Source of the DNA: Gammaproteobacteria bacterium
GTDB taxonomy: Bacteria > Pseudomonadota > Gammaproteobacteria > Steroidobacterales > Steroidobacteraceae
Assembly (NCBI GenBank): GCA_028870355.1
Contig: JAGWPU010000006.1
Coordinates: forward strand, 1-63,953
Reading direction: 5' to 3'
DNA length: 63,953 bases
The notes beneath the pieces were generated by a model. That model searched no databases. It was not told where the DNA came from and saw nothing but the letters and a program-made list of their open reading frames with translations. The position numbers were made by a program, and so were the translations under genes. Below, one piece after another: positions 1 to 63,953 of this stretch. The first letter of the stretch is position 1, and each line of letters opens with the position of its first letter.

Positions 1-219
1 GCCCATCACCGCCGCGAGCAGCGCGATTCGCCGCAATCCGTCCGTGAACGGCTCGTTGATCTTCCCACTCAGCTGCAAGTAACCCCACACCATCACGTAG
101 ATCACCGCGAGCGCTCCGATCGCGGGCGCGAGCGCGCCCGCGAGACGCGCCGCGTTGTCACCGACGTACGCGGCGAGCTGGGCGTTGAGCCAGGTCCAGA
201 ACGTTGCGAAGAAGCCCAT
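1..219 (-). CDS. virB6: VirB6-type inner-membrane T4SS protein (partial)
   Basis: This is the first 73 residues of a polytopic inner-membrane channel component of a type IV secretion system; the rest lies beyond the left edge. The sequence opens MGFFATFWTWLNAQL and then has a hydrophobic segment (about residues 28-50, IGALAVIYVMVWGYL) and a second one beginning near residue 66, as in the VirB6/TrbL family. The ATG is preceded by a strong purine run (GGGGGGCGAG). It follows virB5 by 25 nt on the same strand. The family call rests on the N-terminal pattern plus gene order virB2-3-4-5-6, so the position supports it as much as the sequence does. Confidence 0.8.
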   Translation of the reverse strand, partial: MGFFATFWTWLNAQLAAYVGDNAARLAGALAPAIGALAVIYVMVWGYLQLSGKINEPFTDGLRRIALLAAVMG

Positions 220-244
220 CTCGCCCCCCTGCGACGGTGGCCGC

Positions 245-967
245 TCACGGTACCGGGCGGAACCGCGTGTCGAACCGTCCTTGGTCGGTCACCCGCGCTT
301 CGCGGATCTGCTGTCGGGCCTGGGCCGTTTCGGCCTGCATCGCGCCGGCGAGCGAATCGAGCTTCGCACGCTCGTCCTGGAGCATCGTCTGTTCCGCACC
401 GATCCTCGCCTCTAGATCGAGAATCGCCTTCTGATCGTTCGCCGTGGGGATCGCGGCGATCAGACTCTGCAGGGCGGCGAATCGGGCACTCGAATTCGCC
501 AGGGCGGCGCGGAACAACACCTGCGCCGTCGCAACCCGGGCACGTGCGGCGCCGATCCTCGCGCGCTCGCTGGGCGTGAGCGCCGCGAGCAGGGAGGCCG
601 GCATCACCGCGTTCGCGCGGATCTGCTGTTGCACCGCGGCCGCAAGCCCGGCGTAAGTTCCTCCCGCTCCCGCGGCCAGACCGGCGATCGAACGCCAGTC
701 CGGAGGGAGATAGTTCCGCTGCGTACCCGCAAGCAGTCGCGCCATGCCACGGGGACCGGTGATCGACTGGAATGCGAGACGATCCTGTTGAAGTTGCGCC
801 TGCGCGGTCGCGAGGGCCTGCTGGAGCATCTGCACCTCTTGCGCGAGATGTGCAACGGCCTGAACGTCGATCACCGCCCACTGGGCGCGCGCGGCGACCG
901 GCACCACAAGCAAGCCAAACGTTCCGATCAGGGCCCACCACGGCATCTCACGGCGATTGCCATTCAT
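245..967 (-). CDS. virB5: VirB5/TrbJ-like T4SS minor pilus protein
   Basis: This 240-residue secreted protein would sit at the tip or side of the conjugative pilus. It has a hydrophobic N-terminal signal (about residues 9-28, ending VAARAQ), then a largely helical, Ala/Gln-rich body (QEVQMLQQALATAQAQLQQ near 43-62), a TGPRGMARLL segment near 71, and long coiled-coil-like helices to the C-terminus, all typical of VirB5/TrbJ. Its ATG overlaps the virB4 stop by 4 nt (ATGA), so the two are translationally coupled. VirB5 proteins diverge widely, so the name depends strongly on position between virB4 and virB6. Confidence 0.82.
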   Translation of the reverse strand: MNGNRREMPWWALIGTFGLLVVPVAARAQWAVIDVQAVAHLAQEVQMLQQALATAQAQLQQDRLAFQSITGPRGMARLLAGTQRNYLPPDWRSIAGLAAGAGGTYAGLAAAVQQQIRANAVMPASLLAALTPSERARIGAARARVATAQVLFRAALANSSARFAALQSLIAAIPTANDQKAILDLEARIGAEQTMLQDERAKLDSLAGAMQAETAQARQQIREARVTDQGRFDTRFRPVP

Positions 968-3450
968 CGATCGCTCCTTGGCTGCATGAACTCTTCCAAC
1001 CAGTTCGCCGACGACGGTCCCCGCTCGGCGATCAGCGATTGCATCCGGATCAGCGCGCTTCGACGGCCGGAGATCACGGCGAGTTCGCGCTCGAGCCCGG
1101 CGAGGTCGAGCTCGCAGATCACGCCGAGATGGGATTGCTTCACCAGGAATCGGCGCGAGCCCGGTTCGAGGCGGTGCTTGATCAGGGTGAATTCGCGATC
1201 GCTCAGGCCGAGCCCGTCGACGTACTCCTCGCGATTCGCCTCGAGGTTCGGGAAGACCACCTTGGTCGGCGTCTGCTCGACCAGCGTCCGACTGATCGGG
1301 CTCGCGAGCACGTCACTGGCGCTTTGCGTCGCGAGACACATCACCGCGTTGAGCTTCCGCCAGGTCTTCGGCGCATCCCGGGCGAAGTCCTCGAATGCCG
1401 GGTCCGAGATCAGGCGCCAGAACTCGTCCAGCCAGCAGACGAACGGCCGGCCGTCGATCAGCGCGCGCACCAGATGGAACAGATACGCGGTCGTCGGCGC
1501 GCGGACCGCATCCAGTCCGAGGAAATCGGTGACGTCGATTCCGACGATCGGGTGCCCGGAGAGCCGCGGTACCACGGTGTCTTCCGGATTGTCGAAGACC
1601 CAGGCGTACTCCCCGCCGGTCGAGGCGCACCAGCGGCCGAGTCGGGCATGAGGACCTTCAGGATCCGTCGGATCGAGAAACTCGATCAGCCGAGACAGGC
1701 GACGGGCGGGCGGTTCCAGCGCGAGGGTGCCGCGCAGTGCGCGATCGACGTCGGCTTGCTCGCCGACCGCGAGCACGTCGCGCCCCGGGTTGGCGGCTGG
1801 CTGCGCGAGCAGTCGTAGCCACATCCTCAGGAATTCCACGTTGCCGGGCGTCGGTGGCAGCTGCAGCGGATTGAACCCGGTCGGAAGCCCGCTCGCGAGC
1901 GGAAGATAGTCGCCGTCGAGCGCACGCACCAGGATCTCGAGACCTCGATCCTTGTCGAAGACCACCTGCGTCACGCCCCGCCGGTGCAACATCGCAAGGA
2001 GGAAGCCGATGAAGACGGTTTTCCCGGATCCCGTGGGACCGCAGATCAACGTATGGCCAATGTCACCAGGAGCGGCGGACGCGGACTCCCCCTTGGCGCC
2101 GGCGTGCAGGGAAAAGTGATACGGGGTACGGCCCGACGTGACGAGCCGGATCAACGCGTCACCCCATAGATTGTCGTGTGCTCGACCGACGGGGTATCCA
2201 TGGAAGGACGCCATCGCGGCGAAATTTCGCGAAGTGATCGGCGCCTTGCGTGGGCGCAGCGCGAAATTGCCGGGCAATTGAGCCCAGAACGCCGCTTCCA
2301 GCGCGAGGTCCTCGCGCGCGGTCACGGTACCGGTGTCCGCGAGCAGGCTCCGGGCGGCGGCGACCCGATCGTTGAGGGCTTTCAGTCGCGGCGCCGAACC
2401 CGCGGGTGCCGTCTCGTCGGGATCCGCGAACACCTGCAGACTGAAGTGATGGTCACCCATCACGAATTGATTGCTCGTCAGCGCATCGAGCGCGTCCTTC
2501 AATTCCGCCGCCTGGGTCACCGCGAAGTCGCCCGCGTTGGTCATTCGATTGAACTGTCGCTGCAGTACCGCCTGGGCAGTCGCCTTGGAAAGGAATGTGA
2601 ATGATTGCGTCGCAACCAGCGGAAATGGGACAGCGAGCAGCTTGTCGAACATTCCGACGAAGCAGGGCGTCGGATACTCCTTGATGCCGATCATCGCCGC
2701 GACCCGAGTCTCGGTCGCCCCTCGATACTCGATGGCTTCGTGGCCGAACAACAGGCGCGTATCCGTGACGGCATCGGCGATCGGGCCGCGCGGTAGCGGG
2801 ACGCGCTGCCAGCGCCCGTTGACGAGCGTCGCGAAGTACTCGAGCAGCGAGGAGAACCACGACCCGCCGTCGCGGTACGCCCCGAGCGGAACCGGGTCGT
2901 AGCGAGCGAGCGACGCCTTCAGATCGCCGGCAACCTTGGCACAGACCTCGAGCGCGTCGCGGCGATCGAGCGCACTTTCTCGGTCACGTTCCCGCGTGAC
3001 CAGACGACGCAGCGCTCCGGTCTGCGCCGCACCAGGGGGTCGGTAAATCACGGCGACGAAGAGTTCATTGTGGAGGAGTCCGGACGCCTCGAGTCGACGC
3101 TCGTACCGATGGCCGAGCGTATCGGCGAACGAAGGCGGGGTTGCGATCGATCGTGGTCGGGAGGATCCACGGACGTCGTCGCCCGCATCGGCGGTGCGTC
3201 GAACCAGATGGGTCCACAGTGCGAGCTGCGGACTCGCGAGATTCCGCCACAGCGAGTTCAGCCGCTCGTGCCAAGCATCGAGCGCAGCGTCGTCGGCGCA
3301 CTCGAATGGCGCCCCGGCGAGCCGGAACGCCTGCACGTAATGACCTTGCCGCGTTCGAACGACCGTCTCGGATAGATGCGCGGTGTACGGCACATGCCGG
3401 GACGCGATCGGCTCACGGACGGCCGCTGCGATACGCCGAGCGCTCACCAT
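964..3450 (-). CDS. virB4: VirB4 T4SS ATPase
   Basis: This 828-residue cytoplasmic ATPase powers pilus assembly and substrate transfer. Walker A is GPTGSGKT at about 471-478 and the Walker B region is VCWLDEFW at about 671-678, followed by a CLATQS stretch near 705-710 as in VirB4/TraC ATPases. The N-terminal half (about 10-450) matches the CagE/VirB4 N-terminal domain, including the NRMTNAGDF stretch near 301. An upstream extension in the same frame is open but is only the antisense-like shadow of virB3 and virB2; the ATG at 3450, which overlaps the virB3 end by 7 nt, gives the normal family length. The gene is intact, so this T4SS module could be functional. Confidence 0.95.
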   Translation of the reverse strand: MVSARRIAAAVREPIASRHVPYTAHLSETVVRTRQGHYVQAFRLAGAPFECADDAALDAWHERLNSLWRNLASPQLALWTHLVRRTADAGDDVRGSSRPRSIATPPSFADTLGHRYERRLEASGLLHNELFVAVIYRPPGAAQTGALRRLVTRERDRESALDRRDALEVCAKVAGDLKASLARYDPVPLGAYRDGGSWFSSLLEYFATLVNGRWQRVPLPRGPIADAVTDTRLLFGHEAIEYRGATETRVAAMIGIKEYPTPCFVGMFDKLLAVPFPLVATQSFTFLSKATAQAVLQRQFNRMTNAGDFAVTQAAELKDALDALTSNQFVMGDHHFSLQVFADPDETAPAGSAPRLKALNDRVAAARSLLADTGTVTAREDLALEAAFWAQLPGNFALRPRKAPITSRNFAAMASFHGYPVGRAHDNLWGDALIRLVTSGRTPYHFSLHAGAKGESASAAPGDIGHTLICGPTGSGKTVFIGFLLAMLHRRGVTQVVFDKDRGLEILVRALDGDYLPLASGLPTGFNPLQLPPTPGNVEFLRMWLRLLAQPAANPGRDVLAVGEQADVDRALRGTLALEPPARRLSRLIEFLDPTDPEGPHARLGRWCASTGGEYAWVFDNPEDTVVPRLSGHPIVGIDVTDFLGLDAVRAPTTAYLFHLVRALIDGRPFVCWLDEFWRLISDPAFEDFARDAPKTWRKLNAVMCLATQSASDVLASPISRTLVEQTPTKVVFPNLEANREEYVDGLGLSDREFTLIKHRLEPGSRRFLVKQSHLGVICELDLAGLERELAVISGRRSALIRMQSLIAERGPSSANWLEEFMQPRSDR

Positions 3451-3839
3451 GGGCGACTCGCACCGCCGACCGATCCGGCGACGGCACTCACGGTGCGCGC
3501 CGGCCGGTAGGCGCGACGGTCCGGCAGGTCGATGATCAGCGGTCCGTAACTGCTCGCACGCCAGGTGTGCGCGCCGCAGAGCCAGCCCGGAAGCCGCGTC
3601 CTCCCCCACAGCAGCAGGAGATCGAAGAAGCGAGGATCCTGCAGGCACAAGAGCGCGCAGACACCGTGGATCGGCACGCAAAGCAGCAGCGCGAGGAGAT
3701 TGCGCGTCACGAGGAAGGCCTCCATCGTGAACACCATGTTGAGCATCAGCGCCGCATAGGTGACCCCCCAGCGCATCGGAGGCCGGGTCACCCCCACGAA
3801 CAACACATCGGCGGTGATGCCACGGTCGGTCATGGACAT
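3444..3839 (-). CDS. virB3: VirB3 T4SS inner-membrane protein
   Basis: This 131-residue membrane protein is an inner-membrane partner of VirB4. It contains the short VirB3 signature of two closely spaced hydrophobic stretches (about residues 24-50, VTYAALMLNMVFTMEAFL and LLALLLCVPIHGV) followed by a cytoplasmic tail with 'DPRFFDLLLLWGRT'. In many systems VirB3 is fused to VirB4; here it is separate, ends 7 nt inside virB4, and starts 3 nt after the virB2 stop. The C-terminal ~35 residues (PARTVSAVAGSVGG) are low-complexity and not diagnostic. Confidence 0.88.
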   Translation of the reverse strand: MSMTDRGITADVLFVGVTRPPMRWGVTYAALMLNMVFTMEAFLVTRNLLALLLCVPIHGVCALLCLQDPRFFDLLLLWGRTRLPGWLCGAHTWRASSYGPLIIDLPDRRAYRPARTVSAVAGSVGGASRPW

Positions 3840-3842
3840 CGC

Positions 3843-4169
3843 TCAGACGCCGAACATTCCGCGGACCCAGGTCACGATTTGCGGCGCCCCGAAGGCGATC
3901 GCGATCCCGAGAATGGCGCCGATCATCCATCCCCAGGAGACGCGGTTCGCCATCGCCATGCCGCCGAGCACCATCACGAGGATGATCGCGATCGGCGTCA
4001 GCCACGCGAGGATGTTCGCCTGCAACGCGGTCGCGCCGGTCATGAACGGGGACGTTTGCGCGAGCGCCGCGAGCGGCACGACGATCAGCGACGCCGCGAC
4101 GATCGCGCAACGCGCCCCCCGCGGGAGCAATGTCGGCGACGGTGCTACGACTCGGTGGGGGCGTTTCAT
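3843..4169 (-). CDS. virB2: VirB2/TrbC pilin
   Basis: This 108-residue protein is the predicted major pilin of the T4SS. It has a long basic N-terminus, a signal peptide (CAIVAASLIVVPLAALAQ, cleavage predicted after ALA near residue 37), and then two hydrophobic helices (about 54-75, ILAWLTPIAIILVMVLGGM, and about 81-98, WGWMIGAILGIAIAFGAP), which is the layout of a processed VirB2 pilin. The ATG at 4169 is favoured over longer readings because it has a good GAGGAGAT ribosome site 8 nt upstream and gives the normal length. It is the second gene of the operon, after ssb. Confidence 0.9.
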   Translation of the reverse strand: MKRPHRVVAPSPTLLPRGARCAIVAASLIVVPLAALAQTSPFMTGATALQANILAWLTPIAIILVMVLGGMAMANRVSWGWMIGAILGIAIAFGAPQIVTWVRGMFGV

Positions 4170-4237
4170 CGTGGATCTCCTCGGATGGCGCTCGGACAAC
4201 GGTGGATGGGTTCGATCGCGATCGGCGGCATTCGGCC

Positions 4238-4618
4238 CTACGACTCGACCGCGGCGGCGCGACGCGACGCCAGTTCCTCGCGCTTCGCCTTGCCGGGCGC
4301 GCCGAACTTGAATCCCTGCACGACGAACGAGTGGTCGTATTGCTTCTCGCCTTCGCGGTCCGTCCAGTTGCTCGCGCGGATCTGAGCCTGAACGATCAAC
4401 TGGTCTCCTTTGCGGACATTCTTTGCGATCGCTTCTCCGAGGGAGTCGAACGCGGTGAACCACAGGCTGGTGACCGCTTCGCGCGGATTGCCGGCCTCGT
4501 CCTTGCCGATGTAGTCGTTGCCCACGAGGCAAAAGCGCGTATAGGACACCTCGCCCTTGATCGCGAGCTCGGGGTTCTTCGCCAGCTGACCGATTGCGGT
4601 GACCGTGAAGCTGTTCAT
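4238..4618 (-). CDS. ssb: Single-stranded DNA-binding protein (element-borne)
   Basis: This 126-residue OB-fold protein would coat single-stranded DNA, here probably the DNA transferred by the adjacent T4SS. It shows the SSB pattern: MNSFTVTAIGQLAKNPE at the start, RFCLVGNDY near 28, SLWFTAFDSLGEAI near 51, and a KGDQLIVQAQIRASNW strand near 70. It lacks the acidic C-terminal tail (DDDIPF type) of chromosomal SSBs and ends in a Glu/Arg/Ala-rich helix instead, which fits a plasmid/ICE accessory SSB. The start has AGGAG 9 nt upstream. It opens the virB operon. Confidence 0.85.
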   Translation of the reverse strand: MNSFTVTAIGQLAKNPELAIKGEVSYTRFCLVGNDYIGKDEAGNPREAVTSLWFTAFDSLGEAIAKNVRKGDQLIVQAQIRASNWTDREGEKQYDHSFVVQGFKFGAPGKAKREELASRRAAAVES

Positions 4619-4855
4619 TGGAGACTCCTGTTTCGTGCGTGACGCGGTGAATGGGATCGAACTGCGGAATCAGTCTCGGAAAATCCGCAGCGCATGGGAA
4701 CGAACGAAAATTTCGCGTTCGAACAGATATGCGTGACGCCGACCGCCAGGCATGCGTTCGTTGTGATTTGGCGCCGCGTTGCGATTTGCGTCTAAAATGC
4801 CGCTTGACACGCGGAACCCACCGCACGCACCCGAAACGTCCACGGATCCCCATCG
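4619..4855. other. Divergent intergenic region between ssb and ABC exporter
   Basis: This 237-nt gap separates the minus-strand T4SS operon from the plus-strand exporter and must carry both promoters. An imperfect inverted repeat CGAACG-N9-CGTTCG lies at 4701-4721, next to GTTCGAAC at 4717-4724; it could be an operator for the T4SS side. A TAAAAT (4793-4798) is the best -10 candidate for the exporter, with only a poor TTGGCG -35 at 19-nt spacing. No integrase, tRNA or direct-repeat attachment site is visible, so I cannot say whether this is the boundary of an integrated element. Confidence 0.35.
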
Positions 4856-5638
4856 ATGACAGCCGAGTCCGCCGCGCTCTCGACGAGCGTCCCTGCGCTG
4901 CGCGTCGCGAACCTCGAGAAGCGGTACGCGACGCTGAAGGCCGTCGATCGCGTGTCCTTCGAGGTTCGCCCGGGCGAGATCGTCGGCCTCCTCGGACCGA
5001 ACGGCGCGGGCAAGACGACGACGATCAACATGATCCTCGGCCTCCTCGAGCCCTCGGCGGGCGAGGTACGAATCGGCGGAATCGACCTGCGAGTGCAGCG
5101 CGGCGCGGCACTCGCGCGCACCAACTTCGCGGCCGTCTATTCGGCGCTGCCGGGCAATCTCACGGTGCGGCAGAACCTGCGGATCTTCGCGCTGCTCTAC
5201 GACGTCGCGGACGGGGCACGCCGGATCGATGCGCTGGTCGAGGAGTTCGACCTCGCGCATCTCGCCGACACCAAGTGCGGCCTGCTGTCCTCCGGCGAGC
5301 AGACCCGCGCCGCGCTCGCGAAGGCGCTGCTGAACCGCCCGGAGCTCTTGCTGCTGGATGAACCGACGGCCTCGCTCGACCCGTCGGCCGCGCAGATCGT
5401 GCGCGAGAAGATCAAGAGCCTCGCCGCGACCCGTCGCTGCGGGATTCTCTGGACCTCGCACAACATGCTGGAAGTCGAGGCGGTCTGCGACCGGGTGCTG
5501 TTCCTGTCGCACGGCCGGATCCTGCTCGAGGGAGAGCCGCGCTCGCTGCCGGAGCGGCATGGCGCCGCGAGCCTGGAGGACCTGTTCATTCGCGTCGCAC
5601 GCGAGCCGCTGTCGGCGAGTGCGGGCGGTGCCGAGTGA
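4856..5638 (+). CDS. ABC-2 type exporter, ATP-binding subunit
   Basis: This 260-residue ATPase drives the membrane partner encoded next to it; the substrate is unknown. Walker A is GPNGAGKT at 47-54, the signature is LSSGE at 144-148 (a variant of LSGGQ) and Walker B is LLLLDE at 164-169, followed by a SH switch histidine at SHNMLE near 197. The stretch that normally carries the Q-loop glutamine reads FAAVYSALPGNLTV and has no Gln, which is unusual for a working ATPase. Its stop overlaps the permease start (GTGA). The layout resembles NodI/DrrA-type drug, lipid or polysaccharide exporters. Confidence 0.9.
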   Translation: MTAESAALSTSVPALRVANLEKRYATLKAVDRVSFEVRPGEIVGLLGPNGAGKTTTINMILGLLEPSAGEVRIGGIDLRVQRGAALARTNFAAVYSALPGNLTVRQNLRIFALLYDVADGARRIDALVEEFDLAHLADTKCGLLSSGEQTRAALAKALLNRPELLLLDEPTASLDPSAAQIVREKIKSLAATRRCGILWTSHNMLEVEAVCDRVLFLSHGRILLEGEPRSLPERHGAASLEDLFIRVAREPLSASAGGAE

Positions 5639-6438
5639 AGTGGCGGCCGATCGCGGGCGTGATCCTGCGCCAGATCTACCTGCTCAAGGGCAGTCCGGTG
5701 CGGCTCTTCCCGATGATCACCTGGGTCGCGATCGACATCGTGCTCTGGGGCTTCATCACCCGGTACCTCAACTCGATCGAGGGCCACGGCGTGAATTTCG
5801 TGCCGACCCTGCTCGGCGCGGTGCTGCTGTGGGACTTCTGCACGCGGATCATGCAAGGCATCAGCACCGCGTTCCTCGAGGACGTGTGGTCGCGCAATTT
5901 CCTGAACCTGTTCGCCTCACCGCTGTCGATCGGCGAGTACGTGATCGGACTCGTCGCGACCAGCATGCTCACGAGCGCGCTCGGACTCGTGGTGATGCTC
6001 GCGCTTGCGACCCTCGTGTTCGGCCTGCATTTCCTCGCGATGGGCGTCGCGCTCGCCGCATTCCTCGGAATCCTGTTCACGTTCGGCGTCACGCTCGGGA
6101 TCCTCGGCACCGCGATCGTGCTGCGCCATGGGCCGGCCTCCGAGTGGCTGCTCTGGCCGATCCCGGCGGTGCTCGCCCCGTTCGCGGCGGTGTTCTATCC
6201 GCTGTCGACGCTGCCCGCGTGGATGCAGGTCATCGCCCGCTGCATGCCACCGGCCTACGTGTTCGGTGGGATGCGCCAGGTGCTCGCCGGCCGGCCGTTG
6301 CCGGTGCACGAGCTCGGGATCGGCGCGCTACTCGCGGTCGGCGGGCTCGCGCTCGCCGGCTGGACCTACGGCCGGGTGTATCGCCACGCGGTGCGCAGCG
6401 GCCTCCTCGCCCGCTACAGCGCCGAAGGCGCGGGCTGA
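5635..6438 (+). CDS. ABC-2 type exporter, permease subunit
   Basis: This 267-residue protein is the membrane half of the exporter, with six predicted hydrophobic segments (near residues 20-42, 57-75, 98-122, 135-160, 170-190 and 228-248). It fits the ABC-2 membrane family (PF01061-type), including the conserved C-terminal part of the form 'PLSTLPAWMQVIARCMPPAYVFGGMRQ' seen around 183-212. The start is GTG, sharing bases with the ATPase stop codon, so translation is coupled. No third subunit or outer-membrane component is adjacent, so it probably exports to the periplasm or flips a membrane component. Confidence 0.88.
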   Translation: MKWRPIAGVILRQIYLLKGSPVRLFPMITWVAIDIVLWGFITRYLNSIEGHGVNFVPTLLGAVLLWDFCTRIMQGISTAFLEDVWSRNFLNLFASPLSIGEYVIGLVATSMLTSALGLVVMLALATLVFGLHFLAMGVALAAFLGILFTFGVTLGILGTAIVLRHGPASEWLLWPIPAVLAPFAAVFYPLSTLPAWMQVIARCMPPAYVFGGMRQVLAGRPLPVHELGIGALLAVGGLALAGWTYGRVYRHAVRSGLLARYSAEGAG

Positions 6439-6512
6439 CGAAGCCATCGTCGGTGCGCCCCGCGACGTCGGCGCCGGGCGACCCGAACGCGACGCCGAGG
6501 CCGCCGAAGGCC

Positions 6513-8351
6513 TCAGCGATACAGCGGCGCGATCGGCGGGTCGTGCGTGTCGGTGCGCGAGGTCGGCTTCGGTAGATCCGTGAGGCGCGCCGCGAGCGCC
6601 GAGCCGTCCCAGACCCCTCCGGCGTAGCAGGCCCGCTCGAGTTCTGCGATCGCCGTGCGGGTCTCGGGGTCGCCGAGGCGCTTCGCGAGCGCCTGCAGTC
6701 CGCTCACTCGCTCGTCCGGCCACGCCGCCGTCGCCCAGGCGAGCAGCGCACGCCGCGCCGCCATCGCATCGTGCCGGCCGCAAGCCGCCTGGAACTGCGC
6801 ACGGGCACGCGAGGCGCGCAGCGGCGTTTCGGTTGCCGGGGTCGACGCACTCGACCCGCCAGCCACCGTCGCCTCGCCCGCCAAGGTCGGCTCCTTGCGC
6901 TCGACGGGCGCCGGCGCACGACGGCGCGACACCCACCAACCGACCATCGTCGCGACCCAGAGGAGGCCGAGCGCGGCGCTCACCCCGATCCAGCGACGAT
7001 CGCCGCCGAACCAGGTCCGCCAGGCCGCCTGACCGGGCGGCGCCGCCGCCCGCGAAGTCGTCGCCGCGGCCGCCGGGGGCGGTGCGTTCGCGCCGGCGCT
7101 CGGCGCGGCGCCGCTCGTCGCCGCCACGCCGCCAGGGACGGGCGACACCTCGATCGTCTGGGCAGGCACCTCGACCGACTGCGCCTGATCGGTCGCGGTG
7201 TTCCACCACGCAAGGTGCAGCGCCGGGATCACGTAGCGTCCGGGGCGATCGGCGATCAACGCGATGCTCTGGTCGCGTGTGCCGGCGATTCGTCCGCCGG
7301 TCGCCGCGTTGCTGAGCTTCGCATCGTCCGGATAGTCCTTCAGGCCGGGCGGCAACGGGAGCATCGACGCGAGATCCGGCAGCTGTGCGGCCGCAAGGCC
7401 GCCGGCCGTGAGATGAAGATCGAGCGTGATCGGATTGCCAGCCTCGACCCGCAGCGACGGCGGTTGCCACGATGCCGTGAGCTCGAGTCCCGTGGCGGGG
7501 AGCCACGGACCGTTCCCCGCGGCGGCCGGTCGGGGACGCACGTCGAGCACGATCGGCGGACCCTGGACGCGGATCCGCTTGGTGCCGGTCATCATGCCGC
7601 CGAAGAACCGCGCGAACGGATCCCCGGAGAGCGGGTCGCTACGCATCGCGACCTCGATCTCGCCGTCGAGCGTCGCTCCGGGGATCGTCAGCGGCCCGTT
7701 TCGCTGCGCAAAGAACACGTAGTGACGCGTGACGACGTCGTACGTCTGCCCGTCGCGCACCGTGGACGAGTGTTCGTCGCCCGAGAGCCGCTGCATCAGC
7801 ACGTCGTCGTCGGTCGGGAAATCGAGCGTTCCCTGATACAGCGGCTCGGCCGCGTAGACGCGCACCGTGACGTCCACCGCCGATTGCACGTACGGGGTTT
7901 TCGTGTCGACGGTCGTTTCGACGAACACCGCCCCGCCGGCACCCGCTGCGGTGCCACCCGCCGTGCCACCCGCCGCCGGGTTGCCGCCGGTCCCGGACCC
8001 ACCGACCTGCAGCACGAGCGGTGGACTCGCTTCGCCACCCCATTGAATCGCCGGGACGGTCAAGGTACCTGGGCGTTTCGGCGACAGTTCGATCTGCGCC
8101 TGCGTCTGCGAGGAAATGCTGCCGTTGATGATCTGCAGGTTGTTGCTGGTGCCGACCGACAGCACCGAGAAATCCTGCTTCAGCGGCGCCAGATCCGGTT
8201 GCGAACTCGTCTGCCCGTCCCGCTGCAGGGTCAGCTGCACCGAACCCCCGACCGTGGTCTGCGAGGTGTCGAGCCAGGCGCGAACCGCCGCATGCGCGCT
8301 GCCGCCGATGACGAAGGTCCACAGCAACACCGCCCGGAGCGCCGCTCTCAT
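6513..8351 (-). CDS. batD: BatD-like membrane-anchored protein
   Basis: This 612-residue protein is the last gene of the Bat operon. It has a signal peptide (MRAALRAVLLWTFVIGGSAHA), several tandem beta-sandwich domains (about 22-410, with VRAWLDTSQTTVGGSVQLTL at the start of the first), a linker rich in Ala/Pro/Gly (about 420-455), a transmembrane helix near 464-484 (IGVSAALGLLWVATMVGWWV) and a helical cytoplasmic tail. This is the BatD layout; such proteins are thought to link MoxR/VWA complexes to the periplasm. The ATG at 8351 overlaps the batC stop (ATGA) and gives a proper signal peptide; the longer in-frame opening does not. Confidence 0.9.
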   Translation of the reverse strand: MRAALRAVLLWTFVIGGSAHAAVRAWLDTSQTTVGGSVQLTLQRDGQTSSQPDLAPLKQDFSVLSVGTSNNLQIINGSISSQTQAQIELSPKRPGTLTVPAIQWGGEASPPLVLQVGGSGTGGNPAAGGTAGGTAAGAGGAVFVETTVDTKTPYVQSAVDVTVRVYAAEPLYQGTLDFPTDDDVLMQRLSGDEHSSTVRDGQTYDVVTRHYVFFAQRNGPLTIPGATLDGEIEVAMRSDPLSGDPFARFFGGMMTGTKRIRVQGPPIVLDVRPRPAAAGNGPWLPATGLELTASWQPPSLRVEAGNPITLDLHLTAGGLAAAQLPDLASMLPLPPGLKDYPDDAKLSNAATGGRIAGTRDQSIALIADRPGRYVIPALHLAWWNTATDQAQSVEVPAQTIEVSPVPGGVAATSGAAPSAGANAPPPAAAATTSRAAAPPGQAAWRTWFGGDRRWIGVSAALGLLWVATMVGWWVSRRRAPAPVERKEPTLAGEATVAGGSSASTPATETPLRASRARAQFQAACGRHDAMAARRALLAWATAAWPDERVSGLQALAKRLGDPETRTAIAELERACYAGGVWDGSALAARLTDLPKPTSRTDTHDPPIAPLYR

Positions 8352-9346
8352 CGTCGCGATCCCTCTCGTTCCTGTTGCAGCAGATGCTCGATCATGAACT
8401 TGCGCCGCAGGAGTCCGCCCGGATTGTCCGGAATCCATCGTAACCACTGATCGAGCGACAGGGCGCGCTCGGATTGCGGGCGCGGGGGTGACTGCGTGCC
8501 GCCGGTACCCGGCGGCACGCCGTGGAGCGCGAATTCGGCGTCGCGGCGCGCCCGGGCTGCGGCTGCAGCAGCCGAAGCCGCCGACGCCGCAGCGGAAGCC
8601 GGCGCCGCGCGCGGCCCAACGGCCGACGCGCTCTGACTCTGCTGCCCGGTCTGGCCTTGCGGACTGTTCTGGCCTGGCTGCCCGCTGTGATTCGGCTGAC
8701 CGCTCTGGCCCTGCTGACCGCTTTGACTCTGCTGCCGGTTCTGGCTTTGCTGCCCGCTCTGACCTGGCTGCCCGTTCTGGCTTTGCTGCCCGCTCTGACC
8801 TGGCTGGCCGTTCTGACCGGACTGCCCGCTTTGACCTTGTTGACCTTGTTGACCCTGCGAGCCTTGGTGAACCTGCGAGCCTTTCTGGCCTTGCTGGCCC
8901 GGCTGTCCCTGCTGCGGCTGCGATGACTTCGCGGGCGGCTGCGCTTTGATCCTCCGTTCGACGATCGCGCGATTATGCAGCGCATCGTGGTACAGCTCAC
9001 TGCCGTGCGGCGCCGTGCGCAGTGCCGCCGTGTACGCGCCAACGGCTTCGGACAATCGGCCCGCGCGCGCGAGCGCGTTGCCGCGATCGTACTCGGACAG
9101 CGGATCGGTGAACCGTTTCAGCGTGGCCGCAGCGGTCGCGTAGTGCTGCGCGACGCTCTCCGCGTACGCGCGGCGGCGCGGATCGCGGAACAGGCGGGCT
9201 GCCGCCACCGCGTCGCCTCGCCGCAGGAGCCGTTCCGCCCGTTGATCGGGCGTCAGCCACAGGTCCGACCAGCCGAACGCATGCGCGCTGCCGCCGATGA
9301 ATGCCGCCGCGATCGCGAGCGCCACCACGATCGGCTGCCGCCTCAT
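8348..9346 (-). CDS. batC: BatC/BatE-like TPR protein with Gln-Gly-Ser repeats
   Basis: This 332-residue exported or membrane-anchored TPR protein belongs to the Bat operon. It has an N-terminal signal (MRRQPIVVALAIAAAFIGGSAHA), then TPR helices (about 33-135, including YDRGNALARAGRLSEAVGAY), then an extreme low-complexity block of GQ/SGQ/NGQPG units (about 145-240), an alanine-rich helix (about 250-275) and a conserved C-terminus (ALSLDQWLRWIPDNPGGLLRRKF near 297-319) shared with BatC/VWA-TPR proteins. The low-complexity block is probably a flexible linker. It overlaps batB by 4 nt and batD by 4 nt. Confidence 0.88.
   Translation of the reverse strand: MRRQPIVVALAIAAAFIGGSAHAFGWSDLWLTPDQRAERLLRRGDAVAAARLFRDPRRRAYAESVAQHYATAAATLKRFTDPLSEYDRGNALARAGRLSEAVGAYTAALRTAPHGSELYHDALHNRAIVERRIKAQPPAKSSQPQQGQPGQQGQKGSQVHQGSQGQQGQQGQSGQSGQNGQPGQSGQQSQNGQPGQSGQQSQNRQQSQSGQQGQSGQPNHSGQPGQNSPQGQTGQQSQSASAVGPRAAPASAAASAASAAAAAARARRDAEFALHGVPPGTGGTQSPPRPQSERALSLDQWLRWIPDNPGGLLRRKFMIEHLLQQEREGSRR
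8632..8917 (-). repeat. Coding minisatellite (GQ-rich) inside batC
   Basis: The region consists of degenerate short tandem repeats built on CTG-GCC/CTGCCCG units, coding for Gln-Gly-Ser-Asn-Pro. Two nearly identical 36-nt copies, each coding for QNGQPGQSGQQS-like 12-residue units, lie back to back at about 8739-8810. Such repeats expand and contract by slippage in whole codons, so linker length in BatC probably varies between strains. It is not a CRISPR array because there are no unique spacers. Confidence 0.85.
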
Positions 9347-10341
9347 ACCCACCCCCGGCGTGCAAGCGTTGCCGCCACGAGCAGCAGCGGCAGCAGCAGC
9401 CAATAGCCTTCGTTGCGCCACGCGGCGACCCGCGCGCCCGGATCGATTCGAGCGTGCACGAGCGGGTTGAGTCGGGCAGCCTCGAGCCGATCGATCAAGC
9501 CCCGTGAGGAATCGACGGACCAGTAGCTTCCGCCGCCGGTCGCCGCGAGCTGCCGGAGCCGATCGACGTGCAGCTTCGTCAGCTCGAGCTTGCCGCTCGC
9601 ATCGCGCACGAAACCATCGCCGCCCGGCTCCGGCGCGCCCGCGACGGTGCCGACCCCGACCGCATCCACCGTGGCGCCGAGCGATCGTAATCGCTGGGCC
9701 GCGGCGAACGCGCGCGCCGGATCATCGAATCCGTCGGCGACCACGATCACGTGGCCGTTGCGGCCGCCGGCCTGTTGCAGGAGCGACGCGGCCTGATCGA
9801 GCGCCGGCGCGAGGGCATGGCCGGGCTGCGGCATGATGCTCGGAACCAGCGGATCGAGCAGCGACCGGATCGTCGCGACGTCGTCGGTGAGCGGCACCAC
9901 GGTATGCGCGTCGCCGGAGTAGACGATCAACGCGACGCGTGCATCGCGCGCCGCGCGCAGCAGATCCTCGATCAGGTAATGCGCCCGCGTGACCCGGTTG
10001 GGCGGCAGGTCGGCAGCGTTCATCGACGGTGAGAGATCGAGCACGACGACCCAGTCCGCGGGCTCGCGGTACGCCGCGCTTGGGACGCGCCGCCACGCCG
10101 GTCCCGCGAGGGCGAGCGCGCCGAGCGTCCAGGCCAGCGCGAGCGTGAGCCACGGCGAGCGACGCCGCCCCTCTTCTTCCAGCCGCAACGCTTCGAGCAG
10201 ATCCGCTGCGACGATCTCGCCCCAGCGACCCGCACGGCGCGCCTTCCAGTGCCGCCAGAGCGCGAACGACACGAGCGGCGGGATCGCGAGCAACCACGCG
10301 GGATACAGGAAATGGAACGCAGCGAGGGACTTCAAAGCCAT
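9343..10341 (-). CDS. batB: BatB-like von Willebrand factor A protein
   Basis: This 332-residue membrane protein carries a VWA domain facing the periplasm. It has two N-terminal membrane segments (about 8-27 and 63-81), then a VWA domain (about 93-290) with a MIDAS start DLSPSMN (DxSxS, intact), and a C-terminal membrane helix (GYWLLLPLLLVAATLA near 309-325). BatA/BatB proteins pair with a MoxR ATPase to form metal-dependent chaperone-like assemblies. It lies between batA (10-nt overlap) and batC (4-nt overlap), so the whole set is one transcription unit. Confidence 0.92.
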   Translation of the reverse strand: MALKSLAAFHFLYPAWLLAIPPLVSFALWRHWKARRAGRWGEIVAADLLEALRLEEEGRRRSPWLTLALAWTLGALALAGPAWRRVPSAAYREPADWVVVLDLSPSMNAADLPPNRVTRAHYLIEDLLRAARDARVALIVYSGDAHTVVPLTDDVATIRSLLDPLVPSIMPQPGHALAPALDQAASLLQQAGGRNGHVIVVADGFDDPARAFAAAQRLRSLGATVDAVGVGTVAGAPEPGGDGFVRDASGKLELTKLHVDRLRQLAATGGGSYWSVDSSRGLIDRLEAARLNPLVHARIDPGARVAAWRNEGYWLLLPLLLVAATLARRGWV

Positions 10342-11306
10342 GAGCGCGCTCCGGCCACGGCCGCAGGGACGCTGAGCAGCAACGCAAGCGCGAGCGGATA
10401 GGCGAACCACTCGTCGGTCGGGCGCACCCATTGGGCTCGGCCGGTCACCGGCTCCAATCGATCGATCTGGCGATACACTTCCCTCAGCGCATGCGCATCG
10501 GTCGCCCGGAAATAGCGCCCACCGGTGATCTTGGCGATTTGCTCGAGCGCATGCTCGTCGAGATCCTGGTTGCCGCCGAGACCGAACGGACCGCTGCCGG
10601 CCGGCGCGCCGACGCCGATCGTGTAGATCCGCAAGCCGACCTGCTTCGCGAAGCGCGCCGCCTGAATCGGATCGAGGACGCCGGTGTTGCTGCGGCCGTC
10701 GGTCAGCAGGATGAGGACCGTGTGCTTCGCGCCGTGGCCGGACCGGACCCCGTTCGAATCGCGCAAACGTTTGATCGCCAGTCCGATCGCGTCGCCGATC
10801 GCGGTCTGCGGTCCGGCCATCCCGACCATCGCTTCGTCGAGAAAACGGTGGACCGTCTTCAAGTCGGCGGTCACGGGCGCCTGCAGGTACGGGTGGGTTC
10901 CGAACAGGATCAGCCCGACCTGATCGCCGCGACGTCCATCGATGAAGCGCCCCGCGACCTGCTGCACGACCTGCAGCCGACTCGCGTCGTTCGCCATGTC
11001 CTCGGTCGCCATCGAACCCGAGACGTCGACCGCGAGCAGGATCCGTCGTCCGCTCGTCGGCGCGGGCAGCGGTGGACCAAGCCATTGCGGTCGCATCGCC
11101 GCCAGCACGAGCAGGATCCACCCCAGCGCGAACAGCGCTCGCGCACCGCGCCTCGCGCCCCCGAGCGTCGCCTCGTGGGTCGCAAGCGACGCGGCGAACG
11201 GCAGGAATAGCGCGGCGCCGCCGATCGACGCCGCGCGACGCCAGCGCCGATGGATCCACGGGAGCGGCGCGAGCACCGCCATCCACGGCCAGGCGATGTG
11301 GATCAT
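10332..11306 (-). CDS. batA: BatA-like von Willebrand factor A protein
   Basis: This 324-residue protein has the BatA architecture: short N-terminal membrane region with a second helix at about 58-72 (LFALGWILLVLAAM), a VWA domain (about 87-285) with a complete MIDAS DVSGSM and the later TDG motif (LILLTDGRSNTG near 204-215), and a C-terminal membrane helix (YPLALALLLSVPAAVAG). The presence of intact metal-binding residues in both BatA and BatB suggests both are active. Its start overlaps the upstream DUF4381 gene by 4 nt. Confidence 0.93.
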   Translation of the reverse strand: MIHIAWPWMAVLAPLPWIHRRWRRAASIGGAALFLPFAASLATHEATLGGARRGARALFALGWILLVLAAMRPQWLGPPLPAPTSGRRILLAVDVSGSMATEDMANDASRLQVVQQVAGRFIDGRRGDQVGLILFGTHPYLQAPVTADLKTVHRFLDEAMVGMAGPQTAIGDAIGLAIKRLRDSNGVRSGHGAKHTVLILLTDGRSNTGVLDPIQAARFAKQVGLRIYTIGVGAPAGSGPFGLGGNQDLDEHALEQIAKITGGRYFRATDAHALREVYRQIDRLEPVTGRAQWVRPTDEWFAYPLALALLLSVPAAVAGARSWL

Positions 11307-11794
11307 CGCGGCGCCCCGAGATCGACCGGCGACCGCGCACCGCGCACGAACCGCTCAGCGGCGGCGAACCAGATCTCCCGGTCGTCGAGCCGCTCCGGAT
11401 CGAGCCGACCCGCGAAGTTCGCGCGCAACAGCGATTGGCCGGGCGCACCCCGCAATCCCTCCGCGCCGCCGTTCGCGAGGAATCGCAGCCACGCATCGCC
11501 GTGCAGGCGCGCGACCCGATCGGCGCCGTATCGCGCGAGCGCGTAGCGCCGCAGCAGGTTCTGGATCGCGCGGGCCGCCCGGATCACGTCCGCTTCGTGC
11601 GCGCGGATCCGGCGAAGTTCGACGAGCGCCGCGCGGCGCAGTCGCCGCCGCGGATGGCGCCACCACAGCACCGTGACGATCGCGAGCGCCACGATCAGGC
11701 CCAGCAGCGCCCACCACCCGGGCGCCGGCGGCCACCAGCCGGGCGGTGGCGGTGCCCGGTCGGGAGCGAGCTGCGACAGCCAGTCCGCGTTCAT
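11303..11794 (-). CDS. DUF4381 membrane protein of the Bat operon
   Basis: This 163-residue protein has a Pro/Trp-rich N-terminal periplasmic piece (PPPPGWWPPAPGWW near 15-28), one transmembrane helix (about 28-46, ALLGLIVALAIVTVLWW) and a helical cytoplasmic domain (about 50-163) with 'LRRYALARYG' and 'LHGDAWLRFL'. That is the DUF4381 pattern, a family found almost only between DUF58 and VWA genes in MoxR operons. Its function is unknown; it probably connects the VWA proteins with the cytoplasmic ATPase. Both ends overlap neighbours by 4 nt. Confidence 0.9.
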   Translation of the reverse strand: MNADWLSQLAPDRAPPPPGWWPPAPGWWALLGLIVALAIVTVLWWRHPRRRLRRAALVELRRIRAHEADVIRAARAIQNLLRRYALARYGADRVARLHGDAWLRFLANGGAEGLRGAPGQSLLRANFAGRLDPERLDDREIWFAAAERFVRGARSPVDLGAPR

Positions 11795-12690
11795 GCCGCG
11801 AACGGCGCGGCTCGCAGTAGCGCCGGCAGCGCCTCCTCGACGCGCTCACCGGTGTCGAGCCGGATCGGTCGGCCCTGCAGGCGCTCCGCGATCTCCTCGA
11901 CCCGCCGCGCGCGCGTGCGCCACGCCTCGGCCCAGCGTTCGCGAGCGGCGGCACCGTCGAACGGCCGTACCCGGCCCGGCACGCCACCGCGAAAGCGACC
12001 ATCGGGCAGCCCCCGTTCCTCGAGCGCATCGGTGATCCAGTACAGCCGACATTCGGCGTGCGCGCCGAGGGTGAGCCAGTGCGGATCGAGCGGCTCGTCG
12101 GCACCGGCGAAATCGCTGATCGCGAGCACGAGGCTGCCCGGGTGCACCAGCGACAGCGCCGTACGAAGCATCTCCCCGAGGGTCTCGGGTCGCGGCGCCG
12201 CCGGGGCTCGCGGCTGCAATTCGACGAGCGAGCTCAGCACCGGGAGGATGCCGGCTTCGCGTGCACGCGGCGGATGACAGCGCAGCTCGGCGCCGTTCGC
12301 GACGATCGCGCCGATCCGATCACCCGCGGCGGCGACGGCCCACGCGAGCAGCGCGCTCGCACGCACCGCGAGCGCGGACTTCAGCTGGCGGCGACTGCCG
12401 AAGAACATCCCGGGCTGCAGATCGACGAGCAGCCACACCGGCCGCTCGCGCTCCTCGCGGAAGAGCTTGGTGTGCAACCGGCCACGGCGCGCCGTGACCC
12501 GCCAGTCGATGCTGCGGGCATCGTCGCCGGCGACGTAGGGTCGCACTTCCTCGAACTCGAGACCCCGCCCGCGGTGCGCGCCGCGGTGACTGCCGAGCCA
12601 TTGGGCGCGCGCCGCGCCCCGGACCCGCAAGCCGGTCGACCGCGCGGCACCACGCAGGCCGAGCAGCTTGTCGAGGTCCGGCAACTTCAC
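11791..12690 (-). CDS. DUF58 protein of the Bat operon
   Basis: This 299-residue cytoplasmic protein has the DUF58 core: GRGLEFEEVRPYVAGDDARSIDWRVTAR-type sequence (about 42-69, with the conserved R-x-Y-x-x-G-D-D-x-R-x-I-D-W residues) and a VWA-like C-terminal part (FAGADEPLDPHWL, then YWITDALEERGLP). DUF58 proteins are constant partners of MoxR ATPases. The start is GTG at 12690, whose bases overlap the moxR stop (GTGA); the longer open frame upstream only shadows moxR. The role in complex assembly is known from association, not from the sequence. Confidence 0.92.
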   Translation of the reverse strand: MKLPDLDKLLGLRGAARSTGLRVRGAARAQWLGSHRGAHRGRGLEFEEVRPYVAGDDARSIDWRVTARRGRLHTKLFREERERPVWLLVDLQPGMFFGSRRQLKSALAVRASALLAWAVAAAGDRIGAIVANGAELRCHPPRAREAGILPVLSSLVELQPRAPAAPRPETLGEMLRTALSLVHPGSLVLAISDFAGADEPLDPHWLTLGAHAECRLYWITDALEERGLPDGRFRGGVPGRVRPFDGAAARERWAEAWRTRARRVEEIAERLQGRPIRLDTGERVEEALPALLRAAPFAA

Positions 12691-13721
12691 GGCGCCGGCA
12701 CCCGGGCGAGCAGCTCCTCGACACAGGCCTGCGCGGTGACACCGCGCGCCTGCGCGCCGTAGTCGAGCAGCATCCGGTGACGCAGCGCGTCCGCAGCGAT
12801 CGTCTGGACGTCCTCCGGGCTCACGTAGTCGCGGCCGTCGAGCCACGCGAGCGCGCGGGCGCCGCGCTCCATCGCGATCGCCGCACGCGGACTCACGCCC
12901 CAGCGCAGCCACTCGCCGAGCTTCGCGCTGTACGGTGCCGGGCGACGGGTCGCATCGACGAGCGCGGCAATGTACTCGGCGATCGGATCGGAGAGCGTCA
13001 AAGCGAGCACGTCGCGGCGGGCGGCGAAGATCGCTTCCTGCGGCAGGCGCTGCGGCGGCGGTGGCAGTTCGCGCTGCGCGATCGCCTCGGCGCGCGCGAG
13101 CTGCATGATCCGCAGGGTCGTCGCTCGATCCGGATAGTCGACCGCGACATGCAGGAGGAAGCGATCGACCTGGGCTTCCGGCAGCGGATAGGTGCCTTCC
13201 TGCTCGATCGGGTTCTGCGTCGCCATCACGAGGAAGAGCCGCGGCAGCGGATAGCTCGACTGCCCGACGCTGATCTGCCGTTCCGCCATGGCCTCGAGCA
13301 GCGCCGACTGCACCTTGGCCGGGGCGCGGTTGATCTCGTCGGCAAGGATCAGGTTGTGGAACAACGGACCCCGCTGGAATCGAAAGCCGCCCTCCTCCGG
13401 GCGATACACCTCGGAGCCAGTCAGATCCGCGGGCAACATGTCCGGTGTGAACTGGATCCGCTGGACGTCGCCTTCGACCGCGTGCGCGAGCGCCTTGATC
13501 GCCCGCGTCTTCGCAAGCCCCGGAGGCCCCTCCACCAGCAGATGACCGTCGGCGAGCAAGGCCACGAGCAGGCGCTCGACCAGGGTTTCCTGACCGATGA
13601 TCTGGCTCGACAGATAGTCGCGCAGCCGCTCGAATGCGGTCCGTCGATCGACCGGTGGTCGATCGGCAGCGGTGGCTCCCGCCGGCTTCGATGCGCGTTG
13701 ATCGATATTGGCTTCCGTCAT
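12687..13721 (-). CDS. moxR: MoxR-family AAA+ ATPase
   Basis: This 344-residue AAA+ ATPase leads the Bat operon. It shows Walker A GPPGLAKT (about 64-71), Walker B LILADEINR (about 123-131), sensor-1 VMATQNPIEQEGTYPLPEAQ (about 163-182) and the arginine-finger region DRFLLH just after. MoxR proteins act as chaperones that insert metal cofactors or assemble complexes together with VWA partners. The ATG at 13721 has an excellent GGAGGAT site 7 nt upstream; a longer reading adds unrelated residues. All seven genes from here to batD overlap by 4-10 nt, which implies one long polycistronic message. Confidence 0.95.
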   Translation of the reverse strand: MTEANIDQRASKPAGATAADRPPVDRRTAFERLRDYLSSQIIGQETLVERLLVALLADGHLLVEGPPGLAKTRAIKALAHAVEGDVQRIQFTPDMLPADLTGSEVYRPEEGGFRFQRGPLFHNLILADEINRAPAKVQSALLEAMAERQISVGQSSYPLPRLFLVMATQNPIEQEGTYPLPEAQVDRFLLHVAVDYPDRATTLRIMQLARAEAIAQRELPPPPQRLPQEAIFAARRDVLALTLSDPIAEYIAALVDATRRPAPYSAKLGEWLRWGVSPRAAIAMERGARALAWLDGRDYVSPEDVQTIAADALRHRMLLDYGAQARGVTAQACVEELLARVPAP

Positions 13722-13952
13722 CCGATCCTCCAGATCACCGTGATTCGCGATCGAGTGCCGCGGAGCGTGCCCAACCGCTCTTGATGGAAGATCGACGGGC
13801 GACGATCGATGGCGGGCCGGGCCGGGCACTCGGCCAGCGGACGCGCGCCCACGGAACGGGGTCTGCCACCCGTGCGATCCGGCGATTTCGACCGGCAGGG
13901 CGGCGGTGAAGTTCCGCGACGTCCGGCGAGGACGCCGACCGCACGAGGGTCA

Positions 13953-14001
13953 CGCCCGGCGCTGCCGCCCGCTCAGCGGGACGGTAGGGCAGCGCCGGGC
14001 G
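13953..14001 (-). terminator. Strong GC hairpin downstream of sodB
   Basis: A perfect 14-bp dyad (CGCCCGGCGCTGCC at 13953-13966 and its complement at 13988-14001) encloses a smaller hairpin (CCCGCT-C-AGCGGG). It begins 8 nt after the sodB stop and precedes the moxR start region by about 230 nt. There is no T tract, so it is either a Rho-assisted terminator, a 3'-end stabilising structure for sodB mRNA, or both. The remaining gap to 13721 shows nothing else I can support. Confidence 0.6.
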
Positions 14002-14009
14002 CGCGATCG

Positions 14010-14618
14010 TCAGGCCTTCTGCAGCTTTGCAGCCGCGTTCTCGTAATTCGCGAGCCGGTTGAGGAAATTGTCGGTGAAGTCCGGCCGACGATTGCGGAAA
14101 TCGACGTAGTACGCGTGCTCCCAAACGTCCAGCACGAGCAGCACCTTCCCTTCGCCGGTCGCGAGCGGAGTCGCCGCATTCGGGGTCTTCACGATCTTCA
14201 GTTTGCCGGTCGGCGCGAGCACGAGCCACGCCCAGCCGGAGCCGAACTGCCCCAGCGCGGCGGCCTTGAACTGTTCCTTGAACTGCTCGACGCCGCCGAA
14301 ATCCTCGACGAGCTTCTTCTCGAGAACGCCGGGGATACCGCCGCCGTTCGGCGACAGCGACTCCCAGAACACGCTGTGGTTCCAGTGCTGGCCGGCATTG
14401 TTGAACACCGGCTGCAGATCGTCCTTGCCGTAGGCGAGGCGCACGATGTCCTCGAGCGACTTGCCTTTCAGCGCGTCATTCTTCTCGACCAGGCCGTTCA
14501 ATGCGGTCACGTACGCGTTGTGGTGCTTGCCGTGATGCAGCTCCAGCGTCTCCTGGCACATGCCCCGCGCGCTCAAGGCACCGACGGCGAATGGCAAAGC
14601 GGGCAACGTAAAACTCAT
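14010..14618 (-). CDS. sodB: Superoxide dismutase, Fe type
   Basis: This 202-residue enzyme converts superoxide to oxygen and hydrogen peroxide, probably in the cytoplasm since no signal peptide is visible. The four metal ligands are present: H28 (LHHGKHH), H81 (WNHSVFW), D164 and H168 (DVWEHAYYVD). The outer-sphere glutamine just ahead of WNH (AGQHWNH, Q77) and SPNGGG, FGSGWAW favour the iron or cambialistic type over manganese. The ATG at 14618 has GGAGGT upstream. Placement beside a Bat operon fits an oxidative-stress theme but may be coincidental. Confidence 0.96.
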   Translation of the reverse strand: MSFTLPALPFAVGALSARGMCQETLELHHGKHHNAYVTALNGLVEKNDALKGKSLEDIVRLAYGKDDLQPVFNNAGQHWNHSVFWESLSPNGGGIPGVLEKKLVEDFGGVEQFKEQFKAAALGQFGSGWAWLVLAPTGKLKIVKTPNAATPLATGEGKVLLVLDVWEHAYYVDFRNRRPDFTDNFLNRLANYENAAAKLQKA

Positions 14619-14786
14619 TCTTCTTACCTCCGGTAGTGCGGGCCCCACCGATCGCCGCCGAAACGGCGCGGAACGGGCGGAACGACCCTCCCCGGCGCGT
14701 CCGAGCGGCGCGCTCGCAAAGGGGGCGATAGCGTATCACGGCCGCGGCGAATCGTTGTCGGTTACCCGGCCGGCCGCGGGGCGCGG

Positions 14787-15701
14787 TTAGCGCAGGATCC
14801 AGTGCGTCGCCCCTTGAGCGGCGAGGAACGCCTCGGCCGCTGCGCCCTGGAGCATCGCCAGCGTCGAGAGCAAGCCGGCCTCCACGCAACTCGCGGCTGC
14901 GACCGTGACCGAACGGGGCGAACCCGGGGCCGGCCAGCCGGTGCGCGGATCGAGAATGTGGCCGTAACGCCGGCCCTGCTTCAGGAGGTAGCGGCGCGCA
15001 TCACCGCTCGTCGTGAGCGCACCGCGTTCGAGGCCGAGGATCATCGCGGCACGCCGCTCGGACTCCGGCCTCTCGACGCCGATCCGCCACGGTCCGGACG
15101 GCGTCGCGCGGTTCGCGCGCAGGTCGCCGCCGAAGTTCACGAGAAACGGTTCCTGGGTTTCGGCCGCGATGAGCTGGAACACGCGGTCGACCGCATACTC
15201 CTTGCCGAGCCCTCCGAAGTCGAGCTCCATCCCGATCGGCAGGAGCAGACGCGGCGCCTGCCAGCCGAGCTTCGCGAAGCCGACCAAGGGCAGGAGCGCC
15301 GCGACGGCGTCCGCCTCCGGTACGCGCGCCGAACCATCGAATCGCCACGCGCGCCGCAGCACGCCCGAGGTGATGTCGAACGCCCCCTCGCTCAGCGCGA
15401 AGCATTCGCGCGCGAAGTCGAGCAGCGATGCGGTCTCCGGATCGACGAGGATGCCGGCGGGGTCGCCTCGGCTGCGGTGGATCGCGGCGACGACGCTGTC
15501 GTCGCGGTACCGACTGTATTTCGCCTCGATGCGGCCGGCCTCCCGCGCCGCGATCTCCCCGAGCGCACCAGCCCGGTCCGCATCGACGTCGTGCAGCAGC
15601 AGTTCGCAGGGACTTGCCATCGCCGCGAAACACGCGGCGAGGAATCCGTCGCCGCGCCGCTCGATCGTGACCGCGGGTTCCGACGCCGGCCGTTCGCCCA
15701 C
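14787..15701 (-). CDS. apbE: ApbE-family FAD:protein FMN transferase
   Basis: This roughly 304-residue enzyme attaches FMN from FAD to a Thr/Ser of target proteins. Family features are visible: AMASPCELLL near 27, ELDFGGLGKEYAVDRV near 167 (GGxxKG-type), FLVNFGGDLRA near 191 and TSGDARRYL followed by GHILDPRTGWP near 243-264, which hold the FAD and magnesium. The GTG at 15701 is my best start, because the protein needs residues before AMASPCE, and the upstream gene ends only 20 nt earlier. No signal peptide is obvious, so export is uncertain. It is the last gene of the thioredoxin-like/DUF4266/DUF3570 operon, and its substrate is probably DUF3570 (see findings). Confidence 0.92.
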   Translation of the reverse strand: MGERPASEPAVTIERRGDGFLAACFAAMASPCELLLHDVDADRAGALGEIAAREAGRIEAKYSRYRDDSVVAAIHRSRGDPAGILVDPETASLLDFARECFALSEGAFDITSGVLRRAWRFDGSARVPEADAVAALLPLVGFAKLGWQAPRLLLPIGMELDFGGLGKEYAVDRVFQLIAAETQEPFLVNFGGDLRANRATPSGPWRIGVERPESERRAAMILGLERGALTTSGDARRYLLKQGRRYGHILDPRTGWPAPGSPRSVTVAAASCVEAGLLSTLAMLQGAAAEAFLAAQGATHWILR

Positions 15702-15720
15702 GATATTGCCGCAGCGCAGG

Positions 15721-17097
15721 TCAGAACTTGTAACCGACCTGGACCAGGATCGCCTGCAGGCCCGGGTACAGGTCGAGATTCTGCAGCGCTCCGGGCGCCG
15801 CCGGCCGCCGATCCACGATCTGCCGGTAATACTCGACACGGACGCTGAATTCGGAGGTCGTGTGATCGTACCGATCGGTGTTGCGCGCGCCGTATTTCAA
15901 TCCGTAGGTGAATGCGTGGAACGCTCCCAGACGCGAATCGGACGACGCGTTGGCGATCTGCGGCGCCGTGCTGTCGAGCCAGGGCAGGTAGAACCGGGCC
16001 GCCGATTGCCGGTACCAGCGTACGTCGGGTTCGAGAAAGCGGTCGCGACCGGGATTCCACCAGCGGACGTGCAGGTTCACCGTGTCCGAATGCACGCCCC
16101 AGTCGTCCGCGAAATAGCGCGTGGACAAGTCCATCGACAGCCGTCCCCAGGCGGCGCGATTTTCCCAATAGATGCTCTTGCGCACCCGCTGGTCCGGGCG
16201 CTTTTCGTACAGGTATCCGGTCGTGTTCCCGGTCGGATCGATGACCGAGATGATCTTGTACGGATCGTTCAGATAGCCGTGGAAGCGATCGACCGACAGG
16301 TTGAGTTCGCTGATCCACCGCTCGTTCATCACCTGGGTGATCCCGAACGTCGCACCGAGGCCGTCCTTCGTCTTCCCGCCGGTCTTGCGGAACAGCGCAT
16401 AGTCGCTCGCCGGCACCGGTGCGCCGCCGACCGGGTGGACACTGTCGAACTCATTGGTCAGCGTGAGCGACAACGTGGTGTTCTTCTGATTGAAATCACG
16501 GGAAATACCGGCATTCGTGGACAGGGACACGAAATCGCGCTCGTAGGACACGGTGCCGCCGACGCTCGCGCTGGTCAATCGCGACAGCGGCAAGCCCCAG
16601 GTGCCGGTGACGGCGATCCGCTGGTCCTGGTAGTGCGGGTCCGCCGGCAGCGCGCCGGGCTGAACCGTGTAGATCCGCGCGGGCTCGCTCACGAGCTGGC
16701 CTGAGGAGGTGGTGTAGGTCGTCGGCGCCGAGCTCAGCGACGCACCCGACGGTGATGCGAACGTCTGGGGCTTGTTGCTCGGCAAGGCGCCGTTCGGCGA
16801 GCTGCCGGACAAGGAATCGAACACCGCCTCGCCACTGAAGGTCCGACCATCGTCGAGCGTCGTCGAGAAATTCACGATCGGCTCGATCACCCGGACGCGA
16901 CCGTTCTCGTGGTAGTACGCGAGCGCCGTGTCGAAGTGCCACACGTTGGACAGCGCATCCGAAACCGCGTTGGTCGCCTCCTGTCCGTGCGCGGCCGTGG
17001 CGCTCAGCAACGCACAGCTCGCCGCGACCAGACGCCGGCGATCGACTCGCGCGTCCGACGAGGCGCCCGGCGAGCGCTCGCATTCCGTCAGTTGCAT
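15721..17097 (-). CDS. DUF3570 outer-membrane beta-barrel protein
   Basis: This 458-residue protein has a signal peptide (about 21-38, LVAASCALLSATAAHGQ) and then amphipathic beta strands throughout, ending in VQVGYKF; a final Phe is the usual mark of an outer-membrane barrel. It matches DUF3570: SGSSPNGALPSNKPQTF near 97-113 and long Tyr/Arg/Asp strands such as FSVRVEYYRQIVDRRPAA near the end. At 94-100 it carries D-S-L-S-G-S-S, close to the D-x-x-S/T-G-A-T/S flavinylation consensus. It overlaps the DUF4266 gene by 10 nt. The function is not established; it may be a redox-active or transport barrel. Confidence 0.88.
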   Translation of the reverse strand: MQLTECERSPGASSDARVDRRRLVAASCALLSATAAHGQEATNAVSDALSNVWHFDTALAYYHENGRVRVIEPIVNFSTTLDDGRTFSGEAVFDSLSGSSPNGALPSNKPQTFASPSGASLSSAPTTYTTSSGQLVSEPARIYTVQPGALPADPHYQDQRIAVTGTWGLPLSRLTSASVGGTVSYERDFVSLSTNAGISRDFNQKNTTLSLTLTNEFDSVHPVGGAPVPASDYALFRKTGGKTKDGLGATFGITQVMNERWISELNLSVDRFHGYLNDPYKIISVIDPTGNTTGYLYEKRPDQRVRKSIYWENRAAWGRLSMDLSTRYFADDWGVHSDTVNLHVRWWNPGRDRFLEPDVRWYRQSAARFYLPWLDSTAPQIANASSDSRLGAFHAFTYGLKYGARNTDRYDHTTSEFSVRVEYYRQIVDRRPAAPGALQNLDLYPGLQAILVQVGYKF

Positions 17098-17315
17098 CCG
17101 CACCCTCCGCCCGCGAATCCGCTCCCGCCCGACGACGCTTCCTTGCTGAAATACAGGTGGTTGTCGAGCGCGTGGGTCAAGGGCTCGGCCGTGAGTTGCA
17201 TGTCCTCGCGCGCGAGGATCCCGCGCTGCCAGGGCTTCACACCGAGGGAGGCACACCCGCCGAGCGCCAGCGCAGCGGCCGCCACGAGCGCAATCCTTCC
17301 GACTCCGATCCGCAT
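17088..17315 (-). CDS. DUF4266 small lipoprotein with C-terminal CGCN
   Basis: This 75-residue lipoprotein has a signal with lipobox LGGC (acylated Cys21) and the family's VKPWQRGILAREDMQL segment (about 26-41). The tail is Gly/Ser-rich and ends GGGCGCN, so two cysteines spaced by one glycine lie at the very C-terminus. In DUF4266 this combination is expected next to DUF3570 and ApbE. The CGC could form a disulfide handled by the thioredoxin-like protein encoded upstream, or bind a metal; neither is shown by sequence alone. Confidence 0.88.
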   Translation of the reverse strand: MRIGVGRIALVAAAALALGGCASLGVKPWQRGILAREDMQLTAEPLTHALDNHLYFSKEASSGGSGFAGGGCGCN

Positions 17316-17325
17316 GCCGATCCTC

Positions 17326-17787
17326 CTACTTCTGCGCGAGCAACCGTTCGACCTGACGTTCGTAGCCAGCCGCTTTCGATGGCAGGAACCCGATGTGCCG
17401 ATCCCGCACCCGGCCGCGGCGATCGATCAACAGGGTGGTCGGCATCCCGGCGACCGCATAGCGCTTGGCAAGCGAACCGGAGGGGTCGTAGACGATCCGG
17501 AAGCCCGGATGGAAGCGCGCGAGGAAGCGCCGCGCATCGGCGCGGTCACGATCGAGGTCGACGGCGACGACGACGAGGCCGCGCCGGCCATAGGTGCTCT
17601 GCAGCGATTGCATCCACGGAAAGGATTGTTTGCACGGGCCGCACCACGAGGCCCAGAAATCGAGGTACACGACCCGCCCCCGGTAGGCGCCCAGATCGAG
17701 CGCCGGCGCGGCATGCGACGTGCCCGCAAGCGCCGCGAACGCGGTGAGCGCAATCGCCCAATGGTGGATCGATGCGAATCTTGACAC
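17326..17787 (-). CDS. Periplasmic TlpA-like thioredoxin
   Basis: This 153-residue protein has an N-terminal export signal (about 9-27, HWAIALTAFAALAGTSHAA) and a thioredoxin fold with the active site WCGPC (Cys49 and Cys52) and the cis-proline region VAGMPTTLLIDRRG near 110-123. It would reduce or protect cysteines outside the cytoplasm, such as those of the DUF4266 lipoprotein encoded 10 nt downstream. The GTG at 17787 is chosen because it gives a normal signal peptide and has AAGAGGT 5 nt upstream; the longer frame reads into the divergent promoter. It is the first gene of the operon. Confidence 0.9.
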   Translation of the reverse strand: MSRFASIHHWAIALTAFAALAGTSHAAPALDLGAYRGRVVYLDFWASWCGPCKQSFPWMQSLQSTYGRRGLVVVAVDLDRDRADARRFLARFHPGFRIVYDPSGSLAKRYAVAGMPTTLLIDRRGRVRDRHIGFLPSKAAGYERQVERLLAQK

Positions 17788-17877
17788 TTCTTGACCTCTT
17801 CGCGGTGAACGTCGGCGACGGCACGATGTCGCAGCTGAATCGGCGCCGCGCGGATGCATGCGCCGAGTTGCCGATCC

Positions 17878-17899
17878 GCGATACTTTGTATCGCAAAGT
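17878..17899. promoter_or_regulatory. Overlapping palindromes, predicted operator in divergent region
   Basis: Two perfect dyads overlap here: GCGATAC-TTT-GTATCGC (17878-17894) and ACTTTG-TATCG-CAAAGT (17883-17899). They lie 16 nt before the ATG of the plus-strand membrane gene and about 90 nt upstream of the thioredoxin-like gene. The best candidate to bind is the winged-helix regulator encoded second in the plus-strand operon (18519-18905). The site would probably repress the plus-strand operon because it sits in its core promoter or leader. Binding is inferred only from position and symmetry. Confidence 0.6.
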
Positions 17900-17914
17900 T
17901 CGAGCGTGTCAAGC

Positions 17915-18526
17915 ATGAGAAAATTCCACGACGCACTCGCCGACCTTCGGGTCATTCGCGGCCAGATCGCTCGCGGTACGCAGTTTCGCGGTTACGATCC
18001 CGGTTCGATCGCGGGTTCCGGCATGCTCGCGATCGTCGTGGCATCGCTCGAATCCCGTGCGGCGCACGGATACGGCGGCTCCATCTGGACGTTCGTGCGC
18101 ATCTGGGTCGTGAGCGCGGTCGCCGCGGCGGGATTCATCGGCTACGAAACGCGTCGACGCGCGTACCGGGAACACGGCGACTGTGCGCTGGACATGCTTC
18201 GGTCGGCAATCGAACCGTTCCTGCCGGCGCTCGTCGTCGGCGCCCTGCTGACCGGCGTGCTGCTACGCGTCGCTCCCGAGGAGGTCTGGATGCTGCCCGG
18301 CCTGTGGGAACTGCTGATCAGTCTCGGCTTCTTCGCGTCCCGGCGTCTCTTGCCACGTCCGGTCTTCCTGGTCGGCGCCTGGTATCTCGTCGCGGGCCTG
18401 GCCTGTCTCGCGCTCGGCAAGGGTCGTGACGCGCCGTCGCCATGGGAAATGGGCGTGCCGTTCGGGGCCGGTCAGGCCTTGTTCGCGCTCGCATTGCAAA
18501 TCGGGTACCGTACGATCGATGGCTGA
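17915..18526 (+). CDS. Polytopic membrane protein upstream of winged-helix regulator
   Basis: This 203-residue protein is of unrecognised function. It has about five hydrophobic segments (near 67-88, 107-127, 137-157, 160-175 and 186-198), and N-terminal soluble residues with KFHDALADLRVIRGQIARG. The pattern of a helical N-terminal segment followed by four to five helices is common for membrane proteins encoded with HTH_34-type regulators. It overlaps the regulator by 8 nt. ATG at 17915 is preferred; GTG at 17906 is possible. It may sense or modify the envelope in concert with the regulator, but I have no direct evidence. Confidence 0.8.
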   Translation: MRKFHDALADLRVIRGQIARGTQFRGYDPGSIAGSGMLAIVVASLESRAAHGYGGSIWTFVRIWVVSAVAAAGFIGYETRRRAYREHGDCALDMLRSAIEPFLPALVVGALLTGVLLRVAPEEVWMLPGLWELLISLGFFASRRLLPRPVFLVGAWYLVAGLACLALGKGRDAPSPWEMGVPFGAGQALFALALQIGYRTIDG

Positions 18527-18905
18527 GCGGCGCGACAAGGCCTCGGCGGATCATCCGTTCGCCTACGAAGGGCTCGACCGGGTGATCCACGAGCGCGCAC
18601 GGCTGTCGCTGCTCACCTCCCTGGTCGCGCATCCGCAAGGCCTGACTTTCGCGGCGCTGAAACAGTTGTGCGATTTGACCGACGGCAATTTGTTCCGGCA
18701 TTTGCAGACCCTCGAGAGCGAAGGCATCGTCAGCGCGGCAAAGACGCCGGGCACCGGACGCCCGCAGACACTGGTCCGCCTGACGGCGGCCGGCCGGCGA
18801 CGCTATTTCGACTATCTCGCCGTGCTCGAGACGGTGATCGTCGACGCGGCACGGAACACGCAGCTTGCCCGCCGGAAGCCGCCCCGCGCGTCCTCGCGCG
18901 GCTGA
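18519..18905 (+). CDS. Winged-helix transcriptional regulator (HTH_34 type)
   Basis: This 128-residue DNA-binding protein has one winged-helix domain: LDRVIHERARLSLLTSLVAHPQ near 19-40, LTFAALKQLCDLTDGNLFRHL near 42-62 (the recognition helix with the diagnostic LTDGNL) and the wing TPGTGRPQTLVRLTAAGR near 75-93. This matches the HTH_34 subgroup of the ArsR/MarR-like families. No metal-binding or ligand domain is present, so the signal is unknown. It starts 8 nt inside the membrane-protein gene and likely controls its own operon through the palindrome at 17878-17899. Confidence 0.88.
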   Translation: MAERRDKASADHPFAYEGLDRVIHERARLSLLTSLVAHPQGLTFAALKQLCDLTDGNLFRHLQTLESEGIVSAAKTPGTGRPQTLVRLTAAGRRRYFDYLAVLETVIVDAARNTQLARRKPPRASSRG

Positions 18906-18919
18906 CGAGGAGAGACCGC

Positions 18920-19570
18920 ATGTCGAGCAGACCCCGTTCGCCATTCATCCTGCGCATCGCCTGCGCGGCCGCGCTCACCATGATCGCCTTGTGGAGCACG
19001 AGCGCCGAGGCCGGCGGCGGTCCGATCGGCATCGATCACGAGTGGTCGCTCGATCAGGGCGGCATCTGGGCGCGAAAGTACCAGGTCGCACTCGAATTCG
19101 GCACCGTGGCGGTCGAAGCGGCGGGCAGCCTCTGGTTGGGCAACGACAGCAAGCTCGGCCACACGTTCTGGCAGAGCGCGGACGCGTCGATCGTCGCGGG
19201 GCTCGGTGCAACGGCGCTGAAGTACTCGTTCAGTCGCGCGCGACCCTTTCAGGGCCGGGGACCGAACGCCTGGTTCCAGGGCAATTGCTGCCAGAGCTTC
19301 CCGAGCGGCGAGGTCACGCTGCAGGCGAGCTTCGTGACGCCGTTCATCGTGAATTATCAGCACGACCATCCGTGGATCTGGTCGCTCGAAGCGCTCCCGG
19401 TCTACGACGCGTTCGCACGACTGAAGAGCCAGGCGCACTGGCAGACCGATGTGCTCGCCGGCTGGGTGCTCGGGTCCGCCGTCGGTTACTGGTCGACCAC
19501 CCGGCACGTGCCGATCATGGTCGAGATCCTGCCGCGCGGCCTGTCGGTCGGCTTCTACAAGAAATTCTGA
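18920..19570 (+). CDS. Secreted PAP2-family phosphatase
   Basis: This 216-residue protein has a signal peptide (cleavage after about residue 31, SAEA) and the three PAP2 motifs: K101-x6-R108-P (KYSFSRARP), FPSGE at 127-131, and R167-x5-H173-x3-D177 (RLKSQAHWQTD). In motif 2 the usual histidine (PSGH) is replaced by glutamate, which removes the normal general acid, so activity may be altered. The family removes phosphate from lipid phosphates or nucleotides at the periplasmic face. It lies 14 nt after the regulator gene and is probably co-transcribed. Confidence 0.85.
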   Translation: MSSRPRSPFILRIACAAALTMIALWSTSAEAGGGPIGIDHEWSLDQGGIWARKYQVALEFGTVAVEAAGSLWLGNDSKLGHTFWQSADASIVAGLGATALKYSFSRARPFQGRGPNAWFQGNCCQSFPSGEVTLQASFVTPFIVNYQHDHPWIWSLEALPVYDAFARLKSQAHWQTDVLAGWVLGSAVGYWSTTRHVPIMVEILPRGLSVGFYKKF

Positions 19571-19579
19571 CGGATGGCG

Positions 19580-19600
19580 GCGCCCGACCCGGTCGGGCGC
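19580..19600. terminator. Hairpin between converging genes
   Basis: A perfect 9-bp GC-rich stem (GCGCCCGAC / GTCGGGCGC) with loop CCG lies exactly between the stop of the PAP2 gene and the stop of the converging MazG-like gene. There is no T tract on either side, so efficiency is uncertain, but the location is what one expects for a shared bidirectional terminator. Confidence 0.6.
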
Positions 19601-19606
19601 GGTGGT

Positions 19607-19960
19607 TCACAGATCGGTGTACTTCTTGCTGGTCCCGCGCGAGAGCGCGACCGGATACTTGAGCGCGTTCAGTTCGAGCTTGCGGCGCGCGACGCCGATC
19701 AGATCCACCTCCAGCTTGTCGGCGAGGCGGATCAAGTACAGGAAGACATCCGCGATCTCCATCGCGACCGCCTCGCGCTGGCGGGCGCTCAAGTCTTCGG
19801 TCGCGCCGCGGTCGAGCCATTGAAAATGCTCGAGAAGTTCCCCCGCCTCGACGATCAGCGCGCTCGCGAGATTCTTCGGCGTATGAAACGGATCCCAGTC
19901 CCGATCCTTCGCGAACTGGCGCAGAGCGACCGTCAAGGCCGCGATATCGTCGTCGCTCAT
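19607..19960 (-). CDS. MazG-like nucleotide pyrophosphohydrolase
   Basis: This 117-residue all-helical enzyme hydrolyses (deoxy)nucleoside triphosphates to monophosphate and pyrophosphate. The metal-binding pattern E38-x2-E41 (VEAGELLEHFQW) and E68-x2-D71 (MEIADVFLYL) is intact, and the size matches the single-domain RS21-C6/iMazG dCTP pyrophosphatase type. The N-terminal RQFAKDRDWDPFHTPKNLA is typical of this group. It is a lone gene, convergent to the PAP2 gene and divergent from the phosphoesterase. A house-cleaning role against aberrant nucleotides is the family expectation. Confidence 0.9.
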   Translation of the reverse strand: MSDDDIAALTVALRQFAKDRDWDPFHTPKNLASALIVEAGELLEHFQWLDRGATEDLSARQREAVAMEIADVFLYLIRLADKLEVDLIGVARRKLELNALKYPVALSRGTSKKYTDL

Positions 19961-19990
19961 CGTGTTCTCCCTCGCGGACGGCAGGAACGC

Positions 19991-20029
19991 CCCGTCGTGT
20001 CCGCGATCCTAGCGCGGACCCACGACGGG
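19991..20029. promoter_or_regulatory. Long dyad between divergent mazG-like and phosphoesterase genes
   Basis: CCCGTCGTG-TCCGCG (19991-20005) is complementary to CGCGGA-(CC)-CACGACGGG (20013-20029), giving a 15-bp stem with a 2-nt bulge and a 7-nt loop. It starts 30 nt upstream of the MazG-like start and 66 nt before the phosphoesterase ATG. It could be an operator, a leader-RNA structure for either gene, or a transcription barrier. A TATCAT at about 20049-20054 just after it is a possible -10 element for the plus-strand gene. Confidence 0.45.
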
Positions 20030-20094
20030 CGCCGCGCGATGATTTGTTATCATTCGCAGCGCCCTGCCAGAATCAGCCACCTGGAGCCGCCGCG

Positions 20095-21639
20095 ATGCCG
20101 TTCGACCCGATCTTCGACCGCCGGCGACTGGCGGCCCTCGTGCTCACCTTCGTCGCGAGCGCCGCGCCCGCCGCCGCGAGCGCCGCGGCCGCCATCGCGA
20201 GTGCCGCTCCCATCACCGCGAGTCCCGCGCACGCGGTCGCCGACACGCGCAATGCGATCGGCATCGCGGATGCGTCGGCTTGCACACGCGACCCCGCGGC
20301 CTCGACCACCATCCCGGGTTGGATCACCGTCGCCGGCAGCCCGAGTCTGCGCTGCGCGGCACCGGGGACCGCCGGCCCCGGGAGCCACGTACAGATCGTG
20401 AACGGCCCTTACGGCTCGTCGACCCTCGAGCGGCACATCGATCTGCACCGGTTCGCACTGCCGATCGACCGTGGCCTCGTGCGCTACCGGCTCTCGGGGC
20501 GCCTCGGTGCGACCGGCCTCGCGGGCGCCCGTGCCGAACTCGCGCTCACGTTCCTCGACGGCGCGGGTCGCGCACTCGCCCCGGGGCCGCGTCTCCTCGG
20601 TCCCGCCGGCAGTGCCGCGAAGGCGCCGCGGGTCGCGACGCGCCGCGTCTCGGGCGCCTTGCCGCGCGGCACCCGGGCCCTGCGCGTCGTGTTGAACCTG
20701 GGTTCCCCGGACGCCGCGCGGGGGTCCGCGCTGGCCGAGGACCTCGCGCTCTCGCTGCAACCCGACGTCCAGGTCGGGCCGGCGGCACCGCCCCGCTCGC
20801 GCGTCCCGCATTTCGATCATGTGTTCCTGATCATGATGGAAAACACGAGCTATGGGCAGGTGATCGGCGACCGACGCGATGCGCCCTACATCGACGCACT
20901 CGCCCGCCGCGGCGTGCTGCTCGCGAACTACCGCGCGGTCTACCACCCGAGCGATGAGAATTATCTCGCGATCGCGAGCGGGTCGGCCGGTGTGCGCGGA
21001 CCGGTGTACTTCCCGCACATCCACCTCGCGGTCCGGCACCTCGGCGATGAGCTCGAGGCGGCGGGGCTCAGCTGGAAGACCTACGAGCAGGGCATGGGCA
21101 CGCCGTGCAATACGACCACGAAATACGACAAGGTCTACGAGCCGGACGACGCGCCGTTCGTGAACTACGCGAACGTGATCGACGACCCGGCGCGCTGTCG
21201 CGCGCACCTCGTCGATACCCGGCAACTCGCGACCGATCTCGCGTCGGCGGCGACGACGCCGAATTTCGCCTGGATCGCGGCGGACGATTACGACGACGGC
21301 GAGGACTCGGGCAACGGCTCGCCGCACAGCCTCGCGGTGCAGAACCGCTGGCTGCGCCGCACGCTCGAGCCGCTGTTCGCCTCGCCCGCGTGGCGCACCC
21401 AGCGCTCGCTGCTGATCCTGACCTGGGACGAGTCGTCCACGACGCAGACCAATCACGTCGCGACGATCCTGGTGGGTTCGCGGGGGACGGTCCGACGCGG
21501 CTACGTGAGCCACGTCCGCTACGATCATTACAGCACCGCGCGCACGATCGAGGCGGCGCTCGGGCTGCCGTCGCTCACGGCGAACGACCGGTATGCCCGC
21601 CCGATCGACGATGCGTTCGCGCGCGGATCGTCGCGGTAG
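20095..21639 (+). CDS. Secreted phosphoesterase (phospholipase C/acid phosphatase family)
   Basis: This 514-residue protein has a signal peptide (LAALVLTFVASAAPAAASA), a low-complexity Ala-rich stretch to about 50, an N-terminal beta domain (about 60-235) and a PF04185-like phosphoesterase domain (about 238-510). Visible catalytic/metal features include HFDHVFLIMMENTSYGQVIG (motif with E-N-T) near 239, the LTWDESS motif near 442 and a final HYSTARTIEAALGL near 481. It would cleave phosphate esters (phospholipids or phosphomonoesters) outside the cytoplasm. The ATG at 20095 has CTGGAG 9 nt upstream; an upstream in-frame start has no site. The N-terminal domain is not recognised. Confidence 0.88.
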   Translation: MPFDPIFDRRRLAALVLTFVASAAPAAASAAAAIASAAPITASPAHAVADTRNAIGIADASACTRDPAASTTIPGWITVAGSPSLRCAAPGTAGPGSHVQIVNGPYGSSTLERHIDLHRFALPIDRGLVRYRLSGRLGATGLAGARAELALTFLDGAGRALAPGPRLLGPAGSAAKAPRVATRRVSGALPRGTRALRVVLNLGSPDAARGSALAEDLALSLQPDVQVGPAAPPRSRVPHFDHVFLIMMENTSYGQVIGDRRDAPYIDALARRGVLLANYRAVYHPSDENYLAIASGSAGVRGPVYFPHIHLAVRHLGDELEAAGLSWKTYEQGMGTPCNTTTKYDKVYEPDDAPFVNYANVIDDPARCRAHLVDTRQLATDLASAATTPNFAWIAADDYDDGEDSGNGSPHSLAVQNRWLRRTLEPLFASPAWRTQRSLLILTWDESSTTQTNHVATILVGSRGTVRRGYVSHVRYDHYSTARTIEAALGLPSLTANDRYARPIDDAFARGSSR

Positions 21640-21643
21640 CGCA

Positions 21644-21688
21644 TTGACCGGCGCGGTTGCGAGTTGACCGGCGCGGCGGCGCTTTGAC
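21644..21688 (+). repeat. Three TTGAC repeats phased at 20 bp
   Basis: TTGACCGGCGCGG occurs at 21644-21656 and 21664-21676, and a third TTGAC begins at 21684 as the -35 box of the gcv promoter. The spacing is exactly 20 bp, about two helical turns, so a protein could bind the same DNA face at each copy. They lie between the phosphoesterase stop and the riboswitch. Confidence 0.6.
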
Positions 21689-21711
21689 ACGCGCGCTCGC
21701 GCTGCTATAGA
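21684..21711 (+). promoter_or_regulatory. Sigma-70 promoter of the gcv operon
   Basis: TTGACA (21684-21689) and TATAGA (21706-21711) are separated by 16 bp, a close match to the housekeeping consensus. Transcription would start near 21718, about 20 nt before the first glycine aptamer, which is the right placement for the leader RNA. Confidence 0.75.
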
Positions 21712-21737
21712 GTGCCTTCGCTCGAAGTGGCAGTCTG

Positions 21738-21951
21738 ATCGGAGAGTGTCCGGCCTCGCGCCGGAACGCCGAAGGCGCAAGTTCCGCCCGGAAACGCTCA
21801 GGCCCAGCAACGACCGACTGCGGAAGCCATGCGGCTTCGACTCGGGCTCTGGAGAGTGGTGGATCCTGGGATCACGCAGGATTCACCCACCGAAGGGGCG
21901 CGGCGCCGATTCGGCGTCCGATCTCTCAGGTCGCAGGACAGAGGGGCGGCA
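21738..21951 (+). promoter_or_regulatory. Tandem glycine riboswitch
   Basis: Two consecutive aptamers show the glycine-riboswitch core. The first (about 21738-21837) has GGAGAGTGTCCGGCC, CGCCGAAGGCGCAA and GGAAACGCTCAGGC. The second (about 21843-21951) has CTCTGGAGAGTGGTGG, CCACCGAAGGGGCG and CTCTCAGGTCGCAGGACAGAGGGG. A short linker joins them. Glycine binding should let the gcv genes be read. The last bases of aptamer 2 overlap the 5' arm of the following terminator, so folding of one excludes the other. Confidence 0.95.
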
Positions 21952-21984
21952 GATGTTCGATGAACGTCTGCCGCCCTTTTTTTT
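21944..21984 (+). terminator. Intrinsic terminator controlled by the glycine riboswitch
   Basis: GGGCGGCAGATGTTC (21944-21958) pairs with GAACGTCTGCCGCCC (21962-21976) through one G-U wobble around a 3-nt loop, followed by eight T residues (21977-21984). It lies 36 nt before gcvT. The 5' arm shares bases with the P1 region of aptamer 2, which is the expected arrangement of an ON switch in which bound glycine prevents termination. Confidence 0.88.
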
Positions 21985-22020
21985 CGGTCCGCGCAGCGGT
22001 CGGGACGCGATGGAGGGCTC

Positions 22021-23109
22021 ATGGGACGACGCACGGCCTTGTTCGATCGGCATCGCGCCCTCGGCGCAACCACCGTGGACTTCGGCGGCTGGGACATGCC
22101 GCTGCATTACGGGTCCCAGATCGCCGAGCACCACGCGGTGCGCCGCGCCGCCGGCGTGTTCGACGTCTCCCACATGGGCGTGGTCGACGTGGACGGCGCG
22201 AGATCGCGCGAGTTCCTCGAGCGACTGCTCGCGAACGACGTCACCAGGCTCACCGCTCCGGGTCGAGCGCTGTACGGCTGCATGCTGAACGAGGCCGGCG
22301 GCATCATCGACGACCTGCTGGCGTACCGACTCGAGGCGTCCGCGTTCCGGATCGTCGTGAACGCGGGTCGACGAGAGGCGGATCTCGCGTGGATTCGCCG
22401 GCACGCGGCCGAATTCGGCGTCTCCGTCGTCGAGCGCGAGGACCTCGCGATGCTCGCGGTGCAAGGACCCGAGGCGCGGGCGCTGACCGCGAAACTCCTG
22501 CCGCCGGCACACGCGCCGGAGGCGCTCGCGCTCGCACCGTTCCACGCACGTCCGTTCGACGATTGGTATGTCTCGCGAACCGGCTACACCGGCGAGGACG
22601 GCTTCGAGGTGATGCTGCCGACGGCCCGCGCCGTCGACCTGTTCGAGGCGTTGCGGGCAGCCGGCGCGGTGCCCTGCGGTCTCGGCGCGCGGGACACCTT
22701 GCGACTCGAGGCCGGTTTGAATCTCTACGGCAACGACATGGACGAGGAGACCGATCCGTTCGAATCGGCGCTCGGCTGGACGGTCGCGATGCGGCCCGTG
22801 ACGCGCCGCTTCATCGGGCGCGACGCGCTGGAGGCGATCGAGCGACGCGGATCCGCGCGCAAGCTCGTCGGGCTGCTGCTGGTCGATCGCGGCGTGCTGC
22901 GCCGCCACCAGACCGTGACCGCGCCCGGCGTCGGCGTGGGCGAGATCACGAGCGGCGGCTTCTCGCCGACGCTCGAGCGTTCGATCGCATTCGCGCGGGT
23001 GCCGGCCGCGACCGGCGCCGAGGTCGAGGTCGACGTGCGCGGCCGCGCGCTGCGCGCGCGCGTCGTCAAACCGCCGTTCGTCCGCAATGGCCAGCCGCTG
23101 GTTTCCTGA
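22021..23109 (+). CDS. gcvT: Glycine cleavage system T protein (aminomethyltransferase)
   Basis: This 362-residue cytoplasmic enzyme takes the aminomethyl group from lipoylated GcvH and passes it to tetrahydrofolate, releasing ammonia. It has the expected N-terminal DFGGWDMPLHYGSQIAEHHAVR segment (about 20-41), VFDVSHMGVVDV near 47, RTGYTGEDGFEV near 187-198 (folate site) and LGARDTLRLEAGLNLYGNDMDEE near 221-243. The length is normal for the family. It is first in the four-gene operon under the glycine riboswitch. Confidence 0.97.
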   Translation: MGRRTALFDRHRALGATTVDFGGWDMPLHYGSQIAEHHAVRRAAGVFDVSHMGVVDVDGARSREFLERLLANDVTRLTAPGRALYGCMLNEAGGIIDDLLAYRLEASAFRIVVNAGRREADLAWIRRHAAEFGVSVVEREDLAMLAVQGPEARALTAKLLPPAHAPEALALAPFHARPFDDWYVSRTGYTGEDGFEVMLPTARAVDLFEALRAAGAVPCGLGARDTLRLEAGLNLYGNDMDEETDPFESALGWTVAMRPVTRRFIGRDALEAIERRGSARKLVGLLLVDRGVLRRHQTVTAPGVGVGEITSGGFSPTLERSIAFARVPAATGAEVEVDVRGRALRARVVKPPFVRNGQPLVS

Positions 23110-23133
23110 GCCCCACCTGGAGAGCCCCAGAAC

Positions 23134-23529
23134 ATGAGCAACGTCCCCGCCGAACTCGAGTACACCGAGGCGCACGAATGGATCCGCCGGCTGCCCGACG
23201 GCACCGCCGAGGTGGGAATCACCGACCATGCGCAGCACGCCCTCGGCGACATCGTCTACGTCGAGCTACCGGAGGTCGGACGCACGGTGAGCGCCGGTGA
23301 CGCCTGTGCGGTGGTCGAGTCGGTGAAATCCGCGTCCGACGTCTACTCGCCGGTGAGTGGGGAAGTGATCGCACGCAACGCTGCACTCGAGACGACGCCC
23401 GAGTCGATCAACCAGGATCCGTACGGCGCCGGATGGATGATGCGGGTTCGGCTCGCACCGGGCGGCGGCGACGCGAAGACGCTGTCGGCCACGGCCTACA
23501 CCGACCTCCTGAGCAAGGAAAGCGACTGA
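23134..23529 (+). CDS. gcvH: Glycine cleavage system H protein
   Basis: This 131-residue carrier protein shuttles the aminomethyl group on a lipoyl arm between the P, T and L proteins. The lipoylation site is K65 in [14 protein letters not shown]. The N-terminal YTEAHEWIR and the [22 protein letters not shown] stretch are standard. It lies 24 nt after gcvT and its stop overlaps the gcvPA start by 1 nt (TGATG). The L protein (lipoamide dehydrogenase) is not in this window and is normally shared with other complexes. Confidence 0.97.
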
Positions 23530-24917
23530 TGGCATTCATCCCGCACACCCGAGCCGACGTCGAGGAGATGCTCGCGGCGATCGGTGTCGCGAACCTCGAC
23601 GCGCTGTTCGAGGAAATCCCCGCGACACTGCGCGCGGGCGAGCTCACCGGGGTCCCGGCAGCGCTGAACGAGATGCAGATCGGCCGGCTGATGCGAGAGC
23701 GCGCGGCGCAAGATGGAACGCCGTGCTGCTTCATCGGCGCCGGTGCGTATGAGCACCACATTCCGGCCGCGGTCTGGGCGGTCACGACGCGCGGCGAGTT
23801 CTATACCGCGTACACGCCCTACCAGGCCGAAGCGAGCCAGGGCACGCTGCAGCTGCTCTACGAGTTCCAGACGATGATCGCCGCATTGACCGGAATGGAA
23901 GTCTCGAACGCCTCGCTCTACGACGGCGCATCGGCCACGGGCGAAGCCTGCTTGATGGCGGTCCGGGCGAATCGCAAGTCCACGTCGCGGCGCATCCTCG
24001 TCCCGGCGACGCTCCATCCGCGCTACCGGGAGGTCGCGCGCGCGGTCGCGGGTCAGCAAGGCCTCGCGTTCGAGCCCGTGGCGTACGATCCGGCACGCGG
24101 AACGATCGCGCTCGACGCGCTCGATGCGGCCGCGGCCGCTGGCGACGTGACCGCACTGGTCGTGCAGCAGCCGAACTTCTTCGGCGGCTTCGAGGCTGTC
24201 GACGCGCTCACCGACTGGGCCCATGCGCACGATGCGCTGCTGGTCGCGGTCGTGAATCCGACCTCGCTCGGCGTGCTGCGCTCGCCCGGGGAATGGGGCG
24301 CGCGCGGTGCCGACATCGTCGTCGGCGAGGGTCAGCCGCTCGGCGTGCCGCTGTCGTCGGGCGGACCGTACTTTGGGTTCATGACGACGCGCAAGGAATT
24401 CGTCCGGCACATGCCGGGTCGGATCGTCGGCCGGACGCTCGACAGCGCCGGCCAGGAGGGTTACACGCTCACGCTGCAGGCGCGCGAGCAACACATCCGC
24501 CGCGCGAAAGCGACGTCGAACATCTGCACCAACCAGGGGCTGCTGGTCACCGCGGCGACGATCTACCTGTCGCTGATGGGCGCGGAAGGCCTCGAACGCA
24601 CCGCATCGGCCGCCCACGCGCGGACGCGACAGCTGCGCGACGCGCTGGTACGCATCCCGGGCGTGCGCGCGGCGTTCGACGGTCCGTTCTTCCACGAGAC
24701 CGTGCTGCGGCTCGACCGTCCGGCGGCGCCGGTGCTCGAGGCGCTCGCCGCGGACGGCATCCTCGGCGGCTACGACCTCGCGCGCGACTATCCCGAGCTC
24801 GCGCCGGCGATCCTGGTGTGCGCGACCGAGACCAAGACGGACAGCGACATCGAGCGCTATGCGGCGGCGCTCGAGCGAATCCTGACGCAAGCGCCGCATT
24901 CGACGGCGAACCCCTGA
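23529..24917 (+). CDS. gcvPA: Glycine dehydrogenase (decarboxylating) subunit 1
   Basis: This 462-residue protein is the N-terminal half of the P protein, which occurs as two genes here. It begins [15 protein letters not shown] and contains [14 protein letters not shown] near 77, [18 protein letters not shown] near 97 and [17 protein letters not shown] near 132, all diagnostic. With GcvPB it decarboxylates glycine using PLP and loads GcvH. Two-subunit P proteins are common in many bacteria, whereas enteric bacteria use one fused chain. Longer readings upstream overlap gcvH and are not needed. Confidence 0.97.
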
Positions 24918-24925
24918 GGCGAACG

Positions 24926-26419
24926 ATGGCGATGCGTGAACCGACGATCTTCGAGTACGGCGCGCCCGGACGGGGCGCGAGCGATCAATGGCCGACCCCC
25001 GGGACGGACGCGGTCGCGGACATTCCGCCGGCGCTGCGCCGCGAGCGACGCCCGAGACTGCCCGAAGCCTCCGAACTCGACGTGGTGCGCCATTTCACGC
25101 GCCTCTCGCAGCGCAATTTCTGCATCGACACGCACTTCTACCCGCTCGGGTCGTGCACGATGAAGTACAACCCGAAGGCGTGCAATCAGTATGCGATGCT
25201 GCCCGAGTTCCTCGGCCGGCACCCGCTCGCGCCCGCCGCCTCGAGCCAGGGCGTGCTGCGCTGTCTCCACGAATTGCAGGAAATCCTGAAGACCGTGACC
25301 GGGATGAGCGCGGTCTCGCTGGTGCCGATGGCCGGCGCGCAGGGCGAGTTCGCCGGCGTGTCGATGATCCGCGCGTACCACCGCTCGCGGGGTGACGTCG
25401 CGCGCGACGAGATCGTCGTGCCGGAGGCGGCGCACGGGACCAATCCGGCGACCGCGACGATGTGCGGCTTTCGCGTGCGCGAGATCCCGGTCGACGCCGA
25501 CGGCGACGTCGATCTCGCGGCGCTGCGTGCCGCGGTCGGCCCGCGGACGGCGGGCATCATGCTCACCAACCCCTCGACACTCGGCGTCTTCGAACGCCAC
25601 ATCGTCGAGATCGAGCAGATCGTGCACGGCGCCGGCGGGCTTCTCTACTACGACGGCGCGAACCTGAACGCGATCCTCGGCAAGGTGCGCCCGGGCGACA
25701 TGGGATTCGACGTGATCCACATGAACCTGCACAAGACCTTCTCGACGCCGCACGGCGGCGGCGGGCCGGGGGCCGGTGCGGTCGGGGTGAACGAGCGTCT
25801 CGCGCCGTTCGTGCCGATTCCGGTCGTCGGCGAGGACGGCGGATCCTACCGCTGGCTCGACGAGGCCGATCGACCGCAGACGATCGGACGCCTGTCGACG
25901 TTCATGGGCAACGTCGGGGTGCTGCTGCGCGCGTACATCTATGTGCGCATGCTGGGACGCGACGGGATGCGCGCGGTGGGCGACCATGCAACCTTGAACG
26001 CGAACTACCTGTGCGTCCGACTCGCGGCGCTCGGCTTCGATCCGGCATATCCGTCGCGGCGCGCGAGCCACGAGTTCCTGATCACGTTGAAGCGGCAGGC
26101 GCGGCAGTACGAAATCAGCGCGATGGACGTCGCGAAGCGCCTGCTCGATCTCGGCTTCCACGCACCGACGACCTATTTCCCGCTGATCGTGCCGGAGTGT
26201 CTGCTGATCGAGCCGACCGAGACCGAGAGCAAGGCGACCCTCGATGCATTCGCCGCCGCGATGGCGCGAATCCTCGAGGAGATGCAGAACGATCGGGAAC
26301 GATTGAAGAGCGCACCGCACGCGACGCCGGTGCGTCGACTCGACGACGTGCGGGCGGCCAAGCAACTCGATCTCACCTGGACCGGCACTCCGGCCGGATC
26401 GCCGTCAGCGAGTGCCTGA
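24926..26419 (+). CDS. gcvPB: Glycine dehydrogenase (decarboxylating) subunit 2
   Basis: This 497-residue PLP-containing half of the P protein carries the Schiff-base lysine K270 in [17 protein letters not shown]. Other family blocks are [13 protein letters not shown] near 71, AHGTNPATA near 169 and [10 protein letters not shown] near 381. The ATG at 24926 follows gcvPA by 8 nt. The last 15 nt overlap, tail to tail, the end of the cytochrome c gene on the other strand, with no room for a terminator between the operons. It completes the riboswitch-controlled gcvT-H-PA-PB set. Confidence 0.97.
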
Positions 26420-26941
26420 CCGGGCGTGCCCGCGGATGCGCTGCAGCAGTTGGCGGCGTACCGCGGCCGCCTGCAGGCGCAACGGGTGCGCGCGCAATCG
26501 TCCGATCTCGGCCGCCGTGTACGGCCGGAAATTCGCCGGCACGTGCTGCCGGTCGAAGCGAAACAGCATCCAGTTCACGAGTTCGGCGAGGCGGGCGTCC
26601 GATAGCGGAGACGAGGCGATGCCGGGGACGTGGCCGAGGTACTCGCGACCGCCGGCGACCTGCAGGTACTTGGCCACCTCGCCCGCGATCTTCGGTGCGG
26701 TCCTCCGCGAACCACCGCCATCGACGCGATGGCAGCCCTGACAATCGAGCGCCCAGTCGGCCCACGCCCGCCGCGGATCGGGAACGCCGGGCATCGGACC
26801 CGTCCCCACGTAGGCTGCCTTGGGCATCGCACCCGCATCCGCCGCGACGGCGCCGGTGATGGCGGCGAACGCGAGCACCGCGGTCACGGCGATCGCAGTG
26901 CGCCGCGTCGCGAGGACGCGCCTGGCCGGCCAGCCGCTCAC
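26405..26941 (-). CDS. Monoheme c-type cytochrome of the amine dehydrogenase operon
   Basis: This 178-residue secreted protein has a signal peptide (about 12-34, [21 protein letters not shown]) and one heme site CQGCH (about 67-71) in [14 protein letters not shown]. Methionines such as the one in NWMLFRF could be the axial ligand. Its place just after aauA matches the small cytochrome c gene ('orf-2') reported after aauBEDA in Alcaligenes faecalis, so it is probably the electron acceptor or assembly partner of the dehydrogenase. The start is GTG, 6 nt after the aauA stop. The arginine-rich C-terminus is unusual. Confidence 0.82.
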
Positions 26942-26947
26942 GCGCGC

Positions 26948-27508
26948 TTACTTCTTTTCCGGCTCGGCGCCGAGTATCACCGATACGGTACAGGTGTACG
27001 ACTGGCTCTTGACGCCGAAGCACCAGGTGATTTCGTTGTTGTTCTGCGCGCGCACCACCGGCCGGTCGCCTTCGTTGCGCTGGCAATTGCAGCGACCCCA
27101 CAGGATCCCGCCGCAACAGTCGTTGTAGGAGACGATGTAATTGCGTCCGTCGGCGGGATTGCGGCAGGTGCCGATCCAGCAGATCGGTGACATCTCGGTC
27201 CCCGGCGGACACGCATTCACGGAGCCGCCGTAGCATGCGCACAGCGAGCCGTCGATCGCGCAGTAGCGCCAGTAATCGCAGCGCGTCTGATCGCCGGGAT
27301 CCTGTGGGTTGCCACTGTACACCGGGGTGCGCTCGCCGGAATTGGGATTCTCCGCCGCGGAACGACCGTCGGCGCGCGCAACCGGCAGCAACGGCACGGA
27401 TGCGGCTCCCGCCAGCATCCCGCCCAGCACGCTGAACACGCTACGTCGCGAGGTTCGGCTCGCGAACCCACGCAATACCTTTTCGGTCAACTGGTCGAAG
27501 TCAGCCAC
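26948..27508 (-). CDS. aauA: Aromatic amine dehydrogenase small (TTQ) subunit
   Basis: This 186-residue subunit carries the tryptophan tryptophylquinone cofactor, built from two tryptophans. By alignment with MADH (W57, W108) and AADH these are W111 (in SPICWIGTC) and W162 (in EITWCFG). It starts with a Tat-type signal (SRRSVFSVLG) and has the Cys-rich core CDYWRYCAIDG, YNDCCGG, GRCNCQRNEGDRP. 'SPICWIGTC' resembles AADH rather than methylamine dehydrogenase. The Cys count is 13, one more than six disulfides need, and the extra one (C110) directly precedes W111. The start is GTG, overlapping mauD by 8 nt. Confidence 0.93.
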   Translation of the reverse strand: MADFDQLTEKVLRGFASRTSRRSVFSVLGGMLAGAASVPLLPVARADGRSAAENPNSGERTPVYSGNPQDPGDQTRCDYWRYCAIDGSLCACYGGSVNACPPGTEMSPICWIGTCRNPADGRNYIVSYNDCCGGILWGRCNCQRNEGDRPVVRAQNNNEITWCFGVKSQSYTCTVSVILGAEPEKK

Positions 27509-28127
27509 GCCCGTCTCCCGTCGTTGCCGTGATACGGCTCCGTCCTTCCAAGTAGTCCTGCAGGCTCGCCACCTGACGTTCCTTCGCGATGAACAAGCTC
27601 TCGAGATGTTCGCGTGTGTTCACGAGTCCGGCGGCCGCGAGCCTTCCGGTCTCGTCGATCAGCGCCGCGAAGGGGAGCTTCGCAACCCCGAAGGTCCGCC
27701 CGAGCGGCTCCGACAGCACGTACGGAAACTTCCCCAGCCCCTTGTCGCGCACGAACTGTCGGTGTCTCTCCGGTTCGCCGTCGCTCGCAAGGACGACATC
27801 GAGCCACTTGCGCTCCGCGCCCTGCGCGGACCGGATCGCGGGCAGGAGCGACTCGCAGATCGGACAATCCGGCGAGACGAACAGCAGGAGCTGGCTGCGG
27901 CCGGCCGGTGCGCCGCCGACCCGCACTTCGCCGCCATCGAGCGTCGTCAGTGCGAGTTGTGGTGCCGGGTCGCCGACCTTCAGGGCCTGCTGTTTGAGCG
28001 CGAGGGCGCCAGCCGGCGCGAGGCGCTGGTGCAGCACACCGATCTGACGCGCGAGCGCGAGGCACAGGAGCCCGAGCCCGAGCACCGCGATCCACAGAAC
28101 GATCTGCGAGGCGATCACGAAGCTCAT
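27501..28127 (-). CDS. mauD: MauD-like thioredoxin for amine dehydrogenase assembly
   Basis: This 208-residue membrane-anchored protein has one N-terminal helix (about 7-27) and a periplasmic thioredoxin-like domain with CPIC at 88-91 (VSPDCPICESLLP). MauD proteins are required for correct disulfide formation in the small subunit of MADH/AADH. The fold region VGDPAPQLALTTLDGG near 51 is standard. It overlaps mauE by 4 nt and aauA by 8 nt. Confidence 0.93.
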   Translation of the reverse strand: MSFVIASQIVLWIAVLGLGLLCLALARQIGVLHQRLAPAGALALKQQALKVGDPAPQLALTTLDGGEVRVGGAPAGRSQLLLFVSPDCPICESLLPAIRSAQGAERKWLDVVLASDGEPERHRQFVRDKGLGKFPYVLSEPLGRTFGVAKLPFAALIDETGRLAAAGLVNTREHLESLFIAKERQVASLQDYLEGRSRITATTGDGRG

Positions 28128-28705
28128 CGCACGGCTCCGGTCGCCGGGGCGCCGAGGCTCATGAGCTGATCCAGCGCAAAATACAGCGCGAGCAACGCGA
28201 GCGCGCCGCCGATCGTCGACAGCGAGACCGCGAACGGGTGCCGGGTGATCACGGCCGCACGGGGGGCTGCGGCGATCGCGGCCGCGACGAGCGCGAGAGC
28301 GCCGGCGCGCAGCGGGTGATAGGGCCCGAGCCGCGCGTGCGATGCACCGAAGCTGCAGCCGCAATCGAGATCGCGTCGACCCGCGGCGACCGCGCGGGCC
28401 AGCGCGATGAAGTAGCCGGCCCAGATCGCAGTGGCGAGCGCCGCCCCCGCGGCCCGCAGTCCCGGAAGCAGCAGCGCGACGCCCGCACCCGCCTCCGCGA
28501 TCGCGAGGATCACGAGACTGGTCGCCGCCGTCGCCGCCGACGCCCCGGTGAGCGCTTCGAGCGCCGCGCGCGGGCGTGCCGGCCGCACCAGTTTATGCCC
28601 GGCCGAGACGAGCGCGAGCGCCGCGAGAAACGCGGCGACCTGCACCGCGAACTCGGCGGTCACGGCGACGGGCCAGCTCGTCGATCCGGGGGGTCCGGAA
28701 ACCAT
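28124..28705 (-). CDS. mauE: MauE-like membrane protein for amine dehydrogenase assembly
   Basis: This 193-residue integral membrane protein has about five hydrophobic segments (near 22-36, 57-80, 85-105, 133-148 and 158-178) and a conserved DCGCSFG (about 114-120) on one loop. It is the partner of MauD in processing the small subunit; the CGC cysteines probably take part in electron or disulfide transfer across the membrane. It starts 3 nt after the aauB stop. Family and context agree. Confidence 0.92.
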   Translation of the reverse strand: MVSGPPGSTSWPVAVTAEFAVQVAAFLAALALVSAGHKLVRPARPRAALEALTGASAATAATSLVILAIAEAGAGVALLLPGLRAAGAALATAIWAGYFIALARAVAAGRRDLDCGCSFGASHARLGPYHPLRAGALALVAAAIAAAPRAAVITRHPFAVSLSTIGGALALLALYFALDQLMSLGAPATGAVR

Positions 28706-28708
28706 CGT

Positions 28709-29866
28709 TCAGCGCACCGGTTCGATCGACAAGCGCGTGTCCAGGCCCGGCAACCCCAAGCTACGGATCAAGGCGCCGGTCTCGGGATCGTAGACGTCGA
28801 GTCGTCGATCGGCCTGCACGAGCAGCGTCGGCTTCGCGCCATGGGTCAGCGCGATCGACGAACCGGGCCGTACCAGCCGCAGGCGCCGCAGCCGCTGCTT
28901 CGTCGCGACGTCATAGACCCACACTTCGTCGGCGGCATCCTTCTGCGTCCCTTCGTGCGCGTGCGCCTGCATCAGAACGTACAGCTCGCCTTGCGCATCG
29001 CTCGACACCAGCTGCCACCCGCTCGGACGCCAATGCGCCGCCCGCTCGGCCGGGGTCACGAGCGGCCAGCTCGGCAAGACCTTCGCAGCGGCGTGGCGCA
29101 TGTCGATCGGCTGGACGTCGCCCTTCATCGTCACGAAGTAGCGGACCCCGTCGATCATCGTGGAGGCGGTGAACAGGGGGTTGTGGCCGAGGTGATTGAA
29201 GGGCTTCGATTCCGAATGGCTCACCACGTGCCCGGCGGCATCGAGCTTCACCGAGAACACCGTGCCGCTCGCGCACAGTGTCGAGAAACCGATGCGGCCC
29301 GACGGAAAGATCAGCGCGCAGCCCGGGATGTCGACGTCGCCGAGCACTTTGCGATGCACGAGGTCGACGACGGTGACCGAGGCGGCTGGGGTGAAGTTGA
29401 ACACGAGCCCCAGGCGCTCGTGATCGGTGAACTCGAACATGCCCTGCTGCGCGGTGATCAAGGCCCGCTTCCTGCCCGGCAGCACGATCTCGCCGATCGG
29501 GTCGAGCGTGCGCTTGTCGTAGACGGTGATGTAGTCGGTGCGGGTGCCGCGCGTGTACCGCGACCACACCGTGTCGGCGGTGTAGAACTCCGGGCGATCC
29601 TTCGGGATCAACATCGTCGTCGAATCGCGCGCCTGCACCTCGCCGATCACGCGGCGCGAGTCGTCACCGACGTCGCGGATCTCGATCCGCTCCGACGCGT
29701 AATCCAGGAACGCCCAGTTCGTCGGGTACTTCGCCGGCAGCGTGAGCACCACGCCGGTCTTGTCGCGCGGCAGGGGGTGCGCAAATCGTTGCGATGCGAA
29801 CGACGGCGCCGCAGCGAGGACACCGAGGATCACGGGTAAAGCCGTCCGAATGCCTTTGACGCTCAT
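28709..29866 (-). CDS. aauB: Aromatic amine dehydrogenase large subunit
   Basis: This 385-residue periplasmic subunit forms the seven-bladed beta-propeller on which two small subunits sit. It has a signal peptide (about 5-26, GIRTALPVILGVLAAAPSFA) and propeller-type sequence with VFNFTPAASVTVVDLVHRKVLGDVDIPG-like strands, and IDMRHAAAKVLPSWPLVTPAERAAHWRPSGW typical of AADH/MADH heavy chains. No catalytic residues come from this subunit. The ATG at 29866 gives the normal signal; the longer frame does not. It is first in the operon, and the cofactor-bearing subunit is encoded three genes downstream. Confidence 0.93.
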   Translation of the reverse strand: MSVKGIRTALPVILGVLAAAPSFASQRFAHPLPRDKTGVVLTLPAKYPTNWAFLDYASERIEIRDVGDDSRRVIGEVQARDSTTMLIPKDRPEFYTADTVWSRYTRGTRTDYITVYDKRTLDPIGEIVLPGRKRALITAQQGMFEFTDHERLGLVFNFTPAASVTVVDLVHRKVLGDVDIPGCALIFPSGRIGFSTLCASGTVFSVKLDAAGHVVSHSESKPFNHLGHNPLFTASTMIDGVRYFVTMKGDVQPIDMRHAAAKVLPSWPLVTPAERAAHWRPSGWQLVSSDAQGELYVLMQAHAHEGTQKDAADEVWVYDVATKQRLRRLRLVRPGSSIALTHGAKPTLLVQADRRLDVYDPETGALIRSLGLPGLDTRLSIEPVR

Positions 29867-30184
29867 GGAAGAATCGTTCCCCCTGAAGTTTCTCGCGCGC
29901 GTTCCGCACCGCTGGAGCAGCGCGGGATCCCCCGCCATTTCCTCCAAGCATATCCGCTCGAGCGCGTTCGCGGTACTTCAACGCAACCGCCGGCGAAAAA
30001 ACGAGCATTTCCGGTCGCGGTGCGGTAACTTGGTTCGGCCACGCGACCCGGCACGGGAGCCTCCCGATCCGGGAACCGCCGCGCCTCGACCCGCGGACGG
30101 ACGTCGGAGGCGGCCCTACCGCGGCCCCTCCCGGCGAGACTCGCGGACGTTCCAGCCCCACGGGCTTCGATCCGGAGGTCCTGA
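29867..30184. other. Divergent promoter region, aauB / methyltransferase
   Basis: This 318-nt region must carry the promoter of the amine dehydrogenase operon (minus) and of the methyltransferase gene (plus). I see no convincing -35/-10 pair or regulator palindrome. Features of note are a GGAGGT ribosome site for the plus-strand gene just before 30185 and an A-rich run near 29997-30002. No regulator gene for the operon lies adjacent. Confidence 0.4.
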
Positions 30185-30775
30185 ATGGCCCTGAGCAAGA
30201 CGGTTGATTTCTGGCGTGCATGGATCCGGGCGCCACGCCGCGTTGGCGCGGTCGCCCCGTCGGGCCGAGCGCTGACGCGACTGATGGTCGCCGCCGTCGA
30301 CCACCGGCGCGGACCGGTGATCGAACTCGGACCGGGAACCGGTGTATTCACCCGCGCGCTCGTCGCGAGCGGACTGCCGCCGGACCGGCTCGCCCTGGTC
30401 GAAGTCGATCCGATTCTCGCCCGCAATCTGAGCCGCGACTACCCGAACGCCCGGGTCGTGCGCATGGACGCGGCGCGTCTCGGCGACACCGGCCCGCTGT
30501 TCGGAAGCGAACTGGCCGGTGCCGTGATCAGCGGCCTGCCGCTGCGATCGCTCCCGGCGAAGAAGGTCGCCCGGCTGATCGAGGGAGTGTTCGAGCGCCA
30601 ACTCGATCCGCAGGGCGCGTTCTTCCAGTTCACCTATGGACCGGGCTGCCCGTTGCCGAGCGCGCTGCTCGAGCGACTCGGCCTCGAGGCGACCCGCATC
30701 GGCAGCGCGCTGTTCAATCTGCCGCCGGCGACCGTCTACCGGATCACCCGGACTCGGCAGGACGAAGCCCCATAA
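30185..30775 (+). CDS. SAM-dependent methyltransferase, phospholipid N-methyltransferase-like
   Basis: This 196-residue enzyme has a class I methyltransferase fold: VIELGPGTGVFTRAL (about 45-59, SAM-binding motif I), ALVEVDPILARNLSRDYP near 69 and GLPLRSLPAKKVARLI near 117-132 (motif IV region). That combination matches bacterial PmtA/rRNA-dimethylase-like phospholipid methyltransferases, which methylate phosphatidylethanolamine to make phosphatidylcholine. No signal peptide or membrane helix is seen. It has a strong GGAGGT 10 nt upstream. It is separated from the efflux operon by 103 nt, so it may be its own unit. Confidence 0.8.
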   Translation: MALSKTVDFWRAWIRAPRRVGAVAPSGRALTRLMVAAVDHRRGPVIELGPGTGVFTRALVASGLPPDRLALVEVDPILARNLSRDYPNARVVRMDAARLGDTGPLFGSELAGAVISGLPLRSLPAKKVARLIEGVFERQLDPQGAFFQFTYGPGCPLPSALLERLGLEATRIGSALFNLPPATVYRITRTRQDEAP

Positions 30776-30878
30776 CTCCGTCGGAGCCGCAGCGCAAGTC
30801 CGTACAAACGCCGAGTGGGTCCGGGGCGCCCGGCCAGCGCACAATGAAGCACCGTGTGATCGTTCGCCTCGGACGCCC

Positions 30879-32384
30879 ATGCTGAACCCGCCTCTGCGCC
30901 TCATCGGACTCATCGCGATCGCCGGATGGATCGCCGGTTGCGCAACGGTGGGACCGTCGTTCAGGCCGCCGGCCGCGCCGGCGGCGCGCGGGTACACCCG
31001 TACGGCGTTGCCGGCCGCCACCGCGTCGGCGCCGGGACCGCTCGGGCGCGCGCAGGCGTTCGTCACGGTGCCCCGTGTCGAGCGCGACTGGTGGCACACG
31101 TTCGGCTCCGCGAAGCTCGACGCGCTGATCGGGCGCGCGCAGCGGGACAGCCCGACGCTCGCCGCCGCGGTCGCGACCTTGCGCGAGGCGCGCCAGCTCG
31201 TCGCCGCGCAAGCCGGATCGACGCGCTACCCGACCATCGACGCGAAACTCGGCGCGAACCGGGAAGAGGTCAACGGGGCGAGCATCGGGCAACCGCGCAT
31301 CCCGCAGTCGACCTTCACGCTCTTCAACGCCGCGATCGGGGTCAGCTACGATTTCGACGCGTTCGGCGGCAACCGCCGCGCACTCGAGGCGCTCGCGGCG
31401 CAGGCCGACTACCGAGCCTGTCTGCTCGCCGGCGCGCGACTGACGCTCGCGGCGAACGTCGCGACGACCGCGTTCGCCGAGGCGCAGGTGCGCGCCGAGA
31501 TCGAGGCGACGCGCGCGATCCTCGCGGCGGAGCGCCGCCAGCTCGACATTGCGCGCCGGGGCGAGCGGCTCGGGACCGCCTCCCGCGCCGACGTGCTCGC
31601 GCTGCAGACCGAAGTCGAGCAGACGCGCGCCAGCGTGCCGCCGCTGCGCAACCGCCTCGAACAGGCGGCCCATCTGCTCGCGGTCCTCGCCGGGCGTCCG
31701 CCCGGCACCGACGACGTGCCCCGCTTCGCCCTGAGCGATTTCCGGATGCCCGTGCGCTTGCCGATGGTGGTGCCGAGCGACGTCGTGCGCGAGCGGCCGG
31801 ACGTGCAGGCGGCGACCGCGTTGCTGCACGCCGCGACCGCCCAATACGGCGTCGCCGTCTCCAATCTCTACCCGCACCTCAACCTCTCGGCGAGTCTCGG
31901 AACCGCCGCGCTGACCACGAGCGCGCTGTTCGGTCCGGGTTCGGCGATCTGGAGTCTCGCCGGCGGTCTCGCCCAGCCGCTATTCAACGCCGGCCTGAGG
32001 GCCGGCGCGAGCGCGGCCGAGGCGAGCATGCAGGCGGTTGGCGCAACTTACCGGCAGACCGTGCTGCAGGCGCTGCGCGACGTCGCCGATGCACTGCGCC
32101 AGGTCGACAACGACGCGCGCGTGCTGCGGCGGGAAGCGGCGGCGTACGCCTCCGCGCGGCAAACGCTCGATCTGGTGCATCGGCAGACCCTGATCGGAAC
32201 GGCGAGCACCCTGCAGTGGCTCGACGCCGATCGGCAGCTCGAGCAGATCCGCCTGAGCTTGATCGCCGCGCGCGCCGCGAAGCTCGCCGACAGCGCCGCG
32301 CTGTACCAGGCGATGGGTGGCGGGGTGTTCCCGGGAGGCCTGGCCGCATCCGCGCCGCGGGCCGCGACGCCGGGAACACGCTGA
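30879..32384 (+). CDS. Outer-membrane efflux factor (NodT/OprM type)
   Basis: This 501-residue lipoprotein is the TolC-like exit duct of the ABC efflux system downstream. It has a signal with lipobox (about IAGC near 17-20), the CATVGPSFRPP start seen in NodT-family proteins, and the two repeated helical halves with GVSYDFDAFGGNRRALEALAAQ (about 150-171) and the second half near 340 (ATAQYGVAVSNLYPHLNLSASLG). The final conserved DVADALRQ and ADSAALYQAMGGG are normal. The ATG at 30879 is chosen because it yields the lipobox; longer readings overlap the previous gene. It opens a seven-gene operon. Confidence 0.9.
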   Translation: MLNPPLRLIGLIAIAGWIAGCATVGPSFRPPAAPAARGYTRTALPAATASAPGPLGRAQAFVTVPRVERDWWHTFGSAKLDALIGRAQRDSPTLAAAVATLREARQLVAAQAGSTRYPTIDAKLGANREEVNGASIGQPRIPQSTFTLFNAAIGVSYDFDAFGGNRRALEALAAQADYRACLLAGARLTLAANVATTAFAEAQVRAEIEATRAILAAERRQLDIARRGERLGTASRADVLALQTEVEQTRASVPPLRNRLEQAAHLLAVLAGRPPGTDDVPRFALSDFRMPVRLPMVVPSDVVRERPDVQAATALLHAATAQYGVAVSNLYPHLNLSASLGTAALTTSALFGPGSAIWSLAGGLAQPLFNAGLRAGASAAEASMQAVGATYRQTVLQALRDVADALRQVDNDARVLRREAAAYASARQTLDLVHRQTLIGTASTLQWLDADRQLEQIRLSLIAARAAKLADSAALYQAMGGGVFPGGLAASAPRAATPGTR

Positions 32385-32412
32385 ACGGACGGAGCATCGG
32401 GAGACACGGATC

Positions 32413-33408
32413 ATGGGTTCACGTCGTCGCACGGTCCTGTTGGCAATCGCGGGGGTTCTCGCGCTGGCGCTCCTCGCCTGGTTCTGGCCCCCCGCGCACC
32501 GGTTCGTGTTCGGACCCGGGGCGCCGGCCGACCGGTTGCTGGTGTCGGGGAACATCGAGGCCCACGAGAGCGTCCTCAGCTTCACCAACGTCCAGGGCCG
32601 GATCACTCGCCTGCCGTTCGATGAAGGCCAGGCGGTCGCGGTCGGCACCGTGCTCGCGCAAATCGACGATGCGATCTACCGCAAGCAATGGCGGATCGAC
32701 GCCGCGACGCTCGACGTCGCGAGCCGTCAGGTCGAGGTCGCGCGCGGCAATCTCGCCGCGGCGGGTAGCGCGGTCGCGAGCGCGCTCCTGGATCTCGCCG
32801 AGAAGCGGCGCGATCTCGCCCGCACTGCCGGCCAGTTCGCGATCGGCTCGACCTCGCGTCAGGCCTACGACCTGGCCCGCACCGCGGCCGGCCAATCCGC
32901 CGCGGCGCTCGCGCACGATCGGGCACTGCAGACGGTCGCGCGCACCGACGTCGCGCTCGCCGCAGCGAACGTCGCGGCGGCCCGCGCAAGAGTCGCACTC
33001 GACCAGGTGATGCTCGGATACACGGTGCTCCGGGCACCGTTCAGCGGCGTGCTCGCGGTACGCGAAGCCGAACTCGGCGAGCTGGCCGGCCCCGGCGTCG
33101 CGATCTTCACGCTCGACGATCTCGATCACGTCTGGCTGCGTGCTTACGTGAACGAGCCCGATCTCGGCAAGATCCGGCTCGGCGAGCGCGCCGAGATCAC
33201 GACCGACGCGTATCCCGATCGGCGCTTCCCCGGCCACATCAGCTTCATCTCGTCGCAGGCCGAATTCACTCCGAAGACGGTACAGACCCACGCGGAGCGG
33301 ATCACCCTCGTCTACCGCATCCGCATCGACGTCGACAATCCGAGCCACGCCCTCCTGCCCGGGATGCCGGCCGATGCGCGCATCGCGTTGCTCCCCGCGC
33401 CGAAATGA
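32413..33408 (+). CDS. HlyD/YbhG-type periplasmic adaptor
   Basis: This 331-residue protein has an N-terminal membrane anchor (about 6-25, TVLLAIAGVLALALLAWFWP), a lipoyl-like half (SGNIEAHESVLSFTNVQGRI near 43 and GYTVLRAPFSGVLAVREAELGELA near 201), a helical hairpin in between (about 90-185) and a beta-barrel region ending GMPADARIALLPAPK. This is the HlyD/YbhG adaptor that links inner-membrane ABC proteins with the outer-membrane factor. Its stop overlaps the next ATPase start by 4 nt. Confidence 0.9.
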   Translation: MGSRRRTVLLAIAGVLALALLAWFWPPAHRFVFGPGAPADRLLVSGNIEAHESVLSFTNVQGRITRLPFDEGQAVAVGTVLAQIDDAIYRKQWRIDAATLDVASRQVEVARGNLAAAGSAVASALLDLAEKRRDLARTAGQFAIGSTSRQAYDLARTAAGQSAAALAHDRALQTVARTDVALAAANVAAARARVALDQVMLGYTVLRAPFSGVLAVREAELGELAGPGVAIFTLDDLDHVWLRAYVNEPDLGKIRLGERAEITTDAYPDRRFPGHISFISSQAEFTPKTVQTHAERITLVYRIRIDVDNPSHALLPGMPADARIALLPAPK

Positions 33409-34343
33409 ACGCGAGCGCGGCTCCGACCATCCAGGTGCGCGGCCTCACCAAGCGTTTCGGCGCGGTGCACGCCGTGCGCGGGATCGACTTCGCGGTCTCG
33501 GCCGGCGAGATCTTCGGTCTGGTCGGTCCCGACGGCGCCGGCAAGACGACCACGATGCGCATGCTCGCCGGCGTGCTGCGCCCCGACGCGGGCACGCTGA
33601 CGATCGACGGCGTCGACGTGGCCCGCGACCCGGAGAGAGCGAAGCTCCACCTGAGCTACATGCCGCAGCGCTTCGGCCTGTACGAGGATCTCACCGTCGG
33701 CGAGAACGTATTCTTCTACGCTGAATTGTTCGCCGTGCCACGCCGGGAGCGCATCGCCCGCAGCGCCGAACTGCTGCACGCGGCCGGGCTCGAAGGCTTC
33801 GAACGCCGCCTCGCGGGTCAGCTCTCCGGCGGCATGAAGCAGAAGCTCGGACTCGTCTGTGCGCTGATCCACACGCCGCGCGTCCTGCTGCTCGACGAAC
33901 CGACGACCGGCGTCGATCCGGTCTCGAGACGCGACTTCTGGGCGATCCTGTACAAGCTGCGCGAGAGCGGCGTGTCGATCGTGATGGCGACCGCCTACAT
34001 GGACGAGGCCGAACGCTGCTCGCGGCTCGCGCTGTTCCATGCCGGGGAGGTGCGCCACTGCGACACCCCGGCCCGACTGAAGGCCTCGATGCCAGGGGCG
34101 TTGCTCGCGGTGCTCGCCGCGCAACCGCGCGCGGCGCATCGGGCTATCGCCGCATCGCCCGGGGTGCTCGGCGCGCTGCTGATGGGCGACCGCGTCCATG
34201 TGCGTGTCGACGACGCGGCGCGGCGTACCCCGCAGCTCGAGGCCGCGCTGCGCACCGCCGGGGTTGCCGACGCGCGCATCGAACCGACGCCACCCGGCAT
34301 CGAGGACGTGTTCGTCGCGCTGCTCGGGGCGTCGCCCGCATGA
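33405..34343 (+). CDS. ABC efflux ATPase 1
   Basis: This 312-residue ATPase has Walker A GPDGAGKT (41-48), an intact Q-loop (SYMPQRFGLY near 84-93), signature LSGGM (140-144) and Walker B LLLDEP (161-166) followed by TTGVDPVSR. The C-terminal 90 residues form the regulatory extension seen in CcmA/NatA-like exporters. It corresponds to one half of the fused YbhF in E. coli; here the two halves are separate genes. It overlaps its neighbours by 4 nt on both sides. Confidence 0.92.
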   Translation: MNASAAPTIQVRGLTKRFGAVHAVRGIDFAVSAGEIFGLVGPDGAGKTTTMRMLAGVLRPDAGTLTIDGVDVARDPERAKLHLSYMPQRFGLYEDLTVGENVFFYAELFAVPRRERIARSAELLHAAGLEGFERRLAGQLSGGMKQKLGLVCALIHTPRVLLLDEPTTGVDPVSRRDFWAILYKLRESGVSIVMATAYMDEAERCSRLALFHAGEVRHCDTPARLKASMPGALLAVLAAQPRAAHRAIAASPGVLGALLMGDRVHVRVDDAARRTPQLEAALRTAGVADARIEPTPPGIEDVFVALLGASPA

Positions 34344-35314
34344 ACGCGAACCCCGCCGAGAGCGCGACCGGCGGCGATGCGGTGATCGCCGACGGCCTGA
34401 CCAAGCGGTTCGGCACGTTCACCGCGGTCGACCGGCTGTCGATGCGGATCGCGCGCGGCGAAGTGATGGGCTTCATCGGACCGAACGGCGCCGGCAAATC
34501 CACCTCGATCCGGATGCTCTGCGGGCTGGTCGAGCCGAGCGAAGGCCGCGCGTCCGTCGCCGGCTTCGACGTCGGCAGCCAATCGCAGGAGGTCCGCGAG
34601 CACATCGGCTACATGTCCCAGAAGTTCTCGCTGTACGGCGATCTCACGGTGCGCGAGAACCTGCGCTTCTTCGCCGGAATCTACCGCGTGCCCGCGGGCG
34701 AGCTCGCCGGCCGGATGGAATACGCGGTGTCGATGGCGGGCCTCGAGGGCCAGGAGAACACTCGCGTCGCGACGCTTGCGGGTGGCTGGAAGCAACGGCT
34801 CGCGCTCGGCTGTGCGATCCTGCATCGTCCGCCGGTGCTGTTCCTCGACGAGCCGACCTCGGGCGTCGAACCCGAGGCGCGACGCCGCTTCTGGGATCTG
34901 ATCCACGATCTCGCGGCGAACGGGGTGACGACCCTGGTCTCGACCCATTACATGGACGAGGCGGAGTACTGCAATCGAATCGCGCTGATCGACCGCGGCA
35001 AGCTGGTCGCGATGGGTAGCCCGAGCGAGCTGCGGCAGCGCGGCCTCGGGGGCGCGCTCTACGAGCTGGAGTGCTCGCCGCTCGGCGCCGCGCTCGAGGC
35101 GCTGCACGGCGCGCCGGGCATCCTCGAGGCGGCGATCTTCGGCGATCGGCTGCACGTCGTCGTCGAGTCCGGCGCCGCGGGCGCGCCGGCGCTCGCCGAG
35201 CGCCTGCGCGGTCACGGAATCGCGGTCGGCACGATCCGCCCGACGCTCCCGACTCTCGAGGACGTGTTCGTCCACCTGGTCGCGCGCGGTCTGGAAACGA
35301 GGACGATCGGATGA
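34340..35314 (+). CDS. ABC efflux ATPase 2
   Basis: This 324-residue ATPase has Walker A GPNGAGKS (47-54), Q-loop YMSQKFSLYGDLTV (about 91-104), a signature LAGGWKQR (147 onward, LSGGQ variant) and Walker B VLFLDE (166-171) followed by PTSGVEPEARRRFW. It is a paralogue of the preceding ATPase, so the pair probably forms a heterodimer. The stop overlaps the first permease start (ATGA). Confidence 0.92.
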   Translation: MNANPAESATGGDAVIADGLTKRFGTFTAVDRLSMRIARGEVMGFIGPNGAGKSTSIRMLCGLVEPSEGRASVAGFDVGSQSQEVREHIGYMSQKFSLYGDLTVRENLRFFAGIYRVPAGELAGRMEYAVSMAGLEGQENTRVATLAGGWKQRLALGCAILHRPPVLFLDEPTSGVEPEARRRFWDLIHDLAANGVTTLVSTHYMDEAEYCNRIALIDRGKLVAMGSPSELRQRGLGGALYELECSPLGAALEALHGAPGILEAAIFGDRLHVVVESGAAGAPALAERLRGHGIAVGTIRPTLPTLEDVFVHLVARGLETRTIG

Positions 35315-36447
35315 GTCCGCGCCGGCTGTTCGCGATGGTTTACAAGGAGGCGCTGCAGATCCTGCGCGATCCGCGCAGCCTCGCGATCGCGCTGGTGATG
35401 CCGCTGATGCAGATGGGCTTGCTCGGCTACGGCGTGAGCCTCGACATCAAGCACGTGCCGATCTGCGTCTACGACCAGGAGAACAGCCAGCTCACGCGCG
35501 CGATCGTGAGTCGCTTCGATGCAGCGGACTGGTTTTCGACGGTGCGCACGCTGCACGACCAAGCCGGCGTGCGCCGCGCGATCGACGCCGGCGAGTGCAT
35601 CGCCGCGGTGGTGATCCCGGTCGACTTCTCGCGCACGCTCGCGGCGACCGGCGGCGCGACGATCCAGGCGGTATTCGACGCGACCGACGTTAACACCAGC
35701 AACATCGCGCAAGGCTACCTCCAGGGCGTCATCGCCGAGGTCAATGCCGGGATCGAGGCGCGATGGTTCGCTGCGCACGGCGGACAGCCCTCGGGGATCG
35801 GACAGATCGACCTGCAGCCCGGCACCTGGTTCAACGAGACCCTGGACAGCCGCAATTTCATCATTCCCGGGGTGGTCGCGGTGATCCTCGCATTGATCGG
35901 CGCCCAGCTCACCTCGCTGACGATCTCGCGAGAATGGGAACGCGGCACCATGGAGCAACTGATCTCGACGCCGGTGACCGCGCTCGAGGTGATGCTCGGC
36001 AAGCTGATCCCGTATTTCGCCGTCGGGATGATCGATGCCGCGGTATGCCTCGCGCTCGCGGTGTTCTGGTTCGACGTTCCGTTCCGCGGCAATCTCCTCA
36101 CGCTGTTCGTGGCGACCGCGCTCTTCAGTCTCGTGGTCCTCGGGATCGGCTATCTGATCTCGGTGAGGATCCGCAGCCAGCTCGCGGCGAGCCAGATCGC
36201 GCTGCTCGTGACCTTGTTGCCGACGACGCTGCTGTCGGGCTACACGTTCCCGATCGACCAGATGCCGCGGGTGATCCAGGCGATCACGTTGGTCGTCTAT
36301 CCACGCTACTACGTGACGATCTTGCGCGGGATCTTCCTCAAGGCCAGCACGCTGCTCGACCTGTGGCAGCCGCTGCTCGGGATGATCGTCTTCGCGATCC
36401 TGATCGTCTGGCTCGCCTCGAGAGCCTTCCACAAGCGCCTGGACTGA
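35311..36447 (+). CDS. ABC-2 efflux permease 1 (YbhS-like)
   Basis: This 378-residue permease has one N-terminal helix (about 27-44), a large periplasmic domain (about 48-175, including KHVPICVYDQENSQLTRAIVSRFDAADWF) and five C-terminal helices, with the conserved ISREWERGTMEQLISTPVTALEVMLGKLIPYF block near 208-240. This is the YbhS/YhhJ type. It starts within the stop of ATPase 2 and is followed by a second permease after 4 nt. The transported molecule cannot be inferred. Confidence 0.9.
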   Translation: MSPRRLFAMVYKEALQILRDPRSLAIALVMPLMQMGLLGYGVSLDIKHVPICVYDQENSQLTRAIVSRFDAADWFSTVRTLHDQAGVRRAIDAGECIAAVVIPVDFSRTLAATGGATIQAVFDATDVNTSNIAQGYLQGVIAEVNAGIEARWFAAHGGQPSGIGQIDLQPGTWFNETLDSRNFIIPGVVAVILALIGAQLTSLTISREWERGTMEQLISTPVTALEVMLGKLIPYFAVGMIDAAVCLALAVFWFDVPFRGNLLTLFVATALFSLVVLGIGYLISVRIRSQLAASQIALLVTLLPTTLLSGYTFPIDQMPRVIQAITLVVYPRYYVTILRGIFLKASTLLDLWQPLLGMIVFAILIVWLASRAFHKRLD

Positions 36448-36451
36448 CACG

Positions 36452-37585
36452 ATGTTCGGACGCGTCGGCGTGATGCTGGTCAAGGAGTTGCTGCAGCTGC
36501 GCAGGGACCGAACGGCGATGATGCGCCTGATCATCCCGCTCGTGGTGCAGATGCTGATGTTCGGCTACGCCGCGACGTTCACCGTGCACCATGTACCGAC
36601 CGCCGTGCTCGACCTGGATCGCAGCGCGGCGAGCCGCGGCCTGGTCTCGCACTTCGTCGCTTCCGGACGATTCGACGTCGTCGACGAAGCCCAGAGCCAG
36701 GCGCAGTTGCAGAGCGACATCGATCACGACGTCACGATGATCGGTATCGTGATCCACGCGGGCTTCGCGCGCGATCTCGGCAATGGCAAGACCGCGCCGC
36801 TTCAGGTGATCGTGGACGGCACGAACTCGAATACGGCGCTGATTGCGCTCGGATACATCAATCAGATCGTCGCGCAATACTCGGCCGAGGAGGTCGCCGC
36901 GCTTGCGCGGGGGGTCGCCGGCATCGCGCGGCCGCCGGCCGGCGTGAGCCTGCAAGTCGTGCCGTGGTTCAATGCCGGTCTCGAGGACACCTGGTTCTTC
37001 ATCCCCGGGATCATCGGCAGCCTCACCTTGATGCAGGTGGTGAGCCTCACCGCGTTCGCGATCGTTCGCGAGCGCGAGGTCGGCACGCTCGAACAGATAC
37101 TCGTGAGTCCGATCCGATCGGTGGAATTCATCCTCGGCAAGACGGTGCCGTTCTTCCTGATCGGGCTCGCGGACATCGCGCTGGTGTGCGCGATCGGGAT
37201 CCTGTGGTTCAAGGTTCCGTTCGTCGGCGATCCCTTGGTACTGCTCGCCGGATCGACGCTGTTCCTGCTGGCCGTGGTCGGCATGGGATTGCTGCTGTCG
37301 ACGTACTCCCACACGCAGCAGCAAGCGTTCGCATTGAACTTCTTCTTCGTGAACCCGTTCTTCATCCTGTCCGGCTTCGCGTTCCCGATCGCCGCGATGC
37401 CAAAGGCGCTACAGTGGTTCACCCTGATCAACCCGTTGCGCTATTTCCTGATCGTGATCCGCGCGGTATTCCTGAAGGGAGTCGGCTTCTCGGTCCTGTG
37501 GCCCGACTTGACCGCGATGGCGGCGCTCGCGCTGGTGATGCTGGCGGTGAGCGTCAGCCGCTTCAGGGCGTCGATGAGCTCATGA
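36452..37585 (+). CDS. ABC-2 efflux permease 2 (YbhR-like)
   Basis: This 377-residue permease is a paralogue of the one before it, with an N-terminal helix (about 25-42, MRLIIPLVVQMLMFGYAATF), a periplasmic domain, and a C-terminal helical bundle containing IVREREVGTLEQILVSPIRSVEFILGKTVPFF near 202-233. Two permeases and two ATPases together make one heteromeric exporter. The stop lies 4 nt inside the next gene (ATGA), so the beta-lactamase-fold protein is translated with the operon. Confidence 0.9.
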   Translation: MFGRVGVMLVKELLQLRRDRTAMMRLIIPLVVQMLMFGYAATFTVHHVPTAVLDLDRSAASRGLVSHFVASGRFDVVDEAQSQAQLQSDIDHDVTMIGIVIHAGFARDLGNGKTAPLQVIVDGTNSNTALIALGYINQIVAQYSAEEVAALARGVAGIARPPAGVSLQVVPWFNAGLEDTWFFIPGIIGSLTLMQVVSLTAFAIVREREVGTLEQILVSPIRSVEFILGKTVPFFLIGLADIALVCAIGILWFKVPFVGDPLVLLAGSTLFLLAVVGMGLLLSTYSHTQQQAFALNFFFVNPFFILSGFAFPIAAMPKALQWFTLINPLRYFLIVIRAVFLKGVGFSVLWPDLTAMAALALVMLAVSVSRFRASMSS

Positions 37586-38562
37586 GCGCCGCCGACCTCG
37601 ATGCGCAGATGGCCGCCTATCGCGGCGCCGTGCCGGGCGCCTGCGTGCTGGTCATCGATCACGGGAGCCCGAGGATCCGTCGCGCCTACGGACTCGCCGA
37701 TCTCGAGAGCGGTGCGGCCTCGACACCGGCGACGAACTACCGGCTCGCGTCGGTGACCAAGCAATTCACGGCGGCCGCGATCGCGTTGCTGGTCGAGGAC
37801 GGGCGACTGGGATTCGACGATCGCGTGCGGGATTGGCTGCCGTCGCTTCCCGGCGCCGTCGCGCCGGTCACGGTGCGCCAGCTCCTGACGCACACGGCAG
37901 GCCTGATCGACTACGAGGACCTGATCGCACCCGATGCCACCGTCCCGCTGCGCGACGCCGGTGTGCTCGCGCTCCTCGAGCGCGAGAGCCGCACCTACTT
38001 CGCCCCGGGCACCGGGTACCGCTACAGCAACGGCGGCTACGCCTTGCTCGCGCTCATCGTCGAGCGCGCCGCGAACACGAGTTTCGCTGCGTTCCTGCGC
38101 AACCGGGTGTTCGAGCCGCTCGGCATGCATGGCACCGTCGCGTTCCAGGCGGGAGTTTCGACGGTGCCGAATCGCGCGTACGGATACACCGCCGTCGGGA
38201 CCTCGTGGGTGCGGACCGACCAGAACCTGACGAGCTCGGTGCTCGGCGACGGCGGCATCTACTCCTCGATCGACGATCTCGCGAAATGGGATGCCGCGCT
38301 CGGCGACGATCGGCTGCTTCGCGCCGACACGCGTCGCGCATTGTTCACCGCCGCGACCGCGACCGACGATCCGAGCGTGGACTATGCGATGGGTTGGCGT
38401 GTCACCGGCGAGACCTTGTGGCATTCGGGCGAGTCGGTCGGCTTCCGCAACGTGATCGTGCGCTACCCTCGGCGCGCACTCACGGTGATCATCCTGACGA
38501 ACCGCAGCGATCCGGAGCCCTATCGGACCGCGCTCTCGATCGCCGCGCGCTGTCTCGGCTAG
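37582..38562 (+). CDS. Serine beta-lactamase-fold hydrolase
   Basis: This 326-residue protein belongs to the class C beta-lactamase/esterase-like family. The serine motif is S57-V-T-K60, the second motif Y148-S-N150 and the third an HSGES (HxG) near 289. Class C-like proteins include esterases, D-amino peptidases and carboxypeptidases, so a true beta-lactamase role is not implied. No signal peptide is visible, which is odd for a family that usually acts outside the cytoplasm. It is the last gene of the efflux operon and shares the CTAG at its end with the converging DUF1499 gene. Confidence 0.88.
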   Translation: MSAADLDAQMAAYRGAVPGACVLVIDHGSPRIRRAYGLADLESGAASTPATNYRLASVTKQFTAAAIALLVEDGRLGFDDRVRDWLPSLPGAVAPVTVRQLLTHTAGLIDYEDLIAPDATVPLRDAGVLALLERESRTYFAPGTGYRYSNGGYALLALIVERAANTSFAAFLRNRVFEPLGMHGTVAFQAGVSTVPNRAYGYTAVGTSWVRTDQNLTSSVLGDGGIYSSIDDLAKWDAALGDDRLLRADTRRALFTAATATDDPSVDYAMGWRVTGETLWHSGESVGFRNVIVRYPRRALTVIILTNRSDPEPYRTALSIAARCLG

Positions 38563-39323
38563 CGGCGCGTCGCGCGTCCGAGACGCGCATCGAGAGCGGC
38601 GCGGAACGCGCGGATGCGTTGAGCGTTCTTGCCGAGGTCGCTTTCGCCGACGCGCGATTCGGAGCGAATGTCGAGGCGGCTGCCGGAACCTGACGGCTCG
38701 ACGCGAATCACCACGTCGTCGGTGAAGCCGAACCAGAACGTCGTGTCGCTGGCTTCGATGAGTCCGGTCCGGGGGTCTGCCGAGACCCGCTTCCAGCCGA
38801 GCGCGTCCGCGGTCCGCCGTGCGGCATCGAACACCCTCGCGACCGGCAGATCGAACGTCATCGTCCGGATGTCGGGATACGCCTTTTCCTGGAGCGCGGC
38901 AACCGACGCCCCGGCGTACACGGTCGAGTTCACCGCATGCGCGGCCGCACGCAGGGCGAGGACGTCCGGCTGGAATTGCGGGGGATTCACGACGTCGGTG
39001 GTGATGTCGTGGATCACCGGCAAGGACTCGGCCTTCCTCAGCATCGCATAAGGAATTCCCCACGCGACGCCTCCGAGCACGAGGCCGAGGACCGCTCGGA
39101 CGGCGCTGCCGGGCCGGTGGGCGATCCGGGACACGACCAGCCCGATCAGTCCGAGGCCACCACCCAGCATGCCGGCGAACGCGCCGTATTTCATCATCCC
39201 GAACGCGACCGACAGGTCGGTCAGGCCGAAGCGATAGAACGGTCCGGGCAGCGCGACCGCGAGGATCGCGACCACCGCGACGACCAGGGCGAGATTCGCA
39301 AGGACTCGAGCCATCGATTCCAT
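38559..39323 (-). CDS. DUF1499 membrane protein
   Basis: This 254-residue protein has three or four N-terminal hydrophobic segments (about 7-30, 42-66, 76-98) and a C-terminal soluble domain (about 130-245) with the DUF1499 features DLPVARVFDAARRTADALGWKRV and FWFGFTDDVVIRVEPSGSGSRLDIRSESRVG. The role of DUF1499 is unknown. ATG at 39323 is used; a second in-frame ATG three codons later is equally possible. It converges on the efflux operon with a 4-nt overlap of stop codons. Confidence 0.87.
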   Translation of the reverse strand: MESMARVLANLALVVAVVAILAVALPGPFYRFGLTDLSVAFGMMKYGAFAGMLGGGLGLIGLVVSRIAHRPGSAVRAVLGLVLGGVAWGIPYAMLRKAESLPVIHDITTDVVNPPQFQPDVLALRAAAHAVNSTVYAGASVAALQEKAYPDIRTMTFDLPVARVFDAARRTADALGWKRVSADPRTGLIEASDTTFWFGFTDDVVIRVEPSGSGSRLDIRSESRVGESDLGKNAQRIRAFRAALDARLGRATRR

Positions 39324-39357
39324 GATACCAGCGCGCAGGGCCGCGCGGGCGCGCGAA

Positions 39358-40452
39358 TCAGCGCTGACCGAGCACCCCCTGGACCACGAGACTGCTGACC
39401 GCGACCGCGATCCAGACCCCGGTTCCGAGCAGGATCGGCCGGATCCCGGTCGCAGCGATGCGCCGCAGGTCCGCCGACAGGCCGATCGAGCTCAACGCCA
39501 TCACGATCAGGAAGGTCGCGGCCGTCGCGATGCCCGGGAGCCACCCGGCCGGGATCCAGCCGGCGGTGCGCACCGCGGACGCGGCGAGGAACCAGAGGAT
39601 GAACCACGGGAAGACCCGCGCAAGGTTCAACTGGACGCCGTTGCGGCGGTGACGCACCGACTCCACGATCGCGAGCACGAGGCAGACCGGGATGATCAAG
39701 GTCGATCGGGTCAGCTTGACGATCGTCGCGAAATCACCCGCGACGTGACTCCAGCCGTAGGCCACGGCCACCACGGACGAGGTGTCGTTGACGGCGGTGC
39801 CCGCCCACATGCCGAACCCGAGGTCCGACAGGTGCAGCCAATGGCCGAAGATCGGGAACACCAGGACGGCGACGAGGTTGAACAGGAAGATCGTCGAGAT
39901 CGCGAACGCCGTATCGTGCTCGTCCGCCCTGATCACCGGCGCGACCGCCGCGATCGCCGAGCCGCCGCAGATCGCGGTACCGACGCCGATCAGCACTTTC
40001 AGATGATCCGGCACGCGCAGCACGCGCCCGAGCGCCCAGGCGGCGAGGAACGCGGTCGTCATCGTCACCGCGGTCACGGCCAGGGACCGCACGCCGGTGT
40101 GCGCGACCGTGACCAGGCTGAGGCCGAACCCGAGCAGCACGATGGACCACTGCAATACGTGCTTCGCGACGAACCGCACGCCCGGGAGGAACACCGCCGA
40201 CGGCGTGAACAGATTGCCCACCGCGATGCCGAGCAGGATCCCGCAGACGGGCGCGCCCAGGAGCGGCAGCACGCGCCCGATCTGCCAGGCGAGGCTCGCG
40301 ATCGCGGTGGTCAGGACGAGTCCCGGCAGCAGACGGGCGATGCCGGACGTGCCGGTGAACGGCCAGCCGGTCCGTCGCGCGGCCGCGTCGGCACGATCCG
40401 GGGCGGCGACGGCAACGGAGGCCGCGGACGCAGACAGTCGTTGTGAGGACAT
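39358..40452 (-). CDS. YeiH-family putative sulfate/anion exporter
   Basis: This 364-residue integral membrane protein has about ten hydrophobic segments and fits the YeiH (UPF0324/PF03601) family: GAPVCGILLGIAVGNLF near 66, AKHVLQWSIVLLGFGLSL near 95, GVGTAICGGSAIAAVAPVI near 156 and GFGMWAGTAVNDTSSVVAVAY near 211. YeiH homologues are proposed exporters of small anions such as sulfate. The gene is divergent from a LysR regulator with which such genes are usually paired. The first 30 residues are Ala/Ser-rich and not part of the family core. Confidence 0.88.
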   Translation of the reverse strand: MSSQRLSASAASVAVAAPDRADAAARRTGWPFTGTSGIARLLPGLVLTTAIASLAWQIGRVLPLLGAPVCGILLGIAVGNLFTPSAVFLPGVRFVAKHVLQWSIVLLGFGLSLVTVAHTGVRSLAVTAVTMTTAFLAAWALGRVLRVPDHLKVLIGVGTAICGGSAIAAVAPVIRADEHDTAFAISTIFLFNLVAVLVFPIFGHWLHLSDLGFGMWAGTAVNDTSSVVAVAYGWSHVAGDFATIVKLTRSTLIIPVCLVLAIVESVRHRRNGVQLNLARVFPWFILWFLAASAVRTAGWIPAGWLPGIATAATFLIVMALSSIGLSADLRRIAATGIRPILLGTGVWIAVAVSSLVVQGVLGQR

Positions 40453-40497
40453 CGATCGGCTCCGAAATCTCGAGGAGCGTCACTCTACGGCCCGGCG

Positions 40498-40540
40498 ATT
40501 CCTAAGAATATTTTCTATTTTTTATGGTCTTGATAAGATT
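40498..40540. promoter_or_regulatory. AT-rich divergent control region, YeiH / LysR
   Basis: A strikingly AT-rich island in a GC-rich genome lies directly upstream of the LysR start. It contains AGAA-TATT-TTCT (40505-40516), a near-palindromic ATTCCTAAGAAT (40498-40509) and CTTGATAAG near 40529. LysR-type regulators bind dyads with a T-N11-A core in such regions, so this is the expected operator and promoter for both genes. I cannot assign the -10 and -35 boxes securely. Confidence 0.55.
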
Positions 40541-40545
40541 TACTG

Positions 40546-41520
40546 ATGATCGGGATCAGCCCGCGACAGCTCGAGGTGTTTGCCGCCGTCGCGGAGCTCG
40601 GCACGGTGCGCGCAGCCGCCGAGCGCTTGCACCTCACGCAGCCCGCGGTGAGCATGGCGCTCGCCCAGATGGAGTCGCGGCTCGAAGAGCGTCTGTTCGA
40701 TCGGGCGCGGCGGCGGCTGCACATCAACGAGCGCGGCCGCGCGCTGTTGCCGCGGGTCCAGGAGGCCCTGGTGCGGCTACGCGAAATCGACCGTCCGCGG
40801 CCCTCGGATCGCACCGCGTTGGGCGGCGCGCTGCGCATCGGCGCGAGCAATACCGTCGGCAACTACCGGATCGGCGATCTGCTCGGCGGCTTCGTCGCGA
40901 GGCACCCGAGCGTGACGATCGACCTCGCGATCGGCAACACCGAGACGATCCTCGAGCGACTGCTCGACTTCGCGCTCGACGTCGCCTGCGTCGAGGGCGC
41001 GGTCACGCATCCGGGGCTGCAGGCGACCGCGTGGCGGGAGGATCGGCTCGTCGTCTGCGCGGGGCCCGACCATCCGCTCGCACGACGGCGACGGCTACGG
41101 GCCGCGGATTTCTCCGGCCAGCAGTGGATCCTGCGCGAGCCCGGCTCCGCGACCCGATCGCTCGCCGAGCGGGCCCTGGCACGCTTGCCCGATGCGCGCG
41201 CGTCGATCGAACTGCCTCAGACCGAAGCGATCAAGCAAGCCGTCATCGCCGGACTGGGGCTCGCGTTCCTGCCCGCGGTCGCGGTCGCCGATTCGGTCGC
41301 GCTCGGTCGCATCGCGCTGTTGGCGACGCCGTTCCTCGACCTGCATCGCACGCTGTGGCTCGCGACCGGCCGGGACCGCTACCAAAGCGAGGTGCTCGGC
41401 GCGCTCCTCGCCGATCTGGGGACGGTCGCGGCCGCGGGTGAACGAGCGCCTGCGCGGCGCACTGACGGCGGGCGCGCGGCCGCTTCGCGTGCCCGATCCA
41501 GCGGGCCGCACGAGCGGTGA
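40546..41520 (+). CDS. LysR-family regulator divergent from YeiH gene
   Basis: This 324-residue regulator has the LysR helix-turn-helix in residues 4-62 (SPRQLEVFAAVAELGTVRAAAERLHLTQPAVSMALAQME) and a substrate-binding domain from about 92 with LRIGASNTVGNYRIG. It is like YeiE, which is encoded next to yeiH in enteric bacteria. The extra C-terminal tail rich in Arg/Ala (about 300-324) is unusual and probably disordered. It likely activates the YeiH gene through the AT-rich region between them; the inducer is unknown. Confidence 0.92.
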   Translation: MIGISPRQLEVFAAVAELGTVRAAAERLHLTQPAVSMALAQMESRLEERLFDRARRRLHINERGRALLPRVQEALVRLREIDRPRPSDRTALGGALRIGASNTVGNYRIGDLLGGFVARHPSVTIDLAIGNTETILERLLDFALDVACVEGAVTHPGLQATAWREDRLVVCAGPDHPLARRRRLRAADFSGQQWILREPGSATRSLAERALARLPDARASIELPQTEAIKQAVIAGLGLAFLPAVAVADSVALGRIALLATPFLDLHRTLWLATGRDRYQSEVLGALLADLGTVAAAGERAPARRTDGGRAAASRARSSGPHER

Positions 41521-41606
41521 ACAGCGGCACGAGCGCTTCGGCACGCGTCTCTCCCTCCCGATCGATTCGGGATACCATGCAGCATCTAGCACCGGAGGGC
41601 CGTTCC

Positions 41607-42176
41607 ATGAAGTCAATGACCTGGCAAAGCGCTGCGTGCCTCGCGCTGGTGTTGATCGCCCCGCTTGCGCGCGCGGATCGATACACGGACACGATCGCCT
41701 TGTTCCGGCATGCCGGCGAGACCGCGGATTTCTTCAGAACGAGTTACGGTTATGCCGTCTTCCCGACGATCGGCAAGGGCGGATTCATCGTCGGCGCGGC
41801 ACACGGGGACGGTCGCGTATTCCGACAGGGCCGGTACGTCGGTGACACCTCGATGACCCAGATCAGCGTCGGCTTTCAGCTCGGCGGGCAGGCCTACAGC
41901 GAGATGGTGTTCTTCCAGAACGCGGCCGCGCTCGCGCGCTTCGAGTCCGGAAAATACGCCTTCAGCGCGGACGTCAGCGCGGTGGCGATCACCGCGTCCG
42001 CCTCCGCGAGCGCCGGCACCGCCGGCGCGACCGCCGGCGCGAGCGGCACCGAGACGCACGCGACCGCGGCGGGCGTGTACCAGGACGGCGTCGCGGTGTT
42101 CACCATCGCGAAGGGCGGGCTGATGTACCAGGCCGCGGTGGCCGGACAGAAGTTCTCGTTCAAGCCGGCGCGCTGA
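41607..42176 (+). CDS. SYLF/Ysc84-domain secreted protein
   Basis: This 189-residue protein has a signal peptide (about 7-22, SAACLALVLIAPLARA) and an SYLF-like lipid-binding domain with YGYAVFPTIGKGGFIVGAAHGDGRVF (about 47-72) and KGGLMYQAAVAGQKFSF at the end. A stretch of small residues (AITASASASAGTAGATAGASGT, about 131-152) separates strands. The family binds phosphoinositides or lipids in eukaryotes; bacterial roles are unclear. The ATG at 41607 has GGAGG 11 nt upstream. It stands alone between the LysR gene and the TonB receptor. Confidence 0.85.
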   Translation: MKSMTWQSAACLALVLIAPLARADRYTDTIALFRHAGETADFFRTSYGYAVFPTIGKGGFIVGAAHGDGRVFRQGRYVGDTSMTQISVGFQLGGQAYSEMVFFQNAAALARFESGKYAFSADVSAVAITASASASAGTAGATAGASGTETHATAAGVYQDGVAVFTIAKGGLMYQAAVAGQKFSFKPAR

Positions 42177-42247
42177 CACCGCGCGCGGAGCCAGGCGTCT
42201 CCTATCCCTGGTAGTACTCGGCCGCGCATGGAACGATTCGCCCCGCC

Positions 42248-42272
42248 GGATCCCGGGTCATCCCCGGGATCC
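42248..42272 (+). promoter_or_regulatory. 10-bp perfect hairpin in leader of TonB receptor gene
   Basis: GGATCCCGGG (42248-42257) and CCCGGGATCC (42263-42272) form a perfect stem with loop TCATC, ending 17 nt before the TTG start of the receptor and just upstream of its G-rich ribosome site. With no T tract it is not a typical terminator. It could protect the 3' end of the preceding transcript or influence translation of the receptor. Confidence 0.55.
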
Positions 42273-42289
42273 GTGATGGGGGGGCTTCC

Positions 42290-44590
42290 TTGCAGCGGGA
42301 TCGACAACGCTCGAAGATCACGCGCCGCGGCTGGCGTGCGCTCCTGATCGCAGGTTCGCTCGTCCCCTGGACGGCGCGGGCGGCGGACTCGCGCGAGCGC
42401 CCAGCGGACGCCGCAGCCGACGATCATCGGCCCCTGCGCGAGATCGTCGTCACCGCGACCCGTCGGGCGGAGCCCGCCCAGAACGTCGGCATCGCACTGA
42501 CCGCGGTCAGTGGCCGCCTGACCCATTCCCTGCGCGTCGAGCAACCGCTCGACCTGTCGCTGGTCGACCCGAGCCTCTCGACCATGAATGCGCAAACCGA
42601 CGGCACGCCGCTCTTTTTGCTGCGCGGCATCGGACTCGACGACTTCAACAACAACAACAGCAGCGGCGTCGGAATCTACCAGGACGGCGTGTTCGCGAGC
42701 TTTCCCGGCTTTCTGACGGACACGCTGTACGACGTCGGCCGCGTCGAGATCCTCAAGGGTCCGCAAGGGACGCTCTACGGCAAGAATACGGACGGCGGCG
42801 CGATCAACATCATCTCCGCGCAACCCACGGATCATTTCGGCGGGTACGTCGAACTCGGCTACAGCCGCTGGAACACCGTCGATCTGACCGGCGCGGTGAG
42901 TGGACCGCTGAACGATCGGGTGAAGGCGCGGCTCGCCGGCACGATGACGACCCAGGGCGAGGGTTACCAGACCGACCTCGGCACGGGACAACGATACGGC
43001 AAGCTCCATCGCGGCGGCGCCCGGGCGTTGTTCGACATCCGGTTGAGTGACGCCGCGAACCTCGATCTCAATCTTCATTGGGTGTACGACCGTTCCGTGC
43101 CCTCGTCACCGTCGACCCCGAACGTCGAGGCGTTGATCCCGCCGGAGCCGTTCCCGACCGCGGGCCTGATGGACAGCCCGCCCGGCGGCACGAGGGTTCG
43201 GGTCGGCGGCCTGCCGCTCTACAAGCACGAGGTCGGCGGGGGAGCGTCGGCGAAGCTGAAGGTCGCGTTCGCAGCGTTCACGCTCACGTCGATCAGCGCC
43301 TACGACTACTTCACCGATCACAGCCTCGACAACTACGACGGCTATCCGGCGGCCGACAACAACTGGACCAAGAACTTCCAGCAGTGGCAGCTGAGCCAGG
43401 AAGTCCGATTGACGTCGAAGAGCGGCGGCCCGGTCGACTGGATCATCGGCGCCATTTACTCGCAGAACTGGTATCGCAATCGCGACGCGCTGGATTGGAC
43501 GTTCGTTTACGGTCTTGCCACCGACATGACCCAGCAAGGCCTGGCGATCACCGCCGAGAATTTCGTCCAGCGACAACGCTCGAGCGGCGTCTACGCGAAC
43601 GTCGACACCCACCTGTCGAGCCGGTTGACGCTCGTGACGGGGCTGCGCTATTCGCACGATCGAACCTCGTTCGACGGCGTCACGATCGACCCGACGGGCC
43701 TGTTGACCTATGCGGCCAACAACTTCAGCGGGCCGATCGTGCCGAACACGGTGCTCGCCGCGCTCGATGACTCACGCTCGAATCAGAACGTCTCGTATCG
43801 CGTCGGGCTCGACTACCACCTGAGGCCGGAGGTGCTGCTCTACGGCAGCGTCGCGAGCGGTTACAAGGCGGGGATCTACTACGGCCAGCCCGCACAGGTC
43901 CAGGTCGACTGGGGGTACGTCCAGCCGGAGACGAACCTCACGAGCGAACTCGGGATCAAGAGCCGGTTTCTCGACGACTCGGTGCAGCTCGACATGGACG
44001 TGTTCGACTCCGTGATTCGCAATCGCCAGTCGAGCCTGTCGCTCTGGGCCGGTCCGGTCGGCACACAACCCTTGATCGCCGGCCTCGGCAACGTCCCCCG
44101 GTCGAGGATCGACGGCATCGAGGTGGAGACCGATTGGCGCCCGGTGCGCGGCCTCGAGATCCATCTCGCCGCGACCCGACTCGATGCGCGCGTGACGCAG
44201 ACCCTGACGAGCGATAACGGACTCGCGCTCTTCACGCCGGTCCAGGTCGGTCAAATGCTGCCCGACGCGCCGAACTTCACCTGGAGTTACATCGTGCACT
44301 ACGAGCATCCGCTTTCCGCGAACTTCATCGGGTTCGTGCAGGCGAACGACCGCTTCGTGGGTGCGATCCATCCGTACCTCGGCGATCCCACGACGTTCGG
44401 ACGCGGCCACGACATGGGCGTTCGCGTCGGGATACGCAGCCGGCAGGCACACTGGAACGCCAGTCTGTGGTCGACGAACGTCACCGACGCCAGACCCCTG
44501 ACCTACGCGTTCGCCGGCAGCGAAGGTCAACGGGTCTCCTTCTATCAGCGGCCACGCTCGGTCGGCATCGATTTCACCTACGAATTCTGA
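42290..44590 (+). CDS. TonB-dependent outer-membrane receptor
   Basis: This 766-residue receptor would import a scarce nutrient. It has a signal peptide (about 14-31, GWRALLIAGSLVPWTARAA), a TonB-box-like EIVVTATRR near 50, a plug domain with FLLRGIGLDDFNNNNSSGVGIYQDGVF (about 104-131) and VEILKGPQGTLYGKNTDGGAINI (about 151-174), and a 22-strand barrel ending IDFTYEF with terminal Phe. The start codon is TTG at 42290 because no ATG or GTG gives the full signal peptide. The substrate is unknown; the plug type matches the large 'EIVVTA/RRxE' group common in oligotrophic proteobacteria. Confidence 0.95.
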   Translation: MQRDRQRSKITRRGWRALLIAGSLVPWTARAADSRERPADAAADDHRPLREIVVTATRRAEPAQNVGIALTAVSGRLTHSLRVEQPLDLSLVDPSLSTMNAQTDGTPLFLLRGIGLDDFNNNNSSGVGIYQDGVFASFPGFLTDTLYDVGRVEILKGPQGTLYGKNTDGGAINIISAQPTDHFGGYVELGYSRWNTVDLTGAVSGPLNDRVKARLAGTMTTQGEGYQTDLGTGQRYGKLHRGGARALFDIRLSDAANLDLNLHWVYDRSVPSSPSTPNVEALIPPEPFPTAGLMDSPPGGTRVRVGGLPLYKHEVGGGASAKLKVAFAAFTLTSISAYDYFTDHSLDNYDGYPAADNNWTKNFQQWQLSQEVRLTSKSGGPVDWIIGAIYSQNWYRNRDALDWTFVYGLATDMTQQGLAITAENFVQRQRSSGVYANVDTHLSSRLTLVTGLRYSHDRTSFDGVTIDPTGLLTYAANNFSGPIVPNTVLAALDDSRSNQNVSYRVGLDYHLRPEVLLYGSVASGYKAGIYYGQPAQVQVDWGYVQPETNLTSELGIKSRFLDDSVQLDMDVFDSVIRNRQSSLSLWAGPVGTQPLIAGLGNVPRSRIDGIEVETDWRPVRGLEIHLAATRLDARVTQTLTSDNGLALFTPVQVGQMLPDAPNFTWSYIVHYEHPLSANFIGFVQANDRFVGAIHPYLGDPTTFGRGHDMGVRVGIRSRQAHWNASLWSTNVTDARPLTYAFAGSEGQRVSFYQRPRSVGIDFTYEF

Positions 44591-44713
44591 TCCGTCGCGC
44601 CGGTTCATGCGGCTCGACCCCATCCCGGTCATTCGATAGGATGTCGATGACCCCGATCGCTTCCAGTGCGTCGCCGATCTCCACTCACGAACCCTCGACC
44701 CTGGCGAACTCTC

Positions 44714-46351
44714 ATGCGTATTCCCTATGCGAACGTGCTCCTCGGCGTGGCGGGCGCCATCGTGTTCAGCATCGGCGCGATCGCGGATCGTGCGCCGCCC
44801 TCGCGCGACGCCGCGGCGTCGCTGAACTCGGGGCCGCTCGGCGCGCCGGCCACCCTGTCGGTCGCCGCTCTGCGCGCGATGCTGCGCCAGGACTTCGCGA
44901 ACCAACCGGCGCTCGGCGCCCTGATCGGCCCGCCGATCTGCGGCGTCCGGGTATACAAGTTCGCCTACGCGACGGTCGGCGGCGAGGGCGAGGCGACGGA
45001 TGCCTCCGGCGCCCTGATGGTTCCCTCGGGCAACGCCGCGCCCTGCCATGGCCCCCGGCCGATCGTGCTGTATACGCATGGCACGGCGATCAACCATGCC
45101 GAAGATCTGTCGGCGGTCGCCGACCCCGACAATCCGGCCTACGGCACCGCCACCCGCATCGCGCTCATCTTCGCGGCCCACGGCTACGTCGCGGTGGCTC
45201 CGAATTACGCAGGCTATGACCTGTCGACGCTGCACTACCATCCGTACCTGAACCGCAGGCAGCAGTCGCAGGATGCGATCGACAGCCTCATCGCCGGGCG
45301 GGCGCTGCTGCAGCGGATCGGTGGATCGACGCGTGACGACGGCCAGTTGTTCGTCACCGGGTATTCGCAAGGCGGCTTCGTCTCGATGGCGACGCTGCGC
45401 GCGCTCGACGAGCGGGGCGAACCCGCGACCGCCGGCGCGCCGATGTCCGGACCTTACGCGCTGCTCGCGATGGCCGACGAGATCTTCCTCGGTCATCCGG
45501 ATTTCGGCGGCACCGCGTATCTGCCGCTGGTCGTCAACTCGTACGCGCACCTCGAACACGGGTCGATCGATCCGCATCGCGTGTTCAGTCGACGGTTCCG
45601 TGACGCGGCCAGCCTGTTCCCCGGATCCAGCGGGTTCCGTGACTTCGCGAAGCTCGTCGCCGCCGGCGAGCTCCCGGCGAACGCGATGTTCCAGTCGAAG
45701 TCCTCCGCCCCGGGTGCTCCGGGCTTTTCCCCTGCGCGCTATCCGGCACTCGCCGCCCTCCCGGAAGGAGGGCCGCTCTATCACGCCGGGTTCGATCCCT
45801 CGGCGTATCTGGTGAGTACGGCGTTCCGCGCCGCGTACGTCGCTGATGTCGAGGCGCATCCCGACAGCGCAGCGCCACCCGTCGCCTCGGGGCCGGACCC
45901 CTCGAACACGGTGCCGACGCTGCCGACCGATCCGCAATTGCGGATGCGTCGCGACGCGAAGGCCAACGACCTGCGCAACTACACGCCGAGCATGCCGCTG
46001 CTGATGTGCGGCGGCCATGGCGACCCCGAGGTATTCTGGCAGCAGGGCGCGGGCGCGATGACCGCGGCGCTACGATCCAAGATCGCCACCGATCCGCACC
46101 TGCGGTTCGCGACCGTGGACCTCGACACCTCCGCGGGAACCGCCGGCACCTACTTCGAACACGGCATCGACGCCACGCGCAACGCGAGCCTGCACCGCAC
46201 GGCCACGCGATTGCAGCGCGCGTTCACCGCATATCAACACGGCGTGGATGGCGCCCGCGGATCCGTCGTCGGCATGGAGGCCTACCACACGGACGCGGCA
46301 CCGTATTGCATGGTGCTGGCGCGGTCGTTCTTCGATCGCTACACGCGCTGA
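44714..46351 (+). CDS. Secreted alpha/beta hydrolase
   Basis: This 545-residue protein has an N-terminal membrane/signal segment (about 6-24, ANVLLGVAGAIVFSIGAIA) and an alpha/beta-hydrolase core with nucleophile S218 in VTGYSQGG (about 215-221), an oxyanion-hole THGTAINH near 121 and a likely acid/base in MLLMCGGHGDPEVFW. The layout is similar to secreted lipase/esterase-type hydrolases that keep a large lid. It starts 123 nt after the TonB receptor stop and may act with it. GTG at 44666 is an alternative start without a better ribosome site. Confidence 0.85.
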   Translation: MRIPYANVLLGVAGAIVFSIGAIADRAPPSRDAAASLNSGPLGAPATLSVAALRAMLRQDFANQPALGALIGPPICGVRVYKFAYATVGGEGEATDASGALMVPSGNAAPCHGPRPIVLYTHGTAINHAEDLSAVADPDNPAYGTATRIALIFAAHGYVAVAPNYAGYDLSTLHYHPYLNRRQQSQDAIDSLIAGRALLQRIGGSTRDDGQLFVTGYSQGGFVSMATLRALDERGEPATAGAPMSGPYALLAMADEIFLGHPDFGGTAYLPLVVNSYAHLEHGSIDPHRVFSRRFRDAASLFPGSSGFRDFAKLVAAGELPANAMFQSKSSAPGAPGFSPARYPALAALPEGGPLYHAGFDPSAYLVSTAFRAAYVADVEAHPDSAAPPVASGPDPSNTVPTLPTDPQLRMRRDAKANDLRNYTPSMPLLMCGGHGDPEVFWQQGAGAMTAALRSKIATDPHLRFATVDLDTSAGTAGTYFEHGIDATRNASLHRTATRLQRAFTAYQHGVDGARGSVVGMEAYHTDAAPYCMVLARSFFDRYTR

Positions 46352-46405
46352 GGCGCCATTGATGCAAACGCGGGATCAGGGGCAACGTCCGACGGAGGAG
46401 TACCG

Positions 46406-47146
46406 ATGAGCGAGGGAATCCAGGACAAGGTCATCGTAATCACCGGCGCGAGCAGCGGACTCGGCGAAGCAGCGGCGCGACATCTCGCCCGCGCCGGCGC
46501 GAAACTCGTGCTCGGGGCGCGGCGCATCGAACGCCTGCAGGCACTGGCCGGCGAACTCGGGCTGCCGCCACGCGCGGCGGTGCAGACCGACGTCACCCAT
46601 GCGGACCAGGTGCGCCGCCTGGTGGACGGCGCGGTGGAGTGGCACGGGCGGATCGACGTGCTGATCAACAACGCCGGACTGATGCCGCAATCACTGCTCG
46701 AGCGCGGCCGGATCGAGGACTGGGACCGCATGATCGACGTCAACCTCAAGGGCGTTCTCTACGGAATCGCCGCCGCACTGCCGCACATGAAGGCACGCCG
46801 CAGTGGACACATCATCAACGTGTCCTCGGTGGCCGGACACAAGGTGCGTCCCGGCACCGCGGTCTACTCCGCGACCAAGACCGCCGTGCGGGTGGTCTCC
46901 GAGGGGCTGCGCCAGGAAGTCAAGCCGTACAACATCCGCACGACGATCATCTCCCCGGGCGCCGTGGAGTCGGAGTTGCCGCTCAGCGTCACCGAGCCAG
47001 ACGTCGCGAAGCGGGTCGGCGAATTCTACGAGAACTACGCGATCCCCGCCGAGTCGTTCGCGCGCGTCGTCGCGTTCGCGATCTGTCAGCCGGAGGAAGT
47101 CGACATCAACGAAGTGCTGTTCCGGCCGATCACGCAGGAGATGTGA
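46406..47146 (+). CDS. Short-chain dehydrogenase/reductase
   Basis: This 246-residue NAD(P)-dependent oxidoreductase has the SDR features: TGASSGLG (13-20, cofactor loop), NNAG (88-91), catalytic S140/S141, Y154 and K158 (YSATK). The last ~40 residues ([17 protein letters not shown]) match the common classical-SDR end. It has an excellent GGAGGAG site. Specificity cannot be told from sequence; the family includes polyol, steroid and carbonyl reductases. It is followed by the XdhC-like pair after 71 nt. Confidence 0.93.
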
Positions 47147-47217
47147 CCGCGTCCGCCGTGCCGCGGACCCCACCTGTCCCGATCTGAGCACCGGCCATGT
47201 TCCGGGGGAGCGTCATC

Positions 47218-47553
47218 ATGACCCAGCGAGCGGAATCGGAAGTCGACGAGATCCTCACGCAAGTGCGGCGCTGGCAGCAGGATCGCCGACGGGTGGCGCT
47301 CGCGACCGTCATCGACACCTGGGGCTCCTCGCCGCGGCCGGTCGGCAGTCACCTCGCGGTCGCCGACACCGGGGGCTTCGTCGGCTCGGTGTCCGGGGGC
47401 TGCGTCGAGGGCGCGGTGGTGGAGGCGGCGCTCGAGGTGATCGCGGACGGCAAGCCGCGACAGCTCGAGTTCGGCGTCAGCGATGAACAGGCCTGGAGCG
47501 TCGGGCTCGCCTGCGGAGGACGGATCGCCGTTTACGTGGAGCGCGTCGAATGA
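47218..47553 (+). CDS. XdhC/CoxI-family protein, N-terminal-domain part
   Basis: This 111-residue protein is equivalent to the N-terminal XdhC_CoxI domain of molybdenum-cofactor-handling proteins. It has ATVIDTWGSSPRPVGSHLAV near 25, GFVGSVSGGCVEGAVVEAA near 49-67 and WSVGLACGGRIAVYVE at the end. In XdhC these residues hold Moco for sulfuration and delivery to xanthine dehydrogenase-type enzymes. The ATG at 47218 has GGGGGAG 10 nt upstream. It overlaps the companion gene by 4 nt. No molybdoenzyme genes are nearby. Confidence 0.88.
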   Translation: MTQRAESEVDEILTQVRRWQQDRRRVALATVIDTWGSSPRPVGSHLAVADTGGFVGSVSGGCVEGAVVEAALEVIADGKPRQLEFGVSDEQAWSVGLACGGRIAVYVERVE

Positions 47554-48236
47554 AGAGCGCATTCCTCCTCGAAATCGCCCGGGCCCGAGCGGAGCGGCAA
47601 GCGATCGCGGTGGTGACGCGGCTGCGCGACGGCGCACAGTCGCTCCATCCGGCGCGGGGCCCGCAGGGCGATCTCGAACTCACGGAGCCGGTGCTCGCGG
47701 AGGTTCGCGACCGCTGCCGACACGATCGCAGCGGACGACTGCGCGCAGACCCGGCACTGTTCATCCGATGCTACACGCCGGCGTACCGACTGATCATCGT
47801 CGGCGCGGTGCACATCGCCCAGGCGCTCGCACCCGCGGCCGTGATGGCAGGGTTCGACGTCACGATCGTCGATCCGCGCACCGCGTTCGCGACCGTCGAG
47901 CGGTTTCCCGACACGACGGTGACGCACGAGTGGCCCGACGTCGCGCTGGAGACGCTCGCTCCGGATGCACAGACCGCGGTGGTCGCGCTCTCGCACGATC
48001 CGAAGCTCGACGACCCCGCGCTCATCGCGGCACTCGCGAGTCCGGCGTTCTACGTGGGCGCGCTCGGCAGCCGGCGAACCCACGCGGCGCGGCTCGAACG
48101 GTTCGCCGCCCACGGCATCGACGGATCGGAGCGGCTGCGGGCACCGGTCGGTCTGAATCTGGGAGGTCGCTCCGCCGGCGAGATCGCGATCGCGATCATC
48201 GCCGAGATCATCCAGACGCGCTATCGCACGACATGA
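47550..48236 (+). CDS. XdhC Rossmann-domain protein
   Basis: This 228-residue protein is the C-terminal half of XdhC as a separate gene, with a Rossmann fold: LIIVGAVHIAQALAPAAVMAGFDVTIVDPR (about 80-109), VALSHDPKLDDPALIAAL (about 146-163) and YVGALGSRRTHAARLERF (about 169-186). The GLNLGGRSAGEIAIAIIAEI motif near 205-224 is diagnostic. Together with the small upstream gene it would deliver matured Moco to a molybdenum hydroxylase encoded elsewhere. The first 75 residues may hold a short linker domain. Confidence 0.88.
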   Translation: MKSAFLLEIARARAERQAIAVVTRLRDGAQSLHPARGPQGDLELTEPVLAEVRDRCRHDRSGRLRADPALFIRCYTPAYRLIIVGAVHIAQALAPAAVMAGFDVTIVDPRTAFATVERFPDTTVTHEWPDVALETLAPDAQTAVVALSHDPKLDDPALIAALASPAFYVGALGSRRTHAARLERFAAHGIDGSERLRAPVGLNLGGRSAGEIAIAIIAEIIQTRYRTT

Positions 48237-48403
48237 GACCCTGCCGCCGCGACGTGGGCGTTGGGTCGTCGCGCGATCGCCCGGCAAGGATCCGGTCGCG
48301 CGGATCCCGGCCGACTCCGCGATAGGCAGCGCCTCGTGGACCGGAGTATCCTTGCTCGGCCGCTCGGAATTGACCCGCAGCACGCAACCGGTGGAGAACT
48401 CGC

Positions 48404-49336
48404 ATGACCGCAGCGGTTCGATCCGATACCACGCACGGCCCGGCCCTGAACTCGATCGTACGAGGTTTCGGCGCGGTCTGGTTGGCGAATGCCGTGTTTC
48501 AGGCGACGGCTTGGCTGGCCGTGCCGGCGGCCGAGGCCAACTTCCTCCACGCGCTCGCGAAGCCCGCCTCGAAGGTGCCGGCAGGGATCCGGCCACTGCT
48601 GCTTGCCGCGCTGCACTTGGCGCAAACGATCGGTCCGCGGATCATCGCCGGCGCTCTGGTCGCGATCGCCGTCTGGCTGGGCCTTGCACTGCTGAGCGGC
48701 CGGAAGGTCGCGCTCGCGGCCCGCACCGGCATCGTGTTCAGCGTGATCTGCTGGGTATTCCTCGACGGCTTCGGATTCCCGTATAGCGGCGGACAGACCG
48801 ACCCCGGCGTGTTCGTCGCCTATGCGATCGCGTTCCTGTTCGTGCTCGCCGTTGCACCGGCGACCGACCGCCACAGCGCACAGACGGCACCGCCCGGCCG
48901 GATCTGGCACGCCGCGCGGATCAGCTTCGGAGTGCTGTGGCTGTTCGATGCAGCGCTCAAATGGCTACCGGCGTTCCTGTTGCATTTCAGCAGCCAGATC
49001 ACGTCGGTCATCCCCGGGCAACCTCACTGGATCGCCGCCTGGCTCGGGTTCGTCGTCGGGATCGTCCACGCGGTTGGCCCCGTGCCGGTCGCGGTTCTCG
49101 TCGGCCTGTCGGAGATCGCGATCGCCATTGCGCTGCTCAGCGGCAAGGGATTGCGCGTCTTCGTTCCGTTTGGTCTGGCGTATTCGCTTGCGGTCTGGGC
49201 GACCGCGGAAGCCTTTGGGGGACCTTACACGACCGCCGGAACCGGGGTCCGAGGCAATGTGCTCGGTAATGTCCTGATTTATCTGATCCCGTTTCTGTTC
49301 CTCTGGGTAGGCGGCGCCGAGCTCGCCTCCGGATGA
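48404..49336 (+). CDS. Polytopic membrane protein of unknown function
   Basis: This 310-residue protein has eight or nine hydrophobic segments (near 25-42, 63-80, 84-96, 107-120, 136-148, 171-187, 207-226, 230-246 and 285-303). The second half (AARISFGVLWLFDAALKWLPAFLL, then SEIAIAIALLSG) resembles DoxX-like four-helix units, so the protein may be a duplication of such a unit. No cofactor motif or signal is visible. The ATG at 48404 has GGTGGAG upstream. It stands alone. Confidence 0.78.
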   Translation: MTAAVRSDTTHGPALNSIVRGFGAVWLANAVFQATAWLAVPAAEANFLHALAKPASKVPAGIRPLLLAALHLAQTIGPRIIAGALVAIAVWLGLALLSGRKVALAARTGIVFSVICWVFLDGFGFPYSGGQTDPGVFVAYAIAFLFVLAVAPATDRHSAQTAPPGRIWHAARISFGVLWLFDAALKWLPAFLLHFSSQITSVIPGQPHWIAAWLGFVVGIVHAVGPVPVAVLVGLSEIAIAIALLSGKGLRVFVPFGLAYSLAVWATAEAFGGPYTTAGTGVRGNVLGNVLIYLIPFLFLWVGGAELASG

Positions 49337-49352
49337 CGACGAGCGCGTCTCG

Positions 49353-49574
49353 TCACCGCCCCGCGGCGAGCGCCCGCTCGAGCGAGCCGACGCACGGCTC
49401 GGCCATCGGCGATGCCGGCATCTCCGCGATCACCCGCTGCGGATCCTGGAGCGGCGAGACGCGACCGTCGAGCGGGTGATAATCGTGGACGCTGATCCCG
49501 AGCTGCGTCATCGACGTATCGGCGAGCATCGCTAGCCGCCGGAACTCCGAATTGTCGCGACGAAGCCTCTCCAC
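49353..49574 (-). CDS. Small hypothetical protein
   Basis: This is a possible 73-residue protein starting MERLRRDNSEFRRLAML and containing LGISVHDYHPLDGRVSPLQD. It has high GC at third positions, as do real genes here. It begins 15 nt after the frameshifted repeat-protein gene on the same strand and so may be in the same transcript. I do not recognise a family. It could be a spurious frame. Confidence 0.4.
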   Translation of the reverse strand: MERLRRDNSEFRRLAMLADTSMTQLGISVHDYHPLDGRVSPLQDPQRVIAEMPASPMAEPCVGSLERALAAGR

Positions 49575-49589
49575 GGAGTCGAGCGCCCG

Positions 49590-51237
49590 TCACCGCTCCG
49601 TCCCGGTCAGCGGCCAGCCCACCGCGCCGATCGCCGGATATTCGGTCACGGTCTGCGCGGGCACCATCGTGAAGCCTGCCGGCCAGGTGCCGCTGACGGC
49701 GCCGGTTGGCGCCACCCGCGCGGCACTCAGCTGCTGTGGGGTGCCACTTTCCCAGACGATCCACGCAGCACCGTTGAAGTACACGCTGCGCACACGGCCG
49801 ATCGGCTGGGCCTTCGCCGAGCTCAGCACGATTCCCGGCGTCGTCGCCGATCCATCGAGCAGTACCCCGGCGGTGGATACCCGGGCCGCGGATACCGACG
49901 CAACACCCGAGTTGCTGGCGACACCGCGCTGATCCCGGTAAGCCACCAGAAAGTTCGTGCCATCGAACGATACGGTCGGCTCGAGATCGCAACAGGGTTG
50001 CGCGACGTCCGCGGTCGAGCCGTCGAACAGGTGGGTCGGGGACCCATCGAGAATCGCGCCGGAGGTCGAGACGCGAACGGCGTACAGCCCCGAGGGCGTC
50101 GTGCCATGCTCGACCCAAGCGACGAGGAACTCGGTACCGTCGAACGCAACCGCGGGGTTCGTGTGTTCGCCTCCCGAGGTCGTCGAGATGGGGGACGGAG
50201 CACCGCTCGGCAGTCCCGTGCTCGGGGACAGGAAGACGCCGGCGAGCTGGGGTCCGTTGACGAGACCCAGGTCGGTAGCGCCGTAGACGAGCAGATAGCG
50301 GGTTCCATCGAACGCGAGTGCCTCGTTGTTCGAATAATTCGCGACGTCGTATTGCGACAATTCAATGGTCGTCGGGCCGGCTACGATGCCCCCGGTGGGC
50401 GGCACGGCCACGGTGTCGATGTAGGCACCGCCCGCGAGGGTACGGTCGTCCTCGAGAACGACCAGGTAGTTCGTACCATCGAACGCCACCGCGGCATGCA
50501 GGACCCCGGGGCCGGAGGAATTCGGGCTGGCCGGTGCGGTGATCGGAAACGTGGCCCCGACGCTGCCATCCGGTCCGACCAGCGTGCCGGTCCAGTTCGT
50601 CGTCAGCACGCCATTCGTCGCGGTGCACGCCACGGCGACGATCAGAAAGTGATTCCCATCAGAACCCACGGCCGGTACCCCGGTCTGGACCGCTTGACAC
50701 CCATCGGGCTCGAGCGCCGCGACGACGTCGCCGATCGAGCCGAGCCCATGTGCCTGGCCATTCACCACGTACCCGCGCGGTTCCCCCGACGTGGAAACGG
50801 TCGTGCCATTGGCGCTCGCGGTCGTCGAATCCTCGACCTGTCCGATGCCGGGGACATACCAGGCGGTATCGGTGCCCGACACCACGTTGGACTGGCCCCG
50901 ATCGGTCGCGGCTCCGGAAATGGCCGGCGGGGAGGTTCTGGCCGGCCAGCGACGAGACCTGCCCGAGTTGCACGGGAAACAGCATCTGCACGTAAGGAAT
51001 GATCGCAGGGGAGATCGTATCGGTCGGATCGGTGTTGCCGAGCGCCGTGACCCCGCCTCCACTGTACGCGAAATATACGTCGTAGCCTCCGGAGGCTGCC
51101 GTCGGCTTGGTCAGCGTAAAGACCGTCGCCGCGGCACCCTGGATCGTCTTTACGCACTCGTGTCGCCGGACCCGGCGGTCGGCGCGAACCCGTTGCCGGT
51201 GACCGTGGTTCCGGTGAATGAGCGCGTGCGTATCCAT
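49590..51237 (-). pseudogene. Frameshifted beta-repeat (propeller-like) protein
   Basis: Three reading frames make up one apparent protein. The start lies at an ATG at 51237 with GGGAG upstream, coding sense then moves to another frame near 51214 (TGTTVTGNGFAPTAGSGDTS), back near 51157 (CVKTIQGAAATVFTLTKPTAASGGYDVYFAYSGGG), and to a third near 50930 (SGAATDRGQSNVVSG). From there 430 residues are open to 49590. That last part repeats VAFDGTNYLVV, LAFDGTRYLLVY, VAFDGTEFLVAW, VSFDGTNFLVAY about every 55-60 residues, like propeller blades of secreted surface proteins. Either the gene is decayed or the assembly has single-base errors. Confidence 0.6.
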
Positions 51238-51561
51238 GCAGGAGTCTCCCTTGTATCCCCAGCGAACGGTCCGTCGACCCAAGGCCACGCCCCGGAGTCA
51301 CGGCGGTTGCGCGGGCGCCGGATCGCCTGGCCCGATCGTGCTCCCCAATCGTTCGAGCGGCCATAGGCGTCGACGGTGCGCCCGCGTTGCGGCTCGCACG
51401 AACCCGACGCCGCGAGTCCGCTCCGGAACCCTCGCTGGTCATCATGCGTTCGCGGAACCAGGTGCGCTTCGATCGCCATCCGTCCATGGAGCGGACTGCA
51501 GCGCATTCGGGGGACCGTTCAGTTTCGGTTCAGACCGCTGTCGCGACCGCCGCACCACCAC
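51238..51561. other. Intergenic region between frameshifted gene and kinase gene
   Basis: This 324-nt stretch lies upstream of the frameshifted gene and downstream of the kinase gene, both on the minus strand. I found no convincing open frame, promoter or hairpin with a T tract. The ribosome-binding sequence for the frameshifted gene (GGGAGACTCCTGC) lies at its left edge. Short open frames here look like noise of high GC. Confidence 0.4.
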
Positions 51562-54315
51562 TCACTCCGGGGTCGTGCGTTTGGCCGCTTCGACCGCCTG
51601 CGCAGTCCGGATCAGGCTTTGTATCGCGCTCACGCTGATCGGACCGTTCGGATCCTGGGCGGCGATCTGCTTCGCCACGCCCTGCAGCAGTTGCACGGCC
51701 ACTTGCATATGTCCGGCGTAGAACGCCAGTCGGCCGCGCTGATAGGCGAGACGCGCGATCCAATCCGATTCGATTTCCCCCTCGTTTAGTACGCGCACGG
51801 AAAGGCCGTCCATGAGGGCATCGACACCGACGGTGCGGCGCAGATCGAGCAGGCAGTCGGCAAGGTGGTAGCGCAAGTCCTCGGTCGTGGGATGCGTCCA
51901 GCCGAGCGCGGTGCGGGCGAGCGCCAGCGCTTTCTGCAAGGAGTCCTGGGCTGCATCGAATTGTCCGGCGTACTGCCGGGCGACGCCGGTGTTCTCCCGG
52001 GCCGAAATGGTCTTCAGCGCCTGCGGCCCCACGACACCGGCGAACAGATTCGCGACCTTGGCGTAGGTCACCGCGGCATCCGCATAACGGCGACCCTGGA
52101 ATTGCAGATTGCCCATCACCTGATAAGCCGCAATGGTCCGCGCGTTCGTCGGTCCGAGCGACTGGGTGAGGCACGCGACCGCCTGCGTCACCATCGGGAT
52201 GGCTCGGTTCGTCTCACCGCGAAAACCGAGGATGCTCGCCAGCAATGCGGCCGTATAGCAAGTTTCCGGGGAGTCCGACCCCAATTGAGCTCGCTCGCTC
52301 GCGAGCAGTGCGGACGCCTGCCGCTCGGCGGTGCCGAAGTGCCCGGACAGGCGCAAGGTGTCGGCATAGGAGAACCCGATCTGATCACGCACCTGGAGCG
52401 GCAATCCGGAGGCCGCCTTCGCCAAGATCCAGGCGTGCTGGTAGTCGGCGAGCGCCTGGGGGAGCGCCAGCCGATAGGACTCGACCGATGCGCGCGCCCA
52501 CCAGTACTGCGCGTTCACAGTCGGGCTGACTCGGGGCATCGCCTTCATCGCGGCTGCTGCGCGCGCGAGTTGTGCGGAGGCCTCGTCGAGCCTCGAAAGC
52601 TTCGCGAGCGTCAGCGCCTGCAGGATGCGCGCCTCGGCGATGCGCTGGGGATCGAGAGCGCTCGCGGCCCGGTACGCCGTCAAGGCCTCGCGTCCTTGCG
52701 CGAGCGCTGCGGGAAAGTCATCGAGCCCGAAAAACGACCACTGCATCGCTGCGTGCAGGCGGCCGCGGACGTCTGGTCCCACCTGCCGGAACACCGTATC
52801 GATCTTCGACGCCGCCGCACGTGTCGCTTCGACCACGGTGACGTCGGCACGGCCGGCTTGGTCCGGATTGGCGACCGCGATGAAGTCGTCGGTCAGAAAG
52901 GTGTTGAGCACGTGGGCAACGGCATACTGACGCGCCAACGACCGCCGTGCCGACGTCACGCTGGCAAAGAGCCCAAGCATGCCGATCATGCCTGCGCAGA
53001 GCGTGACGATGGTCGCGATCACCCAGGGGCGACGGGCGCGGGCGTGGCGCAGCGCTTCGTGGTCCGCGTTCAGCTGGCGCTGCAGCGCTCGCTGGCGTGC
53101 CAATTCGCTTCGCCGTTCATCAACGCGGCGCAGTCGGTCCGCGAGTTCCGCGGCGCTTCCCAAGCGTGCCGCGGGATCGCCGTCGGTCGCCGCAGCAATG
53201 TCCCGGCGCAGAATCTCGTCGGATACGTCGCGTTCCCATCCCGGGGCCAGGGGCTTGCGCAAATCCCCGACCACCAGCTGGTACAGCATGACCCCCAGGG
53301 CGAAAACGTCGCTCCGGGTGGTGGCCGTCTCGCCCTTGTACCGCTCCGGCGCGACATAGAGCGGCGTGGCTGCGTCCGAGTCCGCCGTCACCCCTTGCGT
53401 CAGCGTCGCGCCGAACTGGGTGATGCCGAGTGCGGCGAGGCGATCTGGTTCGAGAAGCCGTCCGCTGCCGAAATCCGTCACACGGACCCGGGTCCCGCCG
53501 GGCCCGCTCGAGATCAGGAGATTCGCGGGCTTGAGGTCCTTGTGGAGCACGCCAACGCCGTGAGCCGCCGCGACGGTATCGGCAACCTGAGCGAGCAGGG
53601 CCAGGCGCTCGCTGAGCGGCGTGCTGCCGAGATGCGCGGCGGCCCAATCGACGAAATTCTCTCCTGCGTACTCACTTTCGAGGAAGAACGGCGGCTCCTT
53701 GAAATTCCAATCCAGGATGCGCACCAGGTCTTCGCGCTCACCGAGGCTCTCGCGCAGTACACGCGCCAAGGTGACCTCCCGCTTCAACGCGTCGAGTCCT
53801 TCGCCGCCGGCGCTCAACTTGTATACGCGCCGCTCCTGCGTCTTGACGTGCCGCGCGAGCCAGACCTGATCGTGTGGCGAGCAGCCGAGGAGGCGCACCA
53901 ACTGGAAGTGCTCCCGATGCGCAATCGCCTGACCTTCGGACAGGACGAGCTCTCCAGGGAATCGCCGTCCGACCGCCACCTTTTCGACGGGACCGAGCAG
54001 GCGGAATCCCACCCGGGGTTGCGTCTGTATCAGCTCCGCATTGCGCTCGCCGAGGACGTGGCGGAGTTTGGTCAGCGCCGTATCGATGACGTTGTCCACC
54101 GTGATGCGCTTGTCCCAGACCGCCTCGCGCAGTTCCTCCCGCGTGACCACCTCGCCAGCATGACGCAGCAGAACGGCGAGCACCTCGAGGGGACGTCGTT
54201 GAATCTCGACGCACTCGCCATCGACGCGAAGTTCGACCCGGACCTCGTCGAATTCGGCGGTCCCGAATCGATATCGATACTGAATATCCCGTGTCGGAGG
54301 CGGTTCAACGCCCAC
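51562..54315 (-). CDS. Winged-helix / Ser-Thr kinase / TPR fusion protein
   Basis: This 917-residue protein joins an N-terminal OmpR-type winged-helix DNA-binding domain (about 15-107, ending QTQPRVGFRLL), a Ser/Thr kinase domain (about 136-400), a transmembrane helix (about 430-452, WVIATIVTLCAGMIGMLGLF) and a long TPR-like helical region (about 460-900). Kinase residues include the catalytic loop HKDLKPAN (258-265), DFG (281-283, in DFGSGR), APE (322-324), and a probable lysine K167. The glycine-rich loop is degenerate (LLGCSPHDQVWLA). The start is GTG with GGAG upstream. It would be a membrane-tethered regulator linking phosphorylation to transcription. Confidence 0.92.
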   Translation of the reverse strand: MGVEPPPTRDIQYRYRFGTAEFDEVRVELRVDGECVEIQRRPLEVLAVLLRHAGEVVTREELREAVWDKRITVDNVIDTALTKLRHVLGERNAELIQTQPRVGFRLLGPVEKVAVGRRFPGELVLSEGQAIAHREHFQLVRLLGCSPHDQVWLARHVKTQERRVYKLSAGGEGLDALKREVTLARVLRESLGEREDLVRILDWNFKEPPFFLESEYAGENFVDWAAAHLGSTPLSERLALLAQVADTVAAAHGVGVLHKDLKPANLLISSGPGGTRVRVTDFGSGRLLEPDRLAALGITQFGATLTQGVTADSDAATPLYVAPERYKGETATTRSDVFALGVMLYQLVVGDLRKPLAPGWERDVSDEILRRDIAAATDGDPAARLGSAAELADRLRRVDERRSELARQRALQRQLNADHEALRHARARRPWVIATIVTLCAGMIGMLGLFASVTSARRSLARQYAVAHVLNTFLTDDFIAVANPDQAGRADVTVVEATRAAASKIDTVFRQVGPDVRGRLHAAMQWSFFGLDDFPAALAQGREALTAYRAASALDPQRIAEARILQALTLAKLSRLDEASAQLARAAAAMKAMPRVSPTVNAQYWWARASVESYRLALPQALADYQHAWILAKAASGLPLQVRDQIGFSYADTLRLSGHFGTAERQASALLASERAQLGSDSPETCYTAALLASILGFRGETNRAIPMVTQAVACLTQSLGPTNARTIAAYQVMGNLQFQGRRYADAAVTYAKVANLFAGVVGPQALKTISARENTGVARQYAGQFDAAQDSLQKALALARTALGWTHPTTEDLRYHLADCLLDLRRTVGVDALMDGLSVRVLNEGEIESDWIARLAYQRGRLAFYAGHMQVAVQLLQGVAKQIAAQDPNGPISVSAIQSLIRTAQAVEAAKRTTPE

Positions 54316-54733
54316 ATCGGTCTCCGGCGGTCAGGTGCACCTGTTTGTTATTTATGACTTTTCTTCGGGTTAGCGTTTGTTGAATGTCCGGTGAAGACAT
54401 GCGCCGCCTTGCCCAGCGATAAGACTTGCCGAAGGGCGGAGGGCTCGCGCGCTCGCGAAGACCCCTCCGGCCTAGGGGGAATCGATGGGATTCTGGTACT
54501 GCAGTGCGGATCGCACAAGGGGGGCCTCCGGGAGCAACCCCGGCTGCGTCCTTCGCGCACACGCCGCCGCCGCCTTGCGACTGAGCGTCGCCGCCATGGC
54601 AATCGGCCTGCGCGCGCCTGCGGGGTCCCGATGGTAACGCCGCGCGACCAACGGTCTCAGGCTCCCCAAACCCTGCGGCGGTGGCATGCAATGCCGAGCC
54701 GACCTCTTCACCTAGCGCGCCAAGGAGCGAATC
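54316..54733. other. Intergenic region with divergent promoters, no gene
   Basis: This 418-nt region lies between the kinase gene (minus) and a small membrane protein gene (plus). An AT-rich patch (about 54340-54363, with TAAATA on the minus strand) is the likely kinase promoter. A partial dyad GGAGGG...CCCTCC near 54437-54472 may be a structured leader. I saw no convincing gene; open frames here have the bias of noise. Confidence 0.4.
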
Positions 54734-54982
54734 ATGCTTAGTCGACTCATCGTCGCCTCCTACAAGATCCTGCTCGAAGTCTCGATGTGGCTGATCTTGA
54801 TCGGCACCTTCATTACCGGCTGGGCCATGAAGGGCTTCGGTGCTGCGATCGTCTCGCTCGTCGCGGCCTTCGTGTTCTGCGTCGTGTTCTTCGGTGCGTT
54901 CCTGCTGCTGGTCGACATTCAGACGTCGGTCAGAGCCATCGAAACCGGCAAGAATTCTCGAACCACTCCCAGCGGGAACTGA
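54734..54982 (+). CDS. Small two-helix membrane protein
   Basis: This 82-residue protein has two hydrophobic segments (about 8-34, SYKILLEVSMWLILIGTFITG, and about 38-60, AAIVSLVAAFVFCVVFFGAFLLL) with a short polar tail. It has AAGGAG 9 nt before the ATG. It is followed after 1 nt by the YiiX-like gene, so the two form an operon. No family is recognised; small double-helix proteins of this kind often stabilise larger membrane complexes. Confidence 0.8.
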   Translation: MLSRLIVASYKILLEVSMWLILIGTFITGWAMKGFGAAIVSLVAAFVFCVVFFGAFLLLVDIQTSVRAIETGKNSRTTPSGN

Positions 54983-54983
54983 G

Positions 54984-55511
54984 TTGCGCCGCGAGACCGC
55001 TAACCGCACCGCCCGGGGGCATCCCGGCATCGCGCTCGCGGCGCGACAAGGGCTCGGACTCGAAGCGCGGATCCTTCGAGGTAGAGACTCGTCGTGTCGG
55101 TGGACGCACTTGGGTCTTGCGTTCAAGTTGCCCCGCTCCCGGTCGTGGGCCGTCGTTCACGCCGACCCGGGGCACGGACACGATGGCCGCGTTCGGGAAG
55201 AGCGCTTCGCCGAGTTCGCCGCGCGAGCACACTGCGCCCGTCTCATTCCCCTCTCCGGTCTGGATGTCGATTCGGCGAGGAAACTGCGACACGAGGTGCA
55301 GCAGCATCTCGGCACGCCGTTCGATGGCCGCTACGACTGGAAGCGCACCGACGCGGTGTATTGCACCTCGCTTCTGTGGCGGATGTTCAACAACGCGGGC
55401 ATTGCCGCTCCGCAGCCGCCCTTCCCGCTCGTCGTGCTGCCGATGCTCGGGGCACGCGAATTGATCCTACCGAGCCTATTCACACGACCGACAGGTGATC
55501 CATGGCACTGA
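54984..55511 (+). CDS. YiiX-like permuted papain-fold amidase
   Basis: This 175-residue protein resembles the YiiX/YebB group of permuted NlpC/P60 (papain-like) enzymes. The two expected catalytic regions are THLGLAF (His) near 49 and the cysteine in DAVYCTSLLWRMF near 132-144; HADPGHG lies near 69. Such enzymes cleave amide or ester bonds of envelope or lipid substrates. The only good start is TTG at 54984, right after the upstream stop with a weak GCGGGA. No signal peptide is seen from this start. It overlaps the lipoprotein gene downstream by 10 nt. Confidence 0.72.
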   Translation: MRRETANRTARGHPGIALAARQGLGLEARILRGRDSSCRWTHLGLAFKLPRSRSWAVVHADPGHGHDGRVREERFAEFAARAHCARLIPLSGLDVDSARKLRHEVQQHLGTPFDGRYDWKRTDAVYCTSLLWRMFNNAGIAAPQPPFPLVVLPMLGARELILPSLFTRPTGDPWH

Positions 55512-55915
55512 AGCACGGCGCGACCAAGCAAAAAATCCTCCTCGTAGCGGCGGTCGCCACGACCTTGACGGCCTGCTCGAGCGGCCCGAAGACCGCGAGC
55601 AAGGATTTCTACTCCGACATCGGCAACGGTCATCCCGACCAAGCCATGAAGCTGATCGATATCGCCGACATTCCGCCCGCGGCCCAACTCGTGGACGTGA
55701 ATGCCAAGATTCGCGCGGCGATGGAGGCGACCCATCAGCAGGCCGAGTCCCACGGCGGCTTGGATCAGGTGAAGATCCTGTCCATGCAGCAGATCGACGC
55801 GGCTCACGCCAAGGTGTCGGCCGAAATGGTGTTCCACGACGGCACCGTTCAGCAGTCGACCGACACCTGGGTCAAGAGGAAAGGCAAATGGCTGATGGCG
55901 GTCACGCAGAACTGA
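55502..55915 (+). CDS. DUF4878-like lipoprotein
   Basis: This 137-residue protein has a lipoprotein signal (lipobox LTAC near 22-25, TTLTACSSG) and a mature domain with SKDFYSDIGNGHPDQAMKLIDIAD (about 33-56) and WVKRKGKWLMAVTQN at the end, as in DUF4878/NTF2-like small lipoproteins. It may bind a small ligand or a partner in the envelope. The ATG overlaps the preceding gene by 10 nt. Its role is unknown. Confidence 0.75.
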   Translation: MALKHGATKQKILLVAAVATTLTACSSGPKTASKDFYSDIGNGHPDQAMKLIDIADIPPAAQLVDVNAKIRAAMEATHQQAESHGGLDQVKILSMQQIDAAHAKVSAEMVFHDGTVQQSTDTWVKRKGKWLMAVTQN

Positions 55916-56028
55916 GGCCGGCGCAGCGGGCGCGATCGACGGACGTCGAACGCACGGCGACGCCCCTTGCGCGAACCAGTGGAAGGGCGCGCGAGGTGGT
56001 TACCACAGAGTAATCTCGAGGAAAATTC

Positions 56029-57114
56029 ATGGGCAGCACACAGTGGTATTCGCGATGTTTGCCGGCATTCCTGCTCGCGTTGCTGATGGCACCGTCCGCC
56101 GCCCACGCCAACGGGATCTTCGGCGAAATGCTCCACAAGACGGTCGGTACCGTCATCAACAACATCAATCAGATGAAGAATCAGGTGAACGCGGTCGCGC
56201 GGGCGGCGCCGACCACGGCGCCCTCCGGACAACCCGTGCCCACCCAGGCCGTCGCGGGATCATCGGGCAGCGCCCCACAGGACCCGAATGCCGTCCCCCT
56301 GGTGCGGACTTTCCAGCCGGTCATTCCCTCGTACTCCGGCGCGGCGGAGGACCTGCTGGGTGTCCGGTTGGGCATGCCGTTGGCACAGGCGGAGAAGATC
56401 GCGAGCAAGACTTATCCGGATAGTCCCGTGGTGCAAAGGTTCAAGTACCGCCTCGCCTACAAGGAGGTTACCGTCGAGTCTCAACCCTTCGTCCAGTACG
56501 TCGAATATACCAAGGCGACCGCGAACACGACCGATCAGCTTCTGCTCGACTTCAACAGCCCCGTGGGCGACAGCCGGGTCGTGTCCATGGAGCGACTGAT
56601 CAATTTCGACCCTCACGCCGCCAATGAACCGCTCGTGAGCAGCATTCAGGCCAGCCTGCTCAAGAAGTACGGCACCCCCTCAGGGACAAACACCAACGCT
56701 CTGACCCAATTCTGGTGGGCGTACAGCCAGAAGGGCCGATTACCCTGCCAGTATGGCGACTGCTTCGCCGATTGGAATGCGAGCTATGGCGTGGGCTCCC
56801 CAACTGGCGGGGGTCCCTTGACGGCATTGCGTCCCGACGGTGGCGTATTTAAGCTGGACTTCAACCTCTTGAACCAACGATGCGGTTCGTTCGTCGGCAG
56901 TCCCAACATGCAGGTCGACGACGACATCGTCAGGATCTGGGCGAGCATTTCGAGCAATCGCGCCGATTCGAGCAAGGCGGCACAGATGGAGCTCGCTATC
57001 TATTACAGCAAACCCTGTGTCGATGACGTCCTGGACGCGAGAACCCAGATGCAAGCGGCTGCCCTCAAGCGCTACCACGCGATATCGAAGACACCGGCGG
57101 CGCCGACCTTCTGA
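56029..57114 (+). CDS. Secreted protein of unknown function
   Basis: This 361-residue protein has a signal peptide (about 9-27, RCLPAFLLALLMAPSAAHAN), a Pro/Ala/Thr-rich segment (about 58-90) and a globular domain from about 105 with AEDLLGVRLGMPLAQAEKI, which resembles the start of small beta-alpha repeats seen in periplasmic binding-like domains. Two cysteine pairs (CQYGDC near 240 and RCGSF near 284) may form disulfides. Position after the DUF4878-like gene suggests an envelope role. I do not recognise a family. Confidence 0.75.
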   Translation: MGSTQWYSRCLPAFLLALLMAPSAAHANGIFGEMLHKTVGTVINNINQMKNQVNAVARAAPTTAPSGQPVPTQAVAGSSGSAPQDPNAVPLVRTFQPVIPSYSGAAEDLLGVRLGMPLAQAEKIASKTYPDSPVVQRFKYRLAYKEVTVESQPFVQYVEYTKATANTTDQLLLDFNSPVGDSRVVSMERLINFDPHAANEPLVSSIQASLLKKYGTPSGTNTNALTQFWWAYSQKGRLPCQYGDCFADWNASYGVGSPTGGGPLTALRPDGGVFKLDFNLLNQRCGSFVGSPNMQVDDDIVRIWASISSNRADSSKAAQMELAIYYSKPCVDDVLDARTQMQAAALKRYHAISKTPAAPTF

Positions 57115-57131
57115 ACGGAGCGACCCCGGGC

Positions 57132-57635
57132 GTGCGTTCGGCCGGCGTGCTTCTGCTGATCGCAACCGCCGCCGGTGCGTTCGCGCGGCCGGCGACGGGA
57201 CGCGACCGCCAAGCCCGCGTCGACCGGATCGGCTTCTTCGGCGGCCTCGGCGACATCGTGAGCCGGCGCAGTTCACCCGTCGACCGCCCGGTCACGCTGT
57301 TCTTGACCGAGGACGGTTCCGTCGCGCTGCTGCATTTGCGCTGGACCGGCTGGGGCACCGAACTCGCCCGCGCCACCGGTCGGTGGAGCGCGAGCGACTG
57401 CACACCGAGTTGCGCGAGCGGCCGGCGGACGACCGGCGCGGCACGGCTGACGCTGTCCAGCCCCGGTTCGGTGTTCGGTCACCGTGTCTACCGCTGCTTC
57501 CAGATCGCCCTCACCGCGCAAACGTGGAATCGAACGCGAACCTGCCTGCGTCGAGAGGGAAATTTCTATGTCTATGCGCCGACAGCCGAATCCGCGGCAG
57601 TGCCAACGATTTCCGGCCACGCACGCCCGAAGTGA
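57132..57635 (+). CDS. Small secreted protein with cysteines
   Basis: This 167-residue protein starts with GTG at 57132 and has a signal peptide (about 4-19, AGVLLLIATAAGAFARP). The mature part includes PVTLFLTEDGSVALLHLRWTGW (about 52-73), which looks like a beta-sandwich strand pair, and four cysteines (CTPSC near 89-93, C near 122 and C near 138) that could form two disulfides. Family unknown. It begins 17 nt after the preceding stop and is likely co-transcribed with it. Confidence 0.65.
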   Translation: MRSAGVLLLIATAAGAFARPATGRDRQARVDRIGFFGGLGDIVSRRSSPVDRPVTLFLTEDGSVALLHLRWTGWGTELARATGRWSASDCTPSCASGRRTTGAARLTLSSPGSVFGHRVYRCFQIALTAQTWNRTRTCLRREGNFYVYAPTAESAAVPTISGHARPK

Positions 57636-57641
57636 GATGCC

Positions 57642-57779
57642 GTGACGAACCCTCCTGCGACGAGCCTCAGCGCCGCAGTACTCGCGGTCACGCTGATCGT
57701 CGCGCTACTGGCGGTCACTACGGTGACGCGCGCGGATTCGCCGTCCGCTCTCAGCGACACGCGCCCGTGGGGCACGTGA
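57642..57779 (+). CDS. Short single-helix peptide (possible)
   Basis: From a GTG at 57642 a 45-residue frame runs to TGA at 57777-57779. It has one hydrophobic helix (LSAAVLAVTLIVALLAVTTV) followed by a polar tail (TRADSPSALSDTRPWG). It could be a signal peptide of a longer gene that has been broken, since the downstream frames (57780-58113) carry fragments with no clear start. A possible remnant rather than a proven gene. Confidence 0.35.
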   Translation: MTNPPATSLSAAVLAVTLIVALLAVTTVTRADSPSALSDTRPWGT

Positions 57780-58113
57780 TGGGCACGGTCCGCGGCAAAG
57801 ACGCTTTCGATGCCGCCGCACGACCGTGCGGAGTGTTCGATCCGCCGATCGCGATGATCGGTCGATTCGAAGGACGCCGACAGTTCGACGTACGCCGATC
57901 GATGATCGCCGAAATTCGACTCCGTCGGTCCTGCACGGGCTCGGAGAACGCGATCGTCGAGTCCGACCAGCGAAAGCTGACGATGACCAGGAAGCGTACG
58001 GCGAAGACGAGCGCCATGTGCTCCACGCATTCTTCCCGCCCGGAGGCGCAGCACGCGTACCGCGAGGCCGGACTCCGCGCGGTCGCGGTACGAGGGTCGT
58101 CGCAGGCCTGCAT
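57780..58113 (+). other. Region without a supportable gene
   Basis: This stretch of about 330 nt lies between the short hydrophobic peptide and the broken membrane-protein gene. Several frames are open but none shows a family or normal codon bias for its full length. A plus-strand frame with PPIAMIGRFEGRRQFDVRRSM could be residual coding sequence. It may be the decayed front of a gene. Confidence 0.3.
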
Positions 58114-58660
58114 CGCTTGAAGGTCGCGAGCCTCACCGGGCGGCTGACCGGCCACCGATCGCACCCGGATACGATCGGTAGCGGTGGTGGCGAGGGATAC
58201 GGATCGGCCGAAAACCCTGCCGGGCGCAAGCCGACCCACATCGGCGCTCATGGATTCGAAAATCTCCGGCTGCAGTTCGCCAACGGCCAACGCACCGACC
58301 TCCTGTTGGAGGATTTCGACCTCGCCCCCGATTTGGGGGACGTGATCACCATCGATGTCGCGTCGAGAAGGGGAGGCGCAAGGCCCTTCGCCGCGCTGAG
58401 CCACACGAGCGACTCCTGAGCCGTGAACAAGCCGGATCCATTCGCAGTGGCGGGCGGGGGGAGGATCGCGCAACGATTGAAGGTGCTGTTTTTCGTCATT
58501 CCGTTCGGCCCGTCGTGTACATCGGACTCCTGAACGGATACGACGATCTGAACTTGCCGAGCGCGCTCGCATTTCTACCGTTGGGCATTTGGCTGCTGCG
58601 CACGTCGTTGATGAAACTATCGATCGACGGATGGATGAAGCGGCTCTGGAAGGCAGCCGA
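58114..58660 (+). pseudogene. Broken small membrane protein gene
   Basis: One frame from about 58114 encodes FENLRLQFANGQRTDLLLEDFDL and GDVITIDVASRRGG, then meets a TGA at 58417-58419. The same frame continues after the stop (NKPDPFAVAGGGRIAQRLKVLFFVIPFG) and then needs a shift near 58508 to go on as VYIGLLNGYDDLNLPSALAFLPLGIWLLRTSL. The whole looks like one two-helix membrane protein with a soluble N-terminal part, split by one stop and one frameshift. Assembly error is possible. The following bases to 58873 hold no gene I can support. Confidence 0.45.
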
Positions 58661-58873
58661 CGGTGCCGCCCGGAGTCGTCTTCCGTCGCCCGCGCTGGCG
58701 TCGAACCAAGGGGGTCGAGGCCATCGATTGAACCGAAGCCAGGACCGCCACCCCGGCGGTCCGCCGGGACCTCGACGCCGCGGGGTATCGCTCGGCGCTC
58801 GCGCGGATCCGACCGTCCCGCCGCCGTCCGCGGCGCTTGACGCTCGCATTCGATCAGCGCAACGTCGCTGCCG

Positions 58874-59794
58874 ATGTCCGTACCGATTCCGGCCCACGAA
58901 CTGCGCGCGTTATTGCGACGCGCCGATGGTCCCGGCCTGCGACGCCTGGCGGTCCATCTCGGACTCATCGGCGGGGCTGCCGTGGGCGTGCTGACCGCCC
59001 GCGGGACGCCGTGGCTTTGGCCGGCGATGACGTTGCTCGGACTGTTCGAGATCTTGCTCTTCGCCCCCCACCATGAGGCGACCCACGCGACGCCGTTCCG
59101 GTCGACGTGGCCGACGCGATTCGTTGGCCTCGTTGCGGGCTTCGTGCTCGTATTGCCCCCAAGGGCGTTCCGCGCGTTTCACATCGCCCATCACCGCCAC
59201 GCACAGGATCCCGAACGGGATCCCGAACTCGCCGGCGCGAAGCCGTTGACACCGACCCGGTATGCCTGGCGGCTGACCGGCATTCCGGTCTGGATCGCCA
59301 ACGCCCGGGAATTGATCCAGACTGCGACCGGGCGCGCGGATCGCCGCTGGATTTCGCCGGCATCACGGCCTTCCATCGTGCGCGAGGCGCGTTACTATCT
59401 CGGCGCCTACGCACTGACCACGGTCGGTGCGGTGCTATTCCGGACGGCCCTGCCGCTGATGCTCTGGGTCGGACCCGTACTCCTCGGACAACCGGTGTTG
59501 CGTTATCTGCTGCTTGCGGAACACACGGGCTGTCCTCGAGTCGCCGACCCCTGGCGGAACACGCGAACGACTCTCGCATCGGCACCGCTGCGTTATCTCT
59601 TCTGGAACATGAATTTCCACGCCGAGCACCATCTCGTCGCGGGAGTCCCGTTTCATGCGCTGCCGAAGCTGCACGCGCTCGTCGGAACACGATTTGCGAC
59701 GGTGGATCGCGGCTATCCGGCGGCGCATCGGGAGATACGCTCGACCTTCGGGTCTGGCAGCGTCGATCACCCATCCCAGCCGCAATCCGGCTGA
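58874..59794 (+). CDS. Fatty-acid desaturase-like protein
   Basis: This 306-residue integral membrane protein has the three histidine boxes of the di-iron desaturase family: HHEATH (about 66-71), HIAHH (103-107, followed by RH) and HAEHH (249-253). Four or so hydrophobic stretches (near 30-43, 50-65, 84-97, 178-210) lie between them. Family members introduce double bonds into lipids or hydroxylate carotenoids using oxygen and electrons. The stretch NMNFHAEHHLVAGVPFHALPKLH resembles the acyl-lipid and carotenoid branch. It is a lone gene. Confidence 0.85.
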   Translation: MSVPIPAHELRALLRRADGPGLRRLAVHLGLIGGAAVGVLTARGTPWLWPAMTLLGLFEILLFAPHHEATHATPFRSTWPTRFVGLVAGFVLVLPPRAFRAFHIAHHRHAQDPERDPELAGAKPLTPTRYAWRLTGIPVWIANARELIQTATGRADRRWISPASRPSIVREARYYLGAYALTTVGAVLFRTALPLMLWVGPVLLGQPVLRYLLLAEHTGCPRVADPWRNTRTTLASAPLRYLFWNMNFHAEHHLVAGVPFHALPKLHALVGTRFATVDRGYPAAHREIRSTFGSGSVDHPSQPQSG

Positions 59795-59839
59795 GCCGAG
59801 ACACCGCACCGAGCGGCCGTCGCCCGAACGCGCGCCAAG

Positions 59840-61822
59840 CTATCCCGGCGGATCGTGACGTTCGAGAAAATGCACGACCGCTTTGAGCATGCGCTCGCGG
59901 GTCACGCTGTGGGATAGCCAATGATCTTCGTGCGGCAAGCTGATCAGCCGAACCGACTTGCCGGCGCGCTTCAGCGCTTTCGCCATCTCCTTGCTCTGCG
60001 AGTACGGGACGACGACGTCGTCGCGTCCGTGGATCAGCAAGACCGGCACCGACACCGCATTCACGTGATCGATCGGTGAGATCGATGCCAGACGGGGATC
60101 CTTCGGGCCGGTGACGCCGAGGTAGCGATCCCAATAGCGCGTGAATTCGTTACGGTTCGCCATCATTCGATCGTTGGTCCACTCGAGGAAGCGCTCGAGG
60201 TCGGACACTCCCGCGACCGACACCGCGCATCGGTAGATGCCGGTCTGAAGAGTCACGCCGGCGAGCGCTGCGTACCCGCCGTAACTGGCCCCGACGATGC
60301 AGACGCGCCGTGGATTCGCGATGCCGCGCGCGACGAGAGAGTGCACGCCGTCGGAAAGGTCGGTCTGCATCTGCCGGCCCCATTCCCCGAAGCCGGCTCG
60401 CAGCAGCGCATTGGAAGTATCGGAACCCCGGTAGTTCGGTTGCAACACCGCGTAGCCACGTGAGGCCAAGGCCTGTGCCCACCAGTTGAAGTCCCCGTCG
60501 TCCGAGGCCGCGGGACCACCGTGAGGCAACACGACGAGGCTCAGGTCCTTTGCGGGTCGATCCGGCGGCAACGTCAGGAAGCCGGAAATCTTCAAGCCGT
60601 CGGCGGCCGCGTAGGTGATCGGTTGTACCGGCGCGAACGTCGACAGACCGTGATACACGCTGCCGATCGGAATCGAGTCCACGGTACGCCAATCGACCAA
60701 CACGTATTTGTCGCCGTCATGCGGACCGAAGACTCGGATCACGAACTTCTGCAAATTGTCCGAATAGGACACCAAATCGACGCGCTCGCCGGAGTATGCG
60801 TCGATCAGGGCGGACCAGCGCGCCTGGAGCGCCGGGTCGAAGAACACCTGGCGCGGGTTCGAGGGGTCGAGGACACCGCCGATGATCTGCCCGGTCAAGG
60901 GATTGCGAGTGGGATCGTTGAAGGTCTTTCCCGCGCCAAGCGTGGCTCCCCAGGAGTCGTCCGCAAGGCGCAGCGGCTTCCACGTCCATCCCTGCAGCGT
61001 ATCGAAGGCGACGAGCAATGATCGACCGCCCTCACTGAAGCCGACGACATAGGGCGGATCGAGGACCGCCGTTCCGGACGCGACCCGCCGCAGCTTGCCG
61101 TGGCTGCGGACCCGCAGCAGCCAGTCGCCCTGCTTCGCTCCCCTCGTGCGGTATTCATAGGACGCTGCGATGCGTCCCCGCGCATCGAGGATCCATTGCG
61201 CTGCCAGGGTATTGCCACGATCCACGATCTGGGTCTCGGTACCTCGCAAGTCGATCGAGAACAGTGCGGGCAAAACACGGCTTTGAGCGAGATAAGCTCC
61301 GACCACGAACAGTTTCGTTCGACCATTGACGACGCGCCTTTCGATCGGACCCAGGACGACGTTCAAGGTCTGATAGATGGGTACCCGCATCGACACCTGC
61401 CGCACCCGGTTCTTGACAATGTTCCAGTTCACGAGAAACGACCATTCCTGCTCGGCGCCGTAAAAACCGAAGGGCGGATACGCGGTCGCTGAGTAACGGA
61501 TCAACAGGTGATCTTCGTCGTACCATTCCAACTCACGCACCTTGGTGTCACCAATGCGGGTGGCGGCGAGCGGCTTTCCGGACACGAGATCCGTCACGAG
61601 GACATAGCGCCGGCCGTCCTGGCGCTCGATGAGGGCGATGCGATTGCCGGACGGCGACAGCGCCGGATCCTCCACCGTGGGCAATTCCCCATAGATCGCG
61701 AGCGGAGGAGGCACGTAGCCGGGTGTCGGCGCGGAGTTCGCAGTCGTCGCTGCGGCGAACCCGATCCCCATCGACCCGATCGCCATCGCGGTCGTGATCG
61801 ACCGCAGGATCAACCGTTTCAT
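59840..61822 (-). CDS. S9-family prolyl oligopeptidase-like secreted peptidase
   Basis: This 660-residue secreted peptidase has a signal peptide (about 8-30, SITTAMAIGSMGIGFAAATTA), an N-terminal beta-propeller (about 45-390) and a C-terminal alpha/beta-hydrolase domain (about 405-655). The catalytic triad is S513 in GASYGGY, D601 or D602 in HGRDDVVVP, and H634 in HEDHW. S9 peptidases cut short peptides, often after proline. The ATG has AGGGAGGGG 10 nt upstream, and a possible -35 TTGACT lies about 60 nt upstream on the minus strand. It probably helps use peptides in the periplasm. Confidence 0.93.
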   Translation of the reverse strand: MKRLILRSITTAMAIGSMGIGFAAATTANSAPTPGYVPPPLAIYGELPTVEDPALSPSGNRIALIERQDGRRYVLVTDLVSGKPLAATRIGDTKVRELEWYDEDHLLIRYSATAYPPFGFYGAEQEWSFLVNWNIVKNRVRQVSMRVPIYQTLNVVLGPIERRVVNGRTKLFVVGAYLAQSRVLPALFSIDLRGTETQIVDRGNTLAAQWILDARGRIAASYEYRTRGAKQGDWLLRVRSHGKLRRVASGTAVLDPPYVVGFSEGGRSLLVAFDTLQGWTWKPLRLADDSWGATLGAGKTFNDPTRNPLTGQIIGGVLDPSNPRQVFFDPALQARWSALIDAYSGERVDLVSYSDNLQKFVIRVFGPHDGDKYVLVDWRTVDSIPIGSVYHGLSTFAPVQPITYAAADGLKISGFLTLPPDRPAKDLSLVVLPHGGPAASDDGDFNWWAQALASRGYAVLQPNYRGSDTSNALLRAGFGEWGRQMQTDLSDGVHSLVARGIANPRRVCIVGASYGGYAALAGVTLQTGIYRCAVSVAGVSDLERFLEWTNDRMMANRNEFTRYWDRYLGVTGPKDPRLASISPIDHVNAVSVPVLLIHGRDDVVVPYSQSKEMAKALKRAGKSVRLISLPHEDHWLSHSVTRERMLKAVVHFLERHDPPG

Positions 61823-62173
61823 GTGCCCCTCCCTGTGGCAGCGATACCCGGTGTCGATAATCGCCTGGATCCCGTCCTGTTAGTCAACCCGGATTGGGTT
61901 GTCGGCGATTTCAGCCGCACCATAACACGTCATGCCCACAGGCAAGCCAACCGTGCGGCCAAAAACGTGCGCACATCGGCTTGCCCAACCATCGGATCAG
62001 CATCTCGTTCACGGTTGGCGGAACCGTGCTTCTTCAAGAGGAGCACCTGAACCGCATAAACGGGTCTCGGTCGGTCACTCTGACCACGATTGCGTGGGAG
62101 TCCACGCGCCTTGGTTCGGCAGGTCGCGCCGTCCGACCGGGGCGCCGAGGGCAAGTTTCGGACCTCGCGACCG
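61823..62173. other. Intergenic region before S9 peptidase
   Basis: This 351-nt gap holds the promoter of the peptidase gene on the minus strand and the end region of the metallophosphoesterase gene. A TTGACT (about 61885-61890 on minus) is the best -35 candidate, with ATTATC-like sequence about 20 nt downstream, which is longer than ideal spacing. I see no gene, repeat or terminator with a T tract. Confidence 0.4.
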
Positions 62174-63244
62174 TCACGGCTCGATCGAGCTGGCGGGACC
62201 ACTCTCGAACCAGAGCTCTCGCTCCGGCCAGCGCATCGCCGCCAGTCGGGTGTCGAATTGCGCGCAGCCCGCCTTGCGCTCCTCGTACCGCCCGCCGATC
62301 GAATAGTCGACGCAAAAGACGCGCTGCCGCGCCCCGAGCCACCCCGTCGCGGACGCGTCCCGGAACAGATCGAGCTTCGATCCCGCATGGCTCGAACCAC
62401 GAATCGGTCGATGCCGACGCCAGTAATGGCCGACGATCACGGGCGTCGGCTCCTCATATTCGTGCCACCACGCGACCCGCTCGCACATGCGCCATTTGCC
62501 AGCCGACCAAAATGGGATCGATGCCAGTCGCTCCACGCCGGAGGTCGCCACCCTGATCGGATTTCCCATCTGATGGCGTTCGTCGCTTTCGCCGATCGCC
62601 GGCAGAAGCGGCACCGCTGCGTGCCGATCGTGCAACGCGTGGCGCCACGCCTCACGCTCCACCGCGGCGCGCTCCGCGACGCCCTCCATCCGAAGCAGTC
62701 GGTCCGTCATGAGGCGATAGTGCTCGTGGACATCGACCGCGCCCGCAGTGGCCTCACTCAACGCCGCGATCTCGCTCGGCAGCCAGGCTGCGTGCACGAC
62801 GCGCAGATCCTTGCGCTCGAGAGCCACCGGCAACGTGCCGAGAAACGCGACGTATCGCTCCTTCCACGGTGATGCCGCGAGACGGCAGTGTGCGAATTCG
62901 CCGCCCGGTCGATGTTCCTTGGCCGCCGGATCGAGCAGCCACGCATTGCCGTGCTTGACCTCGTTGCGCAGGATGTTCAGCTCATGATTGCCGAGCACGC
63001 ATTGCGCGAGGCTGCGGACAACGAGCGACATAACCCATTCGGCGACTGCCGGGCTATCCGGGCCACGATCACTCAGATCGCCGACGAATACCAGCCGACG
63101 CCCGGCCGGGTGAGTGCCATGCGCGTCGTAGCCTAGTTGCGCGAGCAGGCGTCGCAGTGGCTCGATCTCGCCGTGAACATCACCGACGACATCGATCGGT
63201 CCCTCGAACAGTGGAGCGACCAACGCGTTCGTTGGATCACGCAT
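62174..63244 (-). CDS. Calcineurin-like metallophosphoesterase
   Basis: This 356-residue enzyme has the metal-binding motifs GDVHGE (21-26), GDLSDRG (55-61) and GNHE (85-88), with later histidines in VVHAAW (about 135) and VGHYWRRH (about 271) that complete the site. The family includes bacterial PrpA/PrpE phosphatases and Ap4A hydrolases. ATG at 63244 is preferred to a TTG two codons earlier because the AGGAGGT site is at the right distance. A possible -10 TATATC lies on the minus strand at 63269-63274. It is a single gene. Confidence 0.88.
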   Translation of the reverse strand: MRDPTNALVAPLFEGPIDVVGDVHGEIEPLRRLLAQLGYDAHGTHPAGRRLVFVGDLSDRGPDSPAVAEWVMSLVVRSLAQCVLGNHELNILRNEVKHGNAWLLDPAAKEHRPGGEFAHCRLAASPWKERYVAFLGTLPVALERKDLRVVHAAWLPSEIAALSEATAGAVDVHEHYRLMTDRLLRMEGVAERAAVEREAWRHALHDRHAAVPLLPAIGESDERHQMGNPIRVATSGVERLASIPFWSAGKWRMCERVAWWHEYEEPTPVIVGHYWRRHRPIRGSSHAGSKLDLFRDASATGWLGARQRVFCVDYSIGGRYEERKAGCAQFDTRLAAMRWPERELWFESGPASSIEP

Positions 63245-63726
63245 GACCAACCTCCTGGAGCGACGACAGATATATCACAGGTCGACGCGGTAGATGGCCT
63301 CTAGCTGCCGGGGCATCGCTCGATGCACCGGCGAGAGAGGAGATTGATCGACGCCGTCCGAGACCTGCGAAGGTCCCGTGCAACCGCTCTCGCCGCCCCC
63401 GCGGCGGGTCCGTCCGCCGGGGTTCATCGATGATCGCACGCGTCGCCGTGTCGACGCGACGAGCAGACAGGGCGGTCCCTCCAGCCCATCGCCGACCGCC
63501 TTGTCGAGCGGGCGGCGGCTGCGGATAGCCGACTCTTCGACAAGCGCCGGATCGACTGGATCAGACGACGCGTCGGCTCGAGTGCTCCGTCGATCAATCA
63601 CCGCGCGACGGCGATCGAGAAGTCGCATTCGCCAGTCCACGGGTTTCCGGATATCGTGACGAGCGTGGTGCGGACGCGGCAAGCGGATGCCGTGCACCCC
63701 GTTGAGACTGTCTGGAGTCCCCGAGT
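63245..63726. other. Intergenic region before alcohol dehydrogenase
   Basis: This 482-nt region lies between divergent metallophosphoesterase (minus) and alcohol dehydrogenase (plus) genes. Short open frames are present but have no family or good start. The minus-strand promoter noted for the metallophosphoesterase lies at its left end. I see no conserved operator or RNA structure. Confidence 0.4.
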
Positions 63727-63953
63727 ATGAAGGCTGCGGTGCTGCGCGCATTTGATCGCCCCCTTGCCGTGGAGGAGGTGGCCATTCAGCCGCCTCTTGA
63801 CCGGGAAGTGCTGGTCCGAATCATGGCCACCGGCGTTTGCGCCAGCGACTTGTCGACCATCCGAGGCAAGACCCTGTCGGCACTACCGCTCGTACCGGGG
63901 CACGAAGCGGCCGGCATCGTCGAGCAGATTGGCTCAGGCGTGTCGAAGGTGAA
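63727..63953 (+). CDS. Zinc-type alcohol dehydrogenase (partial)
   Basis: The first 75 residues of a medium-chain dehydrogenase/reductase are present; the rest is past the right edge. It begins MKAAVLRAFDRPLAVEEVAI and has GVCASDLSTIRG (catalytic zinc cysteine near 38) and LVPGHEAAGIVEQIGSG (near 56-72, with the zinc-ligand GHE). The family oxidises alcohols or reduces aldehydes using NAD(P). The ATG has GGAG upstream with somewhat long spacing. Confidence 0.9.
   Translation, partial: MKAAVLRAFDRPLAVEEVAIQPPLDREVLVRIMATGVCASDLSTIRGKTLSALPLVPGHEAAGIVEQIGSGVSKV

Follow-up and report, generated by a model that had tools for sequence, protein, structure and literature searches.

The window analysed here, a stretch of 63,953 nucleotides, carries four genes on the minus strand, identified by reading the frames and by Pfam, that encode a TlpA/ResA-like protein, a DUF4266 protein, a DUF3570 protein and an ApbE. 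Their features are as follows:

17326..17787, minus strand: TlpA/ResA-like thioredoxin-fold protein with a signal-like N-terminus (Pfam Redoxin, 6.6e-21)
17632-17643, minus strand: CGPC of the TlpA/ResA-like protein (sequence)
17088..17315, minus strand: DUF4266 lipoprotein with the tail GGCGCN (Pfam DUF4266, 2.6e-22)
17094-17102, minus strand: C-x-C in the tail of the DUF4266 lipoprotein (sequence)
15721..17097, minus strand: DUF3570 protein, a predicted 16-strand outer-membrane barrel (Pfam, 1.8e-106, and model)
16798..16818, minus strand: site 1 of DUF3570, D94-S-L-S-G-S-S100 (sequence; family conservation)
16738..16749, minus strand: candidate site 2 of DUF3570, S117-G-A-S120, without a leading Asp (sequence)
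16630..16803, minus strand: long predicted loop of DUF3570, residues 99-156, holding both candidate sites (model; low confidence around 121-140)
14787..15701, minus strand: ApbE-family FMN transferase without a visible export signal (Pfam ApbE, 2.7e-63; hydropathy, model)
15198..15200, minus strand: Glu168 codon of ApbE, where the compared canonical ApbEs have Gly (alignment)
14874..14876, minus strand: Gly276 codon of ApbE, at the position that the triad Asp takes in V. cholerae ApbE (Asp285) (alignment)

The DUF3570 gene starts inside the DUF4266 gene, sharing 10 nt with it. The first-pass annotation had described the DUF3570 protein with its D94 to S100 motif and YKF end beside an ApbE gene, which sequence and Pfam confirm, and the thioredoxin-like protein and Cys-tailed lipoprotein that it placed upstream are the TlpA/ResA-like protein and DUF4266. 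A profile search of the 2.93 Mb assembly (~92% complete) found one DUF3570, one ApbE and no match to FMN_bind, DUF2271 or NqrB/RnfD, so that the earlier statement that the cluster holds no other plausible ApbE substrate extends to this assembly. DsbD is absent from the cluster, and the single DsbD_TM match of the genome sits on another contig.

The idea that DUF3570 is an ApbE substrate is already published. The main text of Méheust et al. 2021 (PMC8238504) establishes a DUF3570 protein, which has two [S/T]GA[S/T] sites, as a substrate of ApbE and places the family in clusters of ApbE, DUF3570, thioredoxin-like and DUF4266 genes; the Chlorobium luteolum protein was flavinylated when co-expressed with its cognate ApbE in E. 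coli, though it was mostly in the pellet. That paper reports 316 clusters without an adjacent DsbD, and the window shares with its clusters both the four gene families and the lack of a neighbouring DsbD. The window protein fits this experimental case, supporting the first-pass proposal that it is the ApbE substrate; its flavinylation as such is very likely. The main text mentions no barrel, porin or cytosolic ApbE, and no discussion was found there of the leaderless Glu/Gly ApbEs or the two DUF3570 branches described below, supplementary signal-peptide calls lying outside this comparison. Literature searches returned no report of leaderless DUF3570-adjacent ApbEs, of the Glu/Gly swap or of an ApbE type that follows the DUF3570 branch.

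Against the published two-copy [S/T]GA[S/T] motif, the window protein has SGSS at site 1 and SGAS without a leading Asp at candidate site 2. The latter, at residues 117-120, had been overlooked in the earlier annotation. The motif rule given in a review (PMC12052999) points to Ser100 as the expected FMN acceptor in site 1. An alignment of homologues had been suggested as a check on the motif, and in samples not chosen by motif the D, the G and the last S/T of site 1 are kept in 65/65 rows of one DUF3570 branch, family A (64 distinct, as genome G553 is counted twice, under L160 and L244), which rules out chance occurrence. The Ala-to-Ser change, formerly regarded as a weakness of site 1, is common, being present in 14 of these 65 rows. 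In 18 more divergent DUF3570 rows, D is found in 13, G in 16 and S/T in all 18. Near site 2, 4/65 family-A rows have strict [ST]GA[ST] and 22/65 have [ST]Gx[ST]. The best 80 of 306 from a motif-based contig scan were excluded from these motif counts and included in the ApbE counts. Sixty DUF3570 stretches (40 strong, 20 weaker) were taken from a longer set of matches, one of 174 DUF3570 frames failed on score or length, and 20 of 24 further DUF3570-bearing genomes were sampled; besides the G553 pair, L034 duplicates L122, and L073 and L253 look alike.

The DUF3570 protein has 458 aa and matches PF12094 over profile positions 3-427 of 427. Its predicted structure has 16 long antiparallel strands, short turns on one side and a C-terminal aromatic residue, as in outer-membrane beta-barrels, and Foldseek matches are mostly outer-membrane barrels, bearing out the barrel proposed from its YKF end. 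TM-scores by query are only about 0.2-0.4 and therefore point to no specific structural relative, and no solved structure shows a sequence match to DUF3570. Modelling, also suggested earlier as a check, places both candidate sites in loop 99-156, which the usual barrel topology rule would make extracellular because both termini are predicted to be periplasmic. Alternatively, the flavin may face the periplasm or the barrel lumen and serve a periplasmic thiol-flavin reaction, with nothing exposed outside. The TlpA-like and DUF4266 partners, whose expected place is the periplasm or the inner leaflet, and the low confidence of the loop model around 121-140 favour such an arrangement, but the position of the termini and the turns of 2-6 residues on the opposite side of the modelled barrel argue for an outward loop, leaving the inward-facing flavin rather unlikely.

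The signal hydropathy medians of DUF3570 are 1.93 in family A and 2.44 in the second branch, family B. Tat export was considered, as RRR precedes the hydrophobic stretch in the window protein and its nearest relatives, but rejected, as judged by eye RRR is absent from many family-A proteins. Lipidation of the Cys in the signal region was also rejected: there is no lipobox, and some homologues lack the Cys.

Unlike typical ApbEs, the window ApbE shows neither an export signal nor a lipobox by sequence, hydropathy and model, and its model is ordered from about residue 12 without a leader helix. The leader calls rest on hydropathy and visual inspection. By hydropathy, a hydrophobic stretch precedes the core in 9 of 128 DUF3570-adjacent ApbEs (130 frames minus two partial frames of L165) versus 27 of 30 canonical ApbEs, the other 3/30 also lying under the threshold; three of the nine are exported ApbEs adjoining family-B DUF3570. 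Fewer than 30 residues precede the core in 58/128 even with the whole open frame counted, and reading whole open frames excludes a misplaced start that hides a leader. Among the 15 leaderless-type ApbEs of relatives, a hydrophobic stretch does lie upstream in two (L243, 2.16; L246, 1.83), and upstream hydropathy in L354 reaches 1.64. Among the canonical entries, G773 (L291) lacks a clear leader.

The window ApbE is also altered in its active site. It belongs to the same Pfam family as the canonical periplasmic V. cholerae ApbE and L. monocytogenes FmnB, with the triad Ser and His equally spaced, but differs from them in its missing export signal, in Asp-to-Gly and Gly-to-Glu changes and in its separate branch. 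Ser232 and His248 of the Ser-His-Asp catalytic triad are retained and Asp is replaced by Gly276, which places it in a variant branch and not among canonical ApbEs. Among 178 ApbEs, the active-site pair is Glu/Gly in 135, Gly/Asp in 40 and other in 3, and the Glu/Gly ApbEs form a separate branch in the tree, with support of 0.975 for the Asp side. In the canonical entry G411 (L277), Asn stands in place of Asp. Since the lost Asp belongs to the published triad, the window ApbE could be weak; Glu168 may do the work of the lost Asp.

The first-pass annotation had also raised a correlation between ApbE and DUF3570, which holds for family A and fails for family B: in the phylum and class samples, ApbE is adjacent in 36/51 family-A rows (absent in 15/51) and in 3/22 family-B rows, so the link depends on the branch. 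Among 60 relatives, a leaderless-type ApbE occurs in 14/14 with a family-A DUF3570 and in 1/46 without, counts that allow only loose statistics as the relatives share kinship and are not independent; the ApbE stretches of 20 of their loci were read directly. A missing neighbour was rejected as evidence against the family-A link, as 15 of 17 such genomes, searched whole, carry a leaderless-type ApbE elsewhere, 12 seen in sequence (including G600 in L166) and three by profile position only (G527, G803, G808); the whole-genome search gave only a partial or canonical ApbE in G805 and G806, and an 18th genome (L127) was left out of the tally as it has an adjacent ApbE. The second branch, family B, goes with exported Asp-type ApbEs, and the split recurs in a second phylum, where 13 full-length Glu/Gly ApbEs adjoin SG[AS]S-type DUF3570; leaders were measured there by hydropathy for 8/14 loci and by eye for the other six, whose core the pattern missed.

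The window ApbE might instead enter the periplasm by an unrecognised route and flavinylate DUF3570 there like canonical ApbEs. ApbE is typically periplasmic according to a review (PMC12052999), and the ApbE is exported in 6/6 cases adjoining family-B DUF3570 (L196, L205, L209, L367, L369 and the partial L371), both in favour of this route; it is nevertheless unlikely, as 119/128 ApbEs lack a leader-like stretch and the leaderless ApbEs differ consistently from canonical ApbEs of the same genus. That the Glu/Gly ApbE has another activity, such as FAD hydrolysis, with the motif modified by another enzyme or unmodified, accords with the replaced triad Asp and the known pyrophosphatase activity of a Treponema homologue but is improbable, given that the 2.93 Mb, ~92% complete genome yields no second ApbE, the triad Ser and His are kept, every sample of family A keeps the motif, and the cognate ApbE of a published DUF3570, of whichever active-site type, is active.

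The absent leader and the rearranged active site suggest that flavin attachment takes place inside the cell and precedes barrel export; on balance, loading in the cytosol, ahead of export and barrel assembly, is the favoured reading. The leaderless ApbE would stay in the cytosol, with FAD at hand, and would transfer FMN to Ser100, perhaps also Ser120, of the unfolded DUF3570 precursor, which Sec would then presumably export and BAM fold, leaving the flavin in a surface loop or the barrel mouth. We know of no precedent for Sec passage of an FMN-bearing chain. Family-B barrels seem to be served by exported ApbEs, and the barrel therefore does not require cytosolic loading. Somewhat doubtfully, the flavin could take electrons from a periplasmic thiol chain that runs from the TlpA-like protein to the CxC tail of the DUF4266 lipoprotein, and pass them to a putative external acceptor. 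The full scheme is put forward tentatively: an ApbE subfamily with a relocated carboxylate (Glu beside a conserved Lys for the triad Asp) may load FMN on outer-membrane barrel precursors in the cytosol before Sec export, providing a haem-free route from thiol to surface flavin to the outside, with the sister barrel branch served by exported canonical ApbEs.

DUF3570 flavinylation itself is not new. If cytosolic loading is true, covalent flavinylation of an exported protein would not be confined to the periplasm and would thus need no FAD exporter, and ApbE would be acting on barrel precursors that are still unfolded. A thiol-fed surface flavin would offer a candidate means, free of cytochromes, of reducing iron or transferring electrons out of the cell. 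A signal peptide is likewise missing from the cytoplasmic ApbE of Klebsiella pneumoniae, which according to PMC12052999 acts on a soluble fumarate reductase of the cytoplasm, whereas the substrate of the window ApbE would be an exported barrel. The paired Glu/Gly swap represents a second ApbE active-site design that is open to testing, and it gives a simple mark in the sequence for sorting ApbEs by compartment.

The DUF3570 gene of the window lies in a cluster of four genes, listed here in transcription order.

17787-17326, minus strand, TlpA/ResA-like protein (first)
17315-17088, minus strand, DUF4266 lipoprotein with C-terminal GGCGCN (second)
17097-15721, minus strand, DUF3570 protein, whose gene shares 10 nt with that of the lipoprotein (third)
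15701-14787, minus strand, ApbE homologue (fourth)

The ApbE gene is followed immediately, also on the minus strand, by a frame (14010-14648) that we take to resemble an iron/manganese superoxide dismutase. The motif D94-S-L-S-G-S-S100 (site 1), which the first-pass annotation had proposed as a flavinylation site, was confirmed in the DUF3570 sequence. The claim that no other plausible ApbE substrate lies nearby held genome-wide: the assembly (2.93 Mb in 162 contigs, roughly 92% complete) contains a single DUF3570, a single ApbE and no match to FMN_bind, DUF2271 or NqrB/RnfD, so DUF3570 is the only candidate substrate of a known kind found. One DsbD-type protein is encoded on a different contig. 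The top named match among the best 80 of 306 was L073, a locus from a Steroidobacteraceae MAG (73% identity).

The idea of DUF3570 flavinylation is right for the family and already in print, since the accessible text of Méheust et al. 2021 (PMC8238504) reports by experiment that C. luteolum DUF3570 is an ApbE substrate. Among the literature searched, this was the single paper to mention DUF3570 or DUF4266. The accessible part of a review (PMC12052999) gives the motif as D-x-x-[S/T]-G-A-[S/T] and places FMN on its final residue. DUF3570 loci were fetched from three motif-independent samples, covering the phylum (398 genomes, 29 with DUF3570), the class (369 genomes, 89 with a match) and relatives of the window (60 genomes, 45 with DUF3570). 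In family A, the branch matching the Pfam profile along its length (65 rows, including the window and one genome counted twice), D, G and the last S/T are each conserved in 65/65 rows. Of 18 divergent rows, 13 retain D, 16 retain G and all 18 retain S/T. At motif position 6, 50 of the 65 rows have Ala, 14 have Ser and one has Pro. The Ser there, earlier regarded as a weakness, is no serious objection, given these 14 rows and the Gly-to-Ala and Ala-to-Val changes that cut flavinylation of a model protein to about 50% in the same part of PMC12052999. Near candidate site 2 (S117-G-A-S120), a strict [ST]GA[ST] occurs in only four family-A rows (window, L044, L189 and L253) and [ST]Gx[ST] in 22/65.

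The AF2 model of DUF3570 (58 sequences; pLDDT 87.1, pTM 0.83) has 16 long strands, with low confidence for residues 1-49. Most of the 50 Foldseek matches listed are to outer-membrane barrels, at TM-scores by query of about 0.2-0.4, which makes the fold class clear but singles out no specific relative. Turns on one side span 2-6 residues, and the loops on the opposite side comprise 99-156, 221-241, 275-302, 365-392, 429-446 and three short ones. Given both termini in the periplasm, this topology would put site 1 at the outward-facing end of strand 3.

In family B, the other DUF3570 branch (38 rows), motifs such as YVDxVSSASIDV or YFIDKVSGASVDV are found. D is kept in 38/38 rows, and at position 5 there are 13 rows with Gly, 23 with Ser and two with Asn; the 25 rows with Ser or Asn (e.g., L200, L206, L256 and L263) keep D and the final S/T, which may represent a variant flavinylation motif. 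Within 3 kb and on the same strand, DUF4266 accompanies 48/51 family-A and 22/22 family-B rows of the phylum and class samples and a TlpA-like gene 38/51 and 21/22, whereas ApbE accompanies 36/51 family-A and only 3/22 family-B rows. The suggested adjacency of ApbE therefore depends on the branch. Among the 60 relatives, all 43 genomes with family B possess ApbE; canonical ApbE, the exported Gly/Asp type, is present in 38/43 of them versus 7/17 genomes without family B (Fisher p 0.0004, the relatives not being independent), and the remaining five carry only the leaderless type.

What most merits follow-up is the ApbE, which shows no leader, has its carboxylate at a different position and is linked to a single barrel branch. 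A mean hydropathy stretch of at least 1.6 within 45 residues before the conserved core was found in 9/128 DUF3570-adjacent ApbEs versus 27/30 canonical ApbEs of the window's relatives (median hydropathy 0.58 and 2.45); three of the nine (L196, L205 and L209) are exported ApbEs adjoining family B. In the 60 relatives, 2/15 leaderless-type ApbEs (L243 and L246) have such a stretch. The window ApbE model (pLDDT 94.5) is ordered from about residue 12 and contains no leader helix. The enzyme keeps triad residues Ser232 and His248, with Gly276 replacing the Asp, at the same spacing as Ser241-His257-Asp285 of V. cholerae ApbE and Ser257-His273-Asp301 of FmnB (PMC12052999, accessible part). Among 178 ApbEs, the residue pair at 168/276 reads Glu/Gly in 135 and Gly/Asp in 40, while Lys/Gly, Glu/gap and Leu/Asn each occur once. 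The tree groups 41 ApbEs on its Asp side, 40 of them with Asp and one with Asn, at a support of 0.975. All 44 aligned leaderless ApbEs share Cys32 and Cys272, and Cys at position 32 occurs in 0/30 canonical ones.

In a second phylum, that of L127 (itself a Thermoanaerobaculia record; 297 genomes, 25 with DUF3570, 20 further loci examined), 13 full-length ApbEs of the Glu/Gly type adjoin a DUF3570 bearing D..[ST]G[AS]S. In the seven of these 13 assessed by the hydropathy measure, only L354 reaches 1.6 (1.64); in the remaining six of the 13, no leader is evident by eye. At L358, Glu and Gly sit in two separate frames, reflecting a sequencing error or a broken gene. Gly/Asp ApbEs with signal peptides adjoin DUF3570 with TSAS or SSAS at L367 and L369, and the ApbE at L371 is partial but includes a signal peptide. 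ApbEs with signal-like N-termini (L370 and L372, the latter Gly/Asp) adjoin DUF3570 proteins that show no motif, and no ApbE was seen at L368.

An ApbE without a leader would not meet DUF3570 in the periplasm. Barrel precursors stay unfolded in the cytosol until export, and could thus be modified there. The published C. luteolum DUF3570 became labelled in E. coli though mostly in the pellet (PMC8238504, accessible text). On these three grounds, we lean slightly towards FMN being attached to DUF3570 in the cytosol and exported together with the barrel. The leaderless ApbE would add FMN to the unfolded precursor, and FMN would leave the cytosol attached to the exported barrel. After the proposal in PMC8238504, electrons from a DsbD-type protein might then reach the flavin by way of the TlpA-like protein and the CxC lipoprotein and, speculatively, go on to an acceptor outside the cell. 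Cytosolic ApbEs are given for fumarate reductases only in the accessible part of PMC12052999, and the accessible parts of PMC8238504, PMC12052999 and PMC11334425 (preprint PMC10979944) describe no ApbE of leaderless or Glu/Gly type that acts on an exported protein. Literature searches, which did not extend to most subscription papers or to any supplements, gave no such account either, nor any paper since 2021 on ApbE flavinylation of an outer-membrane barrel.

Some loci depart from the usual arrangement. Tandem motifs, D-T-[IV]-S-G-G-T and D-[TA]-V-S-G-A-S, lie about 11 residues apart at L052, L053 and L056, with a leaderless ApbE adjoining. The DUF3570 frames of L042 and L203 run to about 900 residues, double the usual length, and contain DTWSGAT or a DTWSGAT-like motif. 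At L110, one leaderless ApbE accompanies two DUF3570 genes that share a motif.
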